Assembly: GCF_014195535.1 (NCBI RefSeq)
Contig: NZ_JACIBY010000001.1
Coordinates: 1,073,811-1,137,810 of the forward strand
DNA: 64,000 nucleotides
Source: Runella defluvii
GTDB taxonomy: Bacteria > Bacteroidota > Bacteroidia > Cytophagales > Spirosomataceae
Reading direction: 5' to 3'
Program-made: the position numbers and the translations under genes
The notes under the pieces: generated by a model
What the model saw: the letters and a program-made list of their open reading frames with translations, nothing else
The model's database searches: none
What the model was told of the DNA's origin: nothing
Part shown: in pieces, positions 1 through 64,000 of the stretch
Layout of the letters: every line of letters starts with the position of its first letter
How positions within the stretch are numbered: position 1 is the stretch's first letter

Positions 1-1
1 G

Positions 2-802
2 AAATCGGCGCAATGTTCGTTGACGAGTTATTCGGTGCGGGTAAAAGTAACGGCGCAAAGCACGTTGCAGTCAAGTTTGGGAACGGTTACTTCGGAAGGC
101 AACAACACGTTTTTGATTTCCAACATACCGATTGCGCAAACGGCGAGTTTGACGGTGAAATCGGCAAGCGGTTGTACGTTTGTCAAGCAAGTGGACCGTA
201 CTTTGTGCGACGCTAATCCACCGCAGCAATGCGTTGATAATCCAGCAGGCCCCAACGTGACGATGTGCGAACCTACTTTTACGTATAGTTTACCCAAAGC
301 CAGCAACGGCCGCGTGTGGAGTGTCGTGGGTGGAAACCCGTCGTTTACAACGATTGACAGCACGGGTTTGGTGAAAGGGTTGAATAAAACGGGTACGTAC
401 CGATTTATCTTAACGTCAACGCTTGAAAATTGCGTGGATACGGTAAGCATTACGCGGTTGGCTGCACCGACATTTGGCGTCTTGTTGTCTCCTCCGACCT
501 GTGCGGGCGATAGCGCGAAAAAGGACGGCTATTTGCAAATTACAGGCTTTGACCCAACGGCTACTTTCGGACTTACAGTAGGCGCAACCTACGACGAAAC
601 CGTTGTTCAGCAGCCGATTCCTGCCAATGGAAGGTTGTTGGAAGCGATTGCCAATCCAACGGCGGCGGTTACTTACGCGATTCGAGTAATGACGGTCAAC
701 GGTTGCTTTGCCGAAAAGAAAGTAGTTTTGCAGCCAGTAAACTGTGAATGTCCTGAAATACCTTGTGTACCGTTACAGATGCAACGGAAGCGGAAGAAAT
801 AA
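2..802 (+). CDS. 3' part of a large secreted/surface repeat protein
   Basis: The frame is open from the left edge to the TAA at 800-802, so this is the C-terminal part (about 266 residues) of a gene that begins outside the window; the TTG at 20 is only the first visible start-like codon. The protein is rich in Thr, Ser, Val and Ala, with a beta-strand look and scattered Cys pairs, like the extracellular repeat proteins of Cytophagales (SprB-like adhesins). The end is distinctive: Cys-x-Cys-Pro-x4-Cys-Val-Pro followed by a basic RKRKK tail, instead of the usual type A T9SS sorting domain. Cell-surface location is inferred from composition. Exact function unknown. A strong hairpin terminator follows directly. 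Confidence 0.6.
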   Translation, partial: KSAQCSLTSYSVRVKVTAQSTLQSSLGTVTSEGNNTFLISNIPIAQTASLTVKSASGCTFVKQVDRTLCDANPPQQCVDNPAGPNVTMCEPTFTYSLPKASNGRVWSVVGGNPSFTTIDSTGLVKGLNKTGTYRFILTSTLENCVDTVSITRLAAPTFGVLLSPPTCAGDSAKKDGYLQITGFDPTATFGLTVGATYDETVVQQPIPANGRLLEAIANPTAAVTYAIRVMTVNGCFAEKKVVLQPVNCECPEIPCVPLQMQRKRKK

Positions 803-820
803 AATTAACCTCCCGAAAAA

Positions 821-852
821 ACCTCCCGAAAGTTTTAGAACTTTCGGGAGGT
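821..852. terminator. Bidirectional hairpin between convergent genes
   Basis: Perfect 14-bp stem (acctcccgaaagtt, loop ttag, aactttcgggaggt) lying between the stop of the surface-protein gene and the stop of the convergent pentapeptide gene. A truncated copy of the left arm precedes it at 808-818. The position suits a shared terminator. Confidence 0.8.
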
Positions 853-860
853 TGGTTGAT

Positions 861-1436
861 TTACTTCTCAATTACAATATCATACTTCTCTAGCAACCCC
901 GCCACACCTAAAAGCGAGAATTTCGCTTTTTTGATTTTGTTGGTTTCGGGGTTAATCACGTAGTTGTACGACGACCTAAAATCGGCCTTTTCAAGCAAAG
1001 TACGGTCAAAACTGGCAAGTTCAAGGTTGCAATTGTTGAAAACCGCCTGACTCAAATCACATTCTACAAAATCAACCCCTTGGAGTTGGGTATCTTTAAA
1101 GTGCGTTTTTTTGATTTTTGTCCGAAAAAACGAGGAGTGGTTGAGTTGGCAGCCTTCAAAAGAGAAAGAAAGGCCAAAGCCATTGCAGTTGTCGAATCGT
1201 AGTCCCAAAAGTTTACAATCTTTAAAAATCACCCCATTCAAGGTCGTATTTTTTAGATTTGCCATACTCAAGTTGCAGCCTTTAAATTCGCAGTCGATGA
1301 ATTTTATGCTTGATAAATCGCCGTCCGCAAAAAGGCAATTTTGAAACACACAGCTTTCGTATTCGCCCTTGGGAAGAGGTGTTTCGGTGAAGTTTTGTTT
1401 ATCAAATAATTGGTCTTGTATGTAGCTTTCTTGCAT
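861..1436 (-). CDS. Pentapeptide-repeat protein (Qnr/MfpA-like fold)
   Basis: 191 residues built of consecutive A(D/N)LxX-type pentapeptides (for example CVFQNCLFADGDLSS, DCEFKGCNLSMANLKN, DCDLSQAVFNNCNLELASF) that predict a right-handed quadrilateral beta-helix. Length, Cys-rich repeats and the C-terminal stretch DRTLLEKADFR..NYVINPE..KIKKAKFS resemble chromosomal Qnr-like proteins, dimers known to mimic DNA and protect gyrase; that role here is only inferred. No signal peptide, so cytosolic. The start codon (1434-1436) lies in the first unit of a 66-bp tandem repeat, so its 5' region is entirely repeat DNA. Convergent with the surface-protein gene. Confidence 0.8.
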   Translation of the reverse strand: MQESYIQDQLFDKQNFTETPLPKGEYESCVFQNCLFADGDLSSIKFIDCEFKGCNLSMANLKNTTLNGVIFKDCKLLGLRFDNCNGFGLSFSFEGCQLNHSSFFRTKIKKTHFKDTQLQGVDFVECDLSQAVFNNCNLELASFDRTLLEKADFRSSYNYVINPETNKIKKAKFSLLGVAGLLEKYDIVIEK

Positions 1437-1628
1437 AATGTGGCAGACTTTCCAAGTTTAAAACAGTCGATACTCAAGCTTGGAAAGTCTATGTACTTGC
1501 ATAATGTGGCAGACTTTCCAAGTTTAAAACAGTCGATACTCAAACTTGGAAAGTCCATGTACTTGCATAATGTGGCAGGCTTTCCAAGTTTAAAACAGGA
1601 CGATATTCAAACTTGGAAAGTCCATGTA
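1431..1628. repeat. Three 66-bp tandem repeats with internal inverted arms
   Basis: Units begin at 1431, 1497 and 1563 (ttgcataatgtggcag...). Each holds gactttccaagttt and its complement aaacttggaaagtc about 15-20 bp apart, so each unit can form a hairpin. The third unit is the most diverged. The pentapeptide gene starts inside unit 1. The rest of the intergenic stretch, 1629-1832, shows nothing recognisable. Confidence 0.9.
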
Positions 1629-1832
1629 AAGCTAAATTTCCAAGTTTTGTCCCAAAAATAGACTAAAATCGTATGCCAAAACAATATTCTTATCTGTGAA
1701 AAATATTGGGGTCAATCTGTGGGCAAAAGAAGTTGAAACTCAAATGGGAACTTTACTGCTTTTATCCAACTTAATTTAACATACGGTTCAACGTGTCAAA
1801 GCAGTGATGCAAAGAACCATCAAGAAACGTCC

Positions 1833-2759
1833 TTGTCAAACGTGAAAAATAATTTCTCTCCTTCTTCTTCAGGCTTACTTAGTATGTTGTTTGCGGCATT
1901 TTGCTTCTCGGTTTCGGGGGCTTGTACGCGGGTGTTAGGCAAACACATTAGCTCCGTCGAACTGGTTTTTTTTCGGAACATCATTGGCGTTCTTTTTGTG
2001 TTGTTTAGCGTTTTGCAACGGCCTTTGGTGCAGACGGGAGGAAGGCTGGGATTGCTTGTTTTTCGAGGAATTATCGGAACCTTGGCGCTGTATTTGTTCT
2101 TCTTTGCCGTGACCAAAATAGGTCTGGCCGAAGCCATTACCTACCAGCAATCGTACCCCGTTTTTTTGGCACTAATTGGCGTGTTGTTCTTAAAAGAAAA
2201 ACTATCAACACCCGTTTGGTGGGCTATTTTTATTGGATTTTCGGGCATTTGTTTCATTTTTTTGCCGCAGTTTCACACCGATTTTTTGAGCCTAAAACAC
2301 CACGCCCTCGGTCTTACTAATGCCATCATGACGGCCTTGGCATACATGAGTATTGCGCAGTTGGCGGGGTATTACGACTCCCGCAGCATTGTGCTGTCGT
2401 TTATGCTTTCAGGGATTTTGATGCCAATGCTTTCACTCGGATTGGGTGAAATGGTAGATGCCCCCGAATGGTCGTTTCTCATCGCAAAATACGTGCAACC
2501 TGCGGGTACCGATTGGCTGTGGATTGCGTTGTTAGCAATTTCTGCTTTGTTGGGACAAATCTTTTTGACCAAAGCTTTTACGTATGGTAAATCGGCGGAA
2601 GTGGCGGCTATTGGTTATTCCAATATCGTTTTCTCGGTCATCTTCGGCATTTTTCTTGGCGATGCGCTACCTGCCACGTTGAGCTGGTTTGGGATTGTGT
2701 TAATTATCGTTTCGGGAATATTGATTGCCTTTCAGAAAGGGAAAAAAGTGGCTCACTAG
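1833..2759 (+). CDS. DMT-superfamily (EamA) membrane transporter
   Basis: 308 residues with about ten hydrophobic helices arranged as two EamA repeats: residues ~13-140 (LLSMLFAAFCFSVSGACTRVLGK...) and ~160-300 (ending SWFGIVLIIVSGILIAFQKGKK). Conserved features include the Glu-containing LAEAITYQQSYPVFLALIG segment and LFLKEKLS, typical of drug/metabolite exporters in the inner membrane. Substrate cannot be told. The start is TTG at 1833; GTG at 1842 is an alternative and no in-frame ATG lies nearby. Probably monocistronic; convergent with the next gene, whose stop is 3 bp away. Confidence 0.85.
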   Translation: MSNVKNNFSPSSSGLLSMLFAAFCFSVSGACTRVLGKHISSVELVFFRNIIGVLFVLFSVLQRPLVQTGGRLGLLVFRGIIGTLALYLFFFAVTKIGLAEAITYQQSYPVFLALIGVLFLKEKLSTPVWWAIFIGFSGICFIFLPQFHTDFLSLKHHALGLTNAIMTALAYMSIAQLAGYYDSRSIVLSFMLSGILMPMLSLGLGEMVDAPEWSFLIAKYVQPAGTDWLWIALLAISALLGQIFLTKAFTYGKSAEVAAIGYSNIVFSVIFGIFLGDALPATLSWFGIVLIIVSGILIAFQKGKKVAH

Positions 2760-2762
2760 AAT

Positions 2763-3521
2763 TTACCTCAGCAACGGTTTGGCTTGTAACGCCTGTACCA
2801 ATGAAGCCACCGCAAGTAGCCCATACAACGCCGCGACAACGACAGTGGCTTTGGTGTTTTTGAGTAAATAAAAGGAAAGAATGGGCAACACTTGCAAGGC
2901 GTGCATCCCGATAAAATGAGCAACCCGAAGGTCGCCGACGGTTTTACTCCACCCCAACACAAACAAATTGGAATTGTCGTTGTAAGCACCTACGCTGTGG
3001 TTGAGGCGCGAACCCATCGCAAAGCCCTCAAATGCAAAAATCACAAACAAAAGAATACCCAACCGAATGGCCCATAGATAGTGGAGTGGGAGGGTAGGGA
3101 ACTCCTGCTGCAAGAATAACCAGCCGATGTAAGCCGTGTAAACGGTGGTGGCGCTGGCGGCGATGGCCATCAATCCGTACAATAATGAATAGATTGGGCT
3201 GCTGACGTTGTAGTGCGACAACTGACCTTTGCTTGCCTGAAAGGCAATGTAGAAGAGTTCAAAACCAAGCAATAAAACGGTAGTCCAGTTGAAAAGCGAT
3301 AAGTTAAATTTGGGTAAATAGTAGCAATACCAAGCCATCGTCCATGCGTAAGCTCCAATGGATAAAGCGAATTTCAAAGGTTTGTTCCACGCGTTTACCT
3401 TAAAAACTTGAACTGCAGTCACTTGGCTAAGGACCAAAAAGGCCAACGTCAGTAGGTTGCAGATTAAGCCAAAGTAAAAGAGCGTTTCGTTGCGCGATTT
3501 GAGTTCAGTAAGGAAGTTCAT
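2763..3521 (-). CDS. Conserved seven-helix integral membrane protein, unknown function
   Basis: 252 residues from the ATG at 3521 (MNFLTELKSRNETLF); an upstream frame extension to 3578 is possible but begins with non-conserved sequence. Seven or so hydrophobic segments are visible, with charged loop motifs NAWNKPLKFALSIGAY and the segment HFIGMHALQVLPILSFYLL containing two His that could face the membrane interior. No enzyme motif recognised. A -7 like box (TATTTTTG on the minus strand, 3548-3555) lies 26 nt before this start, which supports it over the longer form. No partner gene in the same operon. Confidence 0.7.
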   Translation of the reverse strand: MNFLTELKSRNETLFYFGLICNLLTLAFLVLSQVTAVQVFKVNAWNKPLKFALSIGAYAWTMAWYCYYLPKFNLSLFNWTTVLLLGFELFYIAFQASKGQLSHYNVSSPIYSLLYGLMAIAASATTVYTAYIGWLFLQQEFPTLPLHYLWAIRLGILLFVIFAFEGFAMGSRLNHSVGAYNDNSNLFVLGWSKTVGDLRVAHFIGMHALQVLPILSFYLLKNTKATVVVAALYGLLAVASLVQALQAKPLLR

Positions 3522-3647
3522 GGGAGTGAAAATGACGTTTTCAATGCCAAAAATACAGCATTTGCCAACGTTAGGCACGTCAATAGGGGTTCAACCAGCA
3601 GATGCTGTCGGGGAAGTGTATTTTTAGGCCGTTGAAACGTGGTGTGC

Positions 3648-4286
3648 TTACGGGTGATTCGTGTCTTTTTTAATAGAAACGACGGGCAGATGAATACGGT
3701 ATTTTTGGGCAATGATTCGGACAAAAATTACTACAACTGCGGCGATGAGTTGGGTAAAACTGGTAGAAAAACCCACTTGAAGCCCCGCATAATACACCAA
3801 TCCGCCCGCAACACAAGCCAAAGCGTAAATATCTTTGCGCAGCAAGAGGGGCACTTCGTTGAGCAATACATCGCGAATGACGCCGCCAATCGACCCCGTG
3901 ACGGTGCCCATGACGATGCACACCCAAAATGGCAAGTCCATGGCAAAACTTTTACTAATCCCCACTGTAGTAAACAGCCCCAAGCCAATGGCGTCGAACA
4001 AAAACAACGCCCGCTGCCACTTGAAAATGCTGTCTTTGAACAAAAGTGCCGCCACCAACGCGACGCCCGTCATAACAAAATAGTGGCTCTCTTGCATCCA
4101 AAATGGTCGAATACCCAGCAACACATCCCTGACTGTACCACCCCCAATGGCCGTAACCAGTCCAATGAGATACGCTCCAAACCAATCCACTTTTTTGTTG
4201 GAAGCAAGTTCGATGCCACTGAGGGCAAAAACAAAGGTGCCAATAAGGTCGATGGAGGTGAGGAGAAGCGTGTTGGGGGGAAGCAT
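3648..4286 (-). CDS. TRIC-type (UPF0126/YicG) cation channel family membrane protein
   Basis: 212 residues, seven predicted helices forming two homologous three-helix repeats. Glycine-rich motifs typical of bacterial TRIC channels are present: LIGLVTAIGGGTVRDVLLG in repeat 1 (about residues 38-57) and MGTVTGSIGGVIRDVLLNE in repeat 2. Family members are trimeric inner-membrane monovalent-cation channels. C-terminus short and charged. The start region (4287-4460) consists of repeat DNA, so the promoter is not obvious. Confidence 0.9.
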   Translation of the reverse strand: MLPPNTLLLTSIDLIGTFVFALSGIELASNKKVDWFGAYLIGLVTAIGGGTVRDVLLGIRPFWMQESHYFVMTGVALVAALLFKDSIFKWQRALFLFDAIGLGLFTTVGISKSFAMDLPFWVCIVMGTVTGSIGGVIRDVLLNEVPLLLRKDIYALACVAGGLVYYAGLQVGFSTSFTQLIAAVVVIFVRIIAQKYRIHLPVVSIKKDTNHP

Positions 4287-4295
4287 TTTTTTAGT

Positions 4296-4460
4296 GTCGA
4301 GTGTCGAGTGCAGAATGTCGAATTTTGTGCTGAGGGTTGTTGAATTGTGCTGAGGGTTGCTGAGTTGTGTTGAGGGTTGCTCACAACCCGATTTGAATTG
4401 TGTTGAGGGTTGCTCACAACCCGATTTGAATTGTGTTGAGGGTTGCTCACAACCCGATTC
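4296..4460. repeat. 33-bp tandem repeats with the GGGTTG..CAACCC palindrome
   Basis: Three near-identical 33-bp units (4363-4395, 4396-4428, 4429-4460) of the form aattgtgttgagggttgctc + acaacccgatttg, preceded by two shorter degenerate units from 4321 and by tgtcgag-type microrepeats from 4296. Each full unit contains the palindrome agggttgctcacaaccc. Fills the gap between the TRIC gene and the small monooxygenase-like gene. Confidence 0.9.
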
Positions 4461-4467
4461 TAACGCA

Positions 4468-4749
4468 CTAAAGTATTCCTTTCTCTAACTCCTTCAAATA
4501 AATGAAATCGGGGGATTTTACGCCTGCTTCTTTTCGGATTTGTACCAATTTAGGAGACTCAAAAAAGGCTTTGGCGTTTTCTAGGCTATTCCAAACGGAG
4601 AAGTGGACGATTTTGTTGGCGTCGTTTTCGTACTTTAAGACTTGGTACGATTGCTCGCCCGCTTCTTTTCGGATGCCTGCGGCCTGGTCAAAAATGGCCT
4701 TCCAAGCATCGTAGTCGGCTACTTCGTGAATGATTAGAACGTATTCCAT
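4468..4749 (-). CDS. ABM-like dimeric alpha-beta barrel protein
   Basis: 93 residues starting MEYVLIIHEVADYDAWKAIFD, the size and beta-alpha-beta-beta-alpha-beta pattern of the antibiotic-biosynthesis-monooxygenase/dimeric ferredoxin-like barrel family. Members are small cytosolic dimers acting as monooxygenases, heme-degrading enzymes or stress proteins; the substrate cannot be inferred. A good promoter sits directly upstream, inside the end of the DUF1772 gene, so it can be transcribed independently although it is the third gene of a same-strand run. Confidence 0.7.
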   Translation of the reverse strand: MEYVLIIHEVADYDAWKAIFDQAAGIRKEAGEQSYQVLKYENDANKIVHFSVWNSLENAKAFFESPKLVQIRKEAGVKSPDFIYLKELEKGIL

Positions 4750-4788
4750 GAGTGAAGATTAAAGGTTGTGGTATGCAGAGTAGATGGT

Positions 4789-4821
4789 CAAATATACCGT
4801 TTAATTTTATTTTGTTCCAAA
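4789..4821 (-). promoter_or_regulatory. Bacteroidota-type promoter for the ABM-like gene
   Basis: On the minus strand: TTTG (4818-4821), a 21-nt spacer, then TATATTTG (4789-4796), matching the TTTG-N19..21-TAnnTTTG consensus of the Bacteroidota primary sigma factor. It is 39 nt from the ATG of the 93-residue gene and overlaps the 3' end of the preceding coding sequence. Confidence 0.7.
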
Positions 4822-5277
4822 AACTGCCGCTAATAGCAAACTCAATAAACCGATAATATTGGCAATTTGACGGTACTGAAAAATGATAAACCATTGTTCT
4901 CGGACGCTTTGCCAGTTCGCAGGAATCGTATGAGCAGACCAGCTATTGATGACATCATTAATTGGTAAACTGCCTTTTAGCGTGAGTAAAATATCGGCAA
5001 CTAAAGCGACAAAAGCGATGCTTGCACAGATAAATAACCAAGTTTTGGGGGTTTGAACGGTGAAAATTACCAGCAACAGATTAGCCAATAACGCGGTGTA
5101 AATCACATATTTGAAATTGGCTCTCATCAATGTATCGGTCAGTTTTCTGATTTCGAGGTACGATTCCGCATTCAGTCCTAACTGTAATTGTTTTAGGGAA
5201 AGAATGTACATAAAAGTTTGGCTTGCAATAATGCTGTACGCCAAAATGGTGATGAAGAGAACGATTTTTGTTGCCAT
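4807..5277 (-). CDS. DUF1772 (anthrone-oxygenase-like) membrane protein
   Basis: 156 residues with four hydrophobic segments (1-30, ~60-80, ~83-105, ~137-155). The motif LPINDVINSW followed by W...R..W..FQYRQ, between the third and fourth helix, is the hallmark of DUF1772, a family distantly related to fungal anthrone oxygenases; most bacterial members are uncharacterised inner-membrane proteins. It lies 14 nt downstream of the DUF4386 gene on the same strand, so the two are very probably co-transcribed. Confidence 0.75.
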   Translation of the reverse strand: MATKIVLFITILAYSIIASQTFMYILSLKQLQLGLNAESYLEIRKLTDTLMRANFKYVIYTALLANLLLVIFTVQTPKTWLFICASIAFVALVADILLTLKGSLPINDVINSWSAHTIPANWQSVREQWFIIFQYRQIANIIGLLSLLLAAVFGTK

Positions 5278-5291
5278 TTTTTGTTGAGTTT

Positions 5292-5993
5292 TTAGATTAA
5301 ATCATTCTTTTTAATGAACATACTGCCGATAATAATGAGCCAAATGAGCCAAAGTGTGCTGCCAAGAAATCCCGCCAAATCCCACACAGGAAAACCGTTG
5401 ATAACGGTTGCAAATAATTCGGCTTGTGCCAAAAAATAAATCACTGAGCTTACTATTCCCAACACATTGACCCATTTTGGCATTAGTTTTAGTTTTGAAA
5501 ATGCGTAGGTCATCATCAATGTCCAGGTAATGGTAAAAAGTTGCCCAAGATGTTCGCCCAAAATCACCCCGCCAAACTGATGAATGGTTTTGAAAGACAC
5601 AATAGCCGCCGCTTTGGTAGCTTCGTCCGTAGCATTCACAAACGTATCGGAAAGAACGGGTACTACAAAAGTCCATCTCAATAAACCAATCATTTGCACC
5701 ACCAATCCAATTATGCCAATCGTGGTAGCTGTGCGAACTGACGGAATTTTATTCTCCAATTTTTGACCCATCATACTATACGCAGGAATCAGCGGCAAAC
5801 CCGTAACGGCAAATGCAAACCAAGTCCAGATTAAAGAATGGCCACCTTCGTAAAATCGTTGTAAAACGCTTGCGGTATCTTTTCTCAAAATATCGGGATA
5901 ATCAAAACTCATGGTGAGCATTGTGTAAGGAATGAGCAATGCAACGGCAGCTATAATCAGTAAAATACCGATTGTTTTTGAATTGTTTTTCAT
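5292..5993 (-). CDS. DUF4386 membrane protein
   Basis: 233 residues, about six to seven membrane helices, starting MKNNSKTIGILLIIAAVALL. The pattern of helices with the conserved GGHSLIWTWFAFAVTGLPLIPA and QFGGVILGEHLGQLFTITWT segments is that of DUF4386, a family of uncharacterised bacterial membrane proteins. First gene of a probable two-gene operon with the DUF1772 gene. Function unknown; the pairing suggests a shared membrane role. The upstream 180 bp contains a structured element rather than a clear promoter. Confidence 0.7.
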   Translation of the reverse strand: MKNNSKTIGILLIIAAVALLIPYTMLTMSFDYPDILRKDTASVLQRFYEGGHSLIWTWFAFAVTGLPLIPAYSMMGQKLENKIPSVRTATTIGIIGLVVQMIGLLRWTFVVPVLSDTFVNATDEATKAAAIVSFKTIHQFGGVILGEHLGQLFTITWTLMMTYAFSKLKLMPKWVNVLGIVSSVIYFLAQAELFATVINGFPVWDLAGFLGSTLWLIWLIIIGSMFIKKNDLI

Positions 5994-6032
5994 GATAAAT
6001 TATTGTTGAAAATATTTTGAAGTTGAATGTTT

Positions 6033-6156
6033 GCAGCCCGACCTGAGTGGAGCTCTTTTTGTGAGGAGGAACGACGAACAAAAAAGCGGGAACACAATTG
6101 AGAAAAAGCGAAGGCTTTTATCGAAAATTGCTCACGAAGTGATGCGGAAAAGCTGC
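6033..6156. other. Structured intergenic element, possibly a mobile or noncoding-RNA repeat
   Basis: GC-richer than its flanks. The ends gcagc (6033-6037) and gctgc (6152-6156) are complementary. Internally gagctctttttgtgagg is followed by gaacgacgaacaaaaaagc, which can pair. This layout (agcccg...gagtgg...tttttgtgaggaacgacgaacaaaaa) resembles intergenic repeats widespread in Flavobacteriia and Cytophagia, possibly related to the Flavo-1 RNA group, but I cannot confirm that. Confidence 0.35.
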
Positions 6157-6177
6157 CCAAATAACTCATATAAATTC

Positions 6178-6633
6178 TTAAAAGAAAAATGAATAACTAA
6201 TGCCTGGTGTTGGATTAATTTTTAAATCGTGGCCTTTAGAAGCGACTGCTATTCCGCCGATGCGTAAGTTAAGACCTTTCCAAACCATCCATCGGAAACC
6301 AGCTTCCATTCCCAACGCATTTTGGTCTTTGTAGTCTAAATTGATGCCTCGTAAATACGAAACGCCTGCATAAAAAGAAGAAGGATTTTCTTTTTTACCA
6401 ACGGGTAAAAACCAAGCAGTAACGCCTGTTTTGATGAATTTTGTGGTAACGCCCGATTCAAAAGCAGTGATGTAATAACCCGCGTGAACCGAAATTTGTT
6501 TGTGACGATATTCAACGCCAATAGAAGGATTTCGGAAACCATTAATGCTGATTTCATTGTTTGAAAAACGGCTTTGCGAGAAAGCGACAGACGATAAAAG
6601 GAGTGCGAATAGTGTAAAAAATACTTGTTTCAT
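6178..6633 (-). CDS. Small outer-membrane beta-barrel-like secreted protein
   Basis: 151 residues from MKQVFFTLFALLLSSVAFSQ, a clear signal peptide cleaved near SFSQ/S; upstream in-frame codons to 6711 are rejected because they precede the signal peptide. The mature part alternates polar and aromatic residues (GVEYRHKQISVHAGYYITAF, GMEAGFRWMVWKGLNLRIGG) and ends in Phe (SYSFFF), as outer-membrane barrels do. Likely a small porin-like or OmpW-type protein; substrate unknown. Lies 9 bp past the Crp/Fnr gene stop region in reverse order, so the regulator gene (upstream on this strand) may be co-transcribed or control it. Confidence 0.6.
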   Translation of the reverse strand: MKQVFFTLFALLLSSVAFSQSRFSNNEISINGFRNPSIGVEYRHKQISVHAGYYITAFESGVTTKFIKTGVTAWFLPVGKKENPSSFYAGVSYLRGINLDYKDQNALGMEAGFRWMVWKGLNLRIGGIAVASKGHDLKINPTPGISYSFFF

Positions 6634-6720
6634 TTTGATTTGCATTTTGATTGTTAATTGATGATGCAAATTTCCTGATTCAAGATTTCTTTCTACTAGA
6701 CAAATGTCCAAAAGCGAAAA

Positions 6721-7284
6721 TCAGCGGATTTTATTTCTAATTCGGCTCAAATGTCGCGGCGTAACGCCCAGCATCGACGCCAAATGTTGCAGCGGAATGT
6801 GTTGCAAAAGGTGCGGTTCGGTTTTGAGAAGTTTTTCGTAGCGTTGTTCGGCAGTAAGCACAATCAAATCGTGACGGCTTGCATCAATGCCACAAATACT
6901 GGCTTCTAACAAACCAATGTAGAAATCCTTGAAAGCTGGAATTTCGGCCACCAACATTTTTAGGTTGGTCTTAGAAATCAAGCTAATGCTGCTGTCTGTC
7001 AATGCTTTTACGTTTTCGAGGGCAGGCTTTTCGCCGATGAAACTATACACCGACGCAAAAAAAGTATTTTCGATAGACACATACGAAGTTACTTCTTCAC
7101 CGTCTTTGATGACGTAGTATTGAAACATTCCACTTTCTACCAAACCGATGTGTCGGCTTATTTTGCCTTCTTCCACCAAAAAATCGTTCTTGCTGAAATG
7201 CCGTAATTCAAAGGCGTTAAGAATTTTTTCAAGGTCTTTTCCTGAAAAACCAAGCGACTCGAAATAGGATTGTACTTTTCGCAT
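6721..7284 (-). CDS. Crp/Fnr-family transcriptional regulator
   Basis: 187 residues: an N-terminal cyclic-nucleotide-binding-like beta-roll (about 15-115; FLVEEGKISRHIGLVESGMFQYYVIKDGEEV) and a C-terminal winged helix-turn-helix with recognition helix in LASMLGVTPRHLSRIRNKI (about 168-187). The phosphate-binding RxA signature of true cAMP receptors is not obvious, so the ligand is unknown, as for most Bacteroidota members. Next to it are the barrel protein and DUF4386/DUF1772 genes downstream and a serine hydrolase upstream; these are plausible targets. Confidence 0.85.
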   Translation of the reverse strand: MRKVQSYFESLGFSGKDLEKILNAFELRHFSKNDFLVEEGKISRHIGLVESGMFQYYVIKDGEEVTSYVSIENTFFASVYSFIGEKPALENVKALTDSSISLISKTNLKMLVAEIPAFKDFYIGLLEASICGIDASRHDLIVLTAEQRYEKLLKTEPHLLQHIPLQHLASMLGVTPRHLSRIRNKIR

Positions 7285-7313
7285 AACTTAAATTTAATGG
7301 GGGAAGTGGTGAA

Positions 7314-8393
7314 TTAGTGACCGTAATTTTCTTTTAGTTTTCGCATCAAAAGCCGCACTCCCTGTTGGGTGTCGGGGCTGAACGAGTTGGTAAAAATAAG
7401 GTAAGCTTTGTTTTTGAGTCGGTCGATGTGGGCAATGGTATAGTAGGTGCCAACTGTACCCGAATGAGTCGAAAGTTCGTTGCCGTTTTCGTAAATGTTG
7501 TACCAGCCGAGGGAGTAATTTTTAATACCCTTGTGAATAAACTGATAGGTGGTAGGAGCGAGGTAATTTTTTTGCCCACTTAGTCCTTGTAAATTGAGTT
7601 GGATAAACTTGACGTAATCGGTGAGACGCATGTTGATGTCCCCCGCAGGTTCCGTATAGTCCAAATGGTAATCGAAAGTGGAGGGGACAGGTTGCAATTT
7701 GCCGTTTTCAAAGCTATGCCCCCACGTATCTTTATGTTTCTGATTTTCGGGCCAAGACAATTGGACGTTTAGCTTGAGTTGTTTGTTCAATTCTTCGTCC
7801 ACCAACTGCTCCCAACTTTTGGCAGTTACTTTTTCCAGCATCAGGGTCGCTAGGGTATAACTTGCGTTGGAATAAATAAAGGGAGTATTTTCGTCCATTT
7901 TTACGGGGTCGAGGGTAAGAACAAAGGCCCCAAACTGCTTCCTTTTTTGCGGATTTGTCCCCTTAAAAGCGGGAATTACGGGGTCATTTTCTCCCTGAAA
8001 AGGCAAAATTCCTGCTTTATGTGAGAGTAAGTCCTGCAAAGTAATGGCGGCATAGGCAGGTTTACTTTTCTTTTTCCATTCGGGAAATACCTCAAAAAAC
8101 TTCGTTGTCCATTTTAGCTTGCCTTTTTCCACATACTTGGCAATGATAAAAGCCGTCATGGCTTTGGTGTTAGAGCCAATATGGAAGCGGTCGTTGAGGG
8201 TGGCCGTGTCGGGTAGTGCGATAGAATGCCTTCCCAAAGCGGCGATTTCTAAGGTAGAATTAGCATCGACGACGGCATAGTTAATTTCGGGAATGTGGTA
8301 AGCTTTGCGGATTGAATCGGCAAAAGAAACCGTTTTTTGGGCTAAGCCACAAGTGGCACTTAGCAAAAAGAAGGCAGCGATTGCAATTTTCAT
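7314..8393 (-). CDS. Serine hydrolase, class C beta-lactamase/penicillin-binding-like
   Basis: 359 residues from MKIAIAAFFLLSATCGLAQ (signal peptide, periplasmic). Family motifs are in order: SxxK as SNTK (74-77, nucleophile and general base), YxN as YSN (174-176) and an HSG triad (310-312) in place of KTG. This is the beta-lactamase family (PF00144), whose members are mostly esterases or D-peptidases rather than resistance enzymes; nothing shows beta-lactam hydrolysis. The frame extends upstream to 8651 but overlaps the next gene and lacks coding character. Between two regulator/barrel gene pairs, all on the minus strand. Confidence 0.85.
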   Translation of the reverse strand: MKIAIAAFFLLSATCGLAQKTVSFADSIRKAYHIPEINYAVVDANSTLEIAALGRHSIALPDTATLNDRFHIGSNTKAMTAFIIAKYVEKGKLKWTTKFFEVFPEWKKKSKPAYAAITLQDLLSHKAGILPFQGENDPVIPAFKGTNPQKRKQFGAFVLTLDPVKMDENTPFIYSNASYTLATLMLEKVTAKSWEQLVDEELNKQLKLNVQLSWPENQKHKDTWGHSFENGKLQPVPSTFDYHLDYTEPAGDINMRLTDYVKFIQLNLQGLSGQKNYLAPTTYQFIHKGIKNYSLGWYNIYENGNELSTHSGTVGTYYTIAHIDRLKNKAYLIFTNSFSPDTQQGVRLLMRKLKENYGH

Positions 8394-8445
8394 TTTGGTT
8401 CTGTCGGCTATTTTCTGTTCCACATTGCAAGTTACGGACGAATGA

Positions 8446-9084
8446 TTAAAAATTAAACCCAAAATGAAAGCCTGGTTCTCCCCAGACAAATTTCGACCAT
8501 TTATCATCCAACTGTTTGAATCCATCAGGTAATGTTGTGTGATAAGCACGGTGGGTAATGGCAATGGAGGGTTGAATAAAAAACCTGTCTTTAAAGAGTT
8601 TGATGTGATAACCAACGCGGTAGGTGTTGAAAATCTGAAAGCCATTGTCAATGTTTTTGCCGTCAGTATTCACGAATTTTTGCAACGTTGGCATGACATT
8701 CAGTTCGGCGTATAAACCTTGCCACAAAAAACGTTGGTACGCCACCGAAACGCCATATTCACGGACATACCCAGGGAATTTTTCTTCTGGTTTTCCATAG
8801 GCTTTGTTTAAAAAGGGGTGAATCCCATTCGGCCAAGCATATTTCCATGTTTTGGGTTCTAAGGTAATTACATCTTTTCCCGTAATACGATAACCAATGT
8901 TGAGTTGGGCAAAGTTGGGGGGATTGGTCGTGGCCAAATTGCCCAATAAAAATACCGTACTGCCAACAAACCACTTTTTATAGGTGTTTTCTTGGTTGGC
9001 ATATTGTGCCTTTACCTGTGAACTAATTACGAGCACTAAGGCGAGTGCAATCCATAAATTTTTCTTTTGCATGTCTGTTTTCAT
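8446..9084 (-). CDS. Secreted outer-membrane beta-barrel-like protein
   Basis: 212 residues; the start at 9084 (MKTDMQKKN) or 9072 is chosen because a signal peptide (LWIALALVLVISSQVKAQ) follows. The mature part has alternating strands, many aromatic residues (GYHIKLFKDRFFIQPSIAI, GEPGFHFGFNF) and a terminal Phe, typical for outer-membrane barrels. A -7 box TACTTTTG (9103-9110, minus strand) lies 18 nt before the ATG without a convincing -33 element. Function unknown; the neighbouring Crp/Fnr gene upstream may regulate it. Confidence 0.6.
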   Translation of the reverse strand: MKTDMQKKNLWIALALVLVISSQVKAQYANQENTYKKWFVGSTVFLLGNLATTNPPNFAQLNIGYRITGKDVITLEPKTWKYAWPNGIHPFLNKAYGKPEEKFPGYVREYGVSVAYQRFLWQGLYAELNVMPTLQKFVNTDGKNIDNGFQIFNTYRVGYHIKLFKDRFFIQPSIAITHRAYHTTLPDGFKQLDDKWSKFVWGEPGFHFGFNF

Positions 9085-9157
9085 TTGTGTTAAACGATGC
9101 TGCAAAAGTAGAAGTAGGGATTGCCTAACCTCGTTCACTTAAGTTAAGAAACGTACC

Positions 9158-9739
9158 TTAGCTTTTATCTTTTTCCGTAATTCTGGCGCGTAGTCGGCTC
9201 AACGATTGGGGTTTAATACCCAAATAGCTGGCTAATTGGTGTTGTGGGACTCGCTGAATCAGGTCGGGTCTTTTATGGAGTAAGTTTAGGTAGCGCTGCT
9301 CGGGGGAAGAAGTCTTGAACTCGTCAAAGTCTATACGTTGTTTGGCCAACAATTCTTCCGATAACATCCGACACATGATTTCAAACTTGGGAAACTTGCT
9401 GTTGACTTCTACCTCCATGTCCGAATTTGAAACGGTAAGAATGCTGTCTTCTACGCAACTGACGTAATAGTCGGATGGCATTTTATTTATCACGCAAGGA
9501 GGCGTTAAGGCTTCCATTTCGGTGTAGAAAGCAGTGGTTTTTTCTTCCCCGTCTAAAATGTAATAGCTTCTAATACAGCCTTTTAGTACGAAGTAACTCT
9601 CTTTTGATTTTTGACCTTCCTTGAGTAAAATCGTCCCTTTCTTGACAGAGTGAAAGAGGTCTAACGAAAGCAGGACGTTTTTTTCATCGTCGGTCAGAGT
9701 GATGTATTTTGAAATAAAGTCAAACAGGGTGTTTTTCAT
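9158..9739 (-). CDS. Crp/Fnr-family transcriptional regulator
   Basis: 193 residues from MKNTLFDFISKYITLTDDE; codons upstream to 9796 are not conserved in character. N-terminal cNMP-binding-like domain (about 20-120; HSVKKGTILLKEGQKSKESYFVLKGCIRSYY) followed by an HTH at the C-terminus (HQLASYLGIKPQSLSRLRARI). It differs from the regulator at 6721-7284 but shares the same architecture and terminal HTH form, so the two are paralogues. Effector unknown. The downstream barrel-protein gene starts 74 bp after its stop. Confidence 0.85.
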   Translation of the reverse strand: MKNTLFDFISKYITLTDDEKNVLLSLDLFHSVKKGTILLKEGQKSKESYFVLKGCIRSYYILDGEEKTTAFYTEMEALTPPCVINKMPSDYYVSCVEDSILTVSNSDMEVEVNSKFPKFEIMCRMLSEELLAKQRIDFDEFKTSSPEQRYLNLLHKRPDLIQRVPQHQLASYLGIKPQSLSRLRARITEKDKS

Positions 9740-9762
9740 GATTTGGCTGTTGCTATTGTTGG

Positions 9763-10161
9763 TTATACTTGGTGCAAAGGCGTTGCATTTATCCATTCGT
9801 TGACAATCTCTATCAATTCCGATTTTCCATTTTCGATGTCCTCCAGACTTTTGAAAGTTATAATTGCGCGGTCATTTTCTTTCCAGACCAACCTCTTACT
9901 TTTATTCGCAATTAGTTTGTCTTCAGGCTGTGCTTGTTTGCTTACACCTCTATGAAAAATCAATTGCACTTGTTTCGTGGGAGGTTGAATTCTCATTGTA
10001 ATTCTATCCGCATTGCCAACGCAGTAGTTGGGGCCATTCCATTTTATATTTTCTGTTAAATCTGGATTTGCAGATAGAATGTAACTTCTTACTTGTTCTA
10101 TTTCTTCTCTAAACAGATGATTTTGCTCATCCAAGAATTTTGTTACCTCAGTATTTTTCAT
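9763..10161 (-). CDS. DUF1801 domain protein (YdhG-like)
   Basis: 132 residues, no signal peptide. The segment IEQVRSYILSANPDLTENIKWNG.NYCV followed by RI.P....QLIFHRG matches the DUF1801/YdhG-like fold, small cytosolic proteins of unknown biochemical role (related to iron-chaperone frataxin-like YdhG). C-terminal helix pair contains the RAIITFKSLEDIENGKSELIEIVNEWI stretch. Its upstream side is bounded by interspersed repeat R1. Confidence 0.7.
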   Translation of the reverse strand: MKNTEVTKFLDEQNHLFREEIEQVRSYILSANPDLTENIKWNGPNYCVGNADRITMRIQPPTKQVQLIFHRGVSKQAQPEDKLIANKSKRLVWKENDRAIITFKSLEDIENGKSELIEIVNEWINATPLHQV

Positions 10162-10220
10162 TTTGTTAATGCCTTATCTCTGACAGAATACGCTAAGGTA
10201 GTTTAATTTGATTATTTTCC

Positions 10221-10330
10221 GATAGCGCGAGTGTTCCACTCGTGCTGACTATCCCAAGGCTTCAAGCCTAGGTTAGGAACCGAAAGGCTAGAAGTTTTTG
10301 ACTAAGGCCACGTGTGGGGGGCGTAACATC
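10221..10330. repeat. Interspersed repeat R1
   Basis: Begins gatagcgcgagtgttccact and contains hairpins GAGTG-ttc-CACTC and aGGCTTcAAGCCt, then ggaaccgaaaggctagaag and ggccacgtgtggg. The first 75 bp are almost identical to R2 (11222) and close to R3 (12358). It lacks the distal half present in R2. Confidence 0.9.
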
Positions 10331-10351
10331 GAGAAAATCAAATGAAGTAAA

Positions 10352-11173
10352 CTATTTACATTGATATATATATCCAAATTCTTTACTTAATGTTCCATCA
10401 CTAAATATTATTTCACTTGACAATAGGAAGCCATTTGCATTAAATTGATATACATACATGCCTTTTGAGGTAGAATTTCCATTGAATTTAATTGCTTGTT
10501 CAGGATAAAACTTATCACTTTCCCCGAAGCTGCAAAAATAAGGAATCTTCGTTTTAATAGGAATTTTACTAATTATATATTGATAAAATAGATGTTTTTC
10601 AGAATTTCTTTTGTTAACAAAAGAAGAAGTGTACCATTTTGAAACAGAACCTTCAGAATATTCAAATTCATTGATATAATAATCTCCTGTAAATTCTCCT
10701 GTAGTGCTATTTTGGTCTTTTTGGGTTGATTTTATCAGGTAGTTTTTACTATCATATTCTGAGAAAATAGTTGTTGTAGGAAATTTACCTTTTGGATTAC
10801 TGAATATTTCCCTTCGCATGACTTTCCCATTTTTATCGCAAAAGTATTTCGTAAGCAACAGACCATTAACATACTTGACCATATATGGATTTATATCTGA
10901 GTCTAAATTGTTTCTATTTTCTTGGTATGTATATTTTGTAGTATCGTTTTGTTCAATCTCAAAATAACTAATCAATTTATTGTCATTGTTATAATTGTAA
11001 ATTGCTGTTACACCTCCACCGCCTTTGTTGCCTTGTGACAAACTTGAGCTTTTTTTTAGTAAACACTCAGGTGAGGTGTTCTCAATAGCTGGATCGTTTT
11101 TAGGGGTTTTATTACATGAAAAAAAACTCGTAAAAATCAGTAATAGTGTAATGCCTGCTAAATTTAAATTCAT
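10352..11173 (-). CDS. Putative lipoprotein, related to the one at 35.8 kb
   Basis: 273 residues from MNLNLAGITLLLIFTSFFSC, a lipoprotein-type signal with Cys at the cleavage point. The body holds degenerate beta-rich repeats (YNYNNDNKLISYFEIEQND, YDSKNYLIKSTQKD, YQFNANGFLLSSEIIFSD), reminiscent of RHS/YD-like text, and ends GYIYQCK. The plan (lipoprotein signal, ECLL near residue 36, repeats, terminal YxYxxxCK) matches the 272-residue protein at 35772-36590, so the two are probably one family. Very AT-rich compared with neighbours and enclosed by repeats R1 and R2, suggesting later acquisition. Function unknown. Confidence 0.6.
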   Translation of the reverse strand: MNLNLAGITLLLIFTSFFSCNKTPKNDPAIENTSPECLLKKSSSLSQGNKGGGGVTAIYNYNNDNKLISYFEIEQNDTTKYTYQENRNNLDSDINPYMVKYVNGLLLTKYFCDKNGKVMRREIFSNPKGKFPTTTIFSEYDSKNYLIKSTQKDQNSTTGEFTGDYYINEFEYSEGSVSKWYTSSFVNKRNSEKHLFYQYIISKIPIKTKIPYFCSFGESDKFYPEQAIKFNGNSTSKGMYVYQFNANGFLLSSEIIFSDGTLSKEFGYIYQCK

Positions 11174-11221
11174 AAAACTAAACAATTATAATGTGTTTTT
11201 TTTAGTTTAAAATTGCTTTGC

Positions 11222-11460
11222 GATAGCGCGAGTGTCCCACTCGTGCTGACTATCCCAAGGCTTCAAGCCTAGGTTAGGAACCGAAAGGCTAGAAGTTTGT
11301 TGATAAAGGCCACATGTGGGATGCACGCGGTATCGGAGGTTGGGAGCACTCACTGCCAAGCTAGCCGCTCGCCCGAGTTCCGTTCAATCCCAAACACTTT
11401 CAGGAGTTTCATGGCGTGGTTTTCAGCTACTACGAAACCTTAATTATTGGGCATAGTGCA
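11222..11460. repeat. Interspersed repeat R2 (longest copy)
   Basis: Starts like R1 (gatagcgcgagtgtcccact), keeps the ggcttcaagcc hairpin and continues with gcacgcggtatcggaggttg, actcactgccaagctagccg, and a distal part (cgttcaatcccaaacacttt... gtttcatggcgtggttttca) that recurs in R4 at 18.1 kb. Lies between the lipoprotein gene and the Rpn-like gene. Confidence 0.9.
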
Positions 11461-11467
11461 TTTTGTC

Positions 11468-12316
11468 CTACAACTTGTCGATTTCGTCTTTTGACAAGCC
11501 TGTATATTTCATTATTTTGTCAATAGGCTCTTTGTCTGATTTCATTAATCTAGCCATTTCAATTTTTCCTTCAATTTTTCCTTCAACTTTTCCTTCGCCA
11601 AAAGCGGTGTCAATAACACCTTTTAAGTCTCGATACGTTTTCAAACTGTTTTCATAATTGTCCAATTCAGCTTGGCCAAACTTGGCAAGTTCTGCTTTCT
11701 CAAAGGCTTGGATAAATACTTCGTCTTTAAAAATTGTTGGAATGGTTTGAAAATCCTCTAAATGCTTGATGAAATACAACCATTTGTCCAAACGGGTGTT
11801 TAACTCATCTTCCGTTTGTTTGAAGTTGGGCATTTCAAGGTAGATATAGGTTAGCTTATTATAAAAAATTTTACCGTTTTGGTTTTTCAATTTGATGGTA
11901 TGAACTACTCCACTTCTTTCGGGCTCATTTTCGTAGTCGTCAAACGTAAAATCAAGAATACCAATACAATAAACAGCTTTCAAGTTGTAATTCCAGTCAC
12001 CTTTTTCGGCTTGTTCCCGAATAGGGAAAGTCGAATAATAGATAGTCCTTTCCTTAAAATAATTTTGTTTTGCTTTTTGTAGTTCTACAATGAATTTTTC
12101 GCCCTTTTCGTTTTCACAATAGATGTCATAAATAGCTTTACGGTCAGCGTCGGTTTGTCCTAAATGTTCTGTATTTTTAAAGTTCAGGTCAACGATTTTG
12201 CTGGTTTGAGGCAAAAGAGCGTTCAAAAAGTCAATCAATAATGGTTTACTTGCCTCTTCTCCGAAGATTTTCTTAAATCCAAAGTCAGTAAAAGGGTTTA
12301 CATATTTTGCTTTCAT
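11468..12316 (-). CDS. Rpn/PD-(D/E)XK-nuclease-family transposase-like protein
   Basis: 282 residues from MKAKYVNPFTDFGFKKIFG, the standard N-terminus of the recombination-promoting nuclease (Rpn)/transposase_31-like family. Nuclease residues are visible as D64 in AIYDIYC and E78-x-Q80 in FIVELQ. The C-terminus has GKxEGKIEGKIE repeats from a 12-bp tandem (aatttttccttc, 11565-11600) and a final helix LMKSDKEPIDKIMKYTGLSKDEID. Family members cut DNA and stimulate RecA-independent recombination. A -7 box TATCTTTG (12339-12346) lies 22 nt upstream, supporting this start. Enclosed by R2 and R3. Confidence 0.85.
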   Translation of the reverse strand: MKAKYVNPFTDFGFKKIFGEEASKPLLIDFLNALLPQTSKIVDLNFKNTEHLGQTDADRKAIYDIYCENEKGEKFIVELQKAKQNYFKERTIYYSTFPIREQAEKGDWNYNLKAVYCIGILDFTFDDYENEPERSGVVHTIKLKNQNGKIFYNKLTYIYLEMPNFKQTEDELNTRLDKWLYFIKHLEDFQTIPTIFKDEVFIQAFEKAELAKFGQAELDNYENSLKTYRDLKGVIDTAFGEGKVEGKIEGKIEMARLMKSDKEPIDKIMKYTGLSKDEIDKL

Positions 12317-12357
12317 CGCTTTATCTATAATTAGTAAGCAAAGATAACCAACTTTCT

Positions 12358-12500
12358 GATAGCGCGAGTGTTCCACTCGTGCTTACTATCCCAAGGCTTC
12401 GAGCCCAGGCTGACAGTCGAAAGGCTTATAAAGGCCACGTGTAGGATGCACGCGGTATCGGAGGTTGGGGTCACTCACTGCCAAGCTGGCCGCTTCTTGC
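12358..12500. repeat. Interspersed repeat R3
   Basis: Starts gatagcgcgagtgttccact, as R1 and R2, diverges in the middle (ggcttcgagcccaggctgac), then rejoins R2 at gcacgcggtatcggaggttg and actcactgccaagctggccg before ending near 12495. Part of a 531-bp gene-free stretch (12317-12847) that otherwise holds the two inverted repeats listed next and AT-rich sequence without a gene. Confidence 0.9.
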
Positions 12501-12538
12501 TCCAGAGGAACCAAATCTTCGTAGAAATAAATAATTAT

Positions 12539-12614
12539 CCTCCCCTAAAGCCCCGTCGGTGCGGCCGACGTTCGGTGACCTCTTTCACTAAGCGTCGGCT
12601 ATTTCGGGAGGGGT
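12539..12614. other. Inverted-repeat element
   Basis: Outer arms cctcccct / gggagggg enclose gccccgtcgg, ccgacg and agcgtcggct segments that can pair with each other, giving a GC-rich branched structure in AT-rich surroundings, followed by T-rich sequence. No coding capacity. Could be a degenerate terminator or a remnant of a mobile repeat. Confidence 0.4.
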
Positions 12615-12790
12615 TTATTATTTTTCTACAAAGGTTTTGCCTCTCCGAGGCTGTTTTTTTTAATGCGTTTAACCTATTAAAATAGAAAACGCACTATAAA
12701 TACCAAAAAAGCATTTGTAATGCTCTTATAGTGAGGTGTTTGTCGATTGCGAAGTAGCGACGAATAAACCCAAAATGCGCAGTCCTTTTT

Positions 12791-12824
12791 CATCCCGTCC
12801 CAACCAGCAAGTTGGGGCGGGATG
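12791..12824. terminator. Hairpin downstream of the VOC gene
   Basis: Arms catcccgtcccaac (12791-12804) and gttggggcgggatg (12811-12824), one mismatch, six-base loop. It stands 24 bp past the stop of the minus-strand VOC gene. No T-run on the minus strand, so termination is plausible but not certain. Confidence 0.45.
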
Positions 12825-12847
12825 TTCCTTTATCTCCGAACACTCAG

Positions 12848-13303
12848 CTACCCTTTCCCCATGTTCTGCCTAATGACAAAGGAGTTGTTATCAGGGTCGC
12901 AGAAGAAAAAGAAAAGGTCAACGTAGCCCTCGTCGGAGGTGTTGGAAATGATGTATTTGTCATCGCCTTCGCCACCGCCCATTGGCATCACTACCACCCC
13001 TTGTTGGAGCAAATCTTGCAAGGCCGCCTTTATATCGTCCACGATAAAACTGGGCACGGTGCCGTTGGCGGGCATGGATGGATAAGGCGCGTCAATGTCT
13101 TTGTACAGCCCAATGGTGAAAGTCCCGCCCTGTGCGCAGGGCGCATTCATTTCGAGGTAGGAGTTCGTGCCATAGGTGCCTCCGTCGCTGATGGTATAGC
13201 GTTCATCCACGGTAAAGCCCAGCACATTTTCGTAAAATGCCTGTGAGCGCAGCACGTCGCTGACCGATAGTTTGGTGACTAATTGTTGTAAATGAAAGGT
13301 CAT
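12848..13303 (-). CDS. VOC-family (glyoxalase/dioxygenase-like) protein
   Basis: 151 residues, starting MTFHLQQLVTKLSVSDVLRSQAFYENVLGF, the usual first beta-alpha-beta unit of the vicinal-oxygen-chelate fold; the second unit ends with VDLFFFFCDPDNNSFVI. Members are metal-dependent lyases, isomerases, dioxygenases or binding proteins. Third gene of an operon: its ATG overlaps the stop of the ferritin-like gene by 4 bp (ATGA), so translational coupling is likely and a role in the same pathway as the VioB-like pair is inferred. Confidence 0.8.
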   Translation of the reverse strand: MTFHLQQLVTKLSVSDVLRSQAFYENVLGFTVDERYTISDGGTYGTNSYLEMNAPCAQGGTFTIGLYKDIDAPYPSMPANGTVPSFIVDDIKAALQDLLQQGVVVMPMGGGEGDDKYIISNTSDEGYVDLFFFFCDPDNNSFVIRQNMGKG

Positions 13304-14349
13304 AATTGGGTAGTGGGTTGCACAAATTCATACGATGGCCCAATGGTGTAGCCATCCTGCCCTGGGAAAGGCATTTCGGCGAGTTTTTGGCAAGCAAGCC
13401 TCAAATCAAACATCAGTCCGATGGTGTTATTGAGGTTGTCGGGATGGCCGTTGAAAGTTTGGTGCAGCCCAAAAAGTAGGTTACTGTACGTTTGATTAAA
13501 CGAGTCCAACAACCGACGTTCTTCGGAGCCTTCGGGCAACATCTCCGCTTTGGTGTTGGGGTACAACGGAAGCACGTTAGAGGGGTCGAACGGGATAACG
13601 GGACCCGTAAACGAATAGCCGTTGGGAGCATTGGGGTCTCTGACGAGTTCTCTGCCCTTGTACAATTCCTCAAACTTATAATAGTGGGCGAGTTCGTCGT
13701 CGGTGCCCAACGGCGACACTTCGCTTCCTTCGCCTTGTTCTACGATGACGTTGATGGCATTGATGGCGTCCGTTTTGGTCAGGATGGGGTAGAGGAGGTC
13801 GGAAGAGAAAAAGCTGGAAGTTACCTGTTTGGCGGGATTGCCAGGCAATTCGTCGGGGGCGAGTTCGGCTATTTTGGCCTGCAATGCCCGATAAAAATCG
13901 CCGATGGTTTTGTACGTAGCCTCGGTTGCTGCCAGCGCCATGGTTTTAAACTCGATGGGGTTTTCGGGCTCTTCAATTTCCATAAAAACGTTGTGAACCA
14001 CGTCGAGGGAGTATTTTTCGATGCCCACAATGAGCGAACCGCCAATGCCCATGGGTAAATGCGTGGGGTAATTGGGGACAAAATCGGGGCGTGAGATGGC
14101 GGGGCATCCGCCCACGGCATTGAGGATGTTGGCCGCAATGGTCATGTGCAACATCTCTTCAATCACAATCGAGTGGATGACCTTTCGGATGTCAGACTCG
14201 GTATTGGCCTTGAACGAAAACAACGCGGTTAGGTACGGAGGAATGGTGGAATGTTCCAACTCAATGGCATTTTGCAGCATCGGAAAAAGCTCCGCTAAGC
14301 TTTTGGCATTTTGAACCGCACTTACAAATTTTGGACTTATCTTGAGCAT
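13300..14349 (-). CDS. Ferritin-like protein matching the C-terminal domain of VioB
   Basis: 349 residues. Helix-bundle carboxylates are in place: E30/E32-H33 in AIELEHSTIPPYL and E64-E65-x2-H68 in IEEMLHM, followed by NILNAVGGCP. Further on, VIVEQGEG and the helix DELAHYYKFEEL (about 218-229) correspond to the DQGEG...HYEHSHFQRL region I recall from Chromobacterium VioB. This is the ferritin-like domain of iminophenyl-pyruvate dimer synthases (VioB/RebD/StaD), here a separate protein. It begins 15 nt after the VioB-N-like gene and overlaps the VOC gene by 4 bp. No signal peptide. Substrate unknown. Confidence 0.8.
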   Translation of the reverse strand: MLKISPKFVSAVQNAKSLAELFPMLQNAIELEHSTIPPYLTALFSFKANTESDIRKVIHSIVIEEMLHMTIAANILNAVGGCPAISRPDFVPNYPTHLPMGIGGSLIVGIEKYSLDVVHNVFMEIEEPENPIEFKTMALAATEATYKTIGDFYRALQAKIAELAPDELPGNPAKQVTSSFFSSDLLYPILTKTDAINAINVIVEQGEGSEVSPLGTDDELAHYYKFEELYKGRELVRDPNAPNGYSFTGPVIPFDPSNVLPLYPNTKAEMLPEGSEERRLLDSFNQTYSNLLFGLHQTFNGHPDNLNNTIGLMFDLRLACQKLAEMPFPGQDGYTIGPSYEFVQPTTQL

Positions 14350-14364
14350 GATGATTATTCAGGT

Positions 14365-16296
14365 TTAGAATTCAAACAAATTGGTTAACGCTGGGAAATT
14401 AATCAAAGAGCCATTTTTGGCTTTGGTGGCCTCGACCAACTTTTGTTGCTGCTCAGAAGGCGCTGCTGTGTCGAGCTCGGCGTTGGCGTCAACGCTTTTC
14501 AGTTTTATTCCTTTGGCGGCAGCGGTGGCGGGGTCATCAACGATGGGGTTGTCCAACCACTTCAAAATCGTGAGTCGCTTGGTTTCGGATAAGTCCCGCG
14601 TGGCAGGCATGTAGATGGGGTCGTGGATGTCGCGGGTAAAGGCAAATTTCAAGATGTCCTTTTTGGCAATCATGGCTTGTGGATCAGCAAAATTGATGAA
14701 GTACTTGCTCATGATGGGGTATAGGTTGGCAAACTGCGTCATCATGTCCGAAATGTCGCTCCACGTAGGGGTTTCGGGGATGGGGAAATCGTCCCGTAAA
14801 TGGATTGAAATAGACATGGGCGCGGCTCCAGGAATGGCGCTGTCGGGTTGCTGATTGGCCAAGGTGTAGTCCAATAGGTAGATTTGCCCGTCGATATACA
14901 CCCGTGGCGAATGGATGCTGTTGCCCGTGATTTCGATTTGGGCCATGCCTTGGGCGTTGGTTTGGCATGAAGGCGCAAAACTCAACCCGTCCTGAGGTTT
15001 GTTGTTGCCGTAAGTAATAGAAATCGGGGGCGAATTTTTGTCTTTGGGCGTATCGGGCGTGGGCGGCTCCATCGTAATCGTTAATTCGGTTTGCGGTAGC
15101 GGCTGCCCGTACTGATACGCGTAGAGGTTGACCGTCACTTTTTGGTTGGTGTCGATGCGCTGCACAAAATTGTCGGCGCGGCACACGATGCCGTCAATGG
15201 CCTCGCGGGCAATCAGCAGGTATTGGGTAGAACTGCTGCCCGCTGCTACGAGAACCAACTGGTTGTTTTTCAGGTCATTCACTACGTCTGCCGACAGCAG
15301 ATTGAAATCGACAATGCCGCAGGTGCTATTGAGCCAAGTGGAACCTTGTTGGTACGGGACTTTGCCAATGATTTCAAGCTGACTGCTGTCGATGAGTACG
15401 TTTCTGATGGCGGGCGGGTTGGTAAGTGGTTGCTTGCTGACCGCCAAGTAGAAATCATTGGTCGTATTGATGGTTCCGATGGAATCGGCAATGGGAAACG
15501 AACCGCCCAAGTCAATCGACAAGCGGGCGTTGGCAGCATCGAATATAAAATTAGAACCGCCAAAGACTTGGCCTCGTTGATAAACCCCGTACAATCTCCG
15601 CGCGGGGGCAAACAAATCAGGCTCATTTTCAAACCACGGGCCGATGCAGCCCAGAATTTTTCCGAGAGAAAAGCGTCCGTCGGCGTGGGCGTAGTAGTAG
15701 CCAAAGCCGTTGAGGTTGATGCTGATTTTGTTTTGTTGGGTTTTGGCCTTCAACGCCATCAAAATGGGTGATTTTTCGGCCAATTTCCCGTACTTGACAT
15801 CTTCCAGCACCGACGTCCACGAAGCACCCATGGGTTGACCGTTGGGCTGTCCGCCGTTGGTTTGGCGGCGTTGCAAATCTCGAAAACCCGTGGGTTTGAT
15901 TCTTCCTTCGAGCAACAACTCATTGTGGGCCGAAAGGATTCGGAAAGTCACGCCCCAAAGCTCCGACACCATTTGTTGGTCGGGGTCTAAGTCCACCATT
16001 TTGCCCGAGTTTCGCCCTTCGGCACCCGTCACTAGCTGTCCAATGATGCCATCCAAGGCAGGGTCGGTAATGGTCGTTCCGTTTTCGTTGGTGGCTTGCT
16101 GAATCGTGCAATTTTGAAAGCCAAAGGTAGCACCGCCTTCGGGGTTCCACCAGCCGTTGGTCGCTCCTTGCCCAGGAATCTGAAAGCTCGACTCAAACGT
16201 AGCGTTGTTGTAGTGCTGCGTGTCGTTGTTGACGGTGGAAACATCCGAGGAAAAGTCTCCAGAGAATACAATTCTAGGGAAATGTAAATAAGACAT
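14365..16296 (-). CDS. VioB N-terminal-like protein (partner of the ferritin-like protein)
   Basis: 643 residues. It begins MSYLHFPRIVFSGDF, like the MSILDFPRIHFRG start of VioB, and near the C-terminus has the LYPIMSKYFINFADP segment and YMPATRDLSETKRLTILKWL (about 562-581), which correspond to the VYPFMSD and YMPSTRELSAPKARLFLKYL stretch directly before the ferritin domain in VioB. So it looks like the N-terminal two-thirds of VioB, ending where the next gene starts. In VioB/RebD this part belongs to the heme-containing enzyme that couples two indole-imine molecules. No amino-acid oxidase (VioA/RebO) is nearby, so the product is unknown. First gene of the operon. Confidence 0.65.
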   Translation of the reverse strand: MSYLHFPRIVFSGDFSSDVSTVNNDTQHYNNATFESSFQIPGQGATNGWWNPEGGATFGFQNCTIQQATNENGTTITDPALDGIIGQLVTGAEGRNSGKMVDLDPDQQMVSELWGVTFRILSAHNELLLEGRIKPTGFRDLQRRQTNGGQPNGQPMGASWTSVLEDVKYGKLAEKSPILMALKAKTQQNKISINLNGFGYYYAHADGRFSLGKILGCIGPWFENEPDLFAPARRLYGVYQRGQVFGGSNFIFDAANARLSIDLGGSFPIADSIGTINTTNDFYLAVSKQPLTNPPAIRNVLIDSSQLEIIGKVPYQQGSTWLNSTCGIVDFNLLSADVVNDLKNNQLVLVAAGSSSTQYLLIAREAIDGIVCRADNFVQRIDTNQKVTVNLYAYQYGQPLPQTELTITMEPPTPDTPKDKNSPPISITYGNNKPQDGLSFAPSCQTNAQGMAQIEITGNSIHSPRVYIDGQIYLLDYTLANQQPDSAIPGAAPMSISIHLRDDFPIPETPTWSDISDMMTQFANLYPIMSKYFINFADPQAMIAKKDILKFAFTRDIHDPIYMPATRDLSETKRLTILKWLDNPIVDDPATAAAKGIKLKSVDANAELDTAAPSEQQQKLVEATKAKNGSLINFPALTNLFEF

Positions 16297-16337
16297 GTTT
16301 TTTTGGTTATTGGTTATGGGAATTACGAATGACGGGG

Positions 16338-16491
16338 GGAGTCCATAGTCGATAGACCATAAGTTTTAGTCCACGGTTGATAGACCATAGTCCACGGTTT
16401 ATTGACTGTCAACTGTGGACTATGCACTATGGATTTTAGTCGATAGACCATAAACCACGGACTATCGACCATAGACTATCGACTATGGACT
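16338..16491. repeat. Degenerate palindromic repeats (tccatagtcgatagaccata type)
   Basis: About 150 bp of short direct and inverted copies of agtccatagtcgatagac and accatagtccacggt; many arms are mutually complementary, so the whole block can fold. The rest of the 16297-16743 gap has two small hairpins (gcccgtaagggc and aggcgtatgtaagcct, 16565-16605) and no gene. Confidence 0.8.
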
Positions 16492-16743
16492 ATTAAGGAC
16501 TGGCTAAAAAGTTTGTTTGGGTTCTTTTTCATAAAACGTTGTTGAAATAAATTAGGGGAAATGCCCGTAAGGGCGGGGAATGTGCACAGGCGTATGTAAG
16601 CCTAAGCGAGTAGTACGAGTTTTTTCTAACGTTGTTGTGTTGAGTTTTTTTACAGTGCTAATATAGAAAAGCTTTTTGAATAAAAAAACATATAACTACA
16701 AAGAATTTGCCGTCGAGGTGGGAACGGGGATGGCTATTTCTTT

Positions 16744-17892
16744 CTACGAAGATACAGATGTTTTCTCGTCCGCTATTTTCGGTATTCTTATGTTTTTTGG
16801 ACTTATAATAATGTAATTTGTTTTCTTTCCACTGTCTTCTGCTTTCAACATTTCTTTTGCGACCAAATCTTGCAAATCACGTAAAGCTGTGTCTGAGGAG
16901 CATTTGGTAAGTTTGGCGTAAGTGGATGTTCGTAAAAATCCCACTTCTTTGCCGTAATTGTCATACAGATAATTGATTACAAGTCGTTGTCTGTCGTTAA
17001 TATTTGTTGACTTGTGTTTGTCCCAAAAGTGTGCTTTGTCCAAAATGATTTCCAAATTTTGCTCACTTGCCATTAACGCCCTTTCAAAACAGCCGAGAAA
17101 CCATTCTAAATATAGTGTGATGTCTGATGTTCCTTTTTGTGCTTTTTCAATAATGTTGTTATAGTGTTTATGTTCTTTGAAAATTTGGTTTGATAAGCTG
17201 TAAAAACGAATTTTACTATTATCGCTTTTTGCTAACCACATATCTAAAATGGCCCTCGCTATCCGTCCGTTGCCGTCATCAAAAGGGTGAATGGTGACAA
17301 ACCAAAAGTGAGCAATGATAGATTTCAGAACCAAATCCAACCTCTTTTCACTATTCAACCAATTTAAAAATTGTTCCATTTCGTGTGGAACTCTGTCGGC
17401 TGATGGTGCTTCAAAATGTATTTTTTCTCTGCCAAAAATGCCCGAAACAACCTTCATACCCCCTGAACGATATTTGGCAACATCAATTTGCTGGTAACCG
17501 CTAAAACCTGTTTGAAAAAGTGAGTGATGCCAACCTAAAAGGCGTATTTCTGTGAGTGGTTTGTCGAAATTTTGGGTAGCATCCAAAATAACATCAACAA
17601 TCCCTTCAATGTTTCGGGGTGTCTGTACAAAATCAGCATTTTCAATGCCTAATTTTCGGGCAATAGACGAGCGAACAAGTTCAGGATTTATAAATTCACC
17701 TTCAATTCTTGATGTATCTACAACCTCTAAAATAAGCGATTCTAAAGTGGCACGTTCTATAAAATCGAATCCTAAACTTTCCATACGACCCAATAAACGT
17801 CCTTGTAAATGCCTTACAGAGGCCAAGACAGGCGATAACTTGTCGTTATCCCAAACAAAGTTTGTCCAATTTTCTCTTTCGTGTATGTACAT
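16744..17892 (-). CDS. Fic-domain protein with N-terminal inhibitory motif
   Basis: 382 residues from MYIHERENWTNFVW (a longer frame to 17940 is less likely). The Fic core HPFDDGNGRIAR (202-213) has all catalytic residues: His, acidic Asp-x-Gly-N-G-R. The inhibitory motif [S/T]xxxE[G/N] is seen as TSRIEG (60-65), so this is a class II self-inhibited Fic enzyme; the flap segment and a C-terminal winged helix (LRTSTYAKLTKCSSDTALRDLQDL) follow. Family members AMPylate proteins such as gyrase/topoisomerase IV. No separate antitoxin gene is adjacent. Located in an accessory region between repeat blocks. Confidence 0.9.
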   Translation of the reverse strand: MYIHERENWTNFVWDNDKLSPVLASVRHLQGRLLGRMESLGFDFIERATLESLILEVVDTSRIEGEFINPELVRSSIARKLGIENADFVQTPRNIEGIVDVILDATQNFDKPLTEIRLLGWHHSLFQTGFSGYQQIDVAKYRSGGMKVVSGIFGREKIHFEAPSADRVPHEMEQFLNWLNSEKRLDLVLKSIIAHFWFVTIHPFDDGNGRIARAILDMWLAKSDNSKIRFYSLSNQIFKEHKHYNNIIEKAQKGTSDITLYLEWFLGCFERALMASEQNLEIILDKAHFWDKHKSTNINDRQRLVINYLYDNYGKEVGFLRTSTYAKLTKCSSDTALRDLQDLVAKEMLKAEDSGKKTNYIIISPKNIRIPKIADEKTSVSS

Positions 17893-18069
17893 AATTACCG
17901 CCGCAAAATATGCGGTGAAAATAAGGATTTTACACCGCAAAACAATTTTTTGCTTCTAAAATGTTGAATTAGCACTTCACTTTCATAGTAAAATTGAGCA
18001 TGACAAAAAAGTACTCTGATGAGCTACAAGAAAATACGCTCATCCATCGAATCATTGGATAAGTGCTTG

Positions 18070-18245
18070 ATTTTAAAGGGATAGTGTTTTGTGCGTAGTG
18101 TTTCGATACTTGGCCGCAGCTCAAGCACGTTCAAAGGAAATTCCATACAACCGCTAGGCTAGCCGCCCGAATTTCGTTCAAGACTGGACGCTTTCGAGAG
18201 TTTTATGGTGTGGCTTTCAGTCACTACGAATGCTTAGTTATTATA
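18070..18245. repeat. Interspersed repeat R4 (diverged distal part of R2)
   Basis: Shares with R2 the order gctagccgcccgaatttcgttcaa, ctttcgagagttttatggtg and ggctttcagtcactacgaa, but lacks the proximal gcgcgagtg half. It lies just upstream on the plus strand of the stop of the HEPN-like gene. The remainder of the gap 17893-18254 holds no gene. Confidence 0.65.
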
Positions 18246-18254
18246 GGTAGGCCT

Positions 18255-19649
18255 TTAGTCTTTTTCCCAAAGTTTCAAAATTGAGTTGTCATACCAAACA
18301 ATTGTATTCTCATTGATAATTAAGTAAAACACTACTTCTTCTAAAATAGGTAAAAGAAAGCTCTCTAAAACTATCAATGCTGTATTTTCAATAACAGGAT
18401 GATTCAGCAACGTTTGATGGGTCAAATGAAATTCAGTTTCTCTATTATGTACCATTGAATTTCTGAAGGCATAAACGAGCTTGGCAAAAAAATGAGGAAG
18501 TGTATCCGCAGTTATATCCCCATGTACTATTGTGTTGCCTTTTCCTGTCTTGATATTTAAGACATCAATCAGAAAGTTAATTTTTACTGCATCTACAAAT
18601 GAACCGGGAATTAATCCAGACCAACTATTCAATATTTTTGTATTGAAAGTTTGTCCAGGGGTATGCTCTAAAGCTAAAATACTTTCAAAAAGCTTTTTTA
18701 GCATATTAATTTCGGAATCATTAATCCTATCGTACATTCTCTTAAAATCTCGAATAGAAAACACTTCTCCAGAAGAATCTCTTTCAAGCTTAACTAAGGG
18801 CGACTTATACATGAAATTTTCGAATACATGGTAAACCCTAAGGTATTTATCCAAAATATCTTTTTGATAATTGTACTCGCTTATAATGCCTATTGAATCT
18901 GAAAATTGTTGATAGTTCTTCCCTAGCGAGACCAAAAAAGAAGTTGGTATTGCAGGGGGTAAGAGATATTCATAAGAACTATGAATAATTCCACCAGTCT
19001 TTACGATATGTAGACACAATGTTGCCCATACGATTTTAGGTTTTGCTGAAAATGTTGACTTAACCAAAACATATTTGTCGGCAGTCAAGAGGTTAGCGTG
19101 AACACCTATTTTTGATAATAGATAATACAAAATATGGACGCCACTGTTTATTGAATCGATATAATTTTTAAACTCTGTGGATTTATTAATATTAAAAAGA
19201 AATAATGAATGCGTTATGTCAGTTGTATCAAAATGCAAAAAGTTATCTTGAACAATAGCTTCATTCATTTCAACAATATCAAAGTCCTCGATTGCCACTT
19301 CTTCTTCTAAATTTAAAGTATCCGCTCCCCCGAATTCAGAGGTTAACTTTTGAATAATGCTAATAATGGCAACCAATTCATTTTTCCTGAAATTTGGGAA
19401 AGCGTTGAAGTTGTCATTATATTCAGTTATGAAATTTAGTAAATTGGTAAAATCGGGATAGAACTCTCTTCTCAATTGAGTTTTAGTAATTTCTCTTTTC
19501 TCCGTAGCTATTTTTTCGGAAATATCTATCAATTTATTTTGCCCTTCTTCGTCCAAACCATCATGAAACGCGGCAAAAGAAGCACCATCAATTGTGAGAT
19601 TATTTAAGAGAGCAATTAGGTTAGGGTAAATTATATCAATCTTTCTCAT
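18255..19649 (-). CDS. Unrecognised protein with C-terminal HEPN-like R-x4-H motif
   Basis: 464 residues, no signal peptide, AT-rich. The N-terminal half is helical (residues 1-130 with an acidic linker LNLEEEVAIEDFDIVEMNE). Near the C-terminus, in a helix, AYRNS-type text appears as VYAFRNSMVHNRETEFH: R396-N-S-M-V-H401 fits the Rx4-6H signature of HEPN ribonucleases. A second HGD motif (376-378) lies just before. Translation is coupled to the upstream DUF262-like gene (ATGA overlap at 19646-19649), so the two act together. A defence or toxin-antitoxin role is inference from this pairing and from the neighbouring Mrr gene. I do not recognise the family. Confidence 0.55.
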   Translation of the reverse strand: MRKIDIIYPNLIALLNNLTIDGASFAAFHDGLDEEGQNKLIDISEKIATEKREITKTQLRREFYPDFTNLLNFITEYNDNFNAFPNFRKNELVAIISIIQKLTSEFGGADTLNLEEEVAIEDFDIVEMNEAIVQDNFLHFDTTDITHSLFLFNINKSTEFKNYIDSINSGVHILYYLLSKIGVHANLLTADKYVLVKSTFSAKPKIVWATLCLHIVKTGGIIHSSYEYLLPPAIPTSFLVSLGKNYQQFSDSIGIISEYNYQKDILDKYLRVYHVFENFMYKSPLVKLERDSSGEVFSIRDFKRMYDRINDSEINMLKKLFESILALEHTPGQTFNTKILNSWSGLIPGSFVDAVKINFLIDVLNIKTGKGNTIVHGDITADTLPHFFAKLVYAFRNSMVHNRETEFHLTHQTLLNHPVIENTALIVLESFLLPILEEVVFYLIINENTIVWYDNSILKLWEKD

Positions 19650-20887
19650 ACGGTTTGCCCTTTAAAGTGGTTAGACCATATGATTATTTGCTCAGTATTT
19701 TGAAGCAGTGCATATATGCCATTATAAATAGCATTCTTGTTTACGGTTCCAATATTTATTTTACTAAGGTCAAGGCTATTGCGAACTACTTCATATTCCG
19801 TTAAGTTAAGTGAGGCGGGGTTTTTCACAATTGTGTCGTTCAACTTTTCTAACATAGTCAATGCAGATTGAGATTCTTGACTTCCGAATTTGCCTAGGGC
19901 AGCAAACATGCCGACCAATGAAACCTCACGCCCCATCCATTTTGTACCTAGTTCACCAAATTGGTTCTTAATAGCGGTGTCTAATTTTAAAAGTGTATCT
20001 ATGAACTTGTGTAAGAAATCATAGTTGAAGTAGTTGTCAAATTGCTCAATATCAAAATCTGACGATTGGGTTTTATGAACTAAGTTGACATTCGCAGTTA
20101 TTGGTTTGCCCTCATTTAAAGAAAGGATTGAGGTTATAAGATGAGAGAAATGAAACTGTCCTTTTTCTCTATTCTTGCTAAATACTGTTGAATTTGAATC
20201 TTTTTCTCTTATCAAGACAAATGAGTCAAGACCTGATTTTTTGATAATTGGAATTAGGTTTAAAAACAAAAGTTCAAGTTGGTGCTGTGTCTTTACTGGT
20301 TTATGGCCAGCATTTAAAACTAGCATCTTATTTACTTCCTGCTGCGGTGTTAGGCCAGACCATATTTCAAACCACTGATAGTTATTAAAACAGTTCTCAA
20401 CAACTGCATTTTGTTCTGGTTTTGACTTTTCATTGTAAAACTTTATAATCGCTTCTAAAAGTTTTGAGTTTGAATTTATTTTTTCAAGTGCTTCAGAATA
20501 CCGTCTTGATAGTTGTATTCTTTTTAATCCAAGTATTTCGTCCGATAATAAAACTTGAGCATTGAAAAATTGAATGGAATCCCAAATAAGCTTTAAGCGA
20601 TATGTTCTTTGAAGGCCGTCAAGAATTTTAAATTCAGTTATAGTTATCTTTTCATTCTGTATTGTGAATTTTCCAGCATCGATTACTAATACAATGGGGG
20701 GGATGTGTTTTTGTTGAAGTACTGTGTCAATTAAATTGTCTAGATATGTGTTAGTAACAATTTCCCTTTGAACTTCATAGTCCTGGTAACCTAAAGGAAG
20801 TGAGGTGACAAAGTCGGATAGAGTGATTTTTGTCAAATAGCAAGTCCCTCCGTTTTCTTGCATTTTGTCTAATATTATTCCATTCAT
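19646..20887 (-). CDS. DUF262/DGQQR-like (ParB-superfamily) protein
   Basis: 413 residues. The layout EVQREIVTN..LDNLIDTVLQQKHIPPIVLVI followed by KILDGLQRTYRLKLIWD (DGLQR at 90-94) is that of DUF262/DGQQR proteins such as GmrS; the motif has Leu where the common form has Gln. A second family-like stretch, LNAGHKPVKTQHQLELLF (191-208), resembles the LNxGxx..xQHxxEL part of DndB/DGQHR and DUF262 proteins. Such domains bind or cleave nucleotides and gate nuclease partners. First gene of a two-gene operon with the HEPN-like gene, in place of the HNH (DUF1524) partner of GmrSD. Start ATG at 20887. Confidence 0.6.
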   Translation of the reverse strand: MNGIILDKMQENGGTCYLTKITLSDFVTSLPLGYQDYEVQREIVTNTYLDNLIDTVLQQKHIPPIVLVIDAGKFTIQNEKITITEFKILDGLQRTYRLKLIWDSIQFFNAQVLLSDEILGLKRIQLSRRYSEALEKINSNSKLLEAIIKFYNEKSKPEQNAVVENCFNNYQWFEIWSGLTPQQEVNKMLVLNAGHKPVKTQHQLELLFLNLIPIIKKSGLDSFVLIREKDSNSTVFSKNREKGQFHFSHLITSILSLNEGKPITANVNLVHKTQSSDFDIEQFDNYFNYDFLHKFIDTLLKLDTAIKNQFGELGTKWMGREVSLVGMFAALGKFGSQESQSALTMLEKLNDTIVKNPASLNLTEYEVVRNSLDLSKINIGTVNKNAIYNGIYALLQNTEQIIIWSNHFKGQTV

Positions 20888-21147
20888 TTTTTATGAAGTT
20901 TTTGTATTTCGATTCTGAGTACAGTACTCATTAGGCTTACCTACAACGTTGAAGTATTGGCTATGTGGCGGGATTCTATGTTTCGACTGCTCGGTGCTGC
21001 TGCTGATTAAAGATACAAAAGCTCATTGTCTATTCTTCTGCTCGGCGTTATTTATCTGCCTATACCGAAGCTAAATAGCGAATGAAAAGCTGAAAATATA
21101 TTCGTCGCATCGCCATATTGCTAATGCAATGTTAGCGGCATTACTTG

Positions 21148-21993
21148 TCAGTTAAAGGTTCTGAAAAATTCTTGTTCAATTTCAAAAACTGTAACAGGTT
21201 TTAATCCGAGCCGATATTTTTCGAATAATTCTACGAGTCTGTCGCCGTCAATTAATTCAATAGGTGTCACACCATCTCTATTTGCTTCGTTTTTCGCTTC
21301 TTTTGTAAATCGTCCAGTAGTAATGATTAAACCCTTTTCACCACGTCCTTGCATCGCACCTCTAAAGTCTCGAACGTGATGTGGTGAAACAGTTTCTTTA
21401 TAACGTTTACATTGAAAAACTATATTCAAACTCACAACGTCATTCAATTTTACAATTCCTTTTCCGTCAATGCCTTGGTCACCTGAACCACCTGTAATAG
21501 TAATTTCATTAATACCAATTTCTGTCAAAAGGCGTTTACATAGCTTTTCAAATCCCGCAGCAGGAAGATTTTGAATAATATTGATTAAGCCAACTGAATG
21601 TTCTTCGTCTTCTGTCGGAGTATTTTCAAACCTGGGTTCGATTTTTTTAGGTTGTGAGGGTGTCTCCTTTTTTACACTGTCTTGAACTCCTTTGAAGAGT
21701 TTGTAAACATCATCATCAGATAACTTTTTATCAAGACCCTCATTTGTCAATCGCCAAATGCCGCGTTGAGCATTGTCAATAAGTCCAGCCTTGAAAAGAT
21801 AAAATCTTGCCCACTGTATTTGGTTTCTCACTCTAGATTGTCCATTAGAAATTGTCTCTTCTAATTCAGATTCAGTTATTCCAAGTTTGTCAATCACTTG
21901 CTCAATAACATCTGTAACTTCACCAGCACCGCCATTCGATTGCAAGGTTGTCAAAACAGGGTTTATGTACTTTAAAAATTCTGGTCCTTTCAT
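21148..21993 (-). CDS. Mrr-type restriction endonuclease
   Basis: 281 residues: N-terminal winged-helix Mrr_N-like domain (about 1-95, EFLKYINPVLTTLQSNGG...RLTNEGL), an acidic linker, and a C-terminal Mrr catalytic domain (about 135-265). Nuclease residues are FEKLCKRLLTEIG (E149), G-D-Q-G-I-D (D176) and FQCKRY (Q194-x-K196), the D...QxK variant of PD-(D/E)XK. Mrr enzymes cleave modified (methylated) DNA as type IV restriction systems. No methyltransferase is adjacent, consistent with type IV. 260 bp upstream of the DUF262-like operon on the same strand. Confidence 0.9.
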   Translation of the reverse strand: MKGPEFLKYINPVLTTLQSNGGAGEVTDVIEQVIDKLGITESELEETISNGQSRVRNQIQWARFYLFKAGLIDNAQRGIWRLTNEGLDKKLSDDDVYKLFKGVQDSVKKETPSQPKKIEPRFENTPTEDEEHSVGLINIIQNLPAAGFEKLCKRLLTEIGINEITITGGSGDQGIDGKGIVKLNDVVSLNIVFQCKRYKETVSPHHVRDFRGAMQGRGEKGLIITTGRFTKEAKNEANRDGVTPIELIDGDRLVELFEKYRLGLKPVTVFEIEQEFFRTFN

Positions 21994-22132
21994 CTTACTT
22001 TGTGTCGTGCCTTGTATTGCTGCTAACTCCCGAATATGCGAAAATTTTGTAGTATTTCCTGTGTTTATTTGTCCTATAAAAAGAAAATATTGTATTTAAG
22101 GTGCCCTATTTTTTGTATCATCCACTACCTTC

Positions 22133-22218
22133 TTCCGCTCAAAAATACCCGTACCGAAAAAACAAAACAATGCCTATCGTTTTGTTTCACCAAAAACTTA
22201 TTAAACGGTAATGCGAGG
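22133..22218 (+). repeat. Left copy of an 86-bp direct repeat
   Basis: From ttccgctcaaaaataccc to atgcgagg; the middle (aaacaaaacaatg...tcgttttgttt) is itself an inverted repeat, followed by caccaaaaacttattaaa. By eye 74 of 86 positions match the copy at 23431-23516. The rest of 21994-22442 shows no gene. Confidence 0.85.
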
Positions 22219-22442
22219 GTAAAATAGGGCGAGGTACTGGTAGGTGAAAAATTTCATAAAACGTTGGCAATTACTTCAACCACTCTTGCACCCCTCTTTG
22301 GCGGATGTTTATGTTGGTTTGTAAATAATTACTAAAGGGTAACCGCTCTAAAAACTAATCGTCTAATTCCTAAAAAATTTTTCAAGCAGAGTGAGTGGAG
22401 TAGTAGAGGGTAGGTGGCTGGAGTAAGAGAAAGCAAATCTAC

Positions 22443-23283
22443 CTATTTATCAAACAGTTGTCGTTGTACGGACTTAACAAAATCAACTGAACTGCCTACA
22501 ATATCTGCTACTTGTTCTAAAGTTTTGTTCCCTTCGTTTAACAGATATTTCACAAACTTGGCTTTTTCTAAGTTTAGTTTTTGCGTCTCAGCTTTTACAG
22601 CTTCGGCATTTCTTGCAACAAGCATTTCAAAGGATGCTTTTTCATCGGGTGTCATTTTGCGGCTGTCTAATTCGTCAATGGCAACTTTAAGCCACTCTTC
22701 ATCCCAAAATTTGGGAAACTGTGTTGGTTGAGTTACTGTGTGTATCGTTCTCATTGTATAGATCAGTTTTTCTAAATTGGTCTGACAGTCAGCTTCTTGT
22801 AGCATAAATTTGTCTAATTCTACTGTAACAAATGTCATTTGGTCGTCAAATATTTCGGCTTTTTCATTTCGTAGGTTCGCTAGCGTATGAAAATCGTCGT
22901 AAGGTAAAATGTTATTCACTAAAATAGCTACACAATAAATTTTGGTCAGTGTTCCATAGTCAAATTTGCCACGTTTTACCATTGCATTGAATTTATGCAA
23001 GGCGTAAAATCGCTCGGGCGACCCCGTTCATGCGTTGTACAAAGTAGGGAGCATCCCCGTACTGCATTTCAACGATGAAATGGTTGTCATTGTCATCCGT
23101 ACAAGCTAAATCAAAGATACCACTTCTGCCATCCCTAGTAATGCCCTCAAAAGTGTTTTTATCAAATTTCACCTCTTTGATAGGGGTTTCTGATTTGATA
23201 AGTGCTTGCAAAGCCTTACGCAAAAACAGGGTATTTGCTTCATTGCCAAAAGTAGCCTTAAATCGCAACGGCGAACCGTCCAT
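22443..23283 (-). pseudogene. Frameshifted Rpn/PD-(D/E)XK transposase-like gene
   Basis: Two abutting frames encode one family member. The first (22993-23283) gives MDGSPLRFKATFGNEAN... GIFDLACTDDNDNHFIVEMQ, carrying the nuclease D and E-x-Q residues. The second (22443-23000) continues ...ERFYALHKFNAMVKRGKFDYG and runs to a helical C-terminus ending QRQLFDK. Removing one base from the run of four G on the minus strand (C at about 23024-23027) joins them in the usual family order (FVQRM-NGSPERFYALHKF). So the gene is disrupted by a single-base insertion, unless it is a sequencing error or programmed shift. The N-terminus is about ten residues shorter than in related proteins. Confidence 0.8.
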
Positions 23284-23430
23284 AGTCCGAGATTATCGGA
23301 ATAAAGATTTGGTCGTCTGTGTACAATGCTTCCACAATATAAAATTACTTAAAAACAAGATACTTATCAAATTGAATCTGTTTACTCACAAGCGTTCATT
23401 GCACTGCTTTTAGTGCTGTTCACGACTCTA

Positions 23431-23516
23431 TTCCGCCTAAAAGTACCCATCCCAAGTAAACAAAACAATGTCTTTCGTTTTGTTTCACCAAAAACTTATT
23501 AAATGGTCATGCGAGG
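23431..23516 (+). repeat. Right copy of an 86-bp direct repeat
   Basis: From ttccgcctaaaagtaccc to atgcgagg, matching 22133-22218 in the same orientation 1298 bp away. The two copies bracket the frameshifted Rpn-like gene, as would the ends of a duplicated or mobile segment. Confidence 0.85.
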
Positions 23517-23545
23517 CGTGGGGTAGAGGTTATATTAACTCCCCC

Positions 23546-24616
23546 CTACCAAACCGTCATTTCCCCCACAAGCGGCTGGGCGAGGAGGGTTTTGATGCGG
23601 TCGGGGTCAGTTTCTTGGCCAAAAACCCACATCATTTTGGTGATGGCGGCTTCGGTGGTGATGTCAGCGCCGCTGATTACCCCAATCTTGTCAAACCACG
23701 TACTGGTTTGGTAGCGTCCTTGCATCACGCGCCCGCCGTCGCACTGCGATACGTTCATAATCACCACGCCTCGGTCGGTGGCGTCTTTGAGTTCTTGCAA
23801 AAACCACGGCAGCGTAGGGGCGTTTCCTGCGCCAAAAGTCTCCAAAACAACGCCTTTTAGGTGGTTAATCTCCAAAATCGAGCGTACTACGTTGGGCGTA
23901 ATGCCAGGGAATAGCTTGAGAATCGCCACGTTTTCGTCGAGCGTGGGGCAGAGTTCAAAAATACCCCCCAAGGCGGGTGTGGCAATGTAGGGGAGGTGGT
24001 ACTCAATCGTCACGCCCACTTCGGCCAACGGCGGGTAGTTGTCGGAACGAAAGGCGTTGAATTGCGAAGTTTCTTTCTTTTTGGCGCGGTTGCCACGGAG
24101 CAGCACATTCTGAAAATAAATGCACACTTCGGGGACCATCGGTTGGCCGTTGTGCTGCGCCGCCGCAATCTCCAAGGCCGTAATGATGTTTTCGCGGGCG
24201 TCGGTGCGGGCTACCCCGATGGGCAGTTGGGCCCCCGTCAAAATCACGGGTTTTTGGAGGTGTTGGAGCATAAAACTCAGCGCCGAGGCGGTGTAGGCCA
24301 TGGTGTCGGTACCGTGCAAAATCACAAAACTGTCGTAAAAATCGTAGTTGCGCCGAATCAACTGCCCCAGCTCTACCCACACGTCGGGGCGCATGTTGGA
24401 GGAGTCCATGATTTGCTCCAAGCTGGTAAAGGTGATCTCAAAATCGAGGCGTTTGATTTCGGGGAGTCGGTCCAAAATCTGCTCAAAATCGAACGGGACA
24501 AGCTGTCCTTTTTCATAGACCATTCCGAGGGTTCCCCCCGTATAAATAACCAAGACCGAAGCCCGAGGGCGATTGGGCAATACTGGATTGATGGTGACGG
24601 TTTTGTAAGAAAACAT
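23546..24616 (-). CDS. ansA: Type I L-asparaginase
   Basis: 356 residues, no signal peptide, so the cytosolic type. Hydrolyses L-asparagine to aspartate and ammonia. The first catalytic Thr is in YTGGT (25-29) and the second in HGTDTMAYTASAL (about 99-111); VILTGAQLPIG, ENIITALEIAA and VLETFGAGNAP are standard asparaginase/glutaminase segments. Length and the absence of a signal fit AnsA. Likely monocistronic; the tatD gene upstream on this strand ends with its own terminator. Confidence 0.92.
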   Translation of the reverse strand: MFSYKTVTINPVLPNRPRASVLVIYTGGTLGMVYEKGQLVPFDFEQILDRLPEIKRLDFEITFTSLEQIMDSSNMRPDVWVELGQLIRRNYDFYDSFVILHGTDTMAYTASALSFMLQHLQKPVILTGAQLPIGVARTDARENIITALEIAAAQHNGQPMVPEVCIYFQNVLLRGNRAKKKETSQFNAFRSDNYPPLAEVGVTIEYHLPYIATPALGGIFELCPTLDENVAILKLFPGITPNVVRSILEINHLKGVVLETFGAGNAPTLPWFLQELKDATDRGVVIMNVSQCDGGRVMQGRYQTSTWFDKIGVISGADITTEAAITKMMWVFGQETDPDRIKTLLAQPLVGEMTVW

Positions 24617-24671
24617 GATAGCGAATGACGAGTTGATGAATGACGAATGAAATCCCCTTGCACTGCAAGGA

Positions 24672-24700
24672 AAAAAAGTCCCTCCCTCACTGGGGAGGGA
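24672..24700 (-). terminator. Terminator of tatD
   Basis: On the minus strand tccctccc, loop cagtga, gggaggga, then a run of seven T; 17 bp after the tatD stop. Classic intrinsic terminator. Confidence 0.8.
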
Positions 24701-24717
24701 TTTAGGGTGGGGTGCAT

Positions 24718-25494
24718 TTAGCGCAAATTTAGCGCATTTTCGGTGGTTTGTTGGGCAATGGTTTCCACGCTTACCTGCATCAAATCCGCAACACGCTGCG
24801 CAATGAGCGGGATGTAGGCGACTTCGTTGCGCTTGCCTCGGTAGGGGACGGGCGCTAGGTACGGGCAGTCGGTTTCCAAGACGATGTGCTTTAAGTCGAT
24901 GTAAGGGAGGACTTTGTCGAGGCCGCCGTTTTTGAAAGTCGCTACGCCTCCCACGCCCAGTTTAAAGCCGAGTTCGATGGCTTTTTGGGCTTCTTCCAAC
25001 GTACCCGTAAAGCAGTGGAAAATGCCTTTGAGCTGCGGATTGGCCACTTGTTCTATCAACTCCACCACTTCCCAAAAGGCGTTTCGGCTGTGGATGTCAA
25101 TCCAGAGGTTGTGTTTGAGGGCGAGGCCGCACTGTACCAAAAAGGCTTCTTTTTGCTGTTCGACAAAGGTTTTGTCCCAGTACAAATCCATGCCTATTTC
25201 GCCAATGGCGACGAATTTTTGAGCGGAGGGGCTTGCCTGCGCTTTGTTAAGCCACTCTTCAACGATGTATAATTCTTGCTGAAAATCTTCTTTGACGTAG
25301 GTGGGGTGTAGGCCCATCATGGGCAAACACACGTTGGGGTATTGTTCGGCCAAGGCCATCATGCCGTCGATGGTCGTGTGGTCGCAGTTAGGCATCCATA
25401 TTTGCTGAATACCTGCTTGAAACGCTCGTTCGAGCATGGCTTCGCGGTCGTCGTTGAATACTTCGTCGTAAATATGTGCGTGGGTTTCTATCAT
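24718..25494 (-). CDS. tatD: TatD-family metal-dependent DNase/hydrolase
   Basis: 258 residues from MIETHAHIYDEVFNDDREAML; the longer frame to 25632 reads through repeat DNA and is rejected. Metal ligands of the amidohydrolase barrel are visible: HAH at 4-6 (His-x-His), GEIGMD (Glu), IHSRNA (His), FHCFTG (His) and ETDCPYLAP (Asp). TatD enzymes are 3'-5' exonucleases in DNA repair and apoptosis-like degradation. The 5' side is occupied by palindromic repeats (25510-25675). Confidence 0.92.
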   Translation of the reverse strand: MIETHAHIYDEVFNDDREAMLERAFQAGIQQIWMPNCDHTTIDGMMALAEQYPNVCLPMMGLHPTYVKEDFQQELYIVEEWLNKAQASPSAQKFVAIGEIGMDLYWDKTFVEQQKEAFLVQCGLALKHNLWIDIHSRNAFWEVVELIEQVANPQLKGIFHCFTGTLEEAQKAIELGFKLGVGGVATFKNGGLDKVLPYIDLKHIVLETDCPYLAPVPYRGKRNEVAYIPLIAQRVADLMQVSVETIAQQTTENALNLR

Positions 25495-25509
25495 TTTATA
25501 AGTAGTAAT

Positions 25510-25675
25510 TTTTTTAGTGTCGAGGGTAGAGTGTCGAATGGAATGTCGAGGGTAGAATGCAGAATGTCGAGTGTTTCTAATCCATGTCGGGTTGTAAGCA
25601 ACCCTCCCCACGGAATGTCGGGTTGTGAGCAACCCTCCTCACTAAAACTCGACATTCTACATTCGTCACTCGTCA
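25510..25675. repeat. Palindromic microrepeats incl. GGGTTGT(A/G)AGCAACCC
   Basis: Contains tgtcgagggtagagtgtcga-type copies at the left, then two copies of cgggttgt(a/g)agcaaccct (about 25589-25640) and arms actcgacattcta complementary to the left part. Related to the arrays at 4.3 kb, 31.3 kb and 58.5 kb. Confidence 0.85.
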
Positions 25676-25676
25676 T

Positions 25677-26675
25677 TCAAAAATAGTTTCTTCCTTTCCA
25701 CTGGGTGTTTTTGGTTGTATAAAAGTTAATCAGCATGGTAAAGTTCATTCCGAGGTGATAAAACCAGAAAAACGGCGCTCCCAGCATCAGCGTGTTGAGC
25801 TGCAACCAACTGAGGCTACCCACAAGCCAAGCGGTGGTAAAAACGTAGCTGGCAAAGGTTAAAAAGAGGGCCGTTTTTGGGAAAAAGAGGGCTAAAACGA
25901 GCAAAATTGGAATCAGCAGGCCGTTGAGATAGACCCCAATCCGCTGTCCCCACGGCAGCGACATGGCTCCGTACATCCAGCGTTTGCGTTGGATTAGTAA
26001 TTCTTGAAAGGTCGGAACAGGCTTTGAAATCGTCAACACGCGGCGGTCGAAAAGTTGCTCAAACCGAAAGCCTTTTTCCAAAATAGCCCTGAAAAGTGCG
26101 TAATCTTCGGTGATTGAAAACGGGATGCCTTCGTAGCCACCCACGGCGTCGTAGGCTTGGCGGGTGGTGGCCATGTTGTTGCCCATGGCCGTGACGGGGA
26201 TGCCAAATAGGCCAAAAAGCCGCATGAGCGAGAGGTAAAAAAGCCATTCCATGCCCTGAAAGACTCCTAATCCCCAATGAGGGAATGGAGGTATTTGCAT
26301 GGTGGTGATGCCCGTTACTACCCCCACGTTGGGTTTAAAATGCCGCAGCATTTCTTGGATCCAATCGGTAGGTACTTCGATGTCGGCATCGGTAAAAAAT
26401 AGGTGCTCGCCCGTGGCATGGTGCGCGAGCTGGGCCAATACGTTGGTTTTTCCTTTTAAATTTGGAAGGGTATGGGTGATGCTAACTAATTTAAAATGAG
26501 GCTTGTTGTGAATAAAGTTGCGAACAATGTCTGCCGTTTCGTCGGTCGAGGCATCGTCGCCCACGAGCACTTGCAGGTGCGATTTGGGGTAGGTCAGTGC
26601 TTCAACCGACTGCAAGCATTCGAGGATATTGGTTGCTTCGTTGCGTGCTGCAATGAGAATGGAGACTTTCTTCAC
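25677..26675 (-). CDS. Family 2 glycosyltransferase, membrane-bound
   Basis: 332 residues; GTG start at 26675 (-7 box TACCTTTG at 26692-26699, minus strand, close upstream). GT-A domain 1-230: VSILIAARNEATNI, GDDASTDETADIV (DD nucleotide-sugar contact), FTDADIEVP (DxD), ITEDYALF (acceptor ED) and QRKRWMYGA (QxxRW). Three or four C-terminal membrane helices follow. The motifs match processive GT2 enzymes that make polysaccharide or glycolipid on the inner membrane. Product unknown. Divergent from the channel gene. Confidence 0.88.
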   Translation of the reverse strand: MKKVSILIAARNEATNILECLQSVEALTYPKSHLQVLVGDDASTDETADIVRNFIHNKPHFKLVSITHTLPNLKGKTNVLAQLAHHATGEHLFFTDADIEVPTDWIQEMLRHFKPNVGVVTGITTMQIPPFPHWGLGVFQGMEWLFYLSLMRLFGLFGIPVTAMGNNMATTRQAYDAVGGYEGIPFSITEDYALFRAILEKGFRFEQLFDRRVLTISKPVPTFQELLIQRKRWMYGAMSLPWGQRIGVYLNGLLIPILLVLALFFPKTALFLTFASYVFTTAWLVGSLSWLQLNTLMLGAPFFWFYHLGMNFTMLINFYTTKNTQWKGRNYF

Positions 26676-26783
26676 AAGTTCGTTTTTTCGGCAAAGGTAA
26701 ACGACTGTCGTGGAACAAAAGTGAAGGATTTCGGATTTATGTATTCAATCCTCTCTAAACCATCCTTAATGTACGAACAAACA

Positions 26784-27770
26784 ATGAAAACAAATAGACT
26801 TATCAATTCAATTAAAAAAAGTGCGCTTTTGGAACGCGAAGAACAGCGAGTAGAACTTGGTTTTGGAACGCAGCTCACTGGTTTACAGGGAAGACTGGTC
26901 AATCCTGATGGTAGTTTTAATGCCAAACGGGTCAACGTGTCTTTCTGGGCGTGGGCTGATATTTTTCACCGCCTGACGCTGTTGTCTTGGCCACGTTTTT
27001 TTGTGGTTGTTTTTCTCATCTACTTTGTGGTTAACTGCCTATTCTCGCTTCTTTACTTGGTCATTGGGGTCGAAAATTTGCAAGGTATTCACGGGACGGG
27101 CGTGGTGGATAAATTTTGGGGAGCCTTCTTTTTTAGCGCCCAAACGCTCACGACAGTAGGATATGGGCACGTATCGCCTGCGGGATTGATGGCAAGCGCT
27201 TTGTCGTCGGTCGAGTCGTTGGTGGGGGTGTTGGGTTTTGCCATTGCGACGGGTTTGGTTTATAGCCGTTTTTCTCGCCCTGTTCCTAAGATACTGTTTA
27301 GCCAAAATGCTATTTTTGCACCTTATCTCGACATCAACGCGTGGATGTTTCGGATGATCAACGAGAGTCCCAACGAGTTGGTGGACGTGAACGTGTCGGT
27401 GTCGTTATCGCGTTTAGAAACCCTACCGTCGGGGCAGCGAACGCGTAAGTATTATCCGTTGAAACTGGAGCGAAACCAAGTGAATTTTTTCCCCATGCAC
27501 TGGACGCTCGTTCATCCTTTGACGGAAGAAAGTCCTTTGTACGGCGTCACCGAAGAAGGGTTGAGAGATTCAGATACGGAGATACTGGTGTATATTCGCG
27601 CTACGGAAGAAACATTTTTGCAGCCGGTTCATGCCCGCTACTCGTACCGATACGAAGAGATTACGTGGGGGGCTAAATTTAGACCCATGTTTGACGGCAC
27701 CAAAGTGGACGGGATTGTTAGGGTGGATGTTCAAAAAATTCATGAATTTGACAAGGTTTCTCTCAACTAA
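26784..27770 (+). CDS. Inward-rectifier potassium channel (KirBac-like)
   Basis: 328 residues from MKTNRLINSIKK (ATG at 26769 is a possible alternative). N-terminal slide helix, TM1 (about 68-95), pore loop with selectivity filter TVGYG (124-128) after FSAQTLT, TM2 (about 140-160), then a ~165-residue immunoglobulin-like cytosolic domain (YYPLKLERNQVNFFPMHWTLVHPL...) as in KirBac1/3. So a tetrameric K+ channel in the inner membrane. It is immediately followed by the ATP synthase operon (start of the next gene 20 bp away). Confidence 0.9.
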   Translation: MKTNRLINSIKKSALLEREEQRVELGFGTQLTGLQGRLVNPDGSFNAKRVNVSFWAWADIFHRLTLLSWPRFFVVVFLIYFVVNCLFSLLYLVIGVENLQGIHGTGVVDKFWGAFFFSAQTLTTVGYGHVSPAGLMASALSSVESLVGVLGFAIATGLVYSRFSRPVPKILFSQNAIFAPYLDINAWMFRMINESPNELVDVNVSVSLSRLETLPSGQRTRKYYPLKLERNQVNFFPMHWTLVHPLTEESPLYGVTEEGLRDSDTEILVYIRATEETFLQPVHARYSYRYEEITWGAKFRPMFDGTKVDGIVRVDVQKIHEFDKVSLN

Positions 27771-27790
27771 CGCTTTTAACAAACAAACGA

Positions 27791-28018
27791 ATGAGCACCC
27801 CTACCGACCCTAAGCAGGAGAAACGATTTACCTCTAACTATGCCAAATATTCGGGCATTGCGTTCCAAATGTTGGGCACAATAGGCTTGGGGGTGTATGC
27901 TGGATTGAAGCTCGACGAATGGTTGGCCTACAAGTTTCCACTTTTCACGCTGGTGCTTTCGTTGGGGTCAGTAGGGGCTTCTTTATACCTTATGATTGTG
28001 CAAGTAAAAAGCGAATAA
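27791..28018 (+). CDS. AtpZ/AtpI-like small membrane protein
   Basis: 75 residues with two helices (YAKYSGIAFQMLGTIGLGVYAGLKLDEW; LFTLVLSLGSVGASLYLMIVQV), matching the putative F0F1-ATPase accessory family (AtpZ/AtpI) that sits first in atp operons and is linked to Mg2+/Ca2+ transport or c-ring assembly. Gene order (before a-c-b-delta) supports this. Start ATG directly follows the channel gene. Confidence 0.75.
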   Translation: MSTPTDPKQEKRFTSNYAKYSGIAFQMLGTIGLGVYAGLKLDEWLAYKFPLFTLVLSLGSVGASLYLMIVQVKSE

Positions 28019-28024
28019 GAAATT

Positions 28025-28393
28025 ATGCTTCGGACAATATTATTTTCTGCAATTATTGGAATTGTATTTTTTACAGCCGAATACTTTGGCTTTGGTGCCA
28101 TTTTGCCAAAAGAAAAATGGTTTATTTTAGCCTTCTTTTTTACGTTATCTATCCTTCAGCACAGGATATTATCCTTTGGTTTTCAGGACGATAACGACAA
28201 ATTTGTGCAGTTTTATTTGGCATCGGCAGTGATAAAGCTGATTTTGTGTATGGTATTTGTTGCCGTATTCGTCTATTTGCAAGTAAATGAGGTAGTTTCG
28301 TTCATCATTACCTTTTTTGCATTATATTTATTTTATACTTGCTTTGAAGTTGTCGGAATGTATCGTAACTTGCGCCGCGATTTGAAACCGTAG
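28025..28393 (+). CDS. Four-helix membrane protein of the atp operon
   Basis: 122 residues, hydrophobic, with four helices and a basic C-terminal tail (MYRNLRRDLKP). A second small membrane protein at this place between the AtpZ-like gene and atpB is usual in Bacteroidota atp operons. Not matched to a named family by me; it may help assemble F0. Spacing of 6 bp to the previous gene and 7 bp to atpB indicates co-transcription. Confidence 0.6.
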   Translation: MLRTILFSAIIGIVFFTAEYFGFGAILPKEKWFILAFFFTLSILQHRILSFGFQDDNDKFVQFYLASAVIKLILCMVFVAVFVYLQVNEVVSFIITFFALYLFYTCFEVVGMYRNLRRDLKP

Positions 28394-28400
28394 AGCAATA

Positions 28401-29420
28401 ATGAAACATATTTCAATCCGTCTATTTGTACTTTTCTTATTTTTAGCGGCCATTGTCTCGCCGCAAGTAATGGCCGAAGAACCTCACAAACACGGTGAGA
28501 AAGAGAAATTTAACGCAGGTGAAATGATTATGCACCACGTGGCAGATGGCCACGAGTGGCATTTTGCAACCATCGGTCACACGCACATTTCGATTCCGCT
28601 TCCAGTCATTATTTATGACGAAAGCAAAGGATTCAAAGTTTTCTCTTCAAGCCACTTCTACCACAGCGAAGACGGTACGTACGAAGGATATAAACTAGAG
28701 CACGAACACATCACGGCATTGGACGGCTCACACGTGAAAGATTTCTCAATCACGAAAAACGTAGCATCGTTGATTCTCAGCTTTGTTTTGTTGTTGACTA
28801 TTTTCCTGACAGTTGCCAAGTCGTACAAGGAGCGTACAGGAAAATCGCCAAAAGGTTTGCAGTCGGTTCTTGAGCCCATCATCATTTTTATTCGTGACGA
28901 AGTGGCGAAAAGCAACATCGGTGAAAAACACTACCGTCGTTTTACCCCTTATTTGTTGACCTTGTTCTTCTTTATTTGGATCAACAACTTGTTGGGTTTA
29001 CTTCCAGGTGGCGCCAACTTGACAGGTAACATTGCCGTGACGATGACCCTTGCGGTGATTACGTTCATCGTTGTTAACTTCAATGGTAAAAGCACGTATT
29101 GGACGCACATTTTTGCGATGCCAGGCGTTCCAAAATGGATGTTGATTATCCTTACTCCCGTAGAAATTGTTGGTTTGTTCATGAAACCATTCTCATTGAT
29201 GGTTCGTCTTTTTGCCAACATCACGGCGGGTCACATTATCTTATTGAGCTTTTTGAGCATGATTTTCATTTTTGAAAGTCTTGCAGTAAGCCCAGCGGTT
29301 GCCATCTTCTCTACCTTTATCAACCTTATTGAGTTGTTGGTAGCGGCTTTGCAAGCGTACATTTTTACGGTACTTACAGCTTCGTACATCGGTGCAGCCG
29401 TAGAAGAGCATCACCACTAA
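28401..29420 (+). CDS. atpB: ATP synthase F0 subunit a
   Basis: 339 residues. A signal-like N-terminus (FVLFLFLAAIVSPQVMA) and a ~110-residue His-rich periplasmic part (HKHGEKEKF, HHVADGHEWH) precede the usual five helices, as in other Bacteroidota. The proton-channel Arg is in SLMVRLFANITAGH; the C-terminus ends AYIFTVLTASYIG. Together with the c-ring it forms the proton path of F0. Fourth step in the operon after the two small membrane genes, before atpE. Confidence 0.95.
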   Translation: MKHISIRLFVLFLFLAAIVSPQVMAEEPHKHGEKEKFNAGEMIMHHVADGHEWHFATIGHTHISIPLPVIIYDESKGFKVFSSSHFYHSEDGTYEGYKLEHEHITALDGSHVKDFSITKNVASLILSFVLLLTIFLTVAKSYKERTGKSPKGLQSVLEPIIIFIRDEVAKSNIGEKHYRRFTPYLLTLFFFIWINNLLGLLPGGANLTGNIAVTMTLAVITFIVVNFNGKSTYWTHIFAMPGVPKWMLIILTPVEIVGLFMKPFSLMVRLFANITAGHIILLSFLSMIFIFESLAVSPAVAIFSTFINLIELLVAALQAYIFTVLTASYIGAAVEEHHH

Positions 29421-29450
29421 TTTTTGTAAACTTTATTTTTTCATATATAA

Positions 29451-29726
<276 letters not shown>

Positions 29727-29809
29727 TTCATCGTCCTACCAAAAAGTGGTTTCTTGACCGTTGTGTACATTAGGTACCAGCATCCGTTAGTAACTGCTTA
29801 AAGATAGAC

Positions 29810-29850
29810 CATTCTCCAGTTGCAAGCAGTAGGCAAGCTTCTGGAGAATG
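29810..29850 (+). promoter_or_regulatory. Intercistronic stem-loop between atpE and atpF
   Basis: Perfect 10-bp arms cattctccag (29810-29819) and ctggagaatg (29841-29850) with a 21-nt loop, in a 160-bp spacer that is unusually long for this operon. No T-run follows, so it is more likely a processing or stability element, which would favour expression of subunit c over subunit b, than a terminator. Confidence 0.5.
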
Positions 29851-29886
29851 ATTAGTAAATAGAAACTCATAAGCTATTTCAATATC

Positions 29887-30381
29887 ATGGAATTAGTAAC
29901 CCCCCAACTCGGCCTCATATTTTGGCAATTAGTATTCTTCGGAATTTTGTTGTTCTTGTTGGCTAAACTTGCTTGGAAGCCAATTTTGTCAAGCTTGAGC
30001 GAGCGCGAACACCAGATCCAAAGTGCTTTGGACTTGGCTGAAAAGACGCGCGCCGATATGGCAAAATTGCAAGCTGACAACCAACAATTGTTGGCAGAAG
30101 CCCGCGCAGAACGCGATAGCATCTTGAAAGCAGCAAAAGAATCTGCGGATCGTATCATTGCAGAATCTAAAGACAAAGCAACAGTAGAAGGTAAGCGTAT
30201 CATCGAAGATGCCCGCGAAACCATCAGCAACGAACGTGCTGCCCTTGTTGCCCAAATGAAAAAAGAAGTTGTTACCATTTCGCTTGAAATAGCAGAAAAG
30301 GTACTTCGCAAAGAATTGAGCGATAAGTCGGCACAAGAACAACTTGTGGCTGATTTGGCAAAAGAAGCTAGACTTAACTAA
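29887..30381 (+). CDS. atpF: ATP synthase F0 subunit b
   Basis: 164 residues: one N-terminal helix in the membrane (LGLIFWQLVFFGILLFLLAK) and a long charged helix (about 30-164, coiled coil, ending KELSDKSAQEQLVADLAKEARLN) for the peripheral stalk. The family PLGLIFW motif is present. Sits between atpE and atpH, 12 bp before atpH. Confidence 0.95.
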   Translation: MELVTPQLGLIFWQLVFFGILLFLLAKLAWKPILSSLSEREHQIQSALDLAEKTRADMAKLQADNQQLLAEARAERDSILKAAKESADRIIAESKDKATVEGKRIIEDARETISNERAALVAQMKKEVVTISLEIAEKVLRKELSDKSAQEQLVADLAKEARLN

Positions 30382-30393
30382 GCGCCGAAACAA

Positions 30394-30930
30394 ATGTCTG
30401 AATCTACCGTAGCTTTACGATACGCTAAGTCATTGATTGATTTAGCAGAAGAAAAAAATGTAGTGGAAACTGTTTATAAAGACATGGTTCTTTTTAAAAC
30501 CGTTTCCGACGATAATCGTGGGTTGATGTTGGCGTTGAAAAGCCCCGTCGTTCGCCATGATAAAAAACTCGCTATACTTAAAGGAGTGTTTCAAGATAAA
30601 GTAGATCCAGTTTCTTTTGGTATCTTCAATATCATCACTCACAAAAACCGTGAAGGTATCATGCACAGCATTGCCGACGCATTCATCAAATTGTACGATG
30701 AGCGTAAAGGCATTGTGAAAGCCTACATCACTTCTTCTACTGCATTGACGGATGCGTTGCGTAAGCAGTTCATTACGATTGTGGCAGAAGCTACTGGTAA
30801 AACAGTAGAGCTGGAGGAGAAAGTGGATGATAAGTTAATCGGAGGGTATATCCTTCGTGTAGGCGATCGCCAGGTAGATGCCTCGATTCGTAAACAACTG
30901 AATGACTTGAAATTAAAGTTACTCAATTAA
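30394..30930 (+). CDS. atpH: ATP synthase F1 subunit delta
   Basis: 178 residues: N-terminal helical domain (residues 1-105, AVALRYAKSLIDLAEEKN style start) and C-terminal beta domain with the DKLIGGYILRVGDRQVDASIRKQLNDLK signature. Links F1 to the b stalk. In this window the operon ends here: a terminator follows at once and neither atpA nor atpG is found nearby. Confidence 0.95.
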   Translation: MSESTVALRYAKSLIDLAEEKNVVETVYKDMVLFKTVSDDNRGLMLALKSPVVRHDKKLAILKGVFQDKVDPVSFGIFNIITHKNREGIMHSIADAFIKLYDERKGIVKAYITSSTALTDALRKQFITIVAEATGKTVELEEKVDDKLIGGYILRVGDRQVDASIRKQLNDLKLKLLN

Positions 30931-30960
30931 GGTATTTTTTTATCTGCTTAGAGTGACAGA

Positions 30961-30993
30961 AGCCCTCTCTGCTTTGCGGAGAGGGCTTTTTTT
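30961..30993 (+). terminator. Terminator after atpH
   Basis: Stem agccctctc (30961-30969) and gagagggct (30979-30987) followed by seven T. It ends the atp transcript 30 bp after atpH and stands 4 bp before the convergent phhB stop. Confidence 0.85.
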
Positions 30994-30996
30994 GTA

Positions 30997-31236
30997 CTAC
31001 ATTTCGTCAAAAATAGCTTCGATGGCTTCTGCGAATGCTTCGTCTTTTTCAGTGACTGTATTGCCCGCGTCGTGGGTAGTAAGTTCAATCGTTACTTTGT
31101 TCCAGACATTGGACCACCATGGGTGATGGTTCATGGCTTCGGCTACTTCGGCTACCTTGGTCATAAATGCAAAGGCTTCCTTGAAGTCTTCAAATTCGTA
31201 TTCACGAACTAGCTTGTTGTTTTGTTCTATCCACAT
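30997..31236 (-). CDS. 4a-hydroxytetrahydrobiopterin (pterin-4-alpha-carbinolamine) dehydratase
   Basis: 79 residues from [18 protein letters not shown]; an upstream frame to 31284 is not conserved. The active-site pattern NHHPWW...[18 protein letters not shown] is the PCD/DCoH signature (His-His-Pro, then Thr-His, G-x-T-x-x-D). It dehydrates the carbinolamine formed by aromatic-amino-acid hydroxylases. The short form without extra N-terminal residues is common in Bacteroidota. No hydroxylase gene is adjacent. Confidence 0.9.
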
Positions 31237-31286
31237 ATCATTTATTTTGTTAAGAAACTGTATCATTAACGGGGTTGTGAGCATTT

Positions 31287-31697
31287 GAGTGCCACTGGTT
31301 TCTCAAAACCAGAGGTTGTTGCGCGCTTCACGGGGTTGTGAGCAACCCTTTTTTGAGGTTTTGAGAAACCTCAAGCACTTGTGAGTGCCACTGGTTTCTC
31401 AAAACCAGAGGACATTGCGCGATTCATTGGGTTGTGAGCAACCCTTTTTGAGGTTTTGAGAAACCTCAAGCACTTTTGAGTGCCTCCCTGTGTGCCTCTG
31501 GTTTCTCAAAACCAGAGGACATTGCGCGCTTCACTGGGTTGTGAGCAACCCTTTTTGAGGTTTTGAGAAACCTCAAGCACTTGTTTGTGCCACTGGTTTC
31601 TCAAAACCAGAGGTTGTTGCGCGATTCATTGGGTTGTGAGCAACCCTTTTTGAGGTTTTGAGAAACCTCAGGCACTGTTGAGAAATCTCAAGCACTA
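31287..31697. repeat. Four tandem ~96-bp units of three hairpins each
   Basis: Units begin near 31287, 31383, 31490 and 31586. Each contains ctggtttctcaaaaccag, gggttgtgagcaaccc and gaggttttgagaaacctc, three separate hairpins in the same order. The third unit has an 11-bp insertion (tgcctccctgtg). Fills the 466-bp gap between phhB and marC; no gene is present. Spacer-like uniqueness is absent, so it is not a CRISPR. Confidence 0.9.
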
Positions 31698-31702
31698 CAG
31701 CA

Positions 31703-32272
31703 CTATAGTGTACTTCTAAATAATTTGATGGAAATGGCGATGAGAATTAACCCAAATATCTTGCGCAATACGTCAGTGCCCGCTACACCCAATTGTCGCT
31801 CAATCCATGCCGATGAACGCAGTACCAGGTAAATAAAAACAAGGTTAATGAGGATACCAACAATGATATTTATCTCTTGGTAAGCGGCTTTGAGCGAGAG
31901 AATGGTTGTCATGGTACCTGCCCCCGCAATCATAGGAAAAGCAATAGGAACGATAGAGGTGGCATTGGTATGAACGGCATCGTGTTTGAAGATGTTTCGT
32001 CCAAGAATCATTTCAAGACCAATCAAGAATAAAATCAGGGCACCTGCAACGGCAAAGGAGGCGACATCAACGCCAAAAAGCTTCAAAATTTCTTTCCCAA
32101 CGTACAGAAAAGCAATCATCAAACCGCCCGAAACCAGGGTAGCTCGGCGGGCATTGATGCTGCCTGCCTTCTTTCGGAGGTCGATGATAATGGGAATTGC
32201 CCCCAAAATGTCAATGACAGAGAATAGAATCAGCGTGACTGAAACGACCTCTTTGATGTTGAAGGAATACAT
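31703..32272 (-). CDS. MarC-family integral membrane protein
   Basis: 189 residues from MYSFNIKEVVSVTLILFSVIDI; the longer frame to 32374 lacks coding features and has its -7 box (TATCTTTG, 32300-32307) inside it, 28 nt before this start. Six helices with the family motifs DILGAIPIIIDL, GLEMILG and VPIAFPMIAGAGTMTT. Function of MarC proteins is unclear (old link to multiple-antibiotic resistance not upheld). Divergent from the padR promoter. Confidence 0.88.
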   Translation of the reverse strand: MYSFNIKEVVSVTLILFSVIDILGAIPIIIDLRKKAGSINARRATLVSGGLMIAFLYVGKEILKLFGVDVASFAVAGALILFLIGLEMILGRNIFKHDAVHTNATSIVPIAFPMIAGAGTMTTILSLKAAYQEINIIVGILINLVFIYLVLRSSAWIERQLGVAGTDVLRKIFGLILIAISIKLFRSTL

Positions 32273-32374
32273 GGAAATGGTTTTTGTGATGATGAGAAAC
32301 AAAGATAGTACATTATTTTGCCGTTTATCCTTGAATTTTACCGTTTCAGTGAGTTTTGAAAATATTTTAGCCAA

Positions 32375-32410
32375 GTACCTTGCATCGCAAAGTACCTTAT
32401 ATTAGCTTTG
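32375..32410 (+). promoter_or_regulatory. Promoter with overlapping inverted-repeat operator for padR-pspC
   Basis: Promoter: TTG (32380-32382), 20-nt spacer, TAGCTTTG (32403-32410). An imperfect palindrome GTACCTTG-catcg-CAAAGTAC (32375-32395) overlaps the -33 element and spacer, so a repressor bound there would block RNA polymerase. PadR regulators bind such dyads and usually repress their own operon; autorepression is inferred. The 179 bp to the start codon carries short inverted repeats (32458-32537). This promoter lies in the 316-bp gap 32273-32588. Confidence 0.6.
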
Positions 32411-32457
32411 TACCATGGATTACCAATTAACAGCCAATTGAAAACAAAAAAGGAAGT

Positions 32458-32537
32458 GCTGAGTGATAAGTGATAAACGATGAGTGATAAGCTGAGGCAA
32501 ACTACTCATCACTTATCACTCTTAACTCATCATTCTA
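32458..32537. repeat. gagtgataag-type inverted repeats
   Basis: Left part gagtgataagtgataaac and gatgagtgataag, right part actcatcacttatcactctt and aactcatcattc, mutually complementary over about 20 bp. Lies in the leader of the PadR gene, so it would form a large hairpin in its mRNA. Confidence 0.8.
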
Positions 32538-32588
32538 ACAAATTCAGCCATGACGTTTAATCAAAAAATTCCAAAACATGACAGTAGC

Positions 32589-32957
32589 ATGAATATTGAG
32601 AACGCTCAAGTGCAAATGCGAAAAGGGATTCTAGAGTTTTGCATTATGCACATCATTTCTCGCGGCGAGGTGTATGCCTCGGATATGCTTGATGAACTCA
32701 CCTCCGCCAAAATTATGGTCGTTGAGGGAACGCTTTACCCGTTATTGACTCGCCTCAAAAATTCGGGTTTGCTCGACTACAAATGGGTAGAGTCGCAGTC
32801 GGGGCCGCCACGTAAATACTACGTACTGACCGAAACGGGGAAAAAGTTTTTGGACGAAATGCAGCAAACGTGGAACGAGCTTTCGGACTCGGTCAATACG
32901 ATTGTGCAGAAAACGCAGCATTTAGAGAACGAAAACAAAGAGTCATCTACTAACTAG
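32589..32957 (+). CDS. PadR-family transcriptional regulator
   Basis: 122 residues from MNIENAQVQMRKGILEFC (the frame extends to 32550 but earlier codons are not conserved). Winged helix: RKGILEFCIMHIISRGEVYASDMLDEL, then VVEGTLYPLLTRLKNSGLLDY and a wing GPPRKYYVLTETGKKFL, the PadR signature, plus a C-terminal dimerisation helix. Regulates genes by ligand-dependent derepression. Partner gene 7 bp downstream is a PspC-domain protein, a pairing seen widely in this phylum for envelope stress. Upstream dyad is its likely operator. Confidence 0.92.
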   Translation: MNIENAQVQMRKGILEFCIMHIISRGEVYASDMLDELTSAKIMVVEGTLYPLLTRLKNSGLLDYKWVESQSGPPRKYYVLTETGKKFLDEMQQTWNELSDSVNTIVQKTQHLENENKESSTN

Positions 32958-32964
32958 ATTTGCC

Positions 32965-35496
32965 ATGAAAAAGACTATCAGCATCAATATCGCCGGTCTG
33001 ATTTTTTATATTGAAGAGGACGGATACGATAAATTAAAAAATTACCTAAACTCCATTCAGAAGTATTTTTCGTCGTACGAAGACAGCAAAGAAATCATTT
33101 CTGACATCGAAGGCCGCATTGCCGAAAAGTTTTTAACCAAACAAAAATCAGCCGAACAGCAAGTAATTGCCCTCGACGACGTGGAGCAGCTTATCAAAAG
33201 CATGGGTACCGTTGCCGATTTTGAGGCTATCGAAGAGGAGGAAGACTTGGCGGATATAAAAGAAACGGTGGAAACTGCGGGTGAACCAAAACGCGAAAAA
33301 ACTACCACCGAAGCTCCGTCGGCGCCATATGCACCCAAAAAACTCGTAAGAGACACCAAACGTAAATTGCTCGGTGGCGTTTGTGCAGGCATTGCCCACT
33401 ATTTCAATACCGATCCCCTTTTGATTCGTTTAATCTTTTTGTTCTTCTTTTTGGGGCTTCCCGCTGGAGGTGGCATGATTGGAGACGAAGTAGCAGAGAT
33501 ATTTGGCCCGATCAGCGGATTTATTTTTATTGTTTATATCGCGTGTTGGGTGGCTTTTCCAGGGTCAACAACGCTGGAGGAAGACGTAAATTTGAAGAAA
33601 TTTTACCGCGACCCCGATAAAAAAGTAGTAGGAGGGGTAGCCTCTGGGGTAGCCGCTTATTTTGGGGTGGACTTGGGTGTGGTTCGGTTTGCGTGGGTGT
33701 TGAGTATCTTATTGTTTGGCTCGGGGTTGTTGTTGTACATCGTTTTATGGCTCATTACCCCGAGAGCCAATACGTTGACCGAAAAAATGGAAATGACGGG
33801 CCAGCCTATTACGCTCGAAAACATTGAAACAAACGTCAAAAAAGCCCTTCAGCCTGAACAACAAAAAGAAGAAAGTATTTTAACAAAACTGTTGCTTTTG
33901 CCTTTTCGCGCCATTGCGGCCATTTTTAGTGGATTGACGCCCATGATGCGATTTTTGGTAGTGGTAATGCGCATTTTTGCAGGGTTAATTTTAGTAATGG
34001 TGGGCGCAAGTGCGCTGATTGGTCTTATCACTGCGTTGTTTGCTGTGCTGGGCTTAGGAACGTGGGATTTTGGGTCGATTGATAGCGATTTTATGCCGCT
34101 CAACTTCTTTTTTGGTGAAGTAACCCCCGTTGCTTACGTGTTCTTGTTCATGGCGATTGGCGCTCCTTTTGCAATTATTGCGTGGTTGGGAGTGTCGTTG
34201 TTGACCAAAGAAAACAAATTTACGGCTTCTATTTGGCAAACATTGCTCGGCCTGTTTTTGGTGGGAATCATCGGAAGTACCGTTTATGGCGTACGATATG
34301 GCTCAAACTTTCGTCGGAATGGTAGCGTAGAAAAGGTGCAAACCTACAAACTTCCTGCTAACCCTATTTTATTGGAGTTGAATGACAACGGCGACAGCGA
34401 TAATTACAACAATACCCACCTAGATTTGGATGGCTACGATGGAACAGAGGCAAAGCTAGAGCTTGAATTTCGTTCGCAAGGACGTTCGCGTCAAGATGCG
34501 GAGTTTAATGCCTCCAATATCCTTTACAACGTAAAACAAAGCGACTCTTCGATTGTGTTTGATGAAGACTTTATGTTGTCAGACAAAGCGCCGCGCTTTA
34601 GAGGACAAAATGTGAGAATGCAATTCTATTTGCCTTACAATAAGGCGTTTAAGATGACACGCGATTTCTATAACCACTTTTGGGGAGTTCGTCAGCGTAG
34701 CCAATATGAATACGATTTGGAGGTAAATAATGAAATATTCAAAACGTTGAAGTGGACTATTAAATCTGACTCTGGCTTGGTTTGTCTCGACCGCCCCATT
34801 TTAAAGGAAGAACACGATGGAAGCTACGGTGATAATGATAGCCACATTGATGAAATCAGCGGGGGAATCGAATCTGGATTGAACGATGCGTTTGATAAAT
34901 CGTTTGAGGCTAGGGGAGAAATAGTAAAACAATTTGACCTCAGTGGTTTTGACAAAGTGAGAGTTGGTGGGGCATTTGTAGTTAAGATAGAACAAGGAAC
35001 TGAGTTTAAAGTAACTGCCGATGGCCGTGAGGAAGATTTGGATGAGGTTGAAGCCAAAGTAAATGACGGGGTTTTGAAAATCGAAAATCGTAAAAAAGCT
35101 AAACTGTTTGCAAATAATAAGCGGGTGGGTATTACCATCACGATGCCTAAACTTGAATCGGTGGATTTGTCTGGGGCAACCTTGACCAAAATAACAGGAT
35201 TTACCAACAGTAACGATTTGAAAGTTGAGATTTCGGGTGCGTCAAAAACCTTGATTAATGTCAATGTAAAAGAACTGAAGCTAGATGTTTCGGGAGCATC
35301 TAAGGTAGAACTCCACGGTAGAGCCAATACCCTTGAGGCTGATTTGTCGGGTGCTTGTATGCTTGATACCGAACAAATGCAGATTCAAAATGCCAACGTG
35401 GAAGCGTCGGGTGTTAGTAAGGCAAACTTAGGGTCGATTCCAAACCTTCAGTCGTCGGCGTCGGGAGCAAGCCGCATTCGTCGCCAGGGAGAATAA
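32965..35496 (+). CDS. PspC-domain and DUF2807 membrane protein
   Basis: 843 residues. N-terminal domain (1-90) with a conserved hydrophobic start MKKTISINIAGLIFYIEEDGY; two PspC domains at about 131-195 (KRKLLGGVCAGIAHYFNTD) and 214-270 (DKKVVGGVASGVAAYFGVD); several further helices (about 310-430); an extracytoplasmic part; and a C-terminal DUF2807 (GIN, putative auto-transporter head) beta-helix from about 655 (FDKVRVGGAFVVKIEQG, repeated DLSGA/ISGASK turns) to the end. Likely an envelope-stress protein anchored in the inner membrane with a periplasmic beta-helix. Co-transcribed with the PadR gene. Confidence 0.88.
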   Translation: MKKTISINIAGLIFYIEEDGYDKLKNYLNSIQKYFSSYEDSKEIISDIEGRIAEKFLTKQKSAEQQVIALDDVEQLIKSMGTVADFEAIEEEEDLADIKETVETAGEPKREKTTTEAPSAPYAPKKLVRDTKRKLLGGVCAGIAHYFNTDPLLIRLIFLFFFLGLPAGGGMIGDEVAEIFGPISGFIFIVYIACWVAFPGSTTLEEDVNLKKFYRDPDKKVVGGVASGVAAYFGVDLGVVRFAWVLSILLFGSGLLLYIVLWLITPRANTLTEKMEMTGQPITLENIETNVKKALQPEQQKEESILTKLLLLPFRAIAAIFSGLTPMMRFLVVVMRIFAGLILVMVGASALIGLITALFAVLGLGTWDFGSIDSDFMPLNFFFGEVTPVAYVFLFMAIGAPFAIIAWLGVSLLTKENKFTASIWQTLLGLFLVGIIGSTVYGVRYGSNFRRNGSVEKVQTYKLPANPILLELNDNGDSDNYNNTHLDLDGYDGTEAKLELEFRSQGRSRQDAEFNASNILYNVKQSDSSIVFDEDFMLSDKAPRFRGQNVRMQFYLPYNKAFKMTRDFYNHFWGVRQRSQYEYDLEVNNEIFKTLKWTIKSDSGLVCLDRPILKEEHDGSYGDNDSHIDEISGGIESGLNDAFDKSFEARGEIVKQFDLSGFDKVRVGGAFVVKIEQGTEFKVTADGREEDLDEVEAKVNDGVLKIENRKKAKLFANNKRVGITITMPKLESVDLSGATLTKITGFTNSNDLKVEISGASKTLINVNVKELKLDVSGASKVELHGRANTLEADLSGACMLDTEQMQIQNANVEASGVSKANLGSIPNLQSSASGASRIRRQGE

Positions 35497-35519
35497 AATA
35501 TTACTTGTGCAATGTGGGA

Positions 35520-35546
35520 GGGATGGCCGTCGGTCATCCCTTTTTT
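35520..35546 (+). terminator. Terminator after the PspC-domain gene
   Basis: Stem gggatggcc/ggtcatccc (one G-T pair) with loop gtc, followed by six T; 23 bp after the stop codon. The remaining 220 bp to the next gene carry a TAGTTTTG box (35739-35746). Confidence 0.8.
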
Positions 35547-35771
35547 CGTTTGTGCAGCGTAACAGACCCATTTGTTAAAATAAATCTAGGAATTACTATT
35601 TTAGGCATTTTTTTTGTGGAGCGAGGTGAACTTCATTAGAAACATCTTGCTTGATGGGTTTTTGAGGGTATTTTACCTAAAAAGCCCCAATAGGAAATAA
35701 AGGTAAGACTTGGCATTTTTTTTGATGGAGATTTAAGATAGTTTTGACTTGGTCATAACCAACCTATAGAT

Positions 35772-36590
35772 ATGTTAGATAAATCAAGATATTACTGGGC
35801 GGTTCTAGTGATTTTACTAGGAGGTGTCGCTCTGATTGACGCGTGCCGTCCAAGAGGAGGAGACGACGTAGAACCCATTGACTCTACTGCCTTATCTTCG
35901 TGTATTTTACTCAACGAAAAAGTGAATGGAATTTTACTGCGTACGTACGAATTCGACTCAACCCGCCGCTTAGAGCGAATGGTTGAGTATGCGGGGATTG
36001 AACCAAACAATAGAATTATCAAAAGATATACTTTTGAATACACTTCTAAAACCCGACTAGTTCGTATTCGGGAGACAAATTTGGCTGTCAAAGACAATAG
36101 CTTTATTTATGAATTGGACTACGACCGCGATTCAAAATTGAAAACGATTCGACCGTTTAGGGTCTATAACTCAGGGCCTAAGCTGGAAGATTCGTTGAAA
36201 ATTACCTACGGAACAAACAACCGAATTTCGGAAATAAAGTCAAGAACAGGTCTTACATCAAAGTGGGAATACGATACGGCGGCTAACGTCAAAAAGTGGT
36301 TTATTCGTAAGCCATTGAGCCAAACAGATAGCTTGGTGGCCGAGTACGGTTCGTACGACGACAAGGTAAATATTTATTCGTTTGCGGAAGGAATGCAGGT
36401 AGTTAATCTGCTCAATGGGCGTCCTCACAGCCGAAGAAACCCGTTGACGTACGTGACGGGGGGGCAGAGTGTGGAAGTTTCGTATCAGTACAATACCAAA
36501 CGGGTTCCGACGCAGGTAGTAATGAAGTTTAAATCAAGCGACAATACACTTCGAGAAACGGTGTATTTGTATGAGTTGAATTGTAAATAA
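35772..36590 (+). CDS. Putative lipoprotein with degenerate YD-like repeats
   Basis: 272 residues. Signal with lipobox-like Cys (VILLGGVALIDAC), then CILLNEKVNGILLR, then repeats of the form YEFDSTRRLERMVEY, YTFEYTSKTRLVRIRE, ITYGTNNRISEIKS, VSYQYNTKRVPTQVVMK and the terminal YLYELNCK. Same plan as the protein at 10352-11173, including the CILL/ECLL stretch and the terminal Cys-Lys. Probably attached to the outer membrane. Function unknown. A -7 box TAGTTTTG lies 26 nt before the ATG. Followed by a strong terminator. Confidence 0.6.
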   Translation: MLDKSRYYWAVLVILLGGVALIDACRPRGGDDVEPIDSTALSSCILLNEKVNGILLRTYEFDSTRRLERMVEYAGIEPNNRIIKRYTFEYTSKTRLVRIRETNLAVKDNSFIYELDYDRDSKLKTIRPFRVYNSGPKLEDSLKITYGTNNRISEIKSRTGLTSKWEYDTAANVKKWFIRKPLSQTDSLVAEYGSYDDKVNIYSFAEGMQVVNLLNGRPHSRRNPLTYVTGGQSVEVSYQYNTKRVPTQVVMKFKSSDNTLRETVYLYELNCK

Positions 36591-36597
36591 TTGTTTA

Positions 36598-36647
36598 GAG
36601 TTCGGAATGAGCGAATGGTCAGGTTGTCATTCACTCATTCCGAACTC
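36598..36647. terminator. Bidirectional terminator
   Basis: Twenty-base arms (gagttcggaatgagcgaatg and its complement with one G-T pair), loop gtcaggttgt, between the convergent lipoprotein and yebC genes. Confidence 0.8.
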
Positions 36648-36656
36648 GACAGCATT

Positions 36657-37370
36657 TTACTTCATATTGGTATAGACGTTCTGAACGTCGTCGTCTTCCT
36701 CAATCTTCATAATAAGCTTTTCAACCTCAGCTGCTTGTTCTTCGGTAAGCTCTTTCATCTCCGTCGGAATACGCGTAAATTCTGCCCCTTTCAGTTCGTA
36801 GCCTTTTTCTTCCAAGTATTTTTGAAGGGCACCAAAGGCCGTAAATTCGCCATAGATGTTGATTTCGTTGGTTTCTTCGTCGATGAAAAGTTCTTCGGCG
36901 CCAAAATCAATCAATTCAAACTCCAATTCTTCCAAGTCAGCACCCGTATTGGCGATTTTGAACACGCATTTGCGGTCAAATAAGAAATCAAGCATTCCCG
37001 AAATCCCCAAAGAACCGCCAAGTTTGTTGAAATAGCTACGTACGTTGGCAACAGTTCGGTTGTTGTTGTCGGTGGTGGCTTCAATCAAAATCGCAATTCC
37101 GTGTGGGCCTTTTCCTTCCAAAACTACCTCTTTATAGTCTTCTTGGTCTTTAGAAGTAGCCCGTTTGATGGCTCTTTCTACGTTATCTTTAGGCATATTT
37201 GCCGCCTTAGCGTTTTGGATGATTGCCCGCAAACGTGAGTTGTTTTGAGGGTCAGATCCACCTGCTTTTACGGCCATTACAATATCTTTTCCGATGCGGG
37301 TAAACGTCTTAGACATCATCCCCCAACGCTTTAGCTTACTAGCTTTACGGTATTCAAACGCGCGTCCCAT
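36657..37370 (-). CDS. YebC/PmpR-family translation/transcription factor
   Basis: 237 residues with the three-domain YebC layout and its markers: MGRAFEYRKASK start, the G-x-G-x-x-I-x2-A-V-K-A-G segment, NMPKDNVERAIKRA, the GPHGIAILIEATTDNNNRTVANVR stretch and a C-terminal EEDDDVQNVYTNM. Family members bind DNA (PmpR) or act on the ribosome to relieve stalling at proline runs (recent view). Encoded upstream of, and on the same strand as, lysA, 54 bp apart, with no promoter seen between. Confidence 0.92.
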   Translation of the reverse strand: MGRAFEYRKASKLKRWGMMSKTFTRIGKDIVMAVKAGGSDPQNNSRLRAIIQNAKAANMPKDNVERAIKRATSKDQEDYKEVVLEGKGPHGIAILIEATTDNNNRTVANVRSYFNKLGGSLGISGMLDFLFDRKCVFKIANTGADLEELEFELIDFGAEELFIDEETNEINIYGEFTAFGALQKYLEEKGYELKGAEFTRIPTEMKELTEEQAAEVEKLIMKIEEDDDVQNVYTNMK

Positions 37371-37424
37371 TGGGTAACTTTATTTTATTGATTAGAATTT
37401 AGATTAGCATTATTGGGCAATCTC

Positions 37425-38660
37425 TTACAACTCAAGTAATACTTGGTTTCTCAGAATGTCGTCCATCGTTTCGCGTTCACGAATTACATGGGCTTGCCCG
37501 TTATAGACGAGTACTTCCGCAGGGCGATAGCGGCTATTGTACTGGCTACTCATGGTAAACCCGTATGCGCCTGCATTGAGCAGTGCCAGAATATCCCCTT
37601 CGCGGACTTCGTTTAGTTCTCGGTCTTTGGCAAAGGTATCTGTTTCACAAATGTATCCTACGACATCATACGTGCCTTTGCTTTCCGTTTCAGGGTTTGA
37701 TACGTTGACAATGTGGTGATAAGCATCGTACATCATTGGACGAATAAGGTGATTTAACCCCGAATTTACCCCTACGAAAGTACGTCCAGGTGCTTGTTTT
37801 ACCATGTTGGCATGTACCAAAAGCACGCCAGCTTCACTTACCAAAAACTTCCCAGGTTCAAACCAAAGTTGTAGCTCTCTACCCAGCGTTTCGCTCAGTT
37901 TTAAGAAGGCTTCGCTCAGTTTTGCGCCTAATTCGGGCATATTAGTCGTGTAATCGCCTTCTTTGTAGGCTACTTTAAAACCACCGCCTAAATCTATGAT
38001 TTGAAGATTTGGGAAAGAATGAGCAAAGTCAAAAATCACATCGGCAGCTTTCACAAAGGCTTCGGCTTCTTTAATGTCCGAGCCTGTGTGTTGATGAAGT
38101 CCAACAACGTTGATATTGTATTTTTCGACGATTGCTAAAATTTCATCGCGTTGACGAATATCAATTCCAAATTTAGAGCCTTCGTGGGCGGTCATTATTT
38201 TGGCGTTTCCTCCTGCGGCGACGTTCGGTTTGATACGAATCATGCAAGGCACACGATTGCCGTAGCGTTGGCCAAATTTTTCGAGCACATTCAAGTTGTC
38301 GAGGTTAATGATAGCGCCTGTTTCGACGGCCGCCTCGATTTCGTCAAACGAAACACCGCTGGGCGTAAACGTGACTTGGGTGCCTTCAAAACCCGCATGA
38401 AGGGCTAGTTGAAGCTCTTGGGGAGAAACGACGTCGATTTCAACCCCGTTTTGGCGCATAAGTTTCAGAATCGAAACGTTGGTGAGTGCTTTACACGCAA
38501 ACTTAATTTTAAGCTTGACGTTTGGGAAAGCACTTTTAAGCTCGTCGATTTTTTCAACGATTTTGTTGGCGTCATACACGTATAGTGGTGTGCCAAATTG
38601 CTGTGCAATGTCAAGAACAGCTACGTTTTGAATCTGGTATTGGTGGTTGATAATCTGCAT
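37425..38660 (-). CDS. lysA: Diaminopimelate decarboxylase
   Basis: 411 residues; last step of lysine synthesis (meso-DAP to L-lysine, PLP-dependent). PLP lysine K57 lies in FACKALT, with the conserved HQHTGSDI, DLGGGFKV and EPGKFLV segments and the C-terminal GAYGFTMSSQYNSRYRPAEV part. The ATG at 38660 is chosen over 38726 because a perfect promoter lies just before it, inside the longer frame. Confidence 0.93.
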   Translation of the reverse strand: MQIINHQYQIQNVAVLDIAQQFGTPLYVYDANKIVEKIDELKSAFPNVKLKIKFACKALTNVSILKLMRQNGVEIDVVSPQELQLALHAGFEGTQVTFTPSGVSFDEIEAAVETGAIINLDNLNVLEKFGQRYGNRVPCMIRIKPNVAAGGNAKIMTAHEGSKFGIDIRQRDEILAIVEKYNINVVGLHQHTGSDIKEAEAFVKAADVIFDFAHSFPNLQIIDLGGGFKVAYKEGDYTTNMPELGAKLSEAFLKLSETLGRELQLWFEPGKFLVSEAGVLLVHANMVKQAPGRTFVGVNSGLNHLIRPMMYDAYHHIVNVSNPETESKGTYDVVGYICETDTFAKDRELNEVREGDILALLNAGAYGFTMSSQYNSRYRPAEVLVYNGQAHVIRERETMDDILRNQVLLEL

Positions 38661-38679
38661 GGGCTGAAATTTCGAGCCG

Positions 38680-38711
38680 CAAAGATAGTGGATGCCAGTT
38701 GCTTTGTCAAA
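38680..38711 (-). promoter_or_regulatory. Promoter of lysA
   Basis: Minus strand TTTG (38708-38711), 20-nt spacer, TATCTTTG (38680-38687), then about 19 nt to the ATG. An exact match to TTTG-N19..21-TAnnTTTG, and it fixes the lysA start. Confidence 0.8.
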
Positions 38712-38796
38712 AAACAAATCTTTCATAAAATGTTAAACTCAGTAAGCGGCGACCAACAGGTGTTTGTATTAACTTGCACCAAAAATACGCCTAATC

Positions 38797-40110
38797 ATGA
38801 TAAAAAAATCTTCATCACTCCTAATCTGTCTTTTTATTGCGCTTCGTTCCCTTGCGCAAGTTCAATCGGGTCCCATGGTGGGTTATTCCGAAATGCGTGA
38901 AGTTTTGCTTTGGGTTCAGACCAAACAAGCAGCCAAAGTAAAATTTATGTATTGGGAACAGGGCAATCCTACCCAAAAAATGAGTACGGACGAATTGTTA
39001 ACCCAAAAAGACAAAGCGTTTGTCGCGAAACTAATCGCCGACCAAGTTCAGCCTAGTAAAAAGTACGATTATGAACTGTGGGTTGATGGTAAAAAAATGA
39101 GTTTTAGCTATCCACTTTCGTTTCAAAGCCAAACGTTGTGGCAATGGCGCACCGACCCACCAGCTTTTAAATTTGCCTTTGGAAGTTGCGCTTATGTCAA
39201 TGACGCCCCCTACGACCGTCCTTCGGCTTATGGTGGTGATTATGACATTTACACTGCTATATACCAACAAAAACCCGACTTTATGGTATGGGGTGGCGAC
39301 AATACGTACCTACGCGAACCCGATTGGAACACCCGCACGGGTGTGTTGTACCGCAATACCCACACGCGTTCGTTGTCGCAGTTGCAGCCTTTGTTAGCCT
39401 CTACCCACAACTACGCCATTTGGGATGACCACGATTTTGGGCCAAACGACTCAGACCGTAGTTTTGCTCTTAAAAACATGACTTCAGAGGCGTTTCGTTT
39501 GTTTTGGGGAAATCCCAATTACGTTTTTGAAGGAGCTTGTACCAGTACTTTTGAGTGGGGAGATGCCCAGTTTTTTATGTTGGACGACCGCTGGTTTCGT
39601 TCACCCAATAACCGAAAAGACGACCGAACGTATTTTGGGGAAGCGCAACTCCGTTGGTTGATTGATGCCTTGGTAGGAAGTAAAGCGACGTTCAAGTTTA
39701 TCGTTGCAGGTGGACAAATCCTCAATACGGCCGCTTTGTTTGAAAATTATGCAACGTATGGCGAAGAGCGGGCGTTGTTGCTTCAAAAAATAGCTGAGGC
39801 TAATATTCCAGGCGTATTGTTTTTAACTGGCGACCGCCACCACACAGTGCTTCACCGTTTAAATCGTTTTGGTACCTATCCATTGTACGATTTTACAGTA
39901 TCTCCGCTGACATCGGGGGCGGGAAAACCAGCCGATGCTGAAAAAACAACCGAAACGTACGTGGCAGGTACCAATGTAGAGAATAAGCGTAATTTTGGTA
40001 TGTTTGAAATCACAGGGCCAGAAAAGGATCGTGTACTAAAAGTAACAATTTACGATGCCAAAGGAAGCCAACAGTGGCAACGCGAAATCAAAGCGAGTGA
40101 ATTGAAATAA
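38797..40110 (+). CDS. PhoD-like alkaline phosphatase/phosphodiesterase
   Basis: 437 residues with signal peptide (SSSLLICLFIALRSLAQ), so exported. N-terminal Fn3-like domain (about 20-115) followed by the metallophosphoesterase: FAFGSCAYVND, MVWGGDNTY, IWDDHDFGPNDSD, IVAGGQILN and FLTGDRHHT carry the metal-binding Asp, Asn and His of PhoD. PhoD enzymes free phosphate from phosphodiesters such as teichoic acid or phospholipids; here the substrate is probably organic phosphate in the periplasm. Divergent from lysA across a 136-bp spacer. Confidence 0.88.
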   Translation: MIKKSSSLLICLFIALRSLAQVQSGPMVGYSEMREVLLWVQTKQAAKVKFMYWEQGNPTQKMSTDELLTQKDKAFVAKLIADQVQPSKKYDYELWVDGKKMSFSYPLSFQSQTLWQWRTDPPAFKFAFGSCAYVNDAPYDRPSAYGGDYDIYTAIYQQKPDFMVWGGDNTYLREPDWNTRTGVLYRNTHTRSLSQLQPLLASTHNYAIWDDHDFGPNDSDRSFALKNMTSEAFRLFWGNPNYVFEGACTSTFEWGDAQFFMLDDRWFRSPNNRKDDRTYFGEAQLRWLIDALVGSKATFKFIVAGGQILNTAALFENYATYGEERALLLQKIAEANIPGVLFLTGDRHHTVLHRLNRFGTYPLYDFTVSPLTSGAGKPADAEKTTETYVAGTNVENKRNFGMFEITGPEKDRVLKVTIYDAKGSQQWQREIKASELK

Positions 40111-40119
40111 GAGAAAAGA

Positions 40120-40150
40120 GACCTTCCAAGGTTTTAAAACTTGGAAGGTC
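40120..40150. terminator. Hairpin of the AACTTGGAAGG family
   Basis: Arms gaccttccaag and cttggaaggtc, loop gttttaaaa; followed by taaaaatac only. Same sequence family as repeats at 1.4 kb and 58.5 kb. It may end phoD-type transcripts or be a REP-like element; the next gene is only 16 bp away. Confidence 0.5.
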
Positions 40151-40165
40151 TAAAAATACAATGAG

Positions 40166-40942
40166 ATGGATTTAAGAGTAGCGCTGATTCAAACCGATTT
40201 ATATTGGGAAAATGCAACGGCCAACTTGGCTTCAATGGAAGAAAAAATAGCCACCATCGCTGAACCAGTAGATATCATCGTATTACCCGAAATGTTTACA
40301 ACGGGTTTTACGATGAATCCTGCTTCGGTGGCAGAGCCCATGAACCTGACTACCACCAAGTGGATGCAGCAAATGGCCGCGCAAACGGGCGCAGTAGTGA
40401 CGGGAAGTTTTGTCGCCAAAGAAGGAACAAACTATTTTAATCGACTGCTTTGGGTAGAGCCAAACGGTGCATACGACTATTATGACAAACGACATTTGTT
40501 CCGAATGGCGCGGGAGCATGAGTCGTACGAGGCTGGTAGTAAGCGTATTATCAAAGAATGGAAGGGTTGGAGAATTTGCCCGCTGATTTGTTACGATTTA
40601 CGTTTTCCCGTGTGGTCGCGCAATGTAGCCCTTCAATACGACTTGCTGCTGTACGTCGCCAACTGGCCTGCCGTTCGTAGCCATGTTTGGAATACGCTAC
40701 TTCAAGCCAGAGCCATTGAGAACCTGAGTTATGTTGTTGGGGTCAACCGCATTGGCAATGACGGGAATGGCATTCCACACACAGGCGACTCCGCCGTAGT
40801 TGATTTTAAAGGGGAGGTATTGGAGCGGACATCAGGGGAGGAACGCATTATTATTTATACATTACAAAAAGAATCATTGACTGCTTTCCGAACGCGTTTT
40901 CCCGCGCATTTGGATGCCGATGAGTTTGTTATACGTTTATAA
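40166..40942 (+). CDS. Nitrilase-superfamily amidohydrolase (YafV-like omega-amidase)
   Basis: 258 residues. Catalytic triad of the C-N hydrolases: E42 (LPEMFTTGF), K108 (YDKRHLF) and C142 (ICYDLRFPVW). The sequence LPEMFTTGFTMNP, RHLFRMAREHESYEAG and WPAVRSHVWNTLLQARAIEN pattern is typical of YafV-type omega-amidases, which turn alpha-ketoglutaramate or alpha-ketosuccinamate into keto acids in methionine salvage or glutamine transamination. No methionine-salvage genes are near. Cytosolic. Confidence 0.85.
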   Translation: MDLRVALIQTDLYWENATANLASMEEKIATIAEPVDIIVLPEMFTTGFTMNPASVAEPMNLTTTKWMQQMAAQTGAVVTGSFVAKEGTNYFNRLLWVEPNGAYDYYDKRHLFRMAREHESYEAGSKRIIKEWKGWRICPLICYDLRFPVWSRNVALQYDLLLYVANWPAVRSHVWNTLLQARAIENLSYVVGVNRIGNDGNGIPHTGDSAVVDFKGEVLERTSGEERIIIYTLQKESLTAFRTRFPAHLDADEFVIRL

Positions 40943-40992
40943 ACATATACCATTACCGCTAAATAAATTTACATTTTTTTGGCATAAGTAAA

Positions 40993-41044
40993 AGAGGGGC
41001 ATTGTGTATCTTTGGTATCTAAAGTACACAATGCCTCTCTTTTT
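40993..41044 (+). terminator. Terminator after the amidohydrolase gene
   Basis: Sixteen-base arms agaggggcattgtgta / tacacaatgcctctct (one G-T pair), loop of 16, then five T. Lies 51 bp after the stop and before the big T9SS gene. Confidence 0.8.
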
Positions 41045-41173
41045 GTGCTTTCGCAGTGCCATTTACACATTCTATAAATCAATTTTTTCAACCTCTTCCC
41101 ATTAACTTTAACAAGAAAAAGTATGGACAATTTTTCTACTTTCCGAGACGTCTGTCGGGTCGCTCTTTTAACG

Positions 41174-44100
41174 ATGACTCCCCAAAAGGAGATGCTTATA
41201 TGCTTGTTGTTTTGTCTATTAAGTGGAATTGCTTTTGGGCAAAAAACTTGGAATGGTTCTGTAAGCACTGATTGGGGGACGCCCGCTAACTGGAGTGGTG
41301 GCACAATACCATCGTTATCCAGTAATGTTGTTATTCCTGCTGCTCCTTCAAACCAACCTAAAGTAAACGGTACTGCTATTGCGGGAACAGTCGAGGTACA
41401 AAGCGGAGCTACCTTAACGATTGCATCTACTGGAACGCTTACGACCAGTAATTTTAAGTTGATTGGGATTATTTCAGCTTCGATTCACAATTTGGGGACA
41501 ATTGACAACGCTGGCATAATAACAATATCACCTAGTTTGGGAGTTGGACGAGGTTTTAGGAATGTTGGAACTTTTAACAATAAGCCAACAACGGGAGAAT
41601 TAAAAATTGATAACTCGACGGTGAGTGGATTTACAACTGAAAGTGGGAGTACAGTCAATAATGAAGGGAAAATAGCAATAGGAAGTACTGGAAATATTGG
41701 ATTAACTGGGATTTTGATTGGTGGAAGTAATACTTTTAATAACAAATCAACGGGAACGATTACCATCGACCGAGCGGTAACAAATAGTATCAGCAACGGC
41801 TCGACGCTGACTAATGAGGGTACTATCAAGATAGGGTCAATTAACATTGGCGGATTGGTATCTGTCCTTAACACTGCTACATTTACTAATAAGGGAGTCT
41901 TAGAAATAGACCGTGCTACGACTAATAGTATTAGCAATACAACAAATACCTTCACAAATGAAGGCACCATAAAACTAGGGGCAAATAATGGAAGTGGTAT
42001 AACTGCTTTGTCAAACACCGCTACGTTTAATAATAAACCCACCGCTTCCATTTTGATTGACCGCGCGTCCCTTACAAGTATTTCTAACCTTCCTGGTGGT
42101 ACTTTTACCAATGAAGGAAGCATTACAATCGGTGGAACAAACAGCGGTTCGCCAACGGGTATTGTAAACTCATCTACTTTTAACAACACAGCGGGTGAAA
42201 TAAAAGTGGATAAAACGACCCTTGTTGGCCTTTCAAACTTATTGGGGACGTTTACAAACGCCGCTAAAATTACGATTGGTAGTGCTGATGACGTCGGCGC
42301 AACAGGTTTGGCCAATACGGCTACTTTTAATAATAACACTGGTGGAGTAATCAGTATCGATCGTGCAACAGGGAACGCCTTAAACAACCTCGCAGGAACC
42401 TTTACGAATAAAGCGAAAGTTGTCATAGAAGCGTTGGCTAGTGTGGCAGGAACGGGCGTTAACAATGCTTCTGGAGCTACTTTCGACAACAATGGTTGCG
42501 GTGCTTTGTTAAAATTAGTGTCTAATAGTGTGATTGCCAACGCAGGAACGTTTTCCAATTCAGGGCAAATAATTGAAAATGCGAGCGGGAACAGTGCCAT
42601 TAGTTCCAATGCTGGAATTGTTCAAAATTTCAACGGTGGCACTTTTACAATCGGTTCAGGAACTCCTGTCTTTGCTACGGCTGCGACCAACCTCACAACC
42701 TGTGTGCCCACCAATGGAATCGTTGATATTACAGGCTTGCACGCCTCTACAAGTTATACGGTAACTTCGACCAGCGGCCCAACGGTCAATGTAACAGCCT
42801 CCAGCGATGCTACGGGCAAGTTGTCCTTGACAGGTTTGGGAGCAGGCACCTACGCCCTTACGTTGAGTGGTAGTTGCGTTCCAGAAAATATATCGTTTTC
42901 GGCTACATTGACGGCCCCAGCTAATCCAAGTTTATTTACGGTAGCAGGTAGTGGTAGTTTTTGCCCCAACGGACTAGGTTTAGAAATTACTTTAAGTGGT
43001 TCGGCAACAGGGGTGAATTACAAACTCATGGAAGGCGTAAATTTAATTTCTACGGTAGCAGGAACAGGGAATCCGCTTTCATTTGGAAATATCCTTCAAG
43101 CTGGTACTTACACTGTAGAGGCTGTAAACGCAACGACGAACTGTTCTTCGACGATGACGGGCTCGGCCGTTTTAGTGGCGTACTCCATCCCAACGGCGAC
43201 AATTTCGGGAGCAACAACCCTCTGTAAAGATGCAACTGCACCCGTTATTACTTTTACAGGCGCCAATGGGTCAGGGAATTATACGTTTAAATACACAATT
43301 AATGGTGGTTTAACCCAAGAAGTAACTACGAGTGGAGGAAATACGGCTACGGTGACTGTGCCCACCACCACTGCGGGCGTTTATACTTATACTTTGGTCA
43401 GTGTGAGTGACGCAAACTGCGGACAAAACCAGACGGGAGACGCGGTAGTGACCATTAATGGCAAGCCTACCATTAACCTGTTGTTGAATACCCAAACATT
43501 TATCGAAGGGTCAACAACTGTTCTTTGCGATGCTGATGCAAATCCAGTTAATAATTTGTTATTCTCGGTGGCTAATTCTTGCGTAACGGGCACATTGATG
43601 TGGCGTACTCAGGTAGGAAATGGTGCTTGGGGCAGCTGGAGTTTAACCCCACCTGCAACTCAACCATCGGATGCCGTTGCGTATCGTTATCAAGCTTCGT
43701 GCGACGTAGCTTGTTCATCAACTTTTTCAGGTATAATCAATGTGGCAGTGCAGTATCGTGCTGCCGTACCTCAAAATGTTTCGATGGTGGCGGACGGAAC
43801 AACCATTGCGGCGGGTGAATCAAAAAATGTGTGTGATATTGAAGGAAATACCCTCACTTTTAACGCAACTTGTGGGGCGGGAGAAATTGTTTTATATTCT
43901 GTTGATGGAGGTGATTATTCGTCGGTTGTGCCTACACAAATGGCAGATGGCGCAGTACACAATTACCGTGTTCGTTGCCGTAAATCGGACGGGACAATTT
44001 CTTGTATTGAGTCTGAATCGGCGGCGATGAGTTTGCGTCTGACGCCTGCTTTGGCGGCTCCTACGGTGAGTATTAGCCCAATGAACGGCTGTGGAACACC

Positions 44101-45376
44101 AACGGCAATGACAGGAGTTACTTCTTGCGGAGCGCTTCAAACAATATGGTATGATGCTACTACCCAACAGGCCATTAGCTCATTACCCGCACAAACCCCA
44201 ACTGCTACTACTTCCTATTTTGCGCGCTGTCTATCGGCAACAGGTTGCCTAAGTATGGCAAGTAATACGGTCACTTTTACTTATTTCTCTACAACCACCG
44301 CTCCAGCAGTAACTGTCAGTTCAGATATCGTATGTGCTGGAACAGAAGTAACGGTTTCCTCTAATTGTCCTGCTCCTTCGGTGGCATTTTGGAACACGGG
44401 TGTTAAGGAAAGTAGCTTTAAAGTGGCCTTTAATAACGTGATTAGTCAGTCATATTGGGTAAAATGTATTTTCCCTAATGGTTGTGAAACGGCTTCAAGT
44501 ACGCCTAAAGAAGTGCTTTGGAAAGCGTTTGATATTACCATTATTAACGTTGGACAAAGTCAATCAGCAACCAAGGAAGATAATAAATTAGCATGGGCGG
44601 GTCAATTTCTTACACCTGATGCGGGGCCATCGCTAGACAAAAGTTTGCAAACGAACCCCACGGTTTACTTCACTGAGCGGGTTAATAAAATGGCCCCCCG
44701 TTTTTGGACAATCAATGCCGAAGTATGTGCATTGGGGACAAGCGGGTCGTTGACATTTGATATGTTGTTGACACCAGAAACTGGAGTACCGCGCTCTTTT
44801 AATACCCACGAAAACAACGCGCCTTATTTTATGTATGCTAATCGCGGGGGCTGGACAGAATTATATGCTCAAAATCACCCAGCGTATGGTTTTTATGAAG
44901 AAAATGGAAGCGGAGGCAACAAATATGATGAAGGGCTTCCGAAGGGCTTGTACAAGCTAAGTGTGCGTTATTGGGATGCAAAAGGGGAGGGTAGTATTTA
45001 TCCTTCAAAACGCCTACCTGTAGGAAACGTATTAGCTTACCAAGAATATTGGTTCAGAGTGGTTTCGGAAGAAGGGCCTGGCAAAGGAGCCGCGCGACAA
45101 GGGGTAATAACATCCGATAATGGTACATTGGCCGAAGTGATGCCTAACCCAGTGAAGAATGTTCTACAGGTGCAAATTAATGACAGCAAAGGTCAAACGT
45201 TTGACCTTCAGTTTATGGATATTTCAGGCCGTTTGATGCAATCAAAAAAGATTGTTGCTGAAACAAACCAACACAAAGAAACGTTGGATGTAACAGCACA
45301 GGGGGCTGGTATGTATTTCTTAAAGGTAGTAGGAGCTACAAAAAGTCAGACATTGAAAGTCTTGAAGATTGATTAA
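41174..45376 (+). CDS. T9SS type A sorting-domain surface protein with internal repeats
   Basis: About 1400 residues. The start at 41174 gives a short n-region and a good signal peptide (MLICLLFCLLSGIAFGQ); ATG at 41123 would add 17 residues. N-terminal half: about ten degenerate ~40-residue beta-solenoid repeats (TFTNEGTIKIG...TATFNNK.TG.ISIDRAT.N.ISN; residues ~90-480). Middle: Ig-like/SprB-like modules with Cys pairs, GTYALTLSG, ATVTVPTTTAGVYTYTLVSV and similar. C-terminus: a typical type A CTD (EVMPNPVKNVLQVQ...DISGRLMQ...GMYFLKVV...KVLKID) for export by the type IX system and anchoring to LPS. Likely adhesin; ligand unknown. Confidence 0.85.
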   Translation: MTPQKEMLICLLFCLLSGIAFGQKTWNGSVSTDWGTPANWSGGTIPSLSSNVVIPAAPSNQPKVNGTAIAGTVEVQSGATLTIASTGTLTTSNFKLIGIISASIHNLGTIDNAGIITISPSLGVGRGFRNVGTFNNKPTTGELKIDNSTVSGFTTESGSTVNNEGKIAIGSTGNIGLTGILIGGSNTFNNKSTGTITIDRAVTNSISNGSTLTNEGTIKIGSINIGGLVSVLNTATFTNKGVLEIDRATTNSISNTTNTFTNEGTIKLGANNGSGITALSNTATFNNKPTASILIDRASLTSISNLPGGTFTNEGSITIGGTNSGSPTGIVNSSTFNNTAGEIKVDKTTLVGLSNLLGTFTNAAKITIGSADDVGATGLANTATFNNNTGGVISIDRATGNALNNLAGTFTNKAKVVIEALASVAGTGVNNASGATFDNNGCGALLKLVSNSVIANAGTFSNSGQIIENASGNSAISSNAGIVQNFNGGTFTIGSGTPVFATAATNLTTCVPTNGIVDITGLHASTSYTVTSTSGPTVNVTASSDATGKLSLTGLGAGTYALTLSGSCVPENISFSATLTAPANPSLFTVAGSGSFCPNGLGLEITLSGSATGVNYKLMEGVNLISTVAGTGNPLSFGNILQAGTYTVEAVNATTNCSSTMTGSAVLVAYSIPTATISGATTLCKDATAPVITFTGANGSGNYTFKYTINGGLTQEVTTSGGNTATVTVPTTTAGVYTYTLVSVSDANCGQNQTGDAVVTINGKPTINLLLNTQTFIEGSTTVLCDADANPVNNLLFSVANSCVTGTLMWRTQVGNGAWGSWSLTPPATQPSDAVAYRYQASCDVACSSTFSGIINVAVQYRAAVPQNVSMVADGTTIAAGESKNVCDIEGNTLTFNATCGAGEIVLYSVDGGDYSSVVPTQMADGAVHNYRVRCRKSDGTISCIESESAAMSLRLTPALAAPTVSISPMNGCGTPTAMTGVTSCGALQTIWYDATTQQAISSLPAQTPTATTSYFARCLSATGCLSMASNTVTFTYFSTTTAPAVTVSSDIVCAGTEVTVSSNCPAPSVAFWNTGVKESSFKVAFNNVISQSYWVKCIFPNGCETASSTPKEVLWKAFDITIINVGQSQSATKEDNKLAWAGQFLTPDAGPSLDKSLQTNPTVYFTERVNKMAPRFWTINAEVCALGTSGSLTFDMLLTPETGVPRSFNTHENNAPYFMYANRGGWTELYAQNHPAYGFYEENGSGGNKYDEGLPKGLYKLSVRYWDAKGEGSIYPSKRLPVGNVLAYQEYWFRVVSEEGPGKGAARQGVITSDNGTLAEVMPNPVKNVLQVQINDSKGQTFDLQFMDISGRLMQSKKIVAETNQHKETLDVTAQGAGMYFLKVVGATKSQTLKVLKID

Positions 45377-45390
45377 AAATGGAGAATAAT

Positions 45391-45423
45391 AAAAAAAGGA
45401 GCTGCCTAGCAGCTCCTTTTTTT
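45391..45423. terminator. Bidirectional terminator
   Basis: aaaaaaaggagctg, loop cctag, cagctccttttttt, between convergent genes; A-run on the left and T-run on the right serve both directions. Confidence 0.85.
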
Positions 45424-45718
45424 ATGCTAATTCCTGCAATCGTTCGACGGAATAGGCCGTGGGCTTGTCCGCAAAAAGGACCTTGGTTTTAGCCCATGTT
45501 GTTTTGAATAATTCAGAATCTCGGTACGCATTTAGGGCAGCTTCGTCGTCCCAATAACTGTATGTTAGATAAACATTGGAGTGGTTTAAGTCGCGTAAAA
45601 GCTCTAGTCGATGGCAGCCTTGACGGGCTCTGATTTTTTCTTTTGATTGCTCAAAAACGTCTAAAAAATCAGCCACTTTTTCAGGCTGAAACGTCATTCG
45701 TACGATTCGGATAAGCAT
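45422..45718 (-). CDS. ABM-family small dimeric barrel protein
   Basis: 98 residues, MLIRIVRMTFQPEKVADFLDVFEQS... with YSYWDDEAALNAYRDSELFKTTW, the antibiotic biosynthesis monooxygenase (YgiN-like) pattern. Forms dimers of ferredoxin-like folds; known members are quinol monooxygenases or autoinducer-modifying LsrG, function here unknown. Immediately downstream (22 bp) of the enoyl-CoA hydratase gene on the same strand, so probably co-transcribed. Confidence 0.8.
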   Translation of the reverse strand: MLIRIVRMTFQPEKVADFLDVFEQSKEKIRARQGCHRLELLRDLNHSNVYLTYSYWDDEAALNAYRDSELFKTTWAKTKVLFADKPTAYSVERLQELA

Positions 45719-45739
45719 ATTGATTCTATATTGAGGAAG

Positions 45740-46519
45740 TTATTTTCCACGATACGCGGCCTTGCGTTTTTGCAAAAAAGCCATAATTCCTTCCGCTGCG
45801 TCATGCGTGCGGCCAAGTTGGTCTTGGTGGGTCGCTTCAAGCTCAAGCATTTGGTCGAGGGTAGAATACATGGCCTGGTTCATCACTTGTTTCATCGCCC
45901 CAATGGATCTTGTAGGAGCATTTTGGTAATAAGAAACAATGTCGGCAAGTTCTACATCTAGCTCGCTGGCAGGTACAGCTTTGTGAATCAGTCCAATCTG
46001 AGCGGCTTCTATGGCAGATACTTTTCGACCAGTACTGGCTATTTCAAAGGCCTTTTGCATTCCGACCAATCGAGGTAAAAAGAAGGTAGAGCCAGCGTCG
46101 GGCATGAGGCCGATATTGACAAAAATTTGACTTAAATATGCTTCTTCGGTGGCTATGACAAGGTCACAGGCCAGAGCAAGCGAACAGCCAGCCCCCGCCG
46201 CTACGCCATTGAGCCGACAAATGATGGGTTTGGGCAATGACCGTATGGCTAAAATAAGCGGGTTGTAGTTTTGTCGTAACGAATCCCCAAGGCTATTGGC
46301 GCCCCCCATTCCTTCTTTGAGGTCGGCACCCGAACAAAATGCTTTATCGCCAGCGCCTGTTATGACCACCACACGTACTGTTTCGTCGGCGGCTGTAGTT
46401 TCAATGGCGCGTGTCATTTCTTTTAACAAGCCTGCACTTAAAGCATTGTAAACTTGAGGGCGATTGAGCGTAATGCGGGCAACGCCATCGTTTACTTCGT
46501 AGGTTAAATACTCAAACAT
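45740..46519 (-). CDS. Enoyl-CoA hydratase/isomerase (PaaG-like)
   Basis: 259 residues from MFEYLTYEVNDGVARITLNRPQVYNAL; the longer frame to 46582 is not conserved. Crotonase motifs: AFCSGADLKEG (oxyanion hole), NGVAAGAGCSLALACD (second oxyanion Gly) and IGLMPDAGSTFFLPRLVG. The PDAGSTFFLPRLVG text with Asp resembles PaaG/PaaB 1,2-epoxyphenylacetyl-CoA isomerase-type enzymes; a generic fatty-acid hydratase remains possible. Operon with the PAP2-like gene upstream and ABM gene downstream. Confidence 0.85.
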   Translation of the reverse strand: MFEYLTYEVNDGVARITLNRPQVYNALSAGLLKEMTRAIETTAADETVRVVVITGAGDKAFCSGADLKEGMGGANSLGDSLRQNYNPLILAIRSLPKPIICRLNGVAAGAGCSLALACDLVIATEEAYLSQIFVNIGLMPDAGSTFFLPRLVGMQKAFEIASTGRKVSAIEAAQIGLIHKAVPASELDVELADIVSYYQNAPTRSIGAMKQVMNQAMYSTLDQMLELEATHQDQLGRTHDAAEGIMAFLQKRKAAYRGK

Positions 46520-46566
46520 GGTTTTTGGGTTTAGGATGAAGCAGAAAATACGTAAATGTAATAATC

Positions 46567-47205
46567 TCAGACAAACCACCAAACAGTTGCTAAACTTACC
46601 ACCAAACCCAGCAAAACGCCCGCGCTAATTTGAGCAGGTGTGTGGGCATTGAGGTGAAGGCGTGCACTCATTAAAAGTCCTCCTAGTACGATTAACCCTA
46701 AAAGAGGATAGAGGAGGATGTGTTCTCCGAATTTGATAACTATACCAAAAGTAGCACCCAACAACCCTCCAAAGCCAGTGCCGTGCGCGCTAATTTTCCA
46801 GTTTAAACTTATAATGGCGACCAAAGCGATAGAAACCGTTACACTGGCAAGAACGATGCTAATTTGGGGGGCTAACTCTGACAATTGGGCGAGTTGATAC
46901 CGAAAAAAATACGTAGCAAAGCCGTAAAGCAACACTGTAATAAAATACGGAAGGCGTCGGTCGGCAAGATTATCTAAGTGGAGACTTTGAATATAACCTG
47001 CTCGGTATAAATAGTAAATTCCTAAGGCAGGAATCACAAAAGTAGTCATGCCCACAAACCCCAAAAGGGTAAGGCGGATGGGCGGGGAGAACATATCGAC
47101 GCCAACAACGGCTGGTGTGGTAAAAAACAACATGCCCAACAATAACGTGGGCATCAGAAGTGGATGAAGCAGAACCGAAAGAGACTTAGCAAGTGGCGTA
47201 TTCAA
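46567..47205 (-). CDS. PAP2-like membrane protein
   Basis: 212 residues, six hydrophobic helices. The C-terminal half has SAHGTGFGGLLGATFG and ARLHLNAHTPAQISAGVLLG, resembling the SxH and RxxxxxHTxxQ motifs of phosphatase PAP2 proteins; the first KxxxxxxRP motif appears weakly as NLADRRLPYF. It could be a lipid phosphatase of the membrane or a non-enzymatic relative. -7 box TACCTTTG at 47249-47256 (minus strand). Same strand as rpoN upstream. Confidence 0.65.
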   Translation of the reverse strand: MNTPLAKSLSVLLHPLLMPTLLLGMLFFTTPAVVGVDMFSPPIRLTLLGFVGMTTFVIPALGIYYLYRAGYIQSLHLDNLADRRLPYFITVLLYGFATYFFRYQLAQLSELAPQISIVLASVTVSIALVAIISLNWKISAHGTGFGGLLGATFGIVIKFGEHILLYPLLGLIVLGGLLMSARLHLNAHTPAQISAGVLLGLVVSLATVWWFV

Positions 47206-47276
47206 AGCGAATGTATCTGTTTATTGCCGACCTTTATTTTGATTATCACAAAGGTAACGAATAACAGACGATGTCA

Positions 47277-48734
47277 CTATAATTGTTTGCGTAATCGTGC
47301 AACAGGTATGTTGAGCTGTTCGCGGTATTTGGCCACCGTTCGACGGGCAATGTTATAGCCTTTATCGTTAAGGAGTTTCTCTAACTTATCGTCCGAAAGC
47401 GGATTGCCTTTTGGTTCGTGGTCAATCAAATCTTTCAGAATAGACTTCACTTCACGGCTACTTGCGTCTTCGCCGTACTCAGTCGAAATTCCTTCTGAGA
47501 AGAAATATTTCAACGGATATACCCCAAATTCTGTTTGGACAGCCTTACTGTTGGCCACGCGTGAAACCGTCGAAACGTCCATTTCGATACGTAGCGCGAT
47601 GTCCTTCAAAATCATCGGTTTTAAGCGGGTTTCGTCGCCATCCAAAAAGAACTCATATTGGTACTGTAAAATGGCATTCATTGTACGTTGAAGCGTATTT
47701 TGGCGCTGTTTGATGGCATCAATAAACCACTTTGCGGCATCGAGTTTTTGCTTCACAAAAGTGACCGTCTCTTTGATATGTCGATTGGATTTGTCGCTTT
47801 TGTCGTAGGTATCCAGCATTTCGGCAAAAGACCGACTTATGCGCAGTTCTGGTGCATTTTTTGAGTTGAGGTGTACTTCAAGCTTGCCGTTGTTGTTGTG
47901 AATCCAAAAATCGGGCAAAAGATATTGTGCTAATCCGTCTTCGCCTTCTACTGAGCCAGGTTTTGGGTTTAGTTTTGTGATGAGCGAAATGACGCACTTC
48001 ATTTGGTCGTCATTGATGCCGAGGCGTTTTTGAATTTTCTCAAAATGCTTTTTTGAAAATTCATCAAAATAATCCTCAATGATTTTGATGGCATAGTTGA
48101 CATAGATGTCCGAAGCATTTTTACGATCAAGCTGGAGCAACAAACATTCTTGCAAATTGCGGGAACCAATGCCTGGAGGGTCAAATGTTTGGATTTTTTT
48201 CAACACAACCTCCACTTCCTCCACCGAGGTATAAAACCCTTGCGAAAGGGCCAAATCATTGACAACAGCTTGCATAGAACGGCGGATATAGCCGTCGTTT
48301 TCGATGCTTCCCAACAATTGTAAGCCGATGACCGACTGGCGTTCGTTGAGTTTCAAATACCCAAACTGTTGCTGTAGTGCATCTTGTAACGTATTGATGG
48401 TAGCAATTGGTACCTCCCGATCATCCTCTGGGAAGTTTCCATCGCTATACATTTTATAACCGCCATATTCGTCATGGTTGAGGTAGTCGTCAAGACTAAT
48501 GTCATCACGGGTCGAATATTCGTCATCGTATTCACTATCAGATGAATCATCATAGATGTCATCTTTCTCGTTCATTTCCTGTTCTAACCCCTCTTCCAAT
48601 GCTGGATTAATCTCCAACTCCTCCTCAATTCGGCTCTCTAATTCTGCCGTCGGAATTTGGAGCAGCTTGATAAATTGTATCTGCTGCGGCGAGAGCTTTT
48701 GTTGTAATGTTTGGTTTAGGCTTAACTTCTGCAT
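47277..48734 (-). CDS. rpoN: RNA polymerase sigma-54 factor
   Basis: 485 residues. Region I Gln/Leu-rich start (LNQTLQQKLSPQQIQFIKLLQIPTAELE), acidic region II (about 50-90; EEGLEQEMNEKDDIYDDSS), the core-binding domain, the HTH region and the RpoN box ARRTVAKYREQLNIP near the C-terminus (about 463-478), all as in RpoN. It directs transcription from -24/-12 promoters with AAA+ activators. Upstream TAGTTTTG box at 48832-48839 (minus strand). Confidence 0.95.
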   Translation of the reverse strand: MQKLSLNQTLQQKLSPQQIQFIKLLQIPTAELESRIEEELEINPALEEGLEQEMNEKDDIYDDSSDSEYDDEYSTRDDISLDDYLNHDEYGGYKMYSDGNFPEDDREVPIATINTLQDALQQQFGYLKLNERQSVIGLQLLGSIENDGYIRRSMQAVVNDLALSQGFYTSVEEVEVVLKKIQTFDPPGIGSRNLQECLLLQLDRKNASDIYVNYAIKIIEDYFDEFSKKHFEKIQKRLGINDDQMKCVISLITKLNPKPGSVEGEDGLAQYLLPDFWIHNNNGKLEVHLNSKNAPELRISRSFAEMLDTYDKSDKSNRHIKETVTFVKQKLDAAKWFIDAIKQRQNTLQRTMNAILQYQYEFFLDGDETRLKPMILKDIALRIEMDVSTVSRVANSKAVQTEFGVYPLKYFFSEGISTEYGEDASSREVKSILKDLIDHEPKGNPLSDDKLEKLLNDKGYNIARRTVAKYREQLNIPVARLRKQL

Positions 48735-49020
48735 GATAGAGTGGGGTTATAAAGCTTGTTCCATGCGATGTTTTTTGGATTATCGTCTGTTTACAGAAAT
48801 AGCCTCTATCAACAGTCGTGCCAAAACTACATTTAACTTCTTTTTTTTGGTTAATTTTTTAAAAGTATTTTTTGATTTAGCTTTTTTTTGGGAAGAAAAT
48901 TATGTCTTTTGGGAGAAGATACGAATGGCGTAAGTTGTTGATAATGAACATATTATGTTTTGGTATATATTTTACTGAATATTTGGTAATTTATTGGACG
49001 TAAAAAATGCCAAAAAGTGA

Positions 49021-49054
49021 CAAAGCCAAACATCTTTTTGGATGTTTGGCTTTG
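49021..49054 (-). terminator. Terminator of tyrS
   Basis: Perfect 14-bp stem caaagccaaacatc / gatgtttggctttg with a six-base loop, 32 bp after the tyrS stop. The rest of the 352-bp gap 48735-49086 is AT-rich 5' region of rpoN, without a gene. Confidence 0.8.
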
Positions 49055-49086
49055 TAGGGAGGTAAAAAATGGTGATAAAAAGGCGC

Positions 49087-50391
49087 TTATTCGACCACGA
49101 TTAAGTGATTTTTTTTGCCTTTAGAAACCAACAAAAATTTATTTTGTAACAACTCAAATGCAGGTTGCGCATTGGGGTCAGCGACTTTGGTTTTGTTGAT
49201 GCTTACGGCGTTTCCTTGGATAGCCCGTCGTGCCTCACCCTTCGATGCGTAAATTTCGTTGTTGGTTACTACCGATAATAAATCAGTGACGTTGGTACAC
49301 TCAGCCAATGCGGTTGCGCTGATGACACTTTGCGGCACTCCATCAAATACCGCTTCAAATGTCAGCATATCCATGTTTTGAAGTGTTTCAAGGGTTCCTT
49401 TTCCAAAAAGAACTTCAGAGGCAGCTACTGCCATCTCATATTCTGATAATGAGTGAACTCGAATGGTCACATCCTTTGCCAAAGCTTTCTGCATAACGCG
49501 TAGGTGAGGAGCTTGGGCGTGTTCGGCTTCAAAAGCCTCTATTTCATCCTTTGTGTAAAGCGTAAATACGCGGAGCAAGCGCGAGCAGTCGGCATCGGCG
49601 CAGTTAAGCCAAAACTGATAAAACTGGAAAGGAGAAGTTTTGGAAGAATCCAGCCAAACGTTTCCACTTTCACTTTTTCCAAATTTTGTTCCGTCCGATT
49701 TTGTCACCAAAGGAGTTGTCAGAGCAAAAGCACGGTATTCGGCGGTTTCGTCGTTGTTATTTTCTTTTCGACGAATCAATTCTGTACCCGTCGTAATATT
49801 TCCCCATTGGTCCGAACCACCCATTTGCAAACGAACATCGTGGTGTTTAAAGAGCCAATAAAAGTCAAACCCTTGGAGTAGCTGGTAGCTAAATTCGGTG
49901 AAAGAAATGCCTGTTTCGAGGCGTTTTTTTACGGAGTCTTTCGCCGACATATAATTGACTGTAATATATTTCCCTGCTTCCCGTAAAAACTCAAGGAAAC
50001 CAATGTTTTTGAACCAGTCGTAGTTGTTTACAATTTGGGCTGAATTATCGCCGCAGTCAAAATCCAAAAACTTTTCAAGTTGTTTTTTGATACAAGACTC
50101 GTTGTAGCGAAGCGTTTCTTCTGACAAGAAAGCGCGTTCGGCGGCTTTTCCTGAAGGGTCGCCCACCATTCCGGTAGCACCTCCCACCAGAGCAAATGGC
50201 TTATGTCCGCACAACTGGAAGTGTTTTAGGAGCATAATGGTTGCCAAATTTCCGATGTGCAAAGAGGACGCTGTGGGGTCAAAACCAATATAGGCAGAGG
50301 TAATTTCTTTTTGGAGTTGTTCTTCTGTGCCAGGCATCATGTCGTGGAGCATACCACGCCAACGCAATTCTTCGATGAAATTCTTAGTCAT
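49087..50391 (-). CDS. tyrS: Tyrosine-tRNA ligase
   Basis: 434 residues. Class I synthetase signatures: HIGN (45-48) and [13 protein letters not shown] (KMSKS-type), with [18 protein letters not shown], the tyrosine pocket segment [28 protein letters not shown], and a C-terminal S4-like domain ([21 protein letters not shown]). Charges tRNA-Tyr. Probably monocistronic with its own promoter and terminator. Confidence 0.96.
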
Positions 50392-50431
50392 TTTCTTGCA
50401 ATCTTGACGGCTTATCTGTATTTTAGAGCCG

Positions 50432-50465
50432 CAAAAGTACGGGGATTTTTGCTTTGGTTGGCAAA
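50432..50465 (-). promoter_or_regulatory. Promoter of tyrS
   Basis: Minus strand TTTG (50462-50465), 22-nt spacer, TACTTTTG (50432-50439), about 40 nt upstream of the tyrS ATG. Close to the Bacteroidota consensus with a slightly long spacer. Confidence 0.6.
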
Positions 50466-50675
50466 AATGTTAAAACCCGAAACTCCTGTAAGAAAACAAA
50501 GAGACTTTTTTATGGCGTTATGTCCTGATTTTCAGATGAAGAATAAGGCGTTTTGCTAAGCTGAAATCCGAAAGTGTAATTAAAAATGAAAAAAAACGAA
50601 GGCTTTCTTCGTGGTTTCTGTTAACTTAGCCAATGCAATCGCATTTTGAGGGGCTTAGATACTCTATTTACAATT

Positions 50676-52022
50676 ATGAAACAGCTTTGTACATTTTCAG
50701 AAAAATTAATTCGGCCAACTTTTGGTAAACTTTTTCTTCTGTTTTGGATGGTGGGTGCTTGTGCATACGCACAAATTGCAGTTCCAGATACCAATTTCGC
50801 AAATGCCATACGTAGTGCTTGTCCAACGTGTATTGGCAGCGATAATAAATTGTTGCCACCCGCAGCAGACATGAAAGGGCTGGATGTATCCAGCAAAGGC
50901 ATCAAAAACTTAGAAGGAATTCAGGGCTTTACTTCGTTAGAAACCTTGATTTGTATTACGAATAGCTTAACTACCTTGCCGCCGCTTCCTTCTACATTAA
51001 TTTCACTCTATTGTGATTTGAATAACTTGACGAGCTTGCCGACTTTACCTTCGGGGTTAGTCATGCTGAGTTGTAAGTTTAATAAATTAACAGCACTTCC
51101 ATCGTTTCCTGGGTCGCTGACTCAATTGGCATTTAATAACAACGAGGTCGCCGTTTTACCTGCGTTGCCTTCTTCCATGATTTATTTGGACGGGAATCGC
51201 AACAAATTAACATCGCTTCCAACGCTTCCTACAAGTTTGCGTTACTTGAGTTGCACAGGCAATGAGCTTACATCACTGCCAAGCTTGCCATCGACACTCG
51301 AATACTTGAGTTGTTCAACCAACAAACTGACCGCTATTCCGACCTTGCCATCGGTCTTGACTACATTTTATTGTGCCGAAAACCTATTAACATCTTTACC
51401 CCAATTGCCTGCTAGTTTAACGCAGGTGCTGAACTGTGCAAAAAATCAACTCACTGCACTGCCTGCGTTGCCTGCGGGCTTAAAAGAGATTGATTGCGGA
51501 TTTAACGCACTTACGACGCTTCCAACATTGCCGACAAGCCTAAATACTTTGGTCGCAGAAAATAATCAAATTTTCAGCTTGCCGCCTTTTCCTGCCTTAT
51601 TGTCAGTCGTTTATATTAAAAATAATCGTTTGTTAAGTTTGCCAGCTTTGCCCGAAAGCTTGTACTTTTTGAATATTCAGAACAACTTACTTACCTGCCT
51701 TCCAGAGTTGAAAAATGGCTCAATGTATTTATACATAGATGCGGATAAGATTACTTGTTTACCAAACATACCTGCCAGTATTATTGTATTTAATGCTTCA
51801 AGTATTCCAATTCCAACTCCGCCTGTTTGCCCAACTAACATTAATCATCCAACTGGATCAGTAGCGGCAAACTCGTATGTAGCAAAAGAAAAAATAGAAA
51901 GTACAGCTACACTCTCGTCGGGTAAAACAAATTATTTTGCTACCCAATCCATCACGTTAAAACCAGGTTTTGTGGCTTCGAATGCGACTACATTTTTGGT
52001 AGAGGTGCGCACGTGTAAGTAG
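50676..52022 (+). CDS. Secreted leucine-rich-repeat protein 1 (IpaH/YopM-like repeats)
   Basis: 448 residues; ATG 50676 chosen (signal peptide LFLLFWMVGACAYAQ). N-cap: VPDTNFANAIRSACPTCIGSDNKL and LDVSSKGIKNLEGIQGFTSLETLIC. Then about twelve 20-21 residue units LTSLPxLPxSLxxLxCxxN (residues ~110-370), the short LRR type of IpaH/YopM. After a spacer of PTPPVCP comes a C-terminal 3-coathanger-type domain (VAKEKIESTATLS..TNYFATQSITLKPGF.. FLVEVRTCK). Exported; surface or matrix location inferred. Probably co-transcribed with the paralogue 42 bp downstream. Confidence 0.8.
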   Translation: MKQLCTFSEKLIRPTFGKLFLLFWMVGACAYAQIAVPDTNFANAIRSACPTCIGSDNKLLPPAADMKGLDVSSKGIKNLEGIQGFTSLETLICITNSLTTLPPLPSTLISLYCDLNNLTSLPTLPSGLVMLSCKFNKLTALPSFPGSLTQLAFNNNEVAVLPALPSSMIYLDGNRNKLTSLPTLPTSLRYLSCTGNELTSLPSLPSTLEYLSCSTNKLTAIPTLPSVLTTFYCAENLLTSLPQLPASLTQVLNCAKNQLTALPALPAGLKEIDCGFNALTTLPTLPTSLNTLVAENNQIFSLPPFPALLSVVYIKNNRLLSLPALPESLYFLNIQNNLLTCLPELKNGSMYLYIDADKITCLPNIPASIIVFNASSIPIPTPPVCPTNINHPTGSVAANSYVAKEKIESTATLSSGKTNYFATQSITLKPGFVASNATTFLVEVRTCK

Positions 52023-52064
52023 AGAAATCTAAACTTTGGGGAATGATGTAACAAATTGAACGTT

Positions 52065-53159
52065 ATGAGATTACATTTTGTATTCCTCCTTTTTCTGGGA
52101 CTATTTGTACCTGTTTCAAAAAGCGAAGCACAAATAGTCCCAGACTCCAATTTCGCCCAAGCAATACGTATTGTTTGCCCTGATTGTATTGACAGCACAA
52201 ATAAACTTTTGCCAGCTGCGGCAAATTTGAAAATTTTAAATGTTTCAGAGAAAAATATTCGCAGTTTGGCTGGGTTAGAGGGGTTTGCTGGATTGGAACA
52301 ATTGATTTGCAACGCAAATCAATTAACTAGCCTGCCTGAATTGCCAACTACATTAGAATGGCTATTTTGTAACAGCAATAAAATTACGCAACTCCCAAAG
52401 CTTCCTGAATCGCTACAACTACTTTTTTGTGCAGGAAATGAATTAGAAACTATACCACCTTTGCCTACTTCATTAATGCGTTTAATATGTGGTAGTAACA
52501 AGTTGAAGGCATTGCCCGAAGCGCTTCCTTTTAATTTACATATCCTTGAGTGTAGTAGAAATCAAATTACGCACTTGCCCCAAATGGATAATTTGATTTC
52601 TTTAAGGTTTTTATATTGCAATGACAACCAATTGAAACAGTTGCCTAAACTATCTCAATTATTTACATTACATTGTATTAATAACCAATTGAAATCATTG
52701 CCTCGGTTGCCCGATACCATAAGAGAATTGGACTGTAGTAATAACCAAATCTCTTTTTTAAGCAATTTCCCTAGGGGAGGAATATTGCTGAATCTTTCTT
52801 CTAATCAATTGACTTGTTTGCCAACTATCCACGTCGAAAATTTGTTTAGCCTTACCATTGATACAGATAAAATAAAGTGCCTTCCTAATGATTTAGGCGC
52901 TATTGTAGTGAAAAACCGTGAGGGAGTGCAAGTCCCTACTCCGCCCGTATGCCAAGAAAATTTGACCCATGCCACTGGAAATTTGGCAGCAGATACGTAC
53001 GTCGCAACCAAGAAAATTGAAAGCGCTGCCCTGCTTCTTGAAGGGACTACGAGGTACCACACAACACAATCGATTACCTTAAATCCAGGTTTTTCAACGG
53101 CTGCTACCACGACGGCTGCTACCACGACTTTTGTGGCAGAATTACGTACGTGTAATTGA
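52065..53159 (+). CDS. Secreted leucine-rich-repeat protein 2 (paralogue)
   Basis: 364 residues; ATG 52065 preferred over TTG 52056. Signal peptide ends KSEAQ. Same N-cap as the previous gene ([24 protein letters not shown]), about nine LRR units (residues ~85-265), PTPPVCQ spacer and the same C-terminal domain, [25 protein letters not shown], ending VAELRTCN. A 15-bp tandem duplication (gctgctaccacgacg) near 53098-53130 adds extra Thr-Ala residues there. Tandem duplication of the LRR gene is clear; repeats and N-cap have diverged. Confidence 0.8.
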
Positions 53160-53292
53160 GCTAAACAGTGCCCGCCGAGGAGTAAAACACATTTTCCAGT
53201 CGCATTATTTTTCTGTTAATTTTGGGATAGATTTTCAATTCACCGAAATTTCTACTAATTTTACGCGGCAAATAAGGAATCGTTTATTTGCT

Positions 53293-54765
53293 ATGCTCTC
53301 AGACACATCCAAGTTCCTCTACGAGGCCCTCACGTACGACGACGTTTTGCTCGTCCCTGCTTACTCCGAAGTGCTCCCGCGTGACACAACCACGCAAACA
53401 CAACTCACTCGAAATATTCGATTGAACGTTCCACTGTTATCTGCTGCTATGGATACCGTTACTGAGTACCAATTGGCCATCGCCATGGCGCAAGAGGGAG
53501 GAATCGGGATTATCCATAAAAACATGACTGTTGAAGCCCAAGCTGCGCAAGTACGTAAAGTAAAACGCTCCGAAAGTGGGATGATTGTTGACCCTATTAC
53601 ATTGAACGAAGATGCTACCTTGCGTGACGCACATCGCATTATGTCTGAGTTCAAAATCGGAGGGATTCCTGTGGTTGATAAAGACAGTAAATTGATTGGT
53701 ATCATCACCAACCGCGATTTGCGTTTCCAAAAGGACTTGACAAGAGGTGTAGTAGGAGTGATGACCAAAGACAATCTTATCACGGCAAGAGAAGGTATCA
53801 CGCTCGAAGAAGCTGAAAGTATTTTGCAGGAGTTTAAGATTGAAAAATTGCCTATCGTTGACAAACATCACAAATTGGTAGGTTTGGTTACGTATCGTGA
53901 CATCATTAAACGTAAAGACCGCCCAAATGCCTGCAAAGATAGCCTTGGACGCCTGCGCGTTGGAGCGGCAGTAGGTGTGACGCCCGATTTGATTCGTCGC
54001 GTTGAAGCACTTCTTAAAGCAGGAGTGGACGTGGTAAGTATCGACACTGCTCACGGTCATTCATTGGGTGTCATTGAAGCGTTGAAAGGCGTGAAAAGCC
54101 AATTTCCTAATTTGGATGTATTGGTTGGAAATATTGCGACTGGCGAAGCTGCTCAGGCATTGGCTGCAGCGGGTGCTGATGGGGTAAAAGTAGGCGTTGG
54201 TCCTGGAAGTATCTGTACGACGCGTATCATTGCGGGAATCGGGATGCCACAGTTGACGGCGGTTTACGAAGCAGCCAAAGCCATTGAAGGCACAGGAGTT
54301 CCAGTGATAGCCGACGGTGGTATTCGCTATTCGGGTGATATTGTAAAAGCAATTGCTGCGGGTGCAAACACCGTCATGATTGGCTCGTTGCTAGCGGGAA
54401 CGGAAGAAGCACCAGGGGAAGAAATTCTTTACGAAGGACGTCGCTTTAAATCATACCGTGGAATGGGTTCGGTGGAAGCAATGGAAGATGGCTCGAAAGA
54501 CCGTTATTTCCAGGATGCGGAAGACGACATCAAGAAACTTGTGCCCGAAGGAATCGTCGGCCGCGTTCCGTACAAAGGAAAAGTAGCCGAAATCATTTAC
54601 CAATTGGTAGGTGGTTTGAAAGCTGGAATGGGCTATTGCGGTGCAGCCGATATTCAAACCCTGCAAAAAGCGAAATTTGTTCGTATCAGTGCGGCGGGGA
54701 TGAAGGAAAGCCACCCTCACGATATTCACATTGCGAAAGAAGCTCCAAATTACACCACAAAATAA
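53293..54765 (+). CDS. guaB: IMP dehydrogenase
   Basis: 490 residues from [22 protein letters not shown]; the frame extends to 53131 but overlaps the LRR gene. First committed step to GMP: IMP to XMP with NAD+. Catalytic Cys308 is in GPGSICTT, with two CBS domains between about 95 and 210 ([42 protein letters not shown]) and the flap/Arg-Tyr region [13 protein letters not shown]. Ends with a bidirectional terminator. Monocistronic. Confidence 0.96.
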
Positions 54766-54782
54766 TTGGAAGGTAGTTTATA

Positions 54783-54823
54783 CAAAAACGGCCACTTGGA
54801 CTTGTTCCTTGTGGCCGTTTTTG
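54783..54823. terminator. Bidirectional terminator guaB/nhaD
   Basis: caaaaacggccac / gtggccgtttttg arms around a 15-base loop, between two convergent genes, A-run and T-run on both sides. Confidence 0.85.
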
Positions 54824-54840
54824 ATTTTAAAATCAATGAA

Positions 54841-56106
54841 TTACATCATAATAAAGACCAGTGCTCCCGCAACGTAGCCAAGAAGTGCTAAAAGACTGAT
54901 GCGTTTGAGATACCAGAAGAAACTGATATTTTCCATGCCCATTACTGCTACCCCAGCTGCTGAACCAATAATTAACATACTCCCACCTGTACCAGCACAG
55001 TAGGCCAAAAACTCCCAAATTCGATGGTCTTGAGGGTAAGTAGCCAAATCGTACATGCCCATAGAAGCTGCTACTAATGGTACATTGTCGATGACAGCGG
55101 AGGCAATCCCGATAATAAATACGATGGCGTCCAAATTCCCGATGGTATCGTTCATCCAAGCAGCTAAACCAGAAAGCGTGTGCGTTGCTTCAAGGACGCC
55201 TATAGCCAACAAAATTCCCATGAAAAACAAAATACTACTGGTATCAATTTTGCTCAACGCATGGGCCGCCGTAAAAGGTTTGCGGTCTTCTTCGTCTTTT
55301 TTTGAGTGAAGTACTTCGGAAACAACCCATACCGTTCCGAGCGCCAGTAAAACGCCCATGTAAGGGGGCAAATGGGTCACCGTTTTAAAAATGGGTACAA
55401 AAAGCAACATACCTATACCCGTAAAAAACATAGTGTTTCGCTCAAAAGTAGTAATCGTATCGTCGATGTCTTTTTTACGGGGTTTAGGTGGCTCAAGTGA
55501 ACCTTTAAGGCGAAACGAAAGATAAACCAGCGGTACAATCAAAGAAACCAAGCTCGGAAGAATCAACATTTTCATGATATTGACGGCAGATACTTGTCCG
55601 CCAATCCAAAGCATGGTTGTTGTCACGTCGCCCAAGGGGGACCATGCACCGCCTGCGTTGGCAGCGATGATGACAATTCCCGCAAAAAAGCGGCGCATAT
55701 CGGTATCACGAATGATTTTTCGCAACAATGATACCATTACAATAGCCGTAGTGAGGTTGTCGAGTACGGCCGATAGAAAAAAAGTAAGAATGCTGATAAT
55801 CCAAAGGAGGGTTCGGGTGTCTTTGGTATGAATGCGTTCTGTGATGACTCCAAAGCCTTGATGGGCATCAATGAGTTCAACAATAGTCATGGCACCAAGT
55901 AGGAAAAAAGCAATCTCGGCGATGCTTGCTAAATGGTGTGATAACTCTTCTCCAACCTGGTGTGAATCAACCGAGCCAAATGCATACAAAGACCAACAAA
56001 TAACACCAATAAGCAGGGCGGTTGCGGTTTTATTGATGTGAATACTATGCTCAATGGTGATGAAAATGTAGCCAATGATAAATACGGCAATAATGAGAGT
56101 AATCAT
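54841..56106 (-). CDS. nhaD: NhaD-family sodium/proton antiporter
   Basis: 421 residues, about twelve to thirteen helices, in the ion-transporter superfamily. Conserved NhaD text: NAGGAWSPLGDVTTTMLW, MTIVELIDAHQGF, DNVPLVAASMGM and SAVLDNLTTAIVM, with the paired Asp-Asn motifs in two discontinuous helices that carry the ions. Electrogenic Na+(Li+)/H+ exchange in the inner membrane for pH and sodium balance. Monocistronic. Confidence 0.92.
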   Translation of the reverse strand: MITLIIAVFIIGYIFITIEHSIHINKTATALLIGVICWSLYAFGSVDSHQVGEELSHHLASIAEIAFFLLGAMTIVELIDAHQGFGVITERIHTKDTRTLLWIISILTFFLSAVLDNLTTAIVMVSLLRKIIRDTDMRRFFAGIVIIAANAGGAWSPLGDVTTTMLWIGGQVSAVNIMKMLILPSLVSLIVPLVYLSFRLKGSLEPPKPRKKDIDDTITTFERNTMFFTGIGMLLFVPIFKTVTHLPPYMGVLLALGTVWVVSEVLHSKKDEEDRKPFTAAHALSKIDTSSILFFMGILLAIGVLEATHTLSGLAAWMNDTIGNLDAIVFIIGIASAVIDNVPLVAASMGMYDLATYPQDHRIWEFLAYCAGTGGSMLIIGSAAGVAVMGMENISFFWYLKRISLLALLGYVAGALVFIMM

Positions 56107-56254
56107 ACGAATTTTGAAATTTTATGAACCTTCAAAATAAGCAAAAAAACCTTAAAAAGTTGTTAATGATTGGTTATTTCACGCCGTTAAATCGTTCTGT
56201 TTGGCAAATATTTTGATGCTTTTAGATAAAAATTGCAAAATGTAGATAACAAAA

Positions 56255-56280
56255 AAATCCCCTTTGGCAGAAGGGGATTT
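56255..56280. terminator. Terminator after the conserved hypothetical gene
   Basis: aaatcccctt / aaggggattt arms around tggcag, 24 bp downstream of the minus-strand gene; A-run on the left reads as T-run on the minus strand. Confidence 0.75.
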
Positions 56281-56303
56281 AAGAGTGTGAGTAAGCACTA
56301 TTT

Positions 56304-56801
56304 TTACGCCGTTTGTTCCTTAAAATAGCGTTTGAGCCACGTATGGTCGGCGCGGGTTTTCCAGCGGCTCATCCATTGGGCTTTGGTCGCTACGGTATTG
56401 TCAAACACAGTTGTATTGGGTTCGATTTCTTCGTTTAAAACGGCATTTTTGATGGCGGAGACAGGAACGGTTTGGATATTCCCTTGCGCATCAAGGTAAG
56501 CCAAAGAGCGGTCAAAAAAATCGACATTCAAACGAGGCCCAATTTCTTGCAGCCAGCGCGTTGACTTGTCGATAGAGCAACCACTCGGTAAAGTTTCACT
56601 TTCATCCACCGCAATCACCACAAACCGATGGTGGAATATTTTTCCTGAAGCCGTAAGGGCTTCGCCGTGGGCTTCCCAACCTTCCAACGCGGCTTTGAGG
56701 GTTTCGGTAAGGGTTCCTACTTCATCGTCAGTCAGGTTTCGATTGGCCTGGTAAATCCAGACGCGGGCTTCAAAAGCAATATCGTGAAATGGTATGTACA
56801 T
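56304..56801 (-). CDS. Conserved Bacteroidota protein, often mislabelled ABC transporter ATPase
   Basis: 165 residues beginning MYIPFHDIAFEARVWIYQANRNLTDDEV, with SGCSIDKSTRWLQEIG in the middle. This matches a small conserved family found across Bacteroidota that is widely annotated as ABC transporter ATPase, but no Walker A, Walker B or ABC signature is present and the length is too short. Cytosolic; function unknown. Its Cys in GCSIDKS is a candidate functional residue. Same strand and 83 bp downstream of the CCG-domain gene. Confidence 0.7.
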   Translation of the reverse strand: MYIPFHDIAFEARVWIYQANRNLTDDEVGTLTETLKAALEGWEAHGEALTASGKIFHHRFVVIAVDESETLPSGCSIDKSTRWLQEIGPRLNVDFFDRSLAYLDAQGNIQTVPVSAIKNAVLNEEIEPNTTVFDNTVATKAQWMSRWKTRADHTWLKRYFKEQTA

Positions 56802-56884
56802 GACAATTAGCGTTTATGTGTGAGTTTTCTTCGACACTCAAAATAACGTTTTTTGTGGTTTTTTGAGTTCCGTTTTTATGGGGA

Positions 56885-57670
56885 TTACATCGATTGCGCT
56901 ACCAATTCTGCCAAATCAAAAACCTTCACTGACTCTTCTTTTTCTTTGTTTTTGACGCCGTCGGTCATCATTACCATGCAGAAGGGGCAACCCACGGCGA
57001 TGGTTTCGGCACCCGTGGCAAGGGCTTCTTCGATGCGCTCGATGTTGATGTCTTTTTTACCTTTTTCGGGTTCTTTAAACATTTGAGCACCGCCTGCTCC
57101 GCAACAAAGTCCCTTTACTTTTGCACGTTTCATTTCCACCAAATCGGCATCCAATGCTTCAATAACCGCCCGTGGAGCTTCGTAAATGTCGTTGGCACGG
57201 CCCAAATAACAGGAGTCGTGGAATGTGATTTTTTTTCCTTTAAATGTTCCTCCACCTTCAATTTTTATTTTGCCCGCGTTGATAAGCTGTTGCAAAAACT
57301 CCGAATGGTGAATAACTTCGTACGTTCCGCCGAGGGCAGGGTATTCGTTTTTGAGGGTATTGAAACAGTGTGGACAAGCCGTCACTATTTTTTTTACGCC
57401 GTACATATCGAGTACTTGAATATTGGCCATGGCTTGCATCTGAAAGGTGAACTCGTTGCCAGCCCGTCGTGCAGGGTCGCCTGTGCAGCCTTCTTCAGTG
57501 CCCAAAACGGCAAATTTTACCCCAACGGCATTTAAAATTTTGACAAATGCGACCGTCACTTTTTTATAGCGGTCATCAAATGACCCCGCACAGCCTACCC
57601 AGAAAAGTACTTCGGGGGTTTCTCCACTTGCAGCCATTTCGGCCATGGTTGGTACTTTGATTTCAGACAT
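56885..57670 (-). CDS. CCG-domain Fe-S protein (HdrB/LutA/GlpC-like)
   Basis: 261 residues. Two CCG motifs: FWVGCAGSFDDRYKK...TACPHCFNTLKNEY and HDSCYLGRAND...GLCCGAGGAQMF, with a final GCPFCMVMM, giving the Cys set that binds the non-cubane [4Fe-4S] cluster of HdrB-type subunits. Such proteins pair with electron-bifurcating or lactate/glycolate-oxidising enzymes, often next to an Fe-S (4Fe-4S ferredoxin-like) partner; no partner gene is adjacent here, so the electron donor is unclear. Confidence 0.85.
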   Translation of the reverse strand: MSEIKVPTMAEMAASGETPEVLFWVGCAGSFDDRYKKVTVAFVKILNAVGVKFAVLGTEEGCTGDPARRAGNEFTFQMQAMANIQVLDMYGVKKIVTACPHCFNTLKNEYPALGGTYEVIHHSEFLQQLINAGKIKIEGGGTFKGKKITFHDSCYLGRANDIYEAPRAVIEALDADLVEMKRAKVKGLCCGAGGAQMFKEPEKGKKDINIERIEEALATGAETIAVGCPFCMVMMTDGVKNKEKEESVKVFDLAELVAQSM

Positions 57671-57825
57671 TGGATTGGTTCGTAGGTTTGATGAAAAGTG
57701 GTTTTTCGGTGATTCTATGTTGCAAAATCTACATTTTTATTAAAAACTCAAAACCATTGCCAAGGGTTGATTACATTTGCTATTGATAATGAGAGAATCG
57801 TCACTAACCAAAAATAATAATAAAC

Positions 57826-58443
57826 TTGAAAAGCGTTTATAAGTCTCACCCTTGGCATGGTATTCCCATCGGTGAAAATGCCCCAGAAACTTTAACGGCC
57901 TTTATTGAAATTGTACCTACGGATACGGTTAAGTACGAAATCGACAAAACAACGGGTTATCTGAAAATTGACCGCCCGCAAAAATATTCTAACATTGTTC
58001 CTGCCCTCTATGGTTTTGTTCCAAAAACCTACTGCGGCGATACCATTGCTGAATATGCCCGTCAGCAGTCGGGACGTAATGACATCAAAGAAGGCGATGG
58101 CGACCCGTTGGATATTTGTGTGTTGAGCGAAAGCAACATCCCTCACGGTGACATCATTTGCCAAGCGATTCCTATTGGTGGCTTGCGTTTGATTGACAAA
58201 GGTGAAGCTGATGATAAAATCATTGCGGTGTTGAAAGATGATTTGCTCTACAGCAAATACCGCGACATTAGCGAGCTTCCTCGTAGCGTAGTTAACCGTC
58301 TTCAACACTACTTCTTGACTTACAAAAACTTGCCAGGCGAACCAATGACTTGCGAAATCGCCAATGTATATGGTCGGGAAGAAGCGCATCAAGTGATTCG
58401 TAACTCGGTAACGGATTATTTGAACAACTTTGGTATGCTTTAA
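57826..58443 (+). CDS. ppa: Inorganic pyrophosphatase (family I)
   Basis: 205 residues. Signature EGDGDPLDICVLSE (Asp triad for Mg2+) and the substrate ligands E..Y..K in FIEIVPTDTVKYEIDK; hydrolyses pyrophosphate to phosphate, pulling biosynthesis forward. Start is TTG at 57826: an in-frame TAA lies at 57805-57807 and no ATG or GTG fits between. A TACATTTG box lies at 57772-57779. Family I sequence is a little longer than the E. coli enzyme. Confidence 0.93.
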   Translation: MKSVYKSHPWHGIPIGENAPETLTAFIEIVPTDTVKYEIDKTTGYLKIDRPQKYSNIVPALYGFVPKTYCGDTIAEYARQQSGRNDIKEGDGDPLDICVLSESNIPHGDIICQAIPIGGLRLIDKGEADDKIIAVLKDDLLYSKYRDISELPRSVVNRLQHYFLTYKNLPGEPMTCEIANVYGREEAHQVIRNSVTDYLNNFGML

Positions 58444-58450
58444 TTCATAC

Positions 58451-58817
58451 CCCTTCCAAGTTTCGATTTTTGCGAATACGTAAACTTGGAAGGTTTTTTT
58501 ACGGGTTGTAAGCAACCCACTTCACGGTAGCCCTTCCAAGTTTCGATTTTTGCGAATAAAAAACTTGGAAGGGTTTTTTATGGGTTGTAAGCAACCCTTT
58601 TCACGGAAGCCCTTCCAAGTTTCGATTTCAACGAATAAGCAAACTTGAAAGGTTTTTTTGTACGGGTTGTGAGCAACCCTCTTCACGGAATCCCTTCCAA
58701 GTTTCGATTTTAAGTTACAGTCCAAAAGTGTTAGGGTATTTTTAATGTAATTCGCTAATTTTGAACGGATAACAATTAACGGTTAACTTGTAACGAATTT
58801 GTAAACTTGGAAGGGTT
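58451..58817. repeat. Four ~80-bp units with CCTTCCAAG/CTTGGAAGG and GGGTTGTAAGCAACCC
   Basis: Units begin at 58451, 58531, 58610 and 58692. Each holds cccttccaagtttcgat, a short loop and its complement aaacttggaagg(g)tttttt, then gggttgt(a/g)agcaaccc and ttcacgg. In the fourth unit the loop is replaced by a ~90-bp unrelated AT-rich segment (about 58712-58800), and the second arm closes at 58803-58817. This fills the 375-bp gap between ppa and the acyltransferase; no gene present. Confidence 0.9.
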
Positions 58818-58818
58818 T

Positions 58819-59667
58819 TTATTTTCGTTTGTGCTTCCAGCGATTGTGTGACCAGAGCCAATCCGCAGGATGTTTTTTGATACTTTCTTCTAATCTATTT
58901 TTATACATTTCCGTAATACTTCCTTCCGAAAGCGACTGATAGGGCGGCAGGCCGATGAGCTGAAAAGAAACAGTGTAATAACCGCGTCGTTTTCGATAAA
59001 TATCCGCAAAAACGATGGGCATTTCGGTTGCCCGTGCGATTTTTTCTGTTCCAGGGAAAAAAGCGGTATCTTGATGCAAAAACGAAAACCAATGCGCGTG
59101 TTCAGGAGAATGGGGCGATTGGTCCGCTACAAGCCCAATGAGCCTTGGTAGGTGTTTTCTGGTAACAATTTCGCGCATCAACCGTGGCATCGGAATCAGA
59201 TGAACTCCAAACGAGGCGCGTAAAGACTGCATAAATTTATCAGATTTTTCATTGGTCAACGTTTTATAAACGGCATCTACAGGAATTCCGCGCGTTGTCA
59301 AACTTGCGGGAACCCATTCCCAGTTGGCCGTGTGCGCTCCAAACGATAAAAAAGGCTGATTGTTAGCAATAAAACCCTGTAATAGCTCAATGTTTTGAAC
59401 TTCTACTCGCTGTTGGATTTCAGTTGCGGAAAGGTGAGGAAGTTTGAGCGTTTCTACGAAAATATCGGCTAAATGTTGGTAAAATTTTCGGGCAATTTGC
59501 TTGATTTCCTGCGACGATTTTTCAGGAAATGCGTGTTGAAGATGCTTGAAAACGAGTTTTTTGCGGTAACCGACAACATAATAAAGCAGAAAATACACAA
59601 AATCTGACAATAGATACAGCACCGACAGAGGTAAATACCCCATCCAACTCAAAAATCTCATGGCCAA
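58819..59667 (-). CDS. LpxL/HtrB-type lipid A acyltransferase
   Basis: 282 residues with one N-terminal anchor helix (about 10-35, YLPLSVLYLLSDFVYFLLYY). Catalytic HxxxxE motif is in GAHTANWEW (FGAHTANWEW). Conserved VYKTLTNEKSDKFM, GLVADQSPHSPEHAHWFSFL and FFPGTEKIARATEMPIVF segments match the LpxL/LpxM family that adds the secondary acyl chain to lipid A in the inner membrane. MAM or MRF start are both possible. Promoter upstream fits the consensus exactly. Confidence 0.9.
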   Translation of the reverse strand: MAMRFLSWMGYLPLSVLYLLSDFVYFLLYYVVGYRKKLVFKHLQHAFPEKSSQEIKQIARKFYQHLADIFVETLKLPHLSATEIQQRVEVQNIELLQGFIANNQPFLSFGAHTANWEWVPASLTTRGIPVDAVYKTLTNEKSDKFMQSLRASFGVHLIPMPRLMREIVTRKHLPRLIGLVADQSPHSPEHAHWFSFLHQDTAFFPGTEKIARATEMPIVFADIYRKRRGYYTVSFQLIGLPPYQSLSEGSITEMYKNRLEESIKKHPADWLWSHNRWKHKRK

Positions 59668-59698
59668 TAATATAAGGTGGAAACTTGTTTGATTAGCA

Positions 59699-59729
59699 CA
59701 AATGTAAAAAGCTTTACTACGTAATCAAA
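59699..59729 (-). promoter_or_regulatory. Promoter of the acyltransferase gene
   Basis: Minus strand TTTG (59726-59729), 19-nt spacer, TACATTTG (59699-59706), about 32 nt before the start codon. Exact Bacteroidota consensus. Confidence 0.75.
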
Positions 59730-59859
59730 TACAGAAAATTTGTACTTTCCTTACTTACTGTGCCCGTTTAAGGGCTTTTTGTAAATTTTTTTGTGATTTT
59801 TTTGATAATATTATTCAAATTGCTTTACTTACATAATCACATTTATTTAAGTAAAAGCA

Positions 59860-60486
59860 TTGTCAGTACGAATAGAGTTACAATATTTACCGAGTCTCGA
59901 TTATTTTGCCTGTTTATTGAAATACGGTGAAGTGTCGTTGGAAGCTCAGGAGCATTTTGTGAAACAAACTTACCGAAATCGGTGTCACATTTTGGCCGCT
60001 AACGGTGTTGATACGCTCATTGTTCCCGTGATTCATTCAGCGCCCAAAATGCCGATTCGTGAAGTGAAAATTGATTATTCGCAAGGTTGGGTACGGCGGC
60101 ATTGGGGGGCCATTGTGGCGGCCTATGGGAAAGCACCCTATTTTGAATATTTTGGAAGTGATTTTGAACGAGTGTATCTCAAAAAGCCTAATTTTTTGTT
60201 TGACCTTAATTGGGAGTTGCTGACAATCTGTCTGAAATTACTACGGCAAAAACCGACAATACGGCTGACAGAGGTGTTTGAAACGAGTCTTCCCGAGGGG
60301 CATTTTGACGCACTGTCACAGATTTCCCCCAAAAATCCATCGGGGCACAACATTTTCAGTAAACCCGTTGTTTATCAACAAAATTTCGGAACTGAGTTTG
60401 TTCCTAATTTGAGTATTCTTGACTTGCTGATGTGCCAAGGAGCAGATGCAACGCGTTTGCTGAAACAGTCGGTAATGGTGGAATGA
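59860..60486 (+). CDS. WbqC-family protein
   Basis: 208 residues: VRIELQYLPSLDYFACLLKYGEVSLEAQEHFVKQTYRNRCHILAANG..LIVPV, then KIDYSQGWVRRHWGAIVAAYGKAPYFEYF and LFDLNWELLTICLKLL, the WbqC signature blocks. These proteins occur in polysaccharide or O-antigen gene clusters, biochemistry unclear. TTG start at 59860; an in-frame TAA lies 9 nt upstream and no ATG fits. Upstream AT-rich region of 190 bp is shared with the divergent acyltransferase gene. Confidence 0.85.
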   Translation: MSVRIELQYLPSLDYFACLLKYGEVSLEAQEHFVKQTYRNRCHILAANGVDTLIVPVIHSAPKMPIREVKIDYSQGWVRRHWGAIVAAYGKAPYFEYFGSDFERVYLKKPNFLFDLNWELLTICLKLLRQKPTIRLTEVFETSLPEGHFDALSQISPKNPSGHNIFSKPVVYQQNFGTEFVPNLSILDLLMCQGADATRLLKQSVMVE

Positions 60487-60649
60487 AAAACACACTATTT
60501 TTGTATATAATTTGGACACCTATTTTCTGTTAAAAAAAGGAGGAAACAAAAGAAAAAAAGGGAAATTTAATGAATTACGTCGTCGATTACGTTTTTTTTT
60601 CTAAAAAAACTAACCTACCTTACGTTTCACAACAGCTTAACTCCAACGA

Positions 60650-63175
60650 ATGGAAGCAAAATTTTCAAATCGCGTAAAAGAAGTCATCGGATTCAGCCGT
60701 GAGGAAGCCCTCCGTTTGGGACATGATTATATCGGTACAGAGCATCTCGTTTTGGGGATGATCAGAGAGGGTGAGGGCGTGGCATTGGCCCTGTTAAAAA
60801 AACTGGGCGTTTCGTTGGACGAATTGCGCGTGACAATTGAGCAAGTTACCAAAGGAACCGCGACCAACAATATCAAAAACTTGGCCAACATTCCTTTGAC
60901 CCGCCAGTCGGAGAAGGTGTTGAAAATAACCTACTTAGAAGCAAAAATTTTTAAAAGCCCACTCATTGGCACGGAGCACCTACTCCTGTCCATTCTGCGT
61001 GACCCAGATAATTTGGCCTCGCAGATTTTAGCCAAGTTTAATGTTAACTACGAAATCGTTAAGGAAATGTTAGAGTATCAATCATCAGGCACCAAACCCC
61101 ACGCGGGTCCCGATACTGAGGACGACGATGAACGGAGCATGTTCAGCGGCGGTTCGCAGCAAGGAAAAGACCCCAAAAGTGCCGAAAAGTCGCGTACACC
61201 AGTATTAGACAATTTCGGCCGTGACCTTACGAAGATGGCCGAATTGGGTAAGTTAGACCCGATTGTAGGTCGTGAAAAAGAAATCGAACGTGTAGCCCAA
61301 GTACTTAGCCGCCGTAAGAAAAACAACCCAGTTCTCATTGGAGAACCTGGCGTTGGTAAAACGGCGATTGCCGAAGGTTTGGCACTTAGAATTGTACAAA
61401 AGAAAGTATCGCGTGTGCTGTTTGGCAAACGCGTTGTGACGCTTGACCTTGCTTCGCTCGTGGCAGGTACCAAATACCGTGGCCAATTTGAAGAGCGTAT
61501 GAAAGCCGTGATGAACGAATTAGAAAAATCGCCCGAAGTAATTTTGTTCATCGACGAGTTGCATACCATTGTAGGCGCAGGGGGTGCATCGGGTTCATTA
61601 GATGCTTCCAATATGTTCAAGCCAGCGTTAGCTCGGGGCGACATCCAATGTATTGGTGCCACCACGCTCGACGAATACCGTCAGTACATTGAGAAAGATG
61701 GAGCCTTGGCCCGTCGTTTTCAAATTGTAATGGTGGACGCGCCAAGCGTAGAGGAAACGATTGAAATCCTCAATAATATCAAAGATAAGTACGAAGATCA
61801 CCACCACGTAAACTATACCGACGAGGCCATAGCGCAAGCGGTGAAATTGTCGGAACGTTACATTACCGACCGTTTCTTGCCCGATAAAGCCATCGACGTA
61901 TTGGACGAGGTAGGTGCGCGCGTACACATCAGCAACATCACCGTACCAGAAGACATTGTGGTGTTGGAACAACAAATCGAGGAGGTGAAGAAACAGAAAA
62001 ACCTCGTCGTGAAAAGCCAGAAGTACGAAGAAGCTGCGCAACTCCGCGACCGCGAGAAGAAGCTTCTTGACCAACTCGATCGTGCGAAGATTGCGTGGGA
62101 AGAGGAAACCAAAAAGCGTCGCTATACCGTAACGGACGATAACGTGGCGGAAGTAGTAGCGATGATGACGGGAATTCCAGTAAACCGCGTGGCTCAAAAC
62201 GAAGGTCAGAAGTTGTTGGGAATGGCCGACGAACTCAAAGCGAAAGTGATTGGTCAAAATAGTCCCATCGAAAAATTGACCAAAGCCATTCAGCGTACCC
62301 GTGTTGGTTTGAAAGACCCTAAAAAGCCAATTGGTTCGTTTATTTTCTTAGGCCCAACAGGGGTAGGAAAAACGGAATTGGCCAAAGTACTTTCGACTTA
62401 CCTTTTCGATAAAGACGATTCGTTGGTGCGCATTGATATGAGCGAATACATGGAGAAATTCAGCGTGTCTCGCCTTATCGGAGCGCCTCCAGGCTACGTT
62501 GGGTACGAAGAAGGTGGACAGTTGACGGAGAAAATTCGCCGTAAGCCTTACAGCGTCGTATTGTTGGACGAAATTGAGAAAGCACACCCTGATGTGTTTA
62601 ACCTCTTACTCCAAGTGCTCGACGATGGTATTTTGACGGATGGTTTGGGTCGTCGTGTGGATTTCCGCAACACGATTATTATTATGACGTCAAACATTGG
62701 GGTACGTGATTTGAAAGACTTCGGCTCGGGTATTGGGTTTGCTACCAAAGCAAAAACCGAAAACCAAGACGATATGATGAAAACCACGATTCAGAATGCT
62801 TTGAGAAAAGCATTTTCTCCCGAGTTTTTGAACCGTTTGGACGATGTGATTGTGTTTAATACGCTTCAACGCGAAGACATTCACCGCATCATCGACATCT
62901 CGTTGGGTAAACTTTTCAATCGTATCACTACTTTGGGATATAAAGTTGAGTTGACTGAGAAAGCGAAAGACTTTTTGTCAGAAAAAGGATATGACCAACA
63001 GTACGGTGCGCGTCCGCTCAATCGTGCCATCCAAAAATACCTTGAAGACCCCGTTGCGGAAGAAATTCTCAAGGGCGATCTTCGCGAAGGAGACACGTTA
63101 TTGGCTGACCATGAAGATGGAAGCGATAATCTCGTGATTACGGTGAAGAAAAAAGAGGAAGAAGTGATTAACTAA
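60650..63175 (+). CDS. clpC: ATP-dependent Clp protease ATP-binding subunit ClpC
   Basis: 841 residues. Clp N domain (1-145, two repeats LGHDYIGTEHLVLG and LIGTEHLLLS), AAA+ module 1 with Walker A GEPGVGKT (231-238), a UVR-like middle part (about 435-475, NLVVKSQKYEEAAQLRDREKKL), AAA+ module 2 with Walker A GPTGVGKT near residue 567, and a C-terminal ClpB-D2-small domain. The UVR stretch makes it ClpC rather than ClpB. Unfolds substrates for ClpP. Ends with a strong terminator. Confidence 0.95.
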   Translation: MEAKFSNRVKEVIGFSREEALRLGHDYIGTEHLVLGMIREGEGVALALLKKLGVSLDELRVTIEQVTKGTATNNIKNLANIPLTRQSEKVLKITYLEAKIFKSPLIGTEHLLLSILRDPDNLASQILAKFNVNYEIVKEMLEYQSSGTKPHAGPDTEDDDERSMFSGGSQQGKDPKSAEKSRTPVLDNFGRDLTKMAELGKLDPIVGREKEIERVAQVLSRRKKNNPVLIGEPGVGKTAIAEGLALRIVQKKVSRVLFGKRVVTLDLASLVAGTKYRGQFEERMKAVMNELEKSPEVILFIDELHTIVGAGGASGSLDASNMFKPALARGDIQCIGATTLDEYRQYIEKDGALARRFQIVMVDAPSVEETIEILNNIKDKYEDHHHVNYTDEAIAQAVKLSERYITDRFLPDKAIDVLDEVGARVHISNITVPEDIVVLEQQIEEVKKQKNLVVKSQKYEEAAQLRDREKKLLDQLDRAKIAWEEETKKRRYTVTDDNVAEVVAMMTGIPVNRVAQNEGQKLLGMADELKAKVIGQNSPIEKLTKAIQRTRVGLKDPKKPIGSFIFLGPTGVGKTELAKVLSTYLFDKDDSLVRIDMSEYMEKFSVSRLIGAPPGYVGYEEGGQLTEKIRRKPYSVVLLDEIEKAHPDVFNLLLQVLDDGILTDGLGRRVDFRNTIIIMTSNIGVRDLKDFGSGIGFATKAKTENQDDMMKTTIQNALRKAFSPEFLNRLDDVIVFNTLQREDIHRIIDISLGKLFNRITTLGYKVELTEKAKDFLSEKGYDQQYGARPLNRAIQKYLEDPVAEEILKGDLREGDTLLADHEDGSDNLVITVKKKEEEVIN

Positions 63176-63225
63176 TCGCTTGAATCTTAGCGGAAACGCA
63201 ATTTTCTTGAAAAATATATAGTGAA

Positions 63226-63270
63226 AAAACCAAAAAGGGTACGGTCTTTGATTGTACCCTTTTTGGTTTT
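63226..63270 (+). terminator. Terminator after clpC
   Basis: aaaccaaaaagggtac / gtaccctttttggttt perfect arms, loop of 11, T-rich tail. A single copy of gtttgctcacaacccgattg (63298-63317) follows between it and the next gene. Confidence 0.85.
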
Positions 63271-63332
63271 ATAATGTACTAGGCTATTGTGTAGAGGTTT
63301 GCTCACAACCCGATTGATTTACTACTAAATGT

Positions 63333-64000
63333 ATGATTGAACGTTTTCTTGATTCATTTTCTAAGATTTCGCTCAACGATATGGAATCAACGCGTTTGAT
63401 GAACCGTATCGACTTTAAATACATGTTTCGTAAAGATGATTTGGGCGATGTACTAGCACAATTGCAACCCTATTACCACGTTTTGCGGATGAGTTCCAAA
63501 ACGGTTTTTCGTTACGATACCCTTTATTTTGACACACCCGAACGCTTGTTCTACCACCAGCATTTGCACGGCAAGCTCAATCGATACAAAGTGCGAGCTA
63601 GGCGATATGTGGACACCGACGCACAGTTTTTGGAAGTAAAATTAAAGGACAATAAGCGACGAACCATAAAAAAACGGATTGCCATCGAAGAGTTGTCGCT
63701 GGATTTGTGCCCAACCAGTACAGATTTTTTGGATAATGTAGCGGGCGAATTTTCAGCAATGACCCTAGAACCAACGGTTTGGGTGTATTATCACCGATTT
63801 ACGCTGGTGAATAAAACCTGCCCTGAGCGCGTCACGTTTGACCTCAATATGTGGTTTCGTTGGCAAGACCAATCAGGAATTTACCCACATATTGTGGTGG
63901 CAGAAGCGAAGCAGCGTACGTATTTTCAAAGTCCATTTACCCTGTTGATGAGAGATATGGGCATTCGGGAGGGGGGATTGAGCAAGTATTGCTTGGGTTT
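63333..64000 (+). CDS. VTC-domain polyphosphate polymerase (3' end outside window)
   Basis: The frame from the ATG at 63333 is open to the window edge (222 codons). It starts MIERFLDSFSKISLNDMESTRLMNRIDFKYMF, then YDTLYFDTPERLFYHQHLHGKLNRYKVRARRYVDT...FLEVKLKD and ends with a VAEAKQRTY and FSPFT-like stretch. The Arg/Lys-lined tunnel pattern RxR(R/K), ExKxK and E-A-K near the end matches the VTC/CYTH-like tunnel fold, the polyphosphate polymerase domain. In bacteria such proteins are often paired with a CotH-like or membrane protein. Missing the last part, so the partner is not seen. Confidence 0.85.
   Translation, partial: MIERFLDSFSKISLNDMESTRLMNRIDFKYMFRKDDLGDVLAQLQPYYHVLRMSSKTVFRYDTLYFDTPERLFYHQHLHGKLNRYKVRARRYVDTDAQFLEVKLKDNKRRTIKKRIAIEELSLDLCPTSTDFLDNVAGEFSAMTLEPTVWVYYHRFTLVNKTCPERVTFDLNMWFRWQDQSGIYPHIVVAEAKQRTYFQSPFTLLMRDMGIREGGLSKYCLG

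Follow-up and report, generated by a model that had tools for sequence, protein, structure and literature searches.

A two-gene relative of VioB with a candidate di-iron site in Runella defluvii and in bacteria of nine phyla

Are two adjacent genes of Runella defluvii the enzyme VioB cut in two pieces, or do they encode an enzyme of another kind, and on what would it act? VioB links units derived from tryptophan in violacein, a purple pigment. In the window (the whole 64-kb stretch of DNA analysed) the genes N and F, followed by a gene for a VOC-fold protein, form a single tight operon on the minus strand (Table 1). The gap between N and F is 15 nt, and VOC shares 4 nt with the end of F (ATGA, minus strand); the original prediction had called VOC translationally coupled. 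The transposase-family gene adjoining the operon is a neighbour lying outside the enzyme; in R. limosa, related DNA is found at the same place. The dN/dS values for N, F and VOC, determined for the window against two congeners, were 0.01-0.07; therefore, all three genes are maintained. We lean towards reading N-F as a two-subunit, VioB-like iron oxidase that would act on oxidised amino acids (imines), with a product exported by Ebo proteins in many hosts.

Table 1. Features of the operon and its surroundings, in window positions
Feature	Position	Strand	Remarks
N subunit, 643 aa	14365..16296	-	homologous to VioB residues 1-593; without Pfam family
F subunit, 349 aa	13300..14349	-	PF12902 ferritin-like; homologous to VioB residues 602-940
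VOC-fold protein, 151 aa	12848..13303	-	start overlaps F stop; family alignment without invariant His or Glu
PDDEXK_2 (PF12784) transposase-family gene	11468..12376	-	adjoins operon end
Point at which G075 has three extra operon genes	12812..12832	.	G075 module = L011 3183-7428
N block YMPATRDLSETK, residues 562-573	14578..14613	-	common to N and VioB
N block STVNND..H, residues 20-28	16213..16239	-	conservation and structure models
F E32 codon, putative iron ligand	14254..14256	-	invariant in 66/66 F, 8/8 fused, 12/12 VioB
F E65 codon, putative iron ligand	14155..14157	-	invariant in 66/66 F, 8/8 fused, 12/12 VioB
F H68 codon, putative iron ligand	14146..14148	-	invariant in 66/66 F, 8/8 fused, 12/12 VioB
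F E126 codon, putative iron ligand	13972..13974	-	invariant in 66/66 F, 8/8 fused, 12/12 VioB
F E207 (QGEG) codon, putative iron ligand	13729..13731	-	invariant in 66/66 F, 8/8 fused, 12/12 VioB
F H222 codon, putative iron ligand	13684..13686	-	invariant in 66/66 F, 8/8 fused, 12/12 VioB

The F protein is a member of PF12902 (E 2.1e-66; 224.4 bits versus a gathering score of 22.3). In single-sequence searches the VioB model TIGR04492 aligned with N residues 517-583 at VioB 514-581 (E 0.0042) and with F residues 50-251 at VioB 662-853 (E 0.0069); this support is collinear and weak, with scores of 14.9 and 14.2 bits against a curated cut-off of 1250, which places neither protein in the VioB equivalog. 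Decisive for homology was the profile-profile comparison of family alignments, in which N aligned with VioB 1-593 (probability 98.9, E 1.6e-17) and F with VioB 602-940 (probability 98.5, E 1.7e-15), whereas the controls (N versus F; N and F each versus six Ebo families, VOC and reversed VioB) gave values of 0.6 or less. As judged from the alignments, N and F correspond to the N-terminal and ferritin-like parts of VioB, in the same order. The original prediction, which had claimed that N resembles the N-terminal part of VioB (a likeness whose absence would have told against it) and that the ferritin-like half starts where that of VioB should, thus holds on both points. YMPxTRxLSxxK, ELEH, EEMLH and QGEG were all located at the places it gave, and the summed length, described as about that of VioB, is 992 aa (643 + 349) versus 1003-1008 aa in 12 VioB proteins. 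We found 41 N positions with a conservation of 90% or more across 72 N proteins and identity in 12/12 VioB; M563, P564, T566, R567, L569, S570 and K573 show conservation in 69 or more of the 72 N and are identical in 12/12 VioB.

To collect N-F loci we used two peptide patterns of the family, a scan that misses relatives without these patterns; 92 places were confirmed and 80 were kept. F adjoined N in all 80 loci found through N, which come from nine phyla, the two being separate genes in 72 loci and one protein in eight. In the 72 unfused loci, a number that includes one with interrupted frames (L096), F always directly follows N on the same strand, with ends 1025-1534 nt apart. For the alignments, the length filter kept 72 of the 74 unfused N rows (it removed L096 and L036, the latter truncated at the edge of a contig), and 66 of the 74 unfused F rows were used; L044, L046, L049, L059, L072, L079, L092 and L096 were excluded, mostly because the mechanically defined frame started too early, and in L079 the frame includes VOC. 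A consistent occurrence of the ferritin-like gene without N would have spoken against the original prediction, and this was seen in part: the pairing was constant in the subfamily of the window, but PF12902 proteins outside it are often without N. In a phylum sample 2 of 15 PF12902-positive genomes had N, as searched with an N profile of five rows, to which divergent N may be invisible. An N-like protein of 712 aa (L018) was found in a genome with no PF12902 match at all; therefore, distantly related N-like proteins can function in the absence of F.

The F residues E32, E65, H68, E126, E207 and H222 are invariant in all 86 rows aligned and make up a putative ferritin-type di-iron ligand set, at which F would bind iron. 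In a PDB sequence search F matched 3hl1 with E 3e-15, and the ferritin-like half of a fused homologue (L053), in a predicted fold with pLDDT 90.3 and pTM 0.89, matches the same structure. For N alone the AlphaFold2 model had pLDDT 84.7 and pTM 0.86; its STVNND..H block was modelled with lower confidence than in the natural N-F fusion. A single-sequence search of N against the PDB gave no significant relative, and PDB sequence searches with a true VioB, with N, with an N-like protein and with a fused homologue gave no convincing solved relative of the N half. Foldseek of N against the PDB gave no overall match: there were 57 matches with E ≤0.001, and TM by query length was at most 0.15 among the matches listed. 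According to passages of a 2021 review, a VioB structure was missing. A review passage assigns heme b to VioB; comparison of N with VioB identified no heme ligand common to the two, which weighs against the reading that we favour, and any heme in N-F is putative.

One could assign catalysis to F alone, as a PF12902 di-iron oxygenase or peroxide-handling oxidase that partners various flavoprotein oxidases, N then being a scaffold for binding, and two units would not be coupled. PF12902 proteins without adjacent N do adjoin GMC oxidoreductases (L193, L194, L197 and Rhizobium plasmids), or an amine oxidase together with an indolepyruvate-decarboxylase-like protein (L195), or carry a fused flavin oxidase-like domain (L106), and the Foldseek result for N fits a scaffold as well. 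N is, however, as constant as F across the 80 loci, is fused to it in eight and has the 41 positions in common with VioB, so we regard this explanation as unlikely.

The second alternative is that N-F is a true, if split, VioB or RebD whose product, formed from tryptophan, would be a bisindole, either chromopyrrolic acid or an imine dimer. Homology over almost the full length would agree with that, as would the VioA-like oxidases beside some copies. In the tree, however, the 80 N-F rows (72 split and 8 fused) stood apart from VioB at a branch marked 100*; therefore, the pair is not VioB cut in two. Scores of ~15 bits, more than 1200 below the equivalog cut-off, lead to the same rejection, VioB from residue ~941 on (~65 C-terminal residues) has no counterpart in the alignment, and a general, not targeted, scan of neighbours gave no vioC, vioD or vioE match. 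The tree took 5 of the 12 VioB rows and left out RebD and StaD; it is unrooted with long branches, and the order of split and fused forms, ancestral or derived, is not readable from it. Thus, of the earlier claim that VioB is split into two genes, the homology of both halves and the expected place of the split stand, but the pair forms a clade of its own outside VioB. We consider a split VioB or RebD improbable. By sequence, N-F is a widespread, distant two-piece relative of VioB occurring in many bacterial groups, and the long branch to VioB allows an altered reaction.

For the two-subunit oxidase that we favour, a source of oxidised amino acids would be needed. The original prediction had noted no oxidase near the operon, which is true of the window: tblastn with flavin-oxidase, LodA, LodB, GMC, decarboxylase and FMP-peroxidase queries gave no significant match in it, and the VioB-like linkage to a tryptophan oxidase is absent there. 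The window genome had weak partial matches to the VioA profile (best E 2.4e-5, profile positions 1-54), with comparable matches in 8 of 14 control genomes. Relatives do carry oxidase-type genes. Flavin-oxidase or LodA-like genes lie within ~4 kb in 6 of the 80 loci; such neighbour counts are lower bounds, as flanks are shorter than 10 kb at contig ends, and by the same token the 74 loci without such an oxidase near, for the queries used, are an upper bound. The flavin oxidases form one homologous group in five loci (L022, L039 and L048 by Pfam Amino_oxidase; L090 and L095 by tblastn only), LodA-like genes occur in three (L048, L069, L095), and FMP-type peroxidase homologues also in three (L022, L039, L095). 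For three of these flavin oxidases the best NCBIfam match is VioA (E 5e-20 for L022, 2.4e-17 for L048 and 2.2e-13 for L039), far below the cut-off.

In the closest relative found, G075, the gene order is N-F-VOC-DAO-flavin oxidase-FMP peroxidase; the window lacks the three genes after VOC, two flavin oxidases and an FMP-type heme peroxidase. In the sample of 150 genomes of the family, FMP was present at E ≤0.001 in five and N in seven, with two in common, a weak association (p 0.018); one FMP was over the cut-off, the one in the G075 operon. It is very improbable that the operon is a relic, with the oxidase module lost and N-F-VOC left without substrate: the three genes of G075 lie precisely at the point where they are missing from the window, beside the PDDEXK_2 transposase gene, yet the dN/dS values are low in all three genes, R. 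limosa keeps the operon likewise with no oxidase module seen at its locus, and gain in G075, being indistinguishable from loss elsewhere, deprives the G075 order of value as proof of loss.

The ebo cluster (eboA-F) is described, in those parts of the literature accessible to us, as serving scytonemin-precursor export in Nostoc and as the EDB cluster of P. fluorescens NZI7, and Ebo or EDB is tied there to indole-derived metabolites. We observed an ebo gene within 10 kb of N-F in 20 of the 80 loci (a lower bound), 19 with at least four ebo genes and one with an EboB fragment, versus ~0.35-0.6 linked loci expected by chance if each genome had one ebo operon. The linkage label requires 10 changes on the N tree, and the linkage is seen also in G321 and in Mycetohabitans and Aureibacter plasmids. 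The other 60 loci had no ebo gene nearby for the queries used (an upper bound, with flanks cut at contig ends), and of five plasmid records two were annotated with neither ebo nor oxidases of this kind in the vicinity, apart from one GMC oxidoreductase in one of the two. The window genome has a complete ebo operon, located on another contig. EboE is present in 135 of the 150 genomes of the family; therefore, co-occurrence of ebo and N at the genome level is uninformative there, and we did not take it as evidence.

Metal-dependent enzymes of the VOC fold are judged by conserved His and Glu residues. No His or Glu was invariant in 22 aligned VOC domains (21 distinct), which argues against a metal-dependent enzyme and for a role in binding or protection; a glyoxalase-like metal enzyme is not supported by conservation. 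The partnership itself is real, since VOC adjoins or is fused to F in 16 of the 80 loci, all from Bacteroidota. The earlier idea that VOC may act on the product thus keeps the partnership but needs changing towards binding or protection.

The sequences show the homology of both halves to VioB, the constant pairing and natural fusion of N and F, the invariance of the candidate ligands, and linkage to ebo and to oxidases in some members of the family; for metal occupancy, chemistry, substrate, product, export and the role of VOC we infer the following. N and F would together make up one oxidative enzyme of VioB architecture (chromopyrrolic-acid-synthase type) as its two subunits, F being the ferritin-like helical subunit with the di-iron site and N a multi-domain, beta-rich subunit, whose helical C-terminal part would pack on F and probably shape the substrate site. 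The pairs VioA/VioB and RebO/RebD suggest, by analogy, that an alpha-imino or alpha-keto acid would come from an amino-acid oxidase, either of the LodA/GoxA type or a VioA-like or DAO-like flavin enzyme, and that N-F would couple or rearrange this acid oxidatively; the product would pass to Ebo proteins for export in many hosts, and the VOC protein most likely binds the product or an intermediate. In the window strain the oxidase would have to be encoded elsewhere or the substrate to come from another source. A stronger version we put forward only tentatively: that the N-F pair, widespread and so far undescribed, is an iron oxidase of two subunits coupling imines derived from amino acids, that its products are a main Ebo cargo outside cyanobacteria, and that the six-residue iron site also belongs to the catalytic machinery of VioB, a heme enzyme by the description cited above.

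Three subjects meet in the N-F family: enzymes whose logic is known, an ebo operon with a cargo question outside cyanobacteria, and amino-acid oxidases. Separate stable N and F genes, natural fusions and many sequences offer separate handles on the N domain and the iron site. In eight plasmid records with the pair the genes are annotated plainly as 'hypothetical protein' and 'ferritin-like protein', and entire biosynthetic clusters may be overlooked under such names. The literature searched contained no description of the split pair, and in the ebo papers searched by term the words VioB and ferritin were absent.

Among known systems, RebD and StaD (chromopyrrolic acid synthases) are presumably further closest relatives. 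The Caulobacter protein CC_0557 (3hl1, PF12902) has the fold of F and agrees with it at E32, E65, H68, E126 and E207, H222 lying outside the pairwise alignment; it has no N half, and many PF12902 proteins adjoin GMC or amine oxidases in place of N. Fungal LodA/GoxA quinoprotein amino-acid oxidases, in the portion of PMC4417212 available to us, likewise stand as oxidases beside a ferritin-like (PF12902) gene; a term search of that text gave neither VioB nor ebo. The ebo cluster is a partner by linkage in a quarter of the loci and is unlinked in the window genome. Closest is VioB (TIGR04492): a single chain of ~1000 residues, whereas N-F is two genes in the window and in most loci, and with Leu in place of F residue H33, it is nevertheless collinear with N and F, identical at the six candidate ligands and provided with the same YMPxTRxLSxxK block.

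The genes for N (a 643-residue protein resembling VioB residues 1-593), F (a PF12902 ferritin-like protein) and VOC (a VOC-fold protein) form one tight operon in the window, in which N and F lie 15 nt apart and F shares 4 nt with VOC. N shows 99% identity in G075, the closest relative found, and 96% in Runella limosa; dN/dS values of 0.01-0.07 against these two genomes indicate purifying selection on all three genes. Upstream of N, clustered direct and inverted repeats with units such as AGTCCATAGTCGATAGACCATA were seen at 16340-16493 (a short stretch resembling them is present in G075), and a Fic/DOC-family protein with DUF4172 is encoded at 16744-17940.

Genes of the operon in the window and extra genes following VOC in G075
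Gene	Position	Strand	Length (aa)	Score (bits)	Cut-off (bits)
N	16296-14365	-	643		
F	14349-13300	-	349		
VOC	13303-12848	-	151		
G075: DAO, N-methyltryptophan-oxidase-like				167	257
G075: flavin oxidase without family match					
G075: FMP-type heme peroxidase				600	300

N and F are homologous to consecutive parts of VioB, the iminophenyl-pyruvate dimer synthase (TIGR04492) of the violacein pathway. Single-sequence profile matches were collinear but weak; with family alignments, the match probability was 98.9 for N (72 rows) against VioB residues 1-593 and 98.5 for F (66 rows) against residues 602-940. The VioB alignment was made of 12 true VioBs, every one scoring above the TIGR04492 cut-off; a true VioB was present in 14 of the 195 genomes searched. 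Controls, namely N versus F, and N and F each versus six Ebo families, VOC and reversed VioB, gave values of 0.6 or less. Identical residues in 12/12 VioBs were observed at 41 N positions conserved at ≥90%.

Scanning genome contigs with the N alignment confirmed 92 places, 80 of which were kept. Two genes on the same strand, N then F, their stop codons separated by 1025 to 1534 nt, were found in 72 loci (including L096, despite its interrupted frames), and a single protein in the other eight. The loci belong to Bacteroidota (44), Pseudomonadota (18), Acidobacteriota (7), Myxococcota (4), Actinomycetota (3) and, with one locus each, Planctomycetota, Chlorobiota, Cyanobacteriota and Verrucomicrobiota; of 150 genomes from the family to which the window belongs, 7 have N. 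The pair is also carried by eight plasmid records, annotated there as a hypothetical protein and a ferritin-like protein. In a tree of 80 N-F rows (72 split and 8 fused; the window and L116 in, L036 and L096 out) a 100* branch separates these rows from five VioBs and four other N-like proteins. The fused state appears as two changes, and a single origin may also be compatible with the tree. N-F forms a separate branch of the VioB family, one with two subunits that is maintained and occurs widely.

Two observations count against the role proposed below for N-F: N was found in 2 of the 15 PF12902-positive genomes in a 395-genome sample of the window's phylum, and N-like proteins exist without F, as in G031, where no PF12902 match was found. 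Two genomes from the genus of the window encode VioB-N-like proteins that stand alone (L017:8189-10255, 688 aa; L018:8418-10556, 712 aa, the G031 locus). In a Symploca genome (L083:15189-18483) the order is opposite to that of the window, the ferritin-like gene coming first and an N-like gene (762 aa) second; this genome additionally has a fused N-F copy.

The predicted model of N alone had pLDDT 84.7 and pTM 0.86. Foldseek gave 57 PDB matches at E ≤0.001; as TM by query length was ≤0.15 among the 50 of 57 listed, N has no overall PDB match. For one true VioB, sequence search found no solved relatives below E 0.25. The model of a natural fusion, L053, had pLDDT 90.3 and pTM 0.89, and its ferritin-like half resembles PDB entry 3hl1 (TM 0.70-0.72 by target length). 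In blocks 21-30, 31-40 and 41-50, pLDDT was 62, 66 and 53 for N alone and 88, 86 and 75 for the fusion; this hints that F may order the conserved STVNND..H segment of N, a hint only, since protein and alignment both differ between the two models.

In 5/80 loci, N-F has flavin oxidases from a single homologous group as neighbours: three match Pfam Amino_oxidase, with VioA, the partner oxidase of VioB, as best NCBIfam family at scores far under its cut-off, and those of L090 and L095, matching no Pfam family, were grouped via tblastn. LodA-like proteins were found in 3/80 loci (either type in 6/80), FMP-type peroxidase homologues in 3/80 and indolepyruvate-decarboxylase-like proteins in 2/80. 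A Mycetohabitans plasmid has a LodA/GoxA-type oxidase and its flavoprotein partner upstream of N; fungal LodA genes beside PF12902 genes are described in PMC4417212. The two sides of this locus are colinear between G075 and the window, but G075 carries three extra genes after VOC (see table), of which the window has no trace; among 150 genomes of the family, the only FMP peroxidase above the cut-off is this operon copy. Counting against the proposed role of N-F, no flavin or LodA-like oxidase was found in the flanks examined of 74/80 loci, and no clear VioA-like gene in the window genome.

An ebo gene (eboA-F, metabolite traffic) lies within 10 kb of N-F in 20/80 loci: 12 Bacteroidota, 6 Pseudomonadota, 1 Cyanobacteriota and 1 Acidobacteriota, where the contig is short and the gene a fragment of EboB. 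By chance, ∼0.35 to 0.6 loci would be expected, assuming one ebo operon in every genome. Gene order varies among groups, and linkage amounts to 10 changes on the tree. In G321, from the window's order, N-F is followed by eboA-F; Flavobacterium salmonis has, in a single run, DAO, VioA-like oxidase, FMP-type peroxidase homologue, N, F, VOC and eboA-F. Among the five of eight plasmid records examined, ebo neighbours, EboE being named, occur in Mycetohabitans and Aureibacter, and Gloeothece has neighbours whose product names are TatD and 3-dehydroquinate synthase; none was found in the record annotation of two Azospirillum plasmids. Also against the proposed role stand the window genome, where the ebo operon is unlinked to N-F, and 60/80 loci with no ebo gene found in the flanks examined.

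VOC adjoins F or is fused to it (as in L079) in 16/80 loci, all Bacteroidota; in four further loci it follows EboF or is fused to its end. EboF apparently has a fused C-terminal VOC domain at L060:18009-19898 (629 aa) and L071:18057-19931 (624 aa). Six Pseudomonadota loci have an ABM + VOC domain protein upstream of N (Pfam was run on two). No invariant His or Glu was found in 22 aligned VOC rows (21 distinct).

PF12902 proteins were also seen in other settings. A single open frame joins the domain to an HpnE/desaturase-like flavin oxidase (L106 / L196:9577-12819). MbnB/TglH/ChrH-type RiPP enzymes (PF05114) and DUF2063 lie near PF12902 proteins at L195:12653-16520 and L198:9056-12958, the latter with a Cys-containing 199-aa protein in between. 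At L193:8560-12150 and L194:7144-12666 a PF12902 protein without an adjacent N is grouped with a GMC oxidoreductase plus a small protein (matching PF12318 in L193); the L194 set includes an FMP-type peroxidase homologue.

Export of scytonemin precursors is ascribed to ebo in PMC6282210, which also places ebo in the EDB cluster of P. fluorescens NZI7; EDB is described as converting tryptophan to nematode-repelling indoles (PMC9655573), and an EboC as farnesylating quinoline carboxylates (PMC9235831). Homology, pairing and linkage of N-F are observed; chemistry, substrate and product we infer. Most likely, N-F would oxidatively couple or rearrange imines that derive from amino acids, and Ebo would export the product in many hosts. 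Residues E32, E65, H68, E126, E207 and H222 of F are invariant in 66/66 F, 8/8 fused proteins and 12/12 VioBs. From the features of the fold and the 3hl1 match, we take them to be a putative ferritin-type ligand set.
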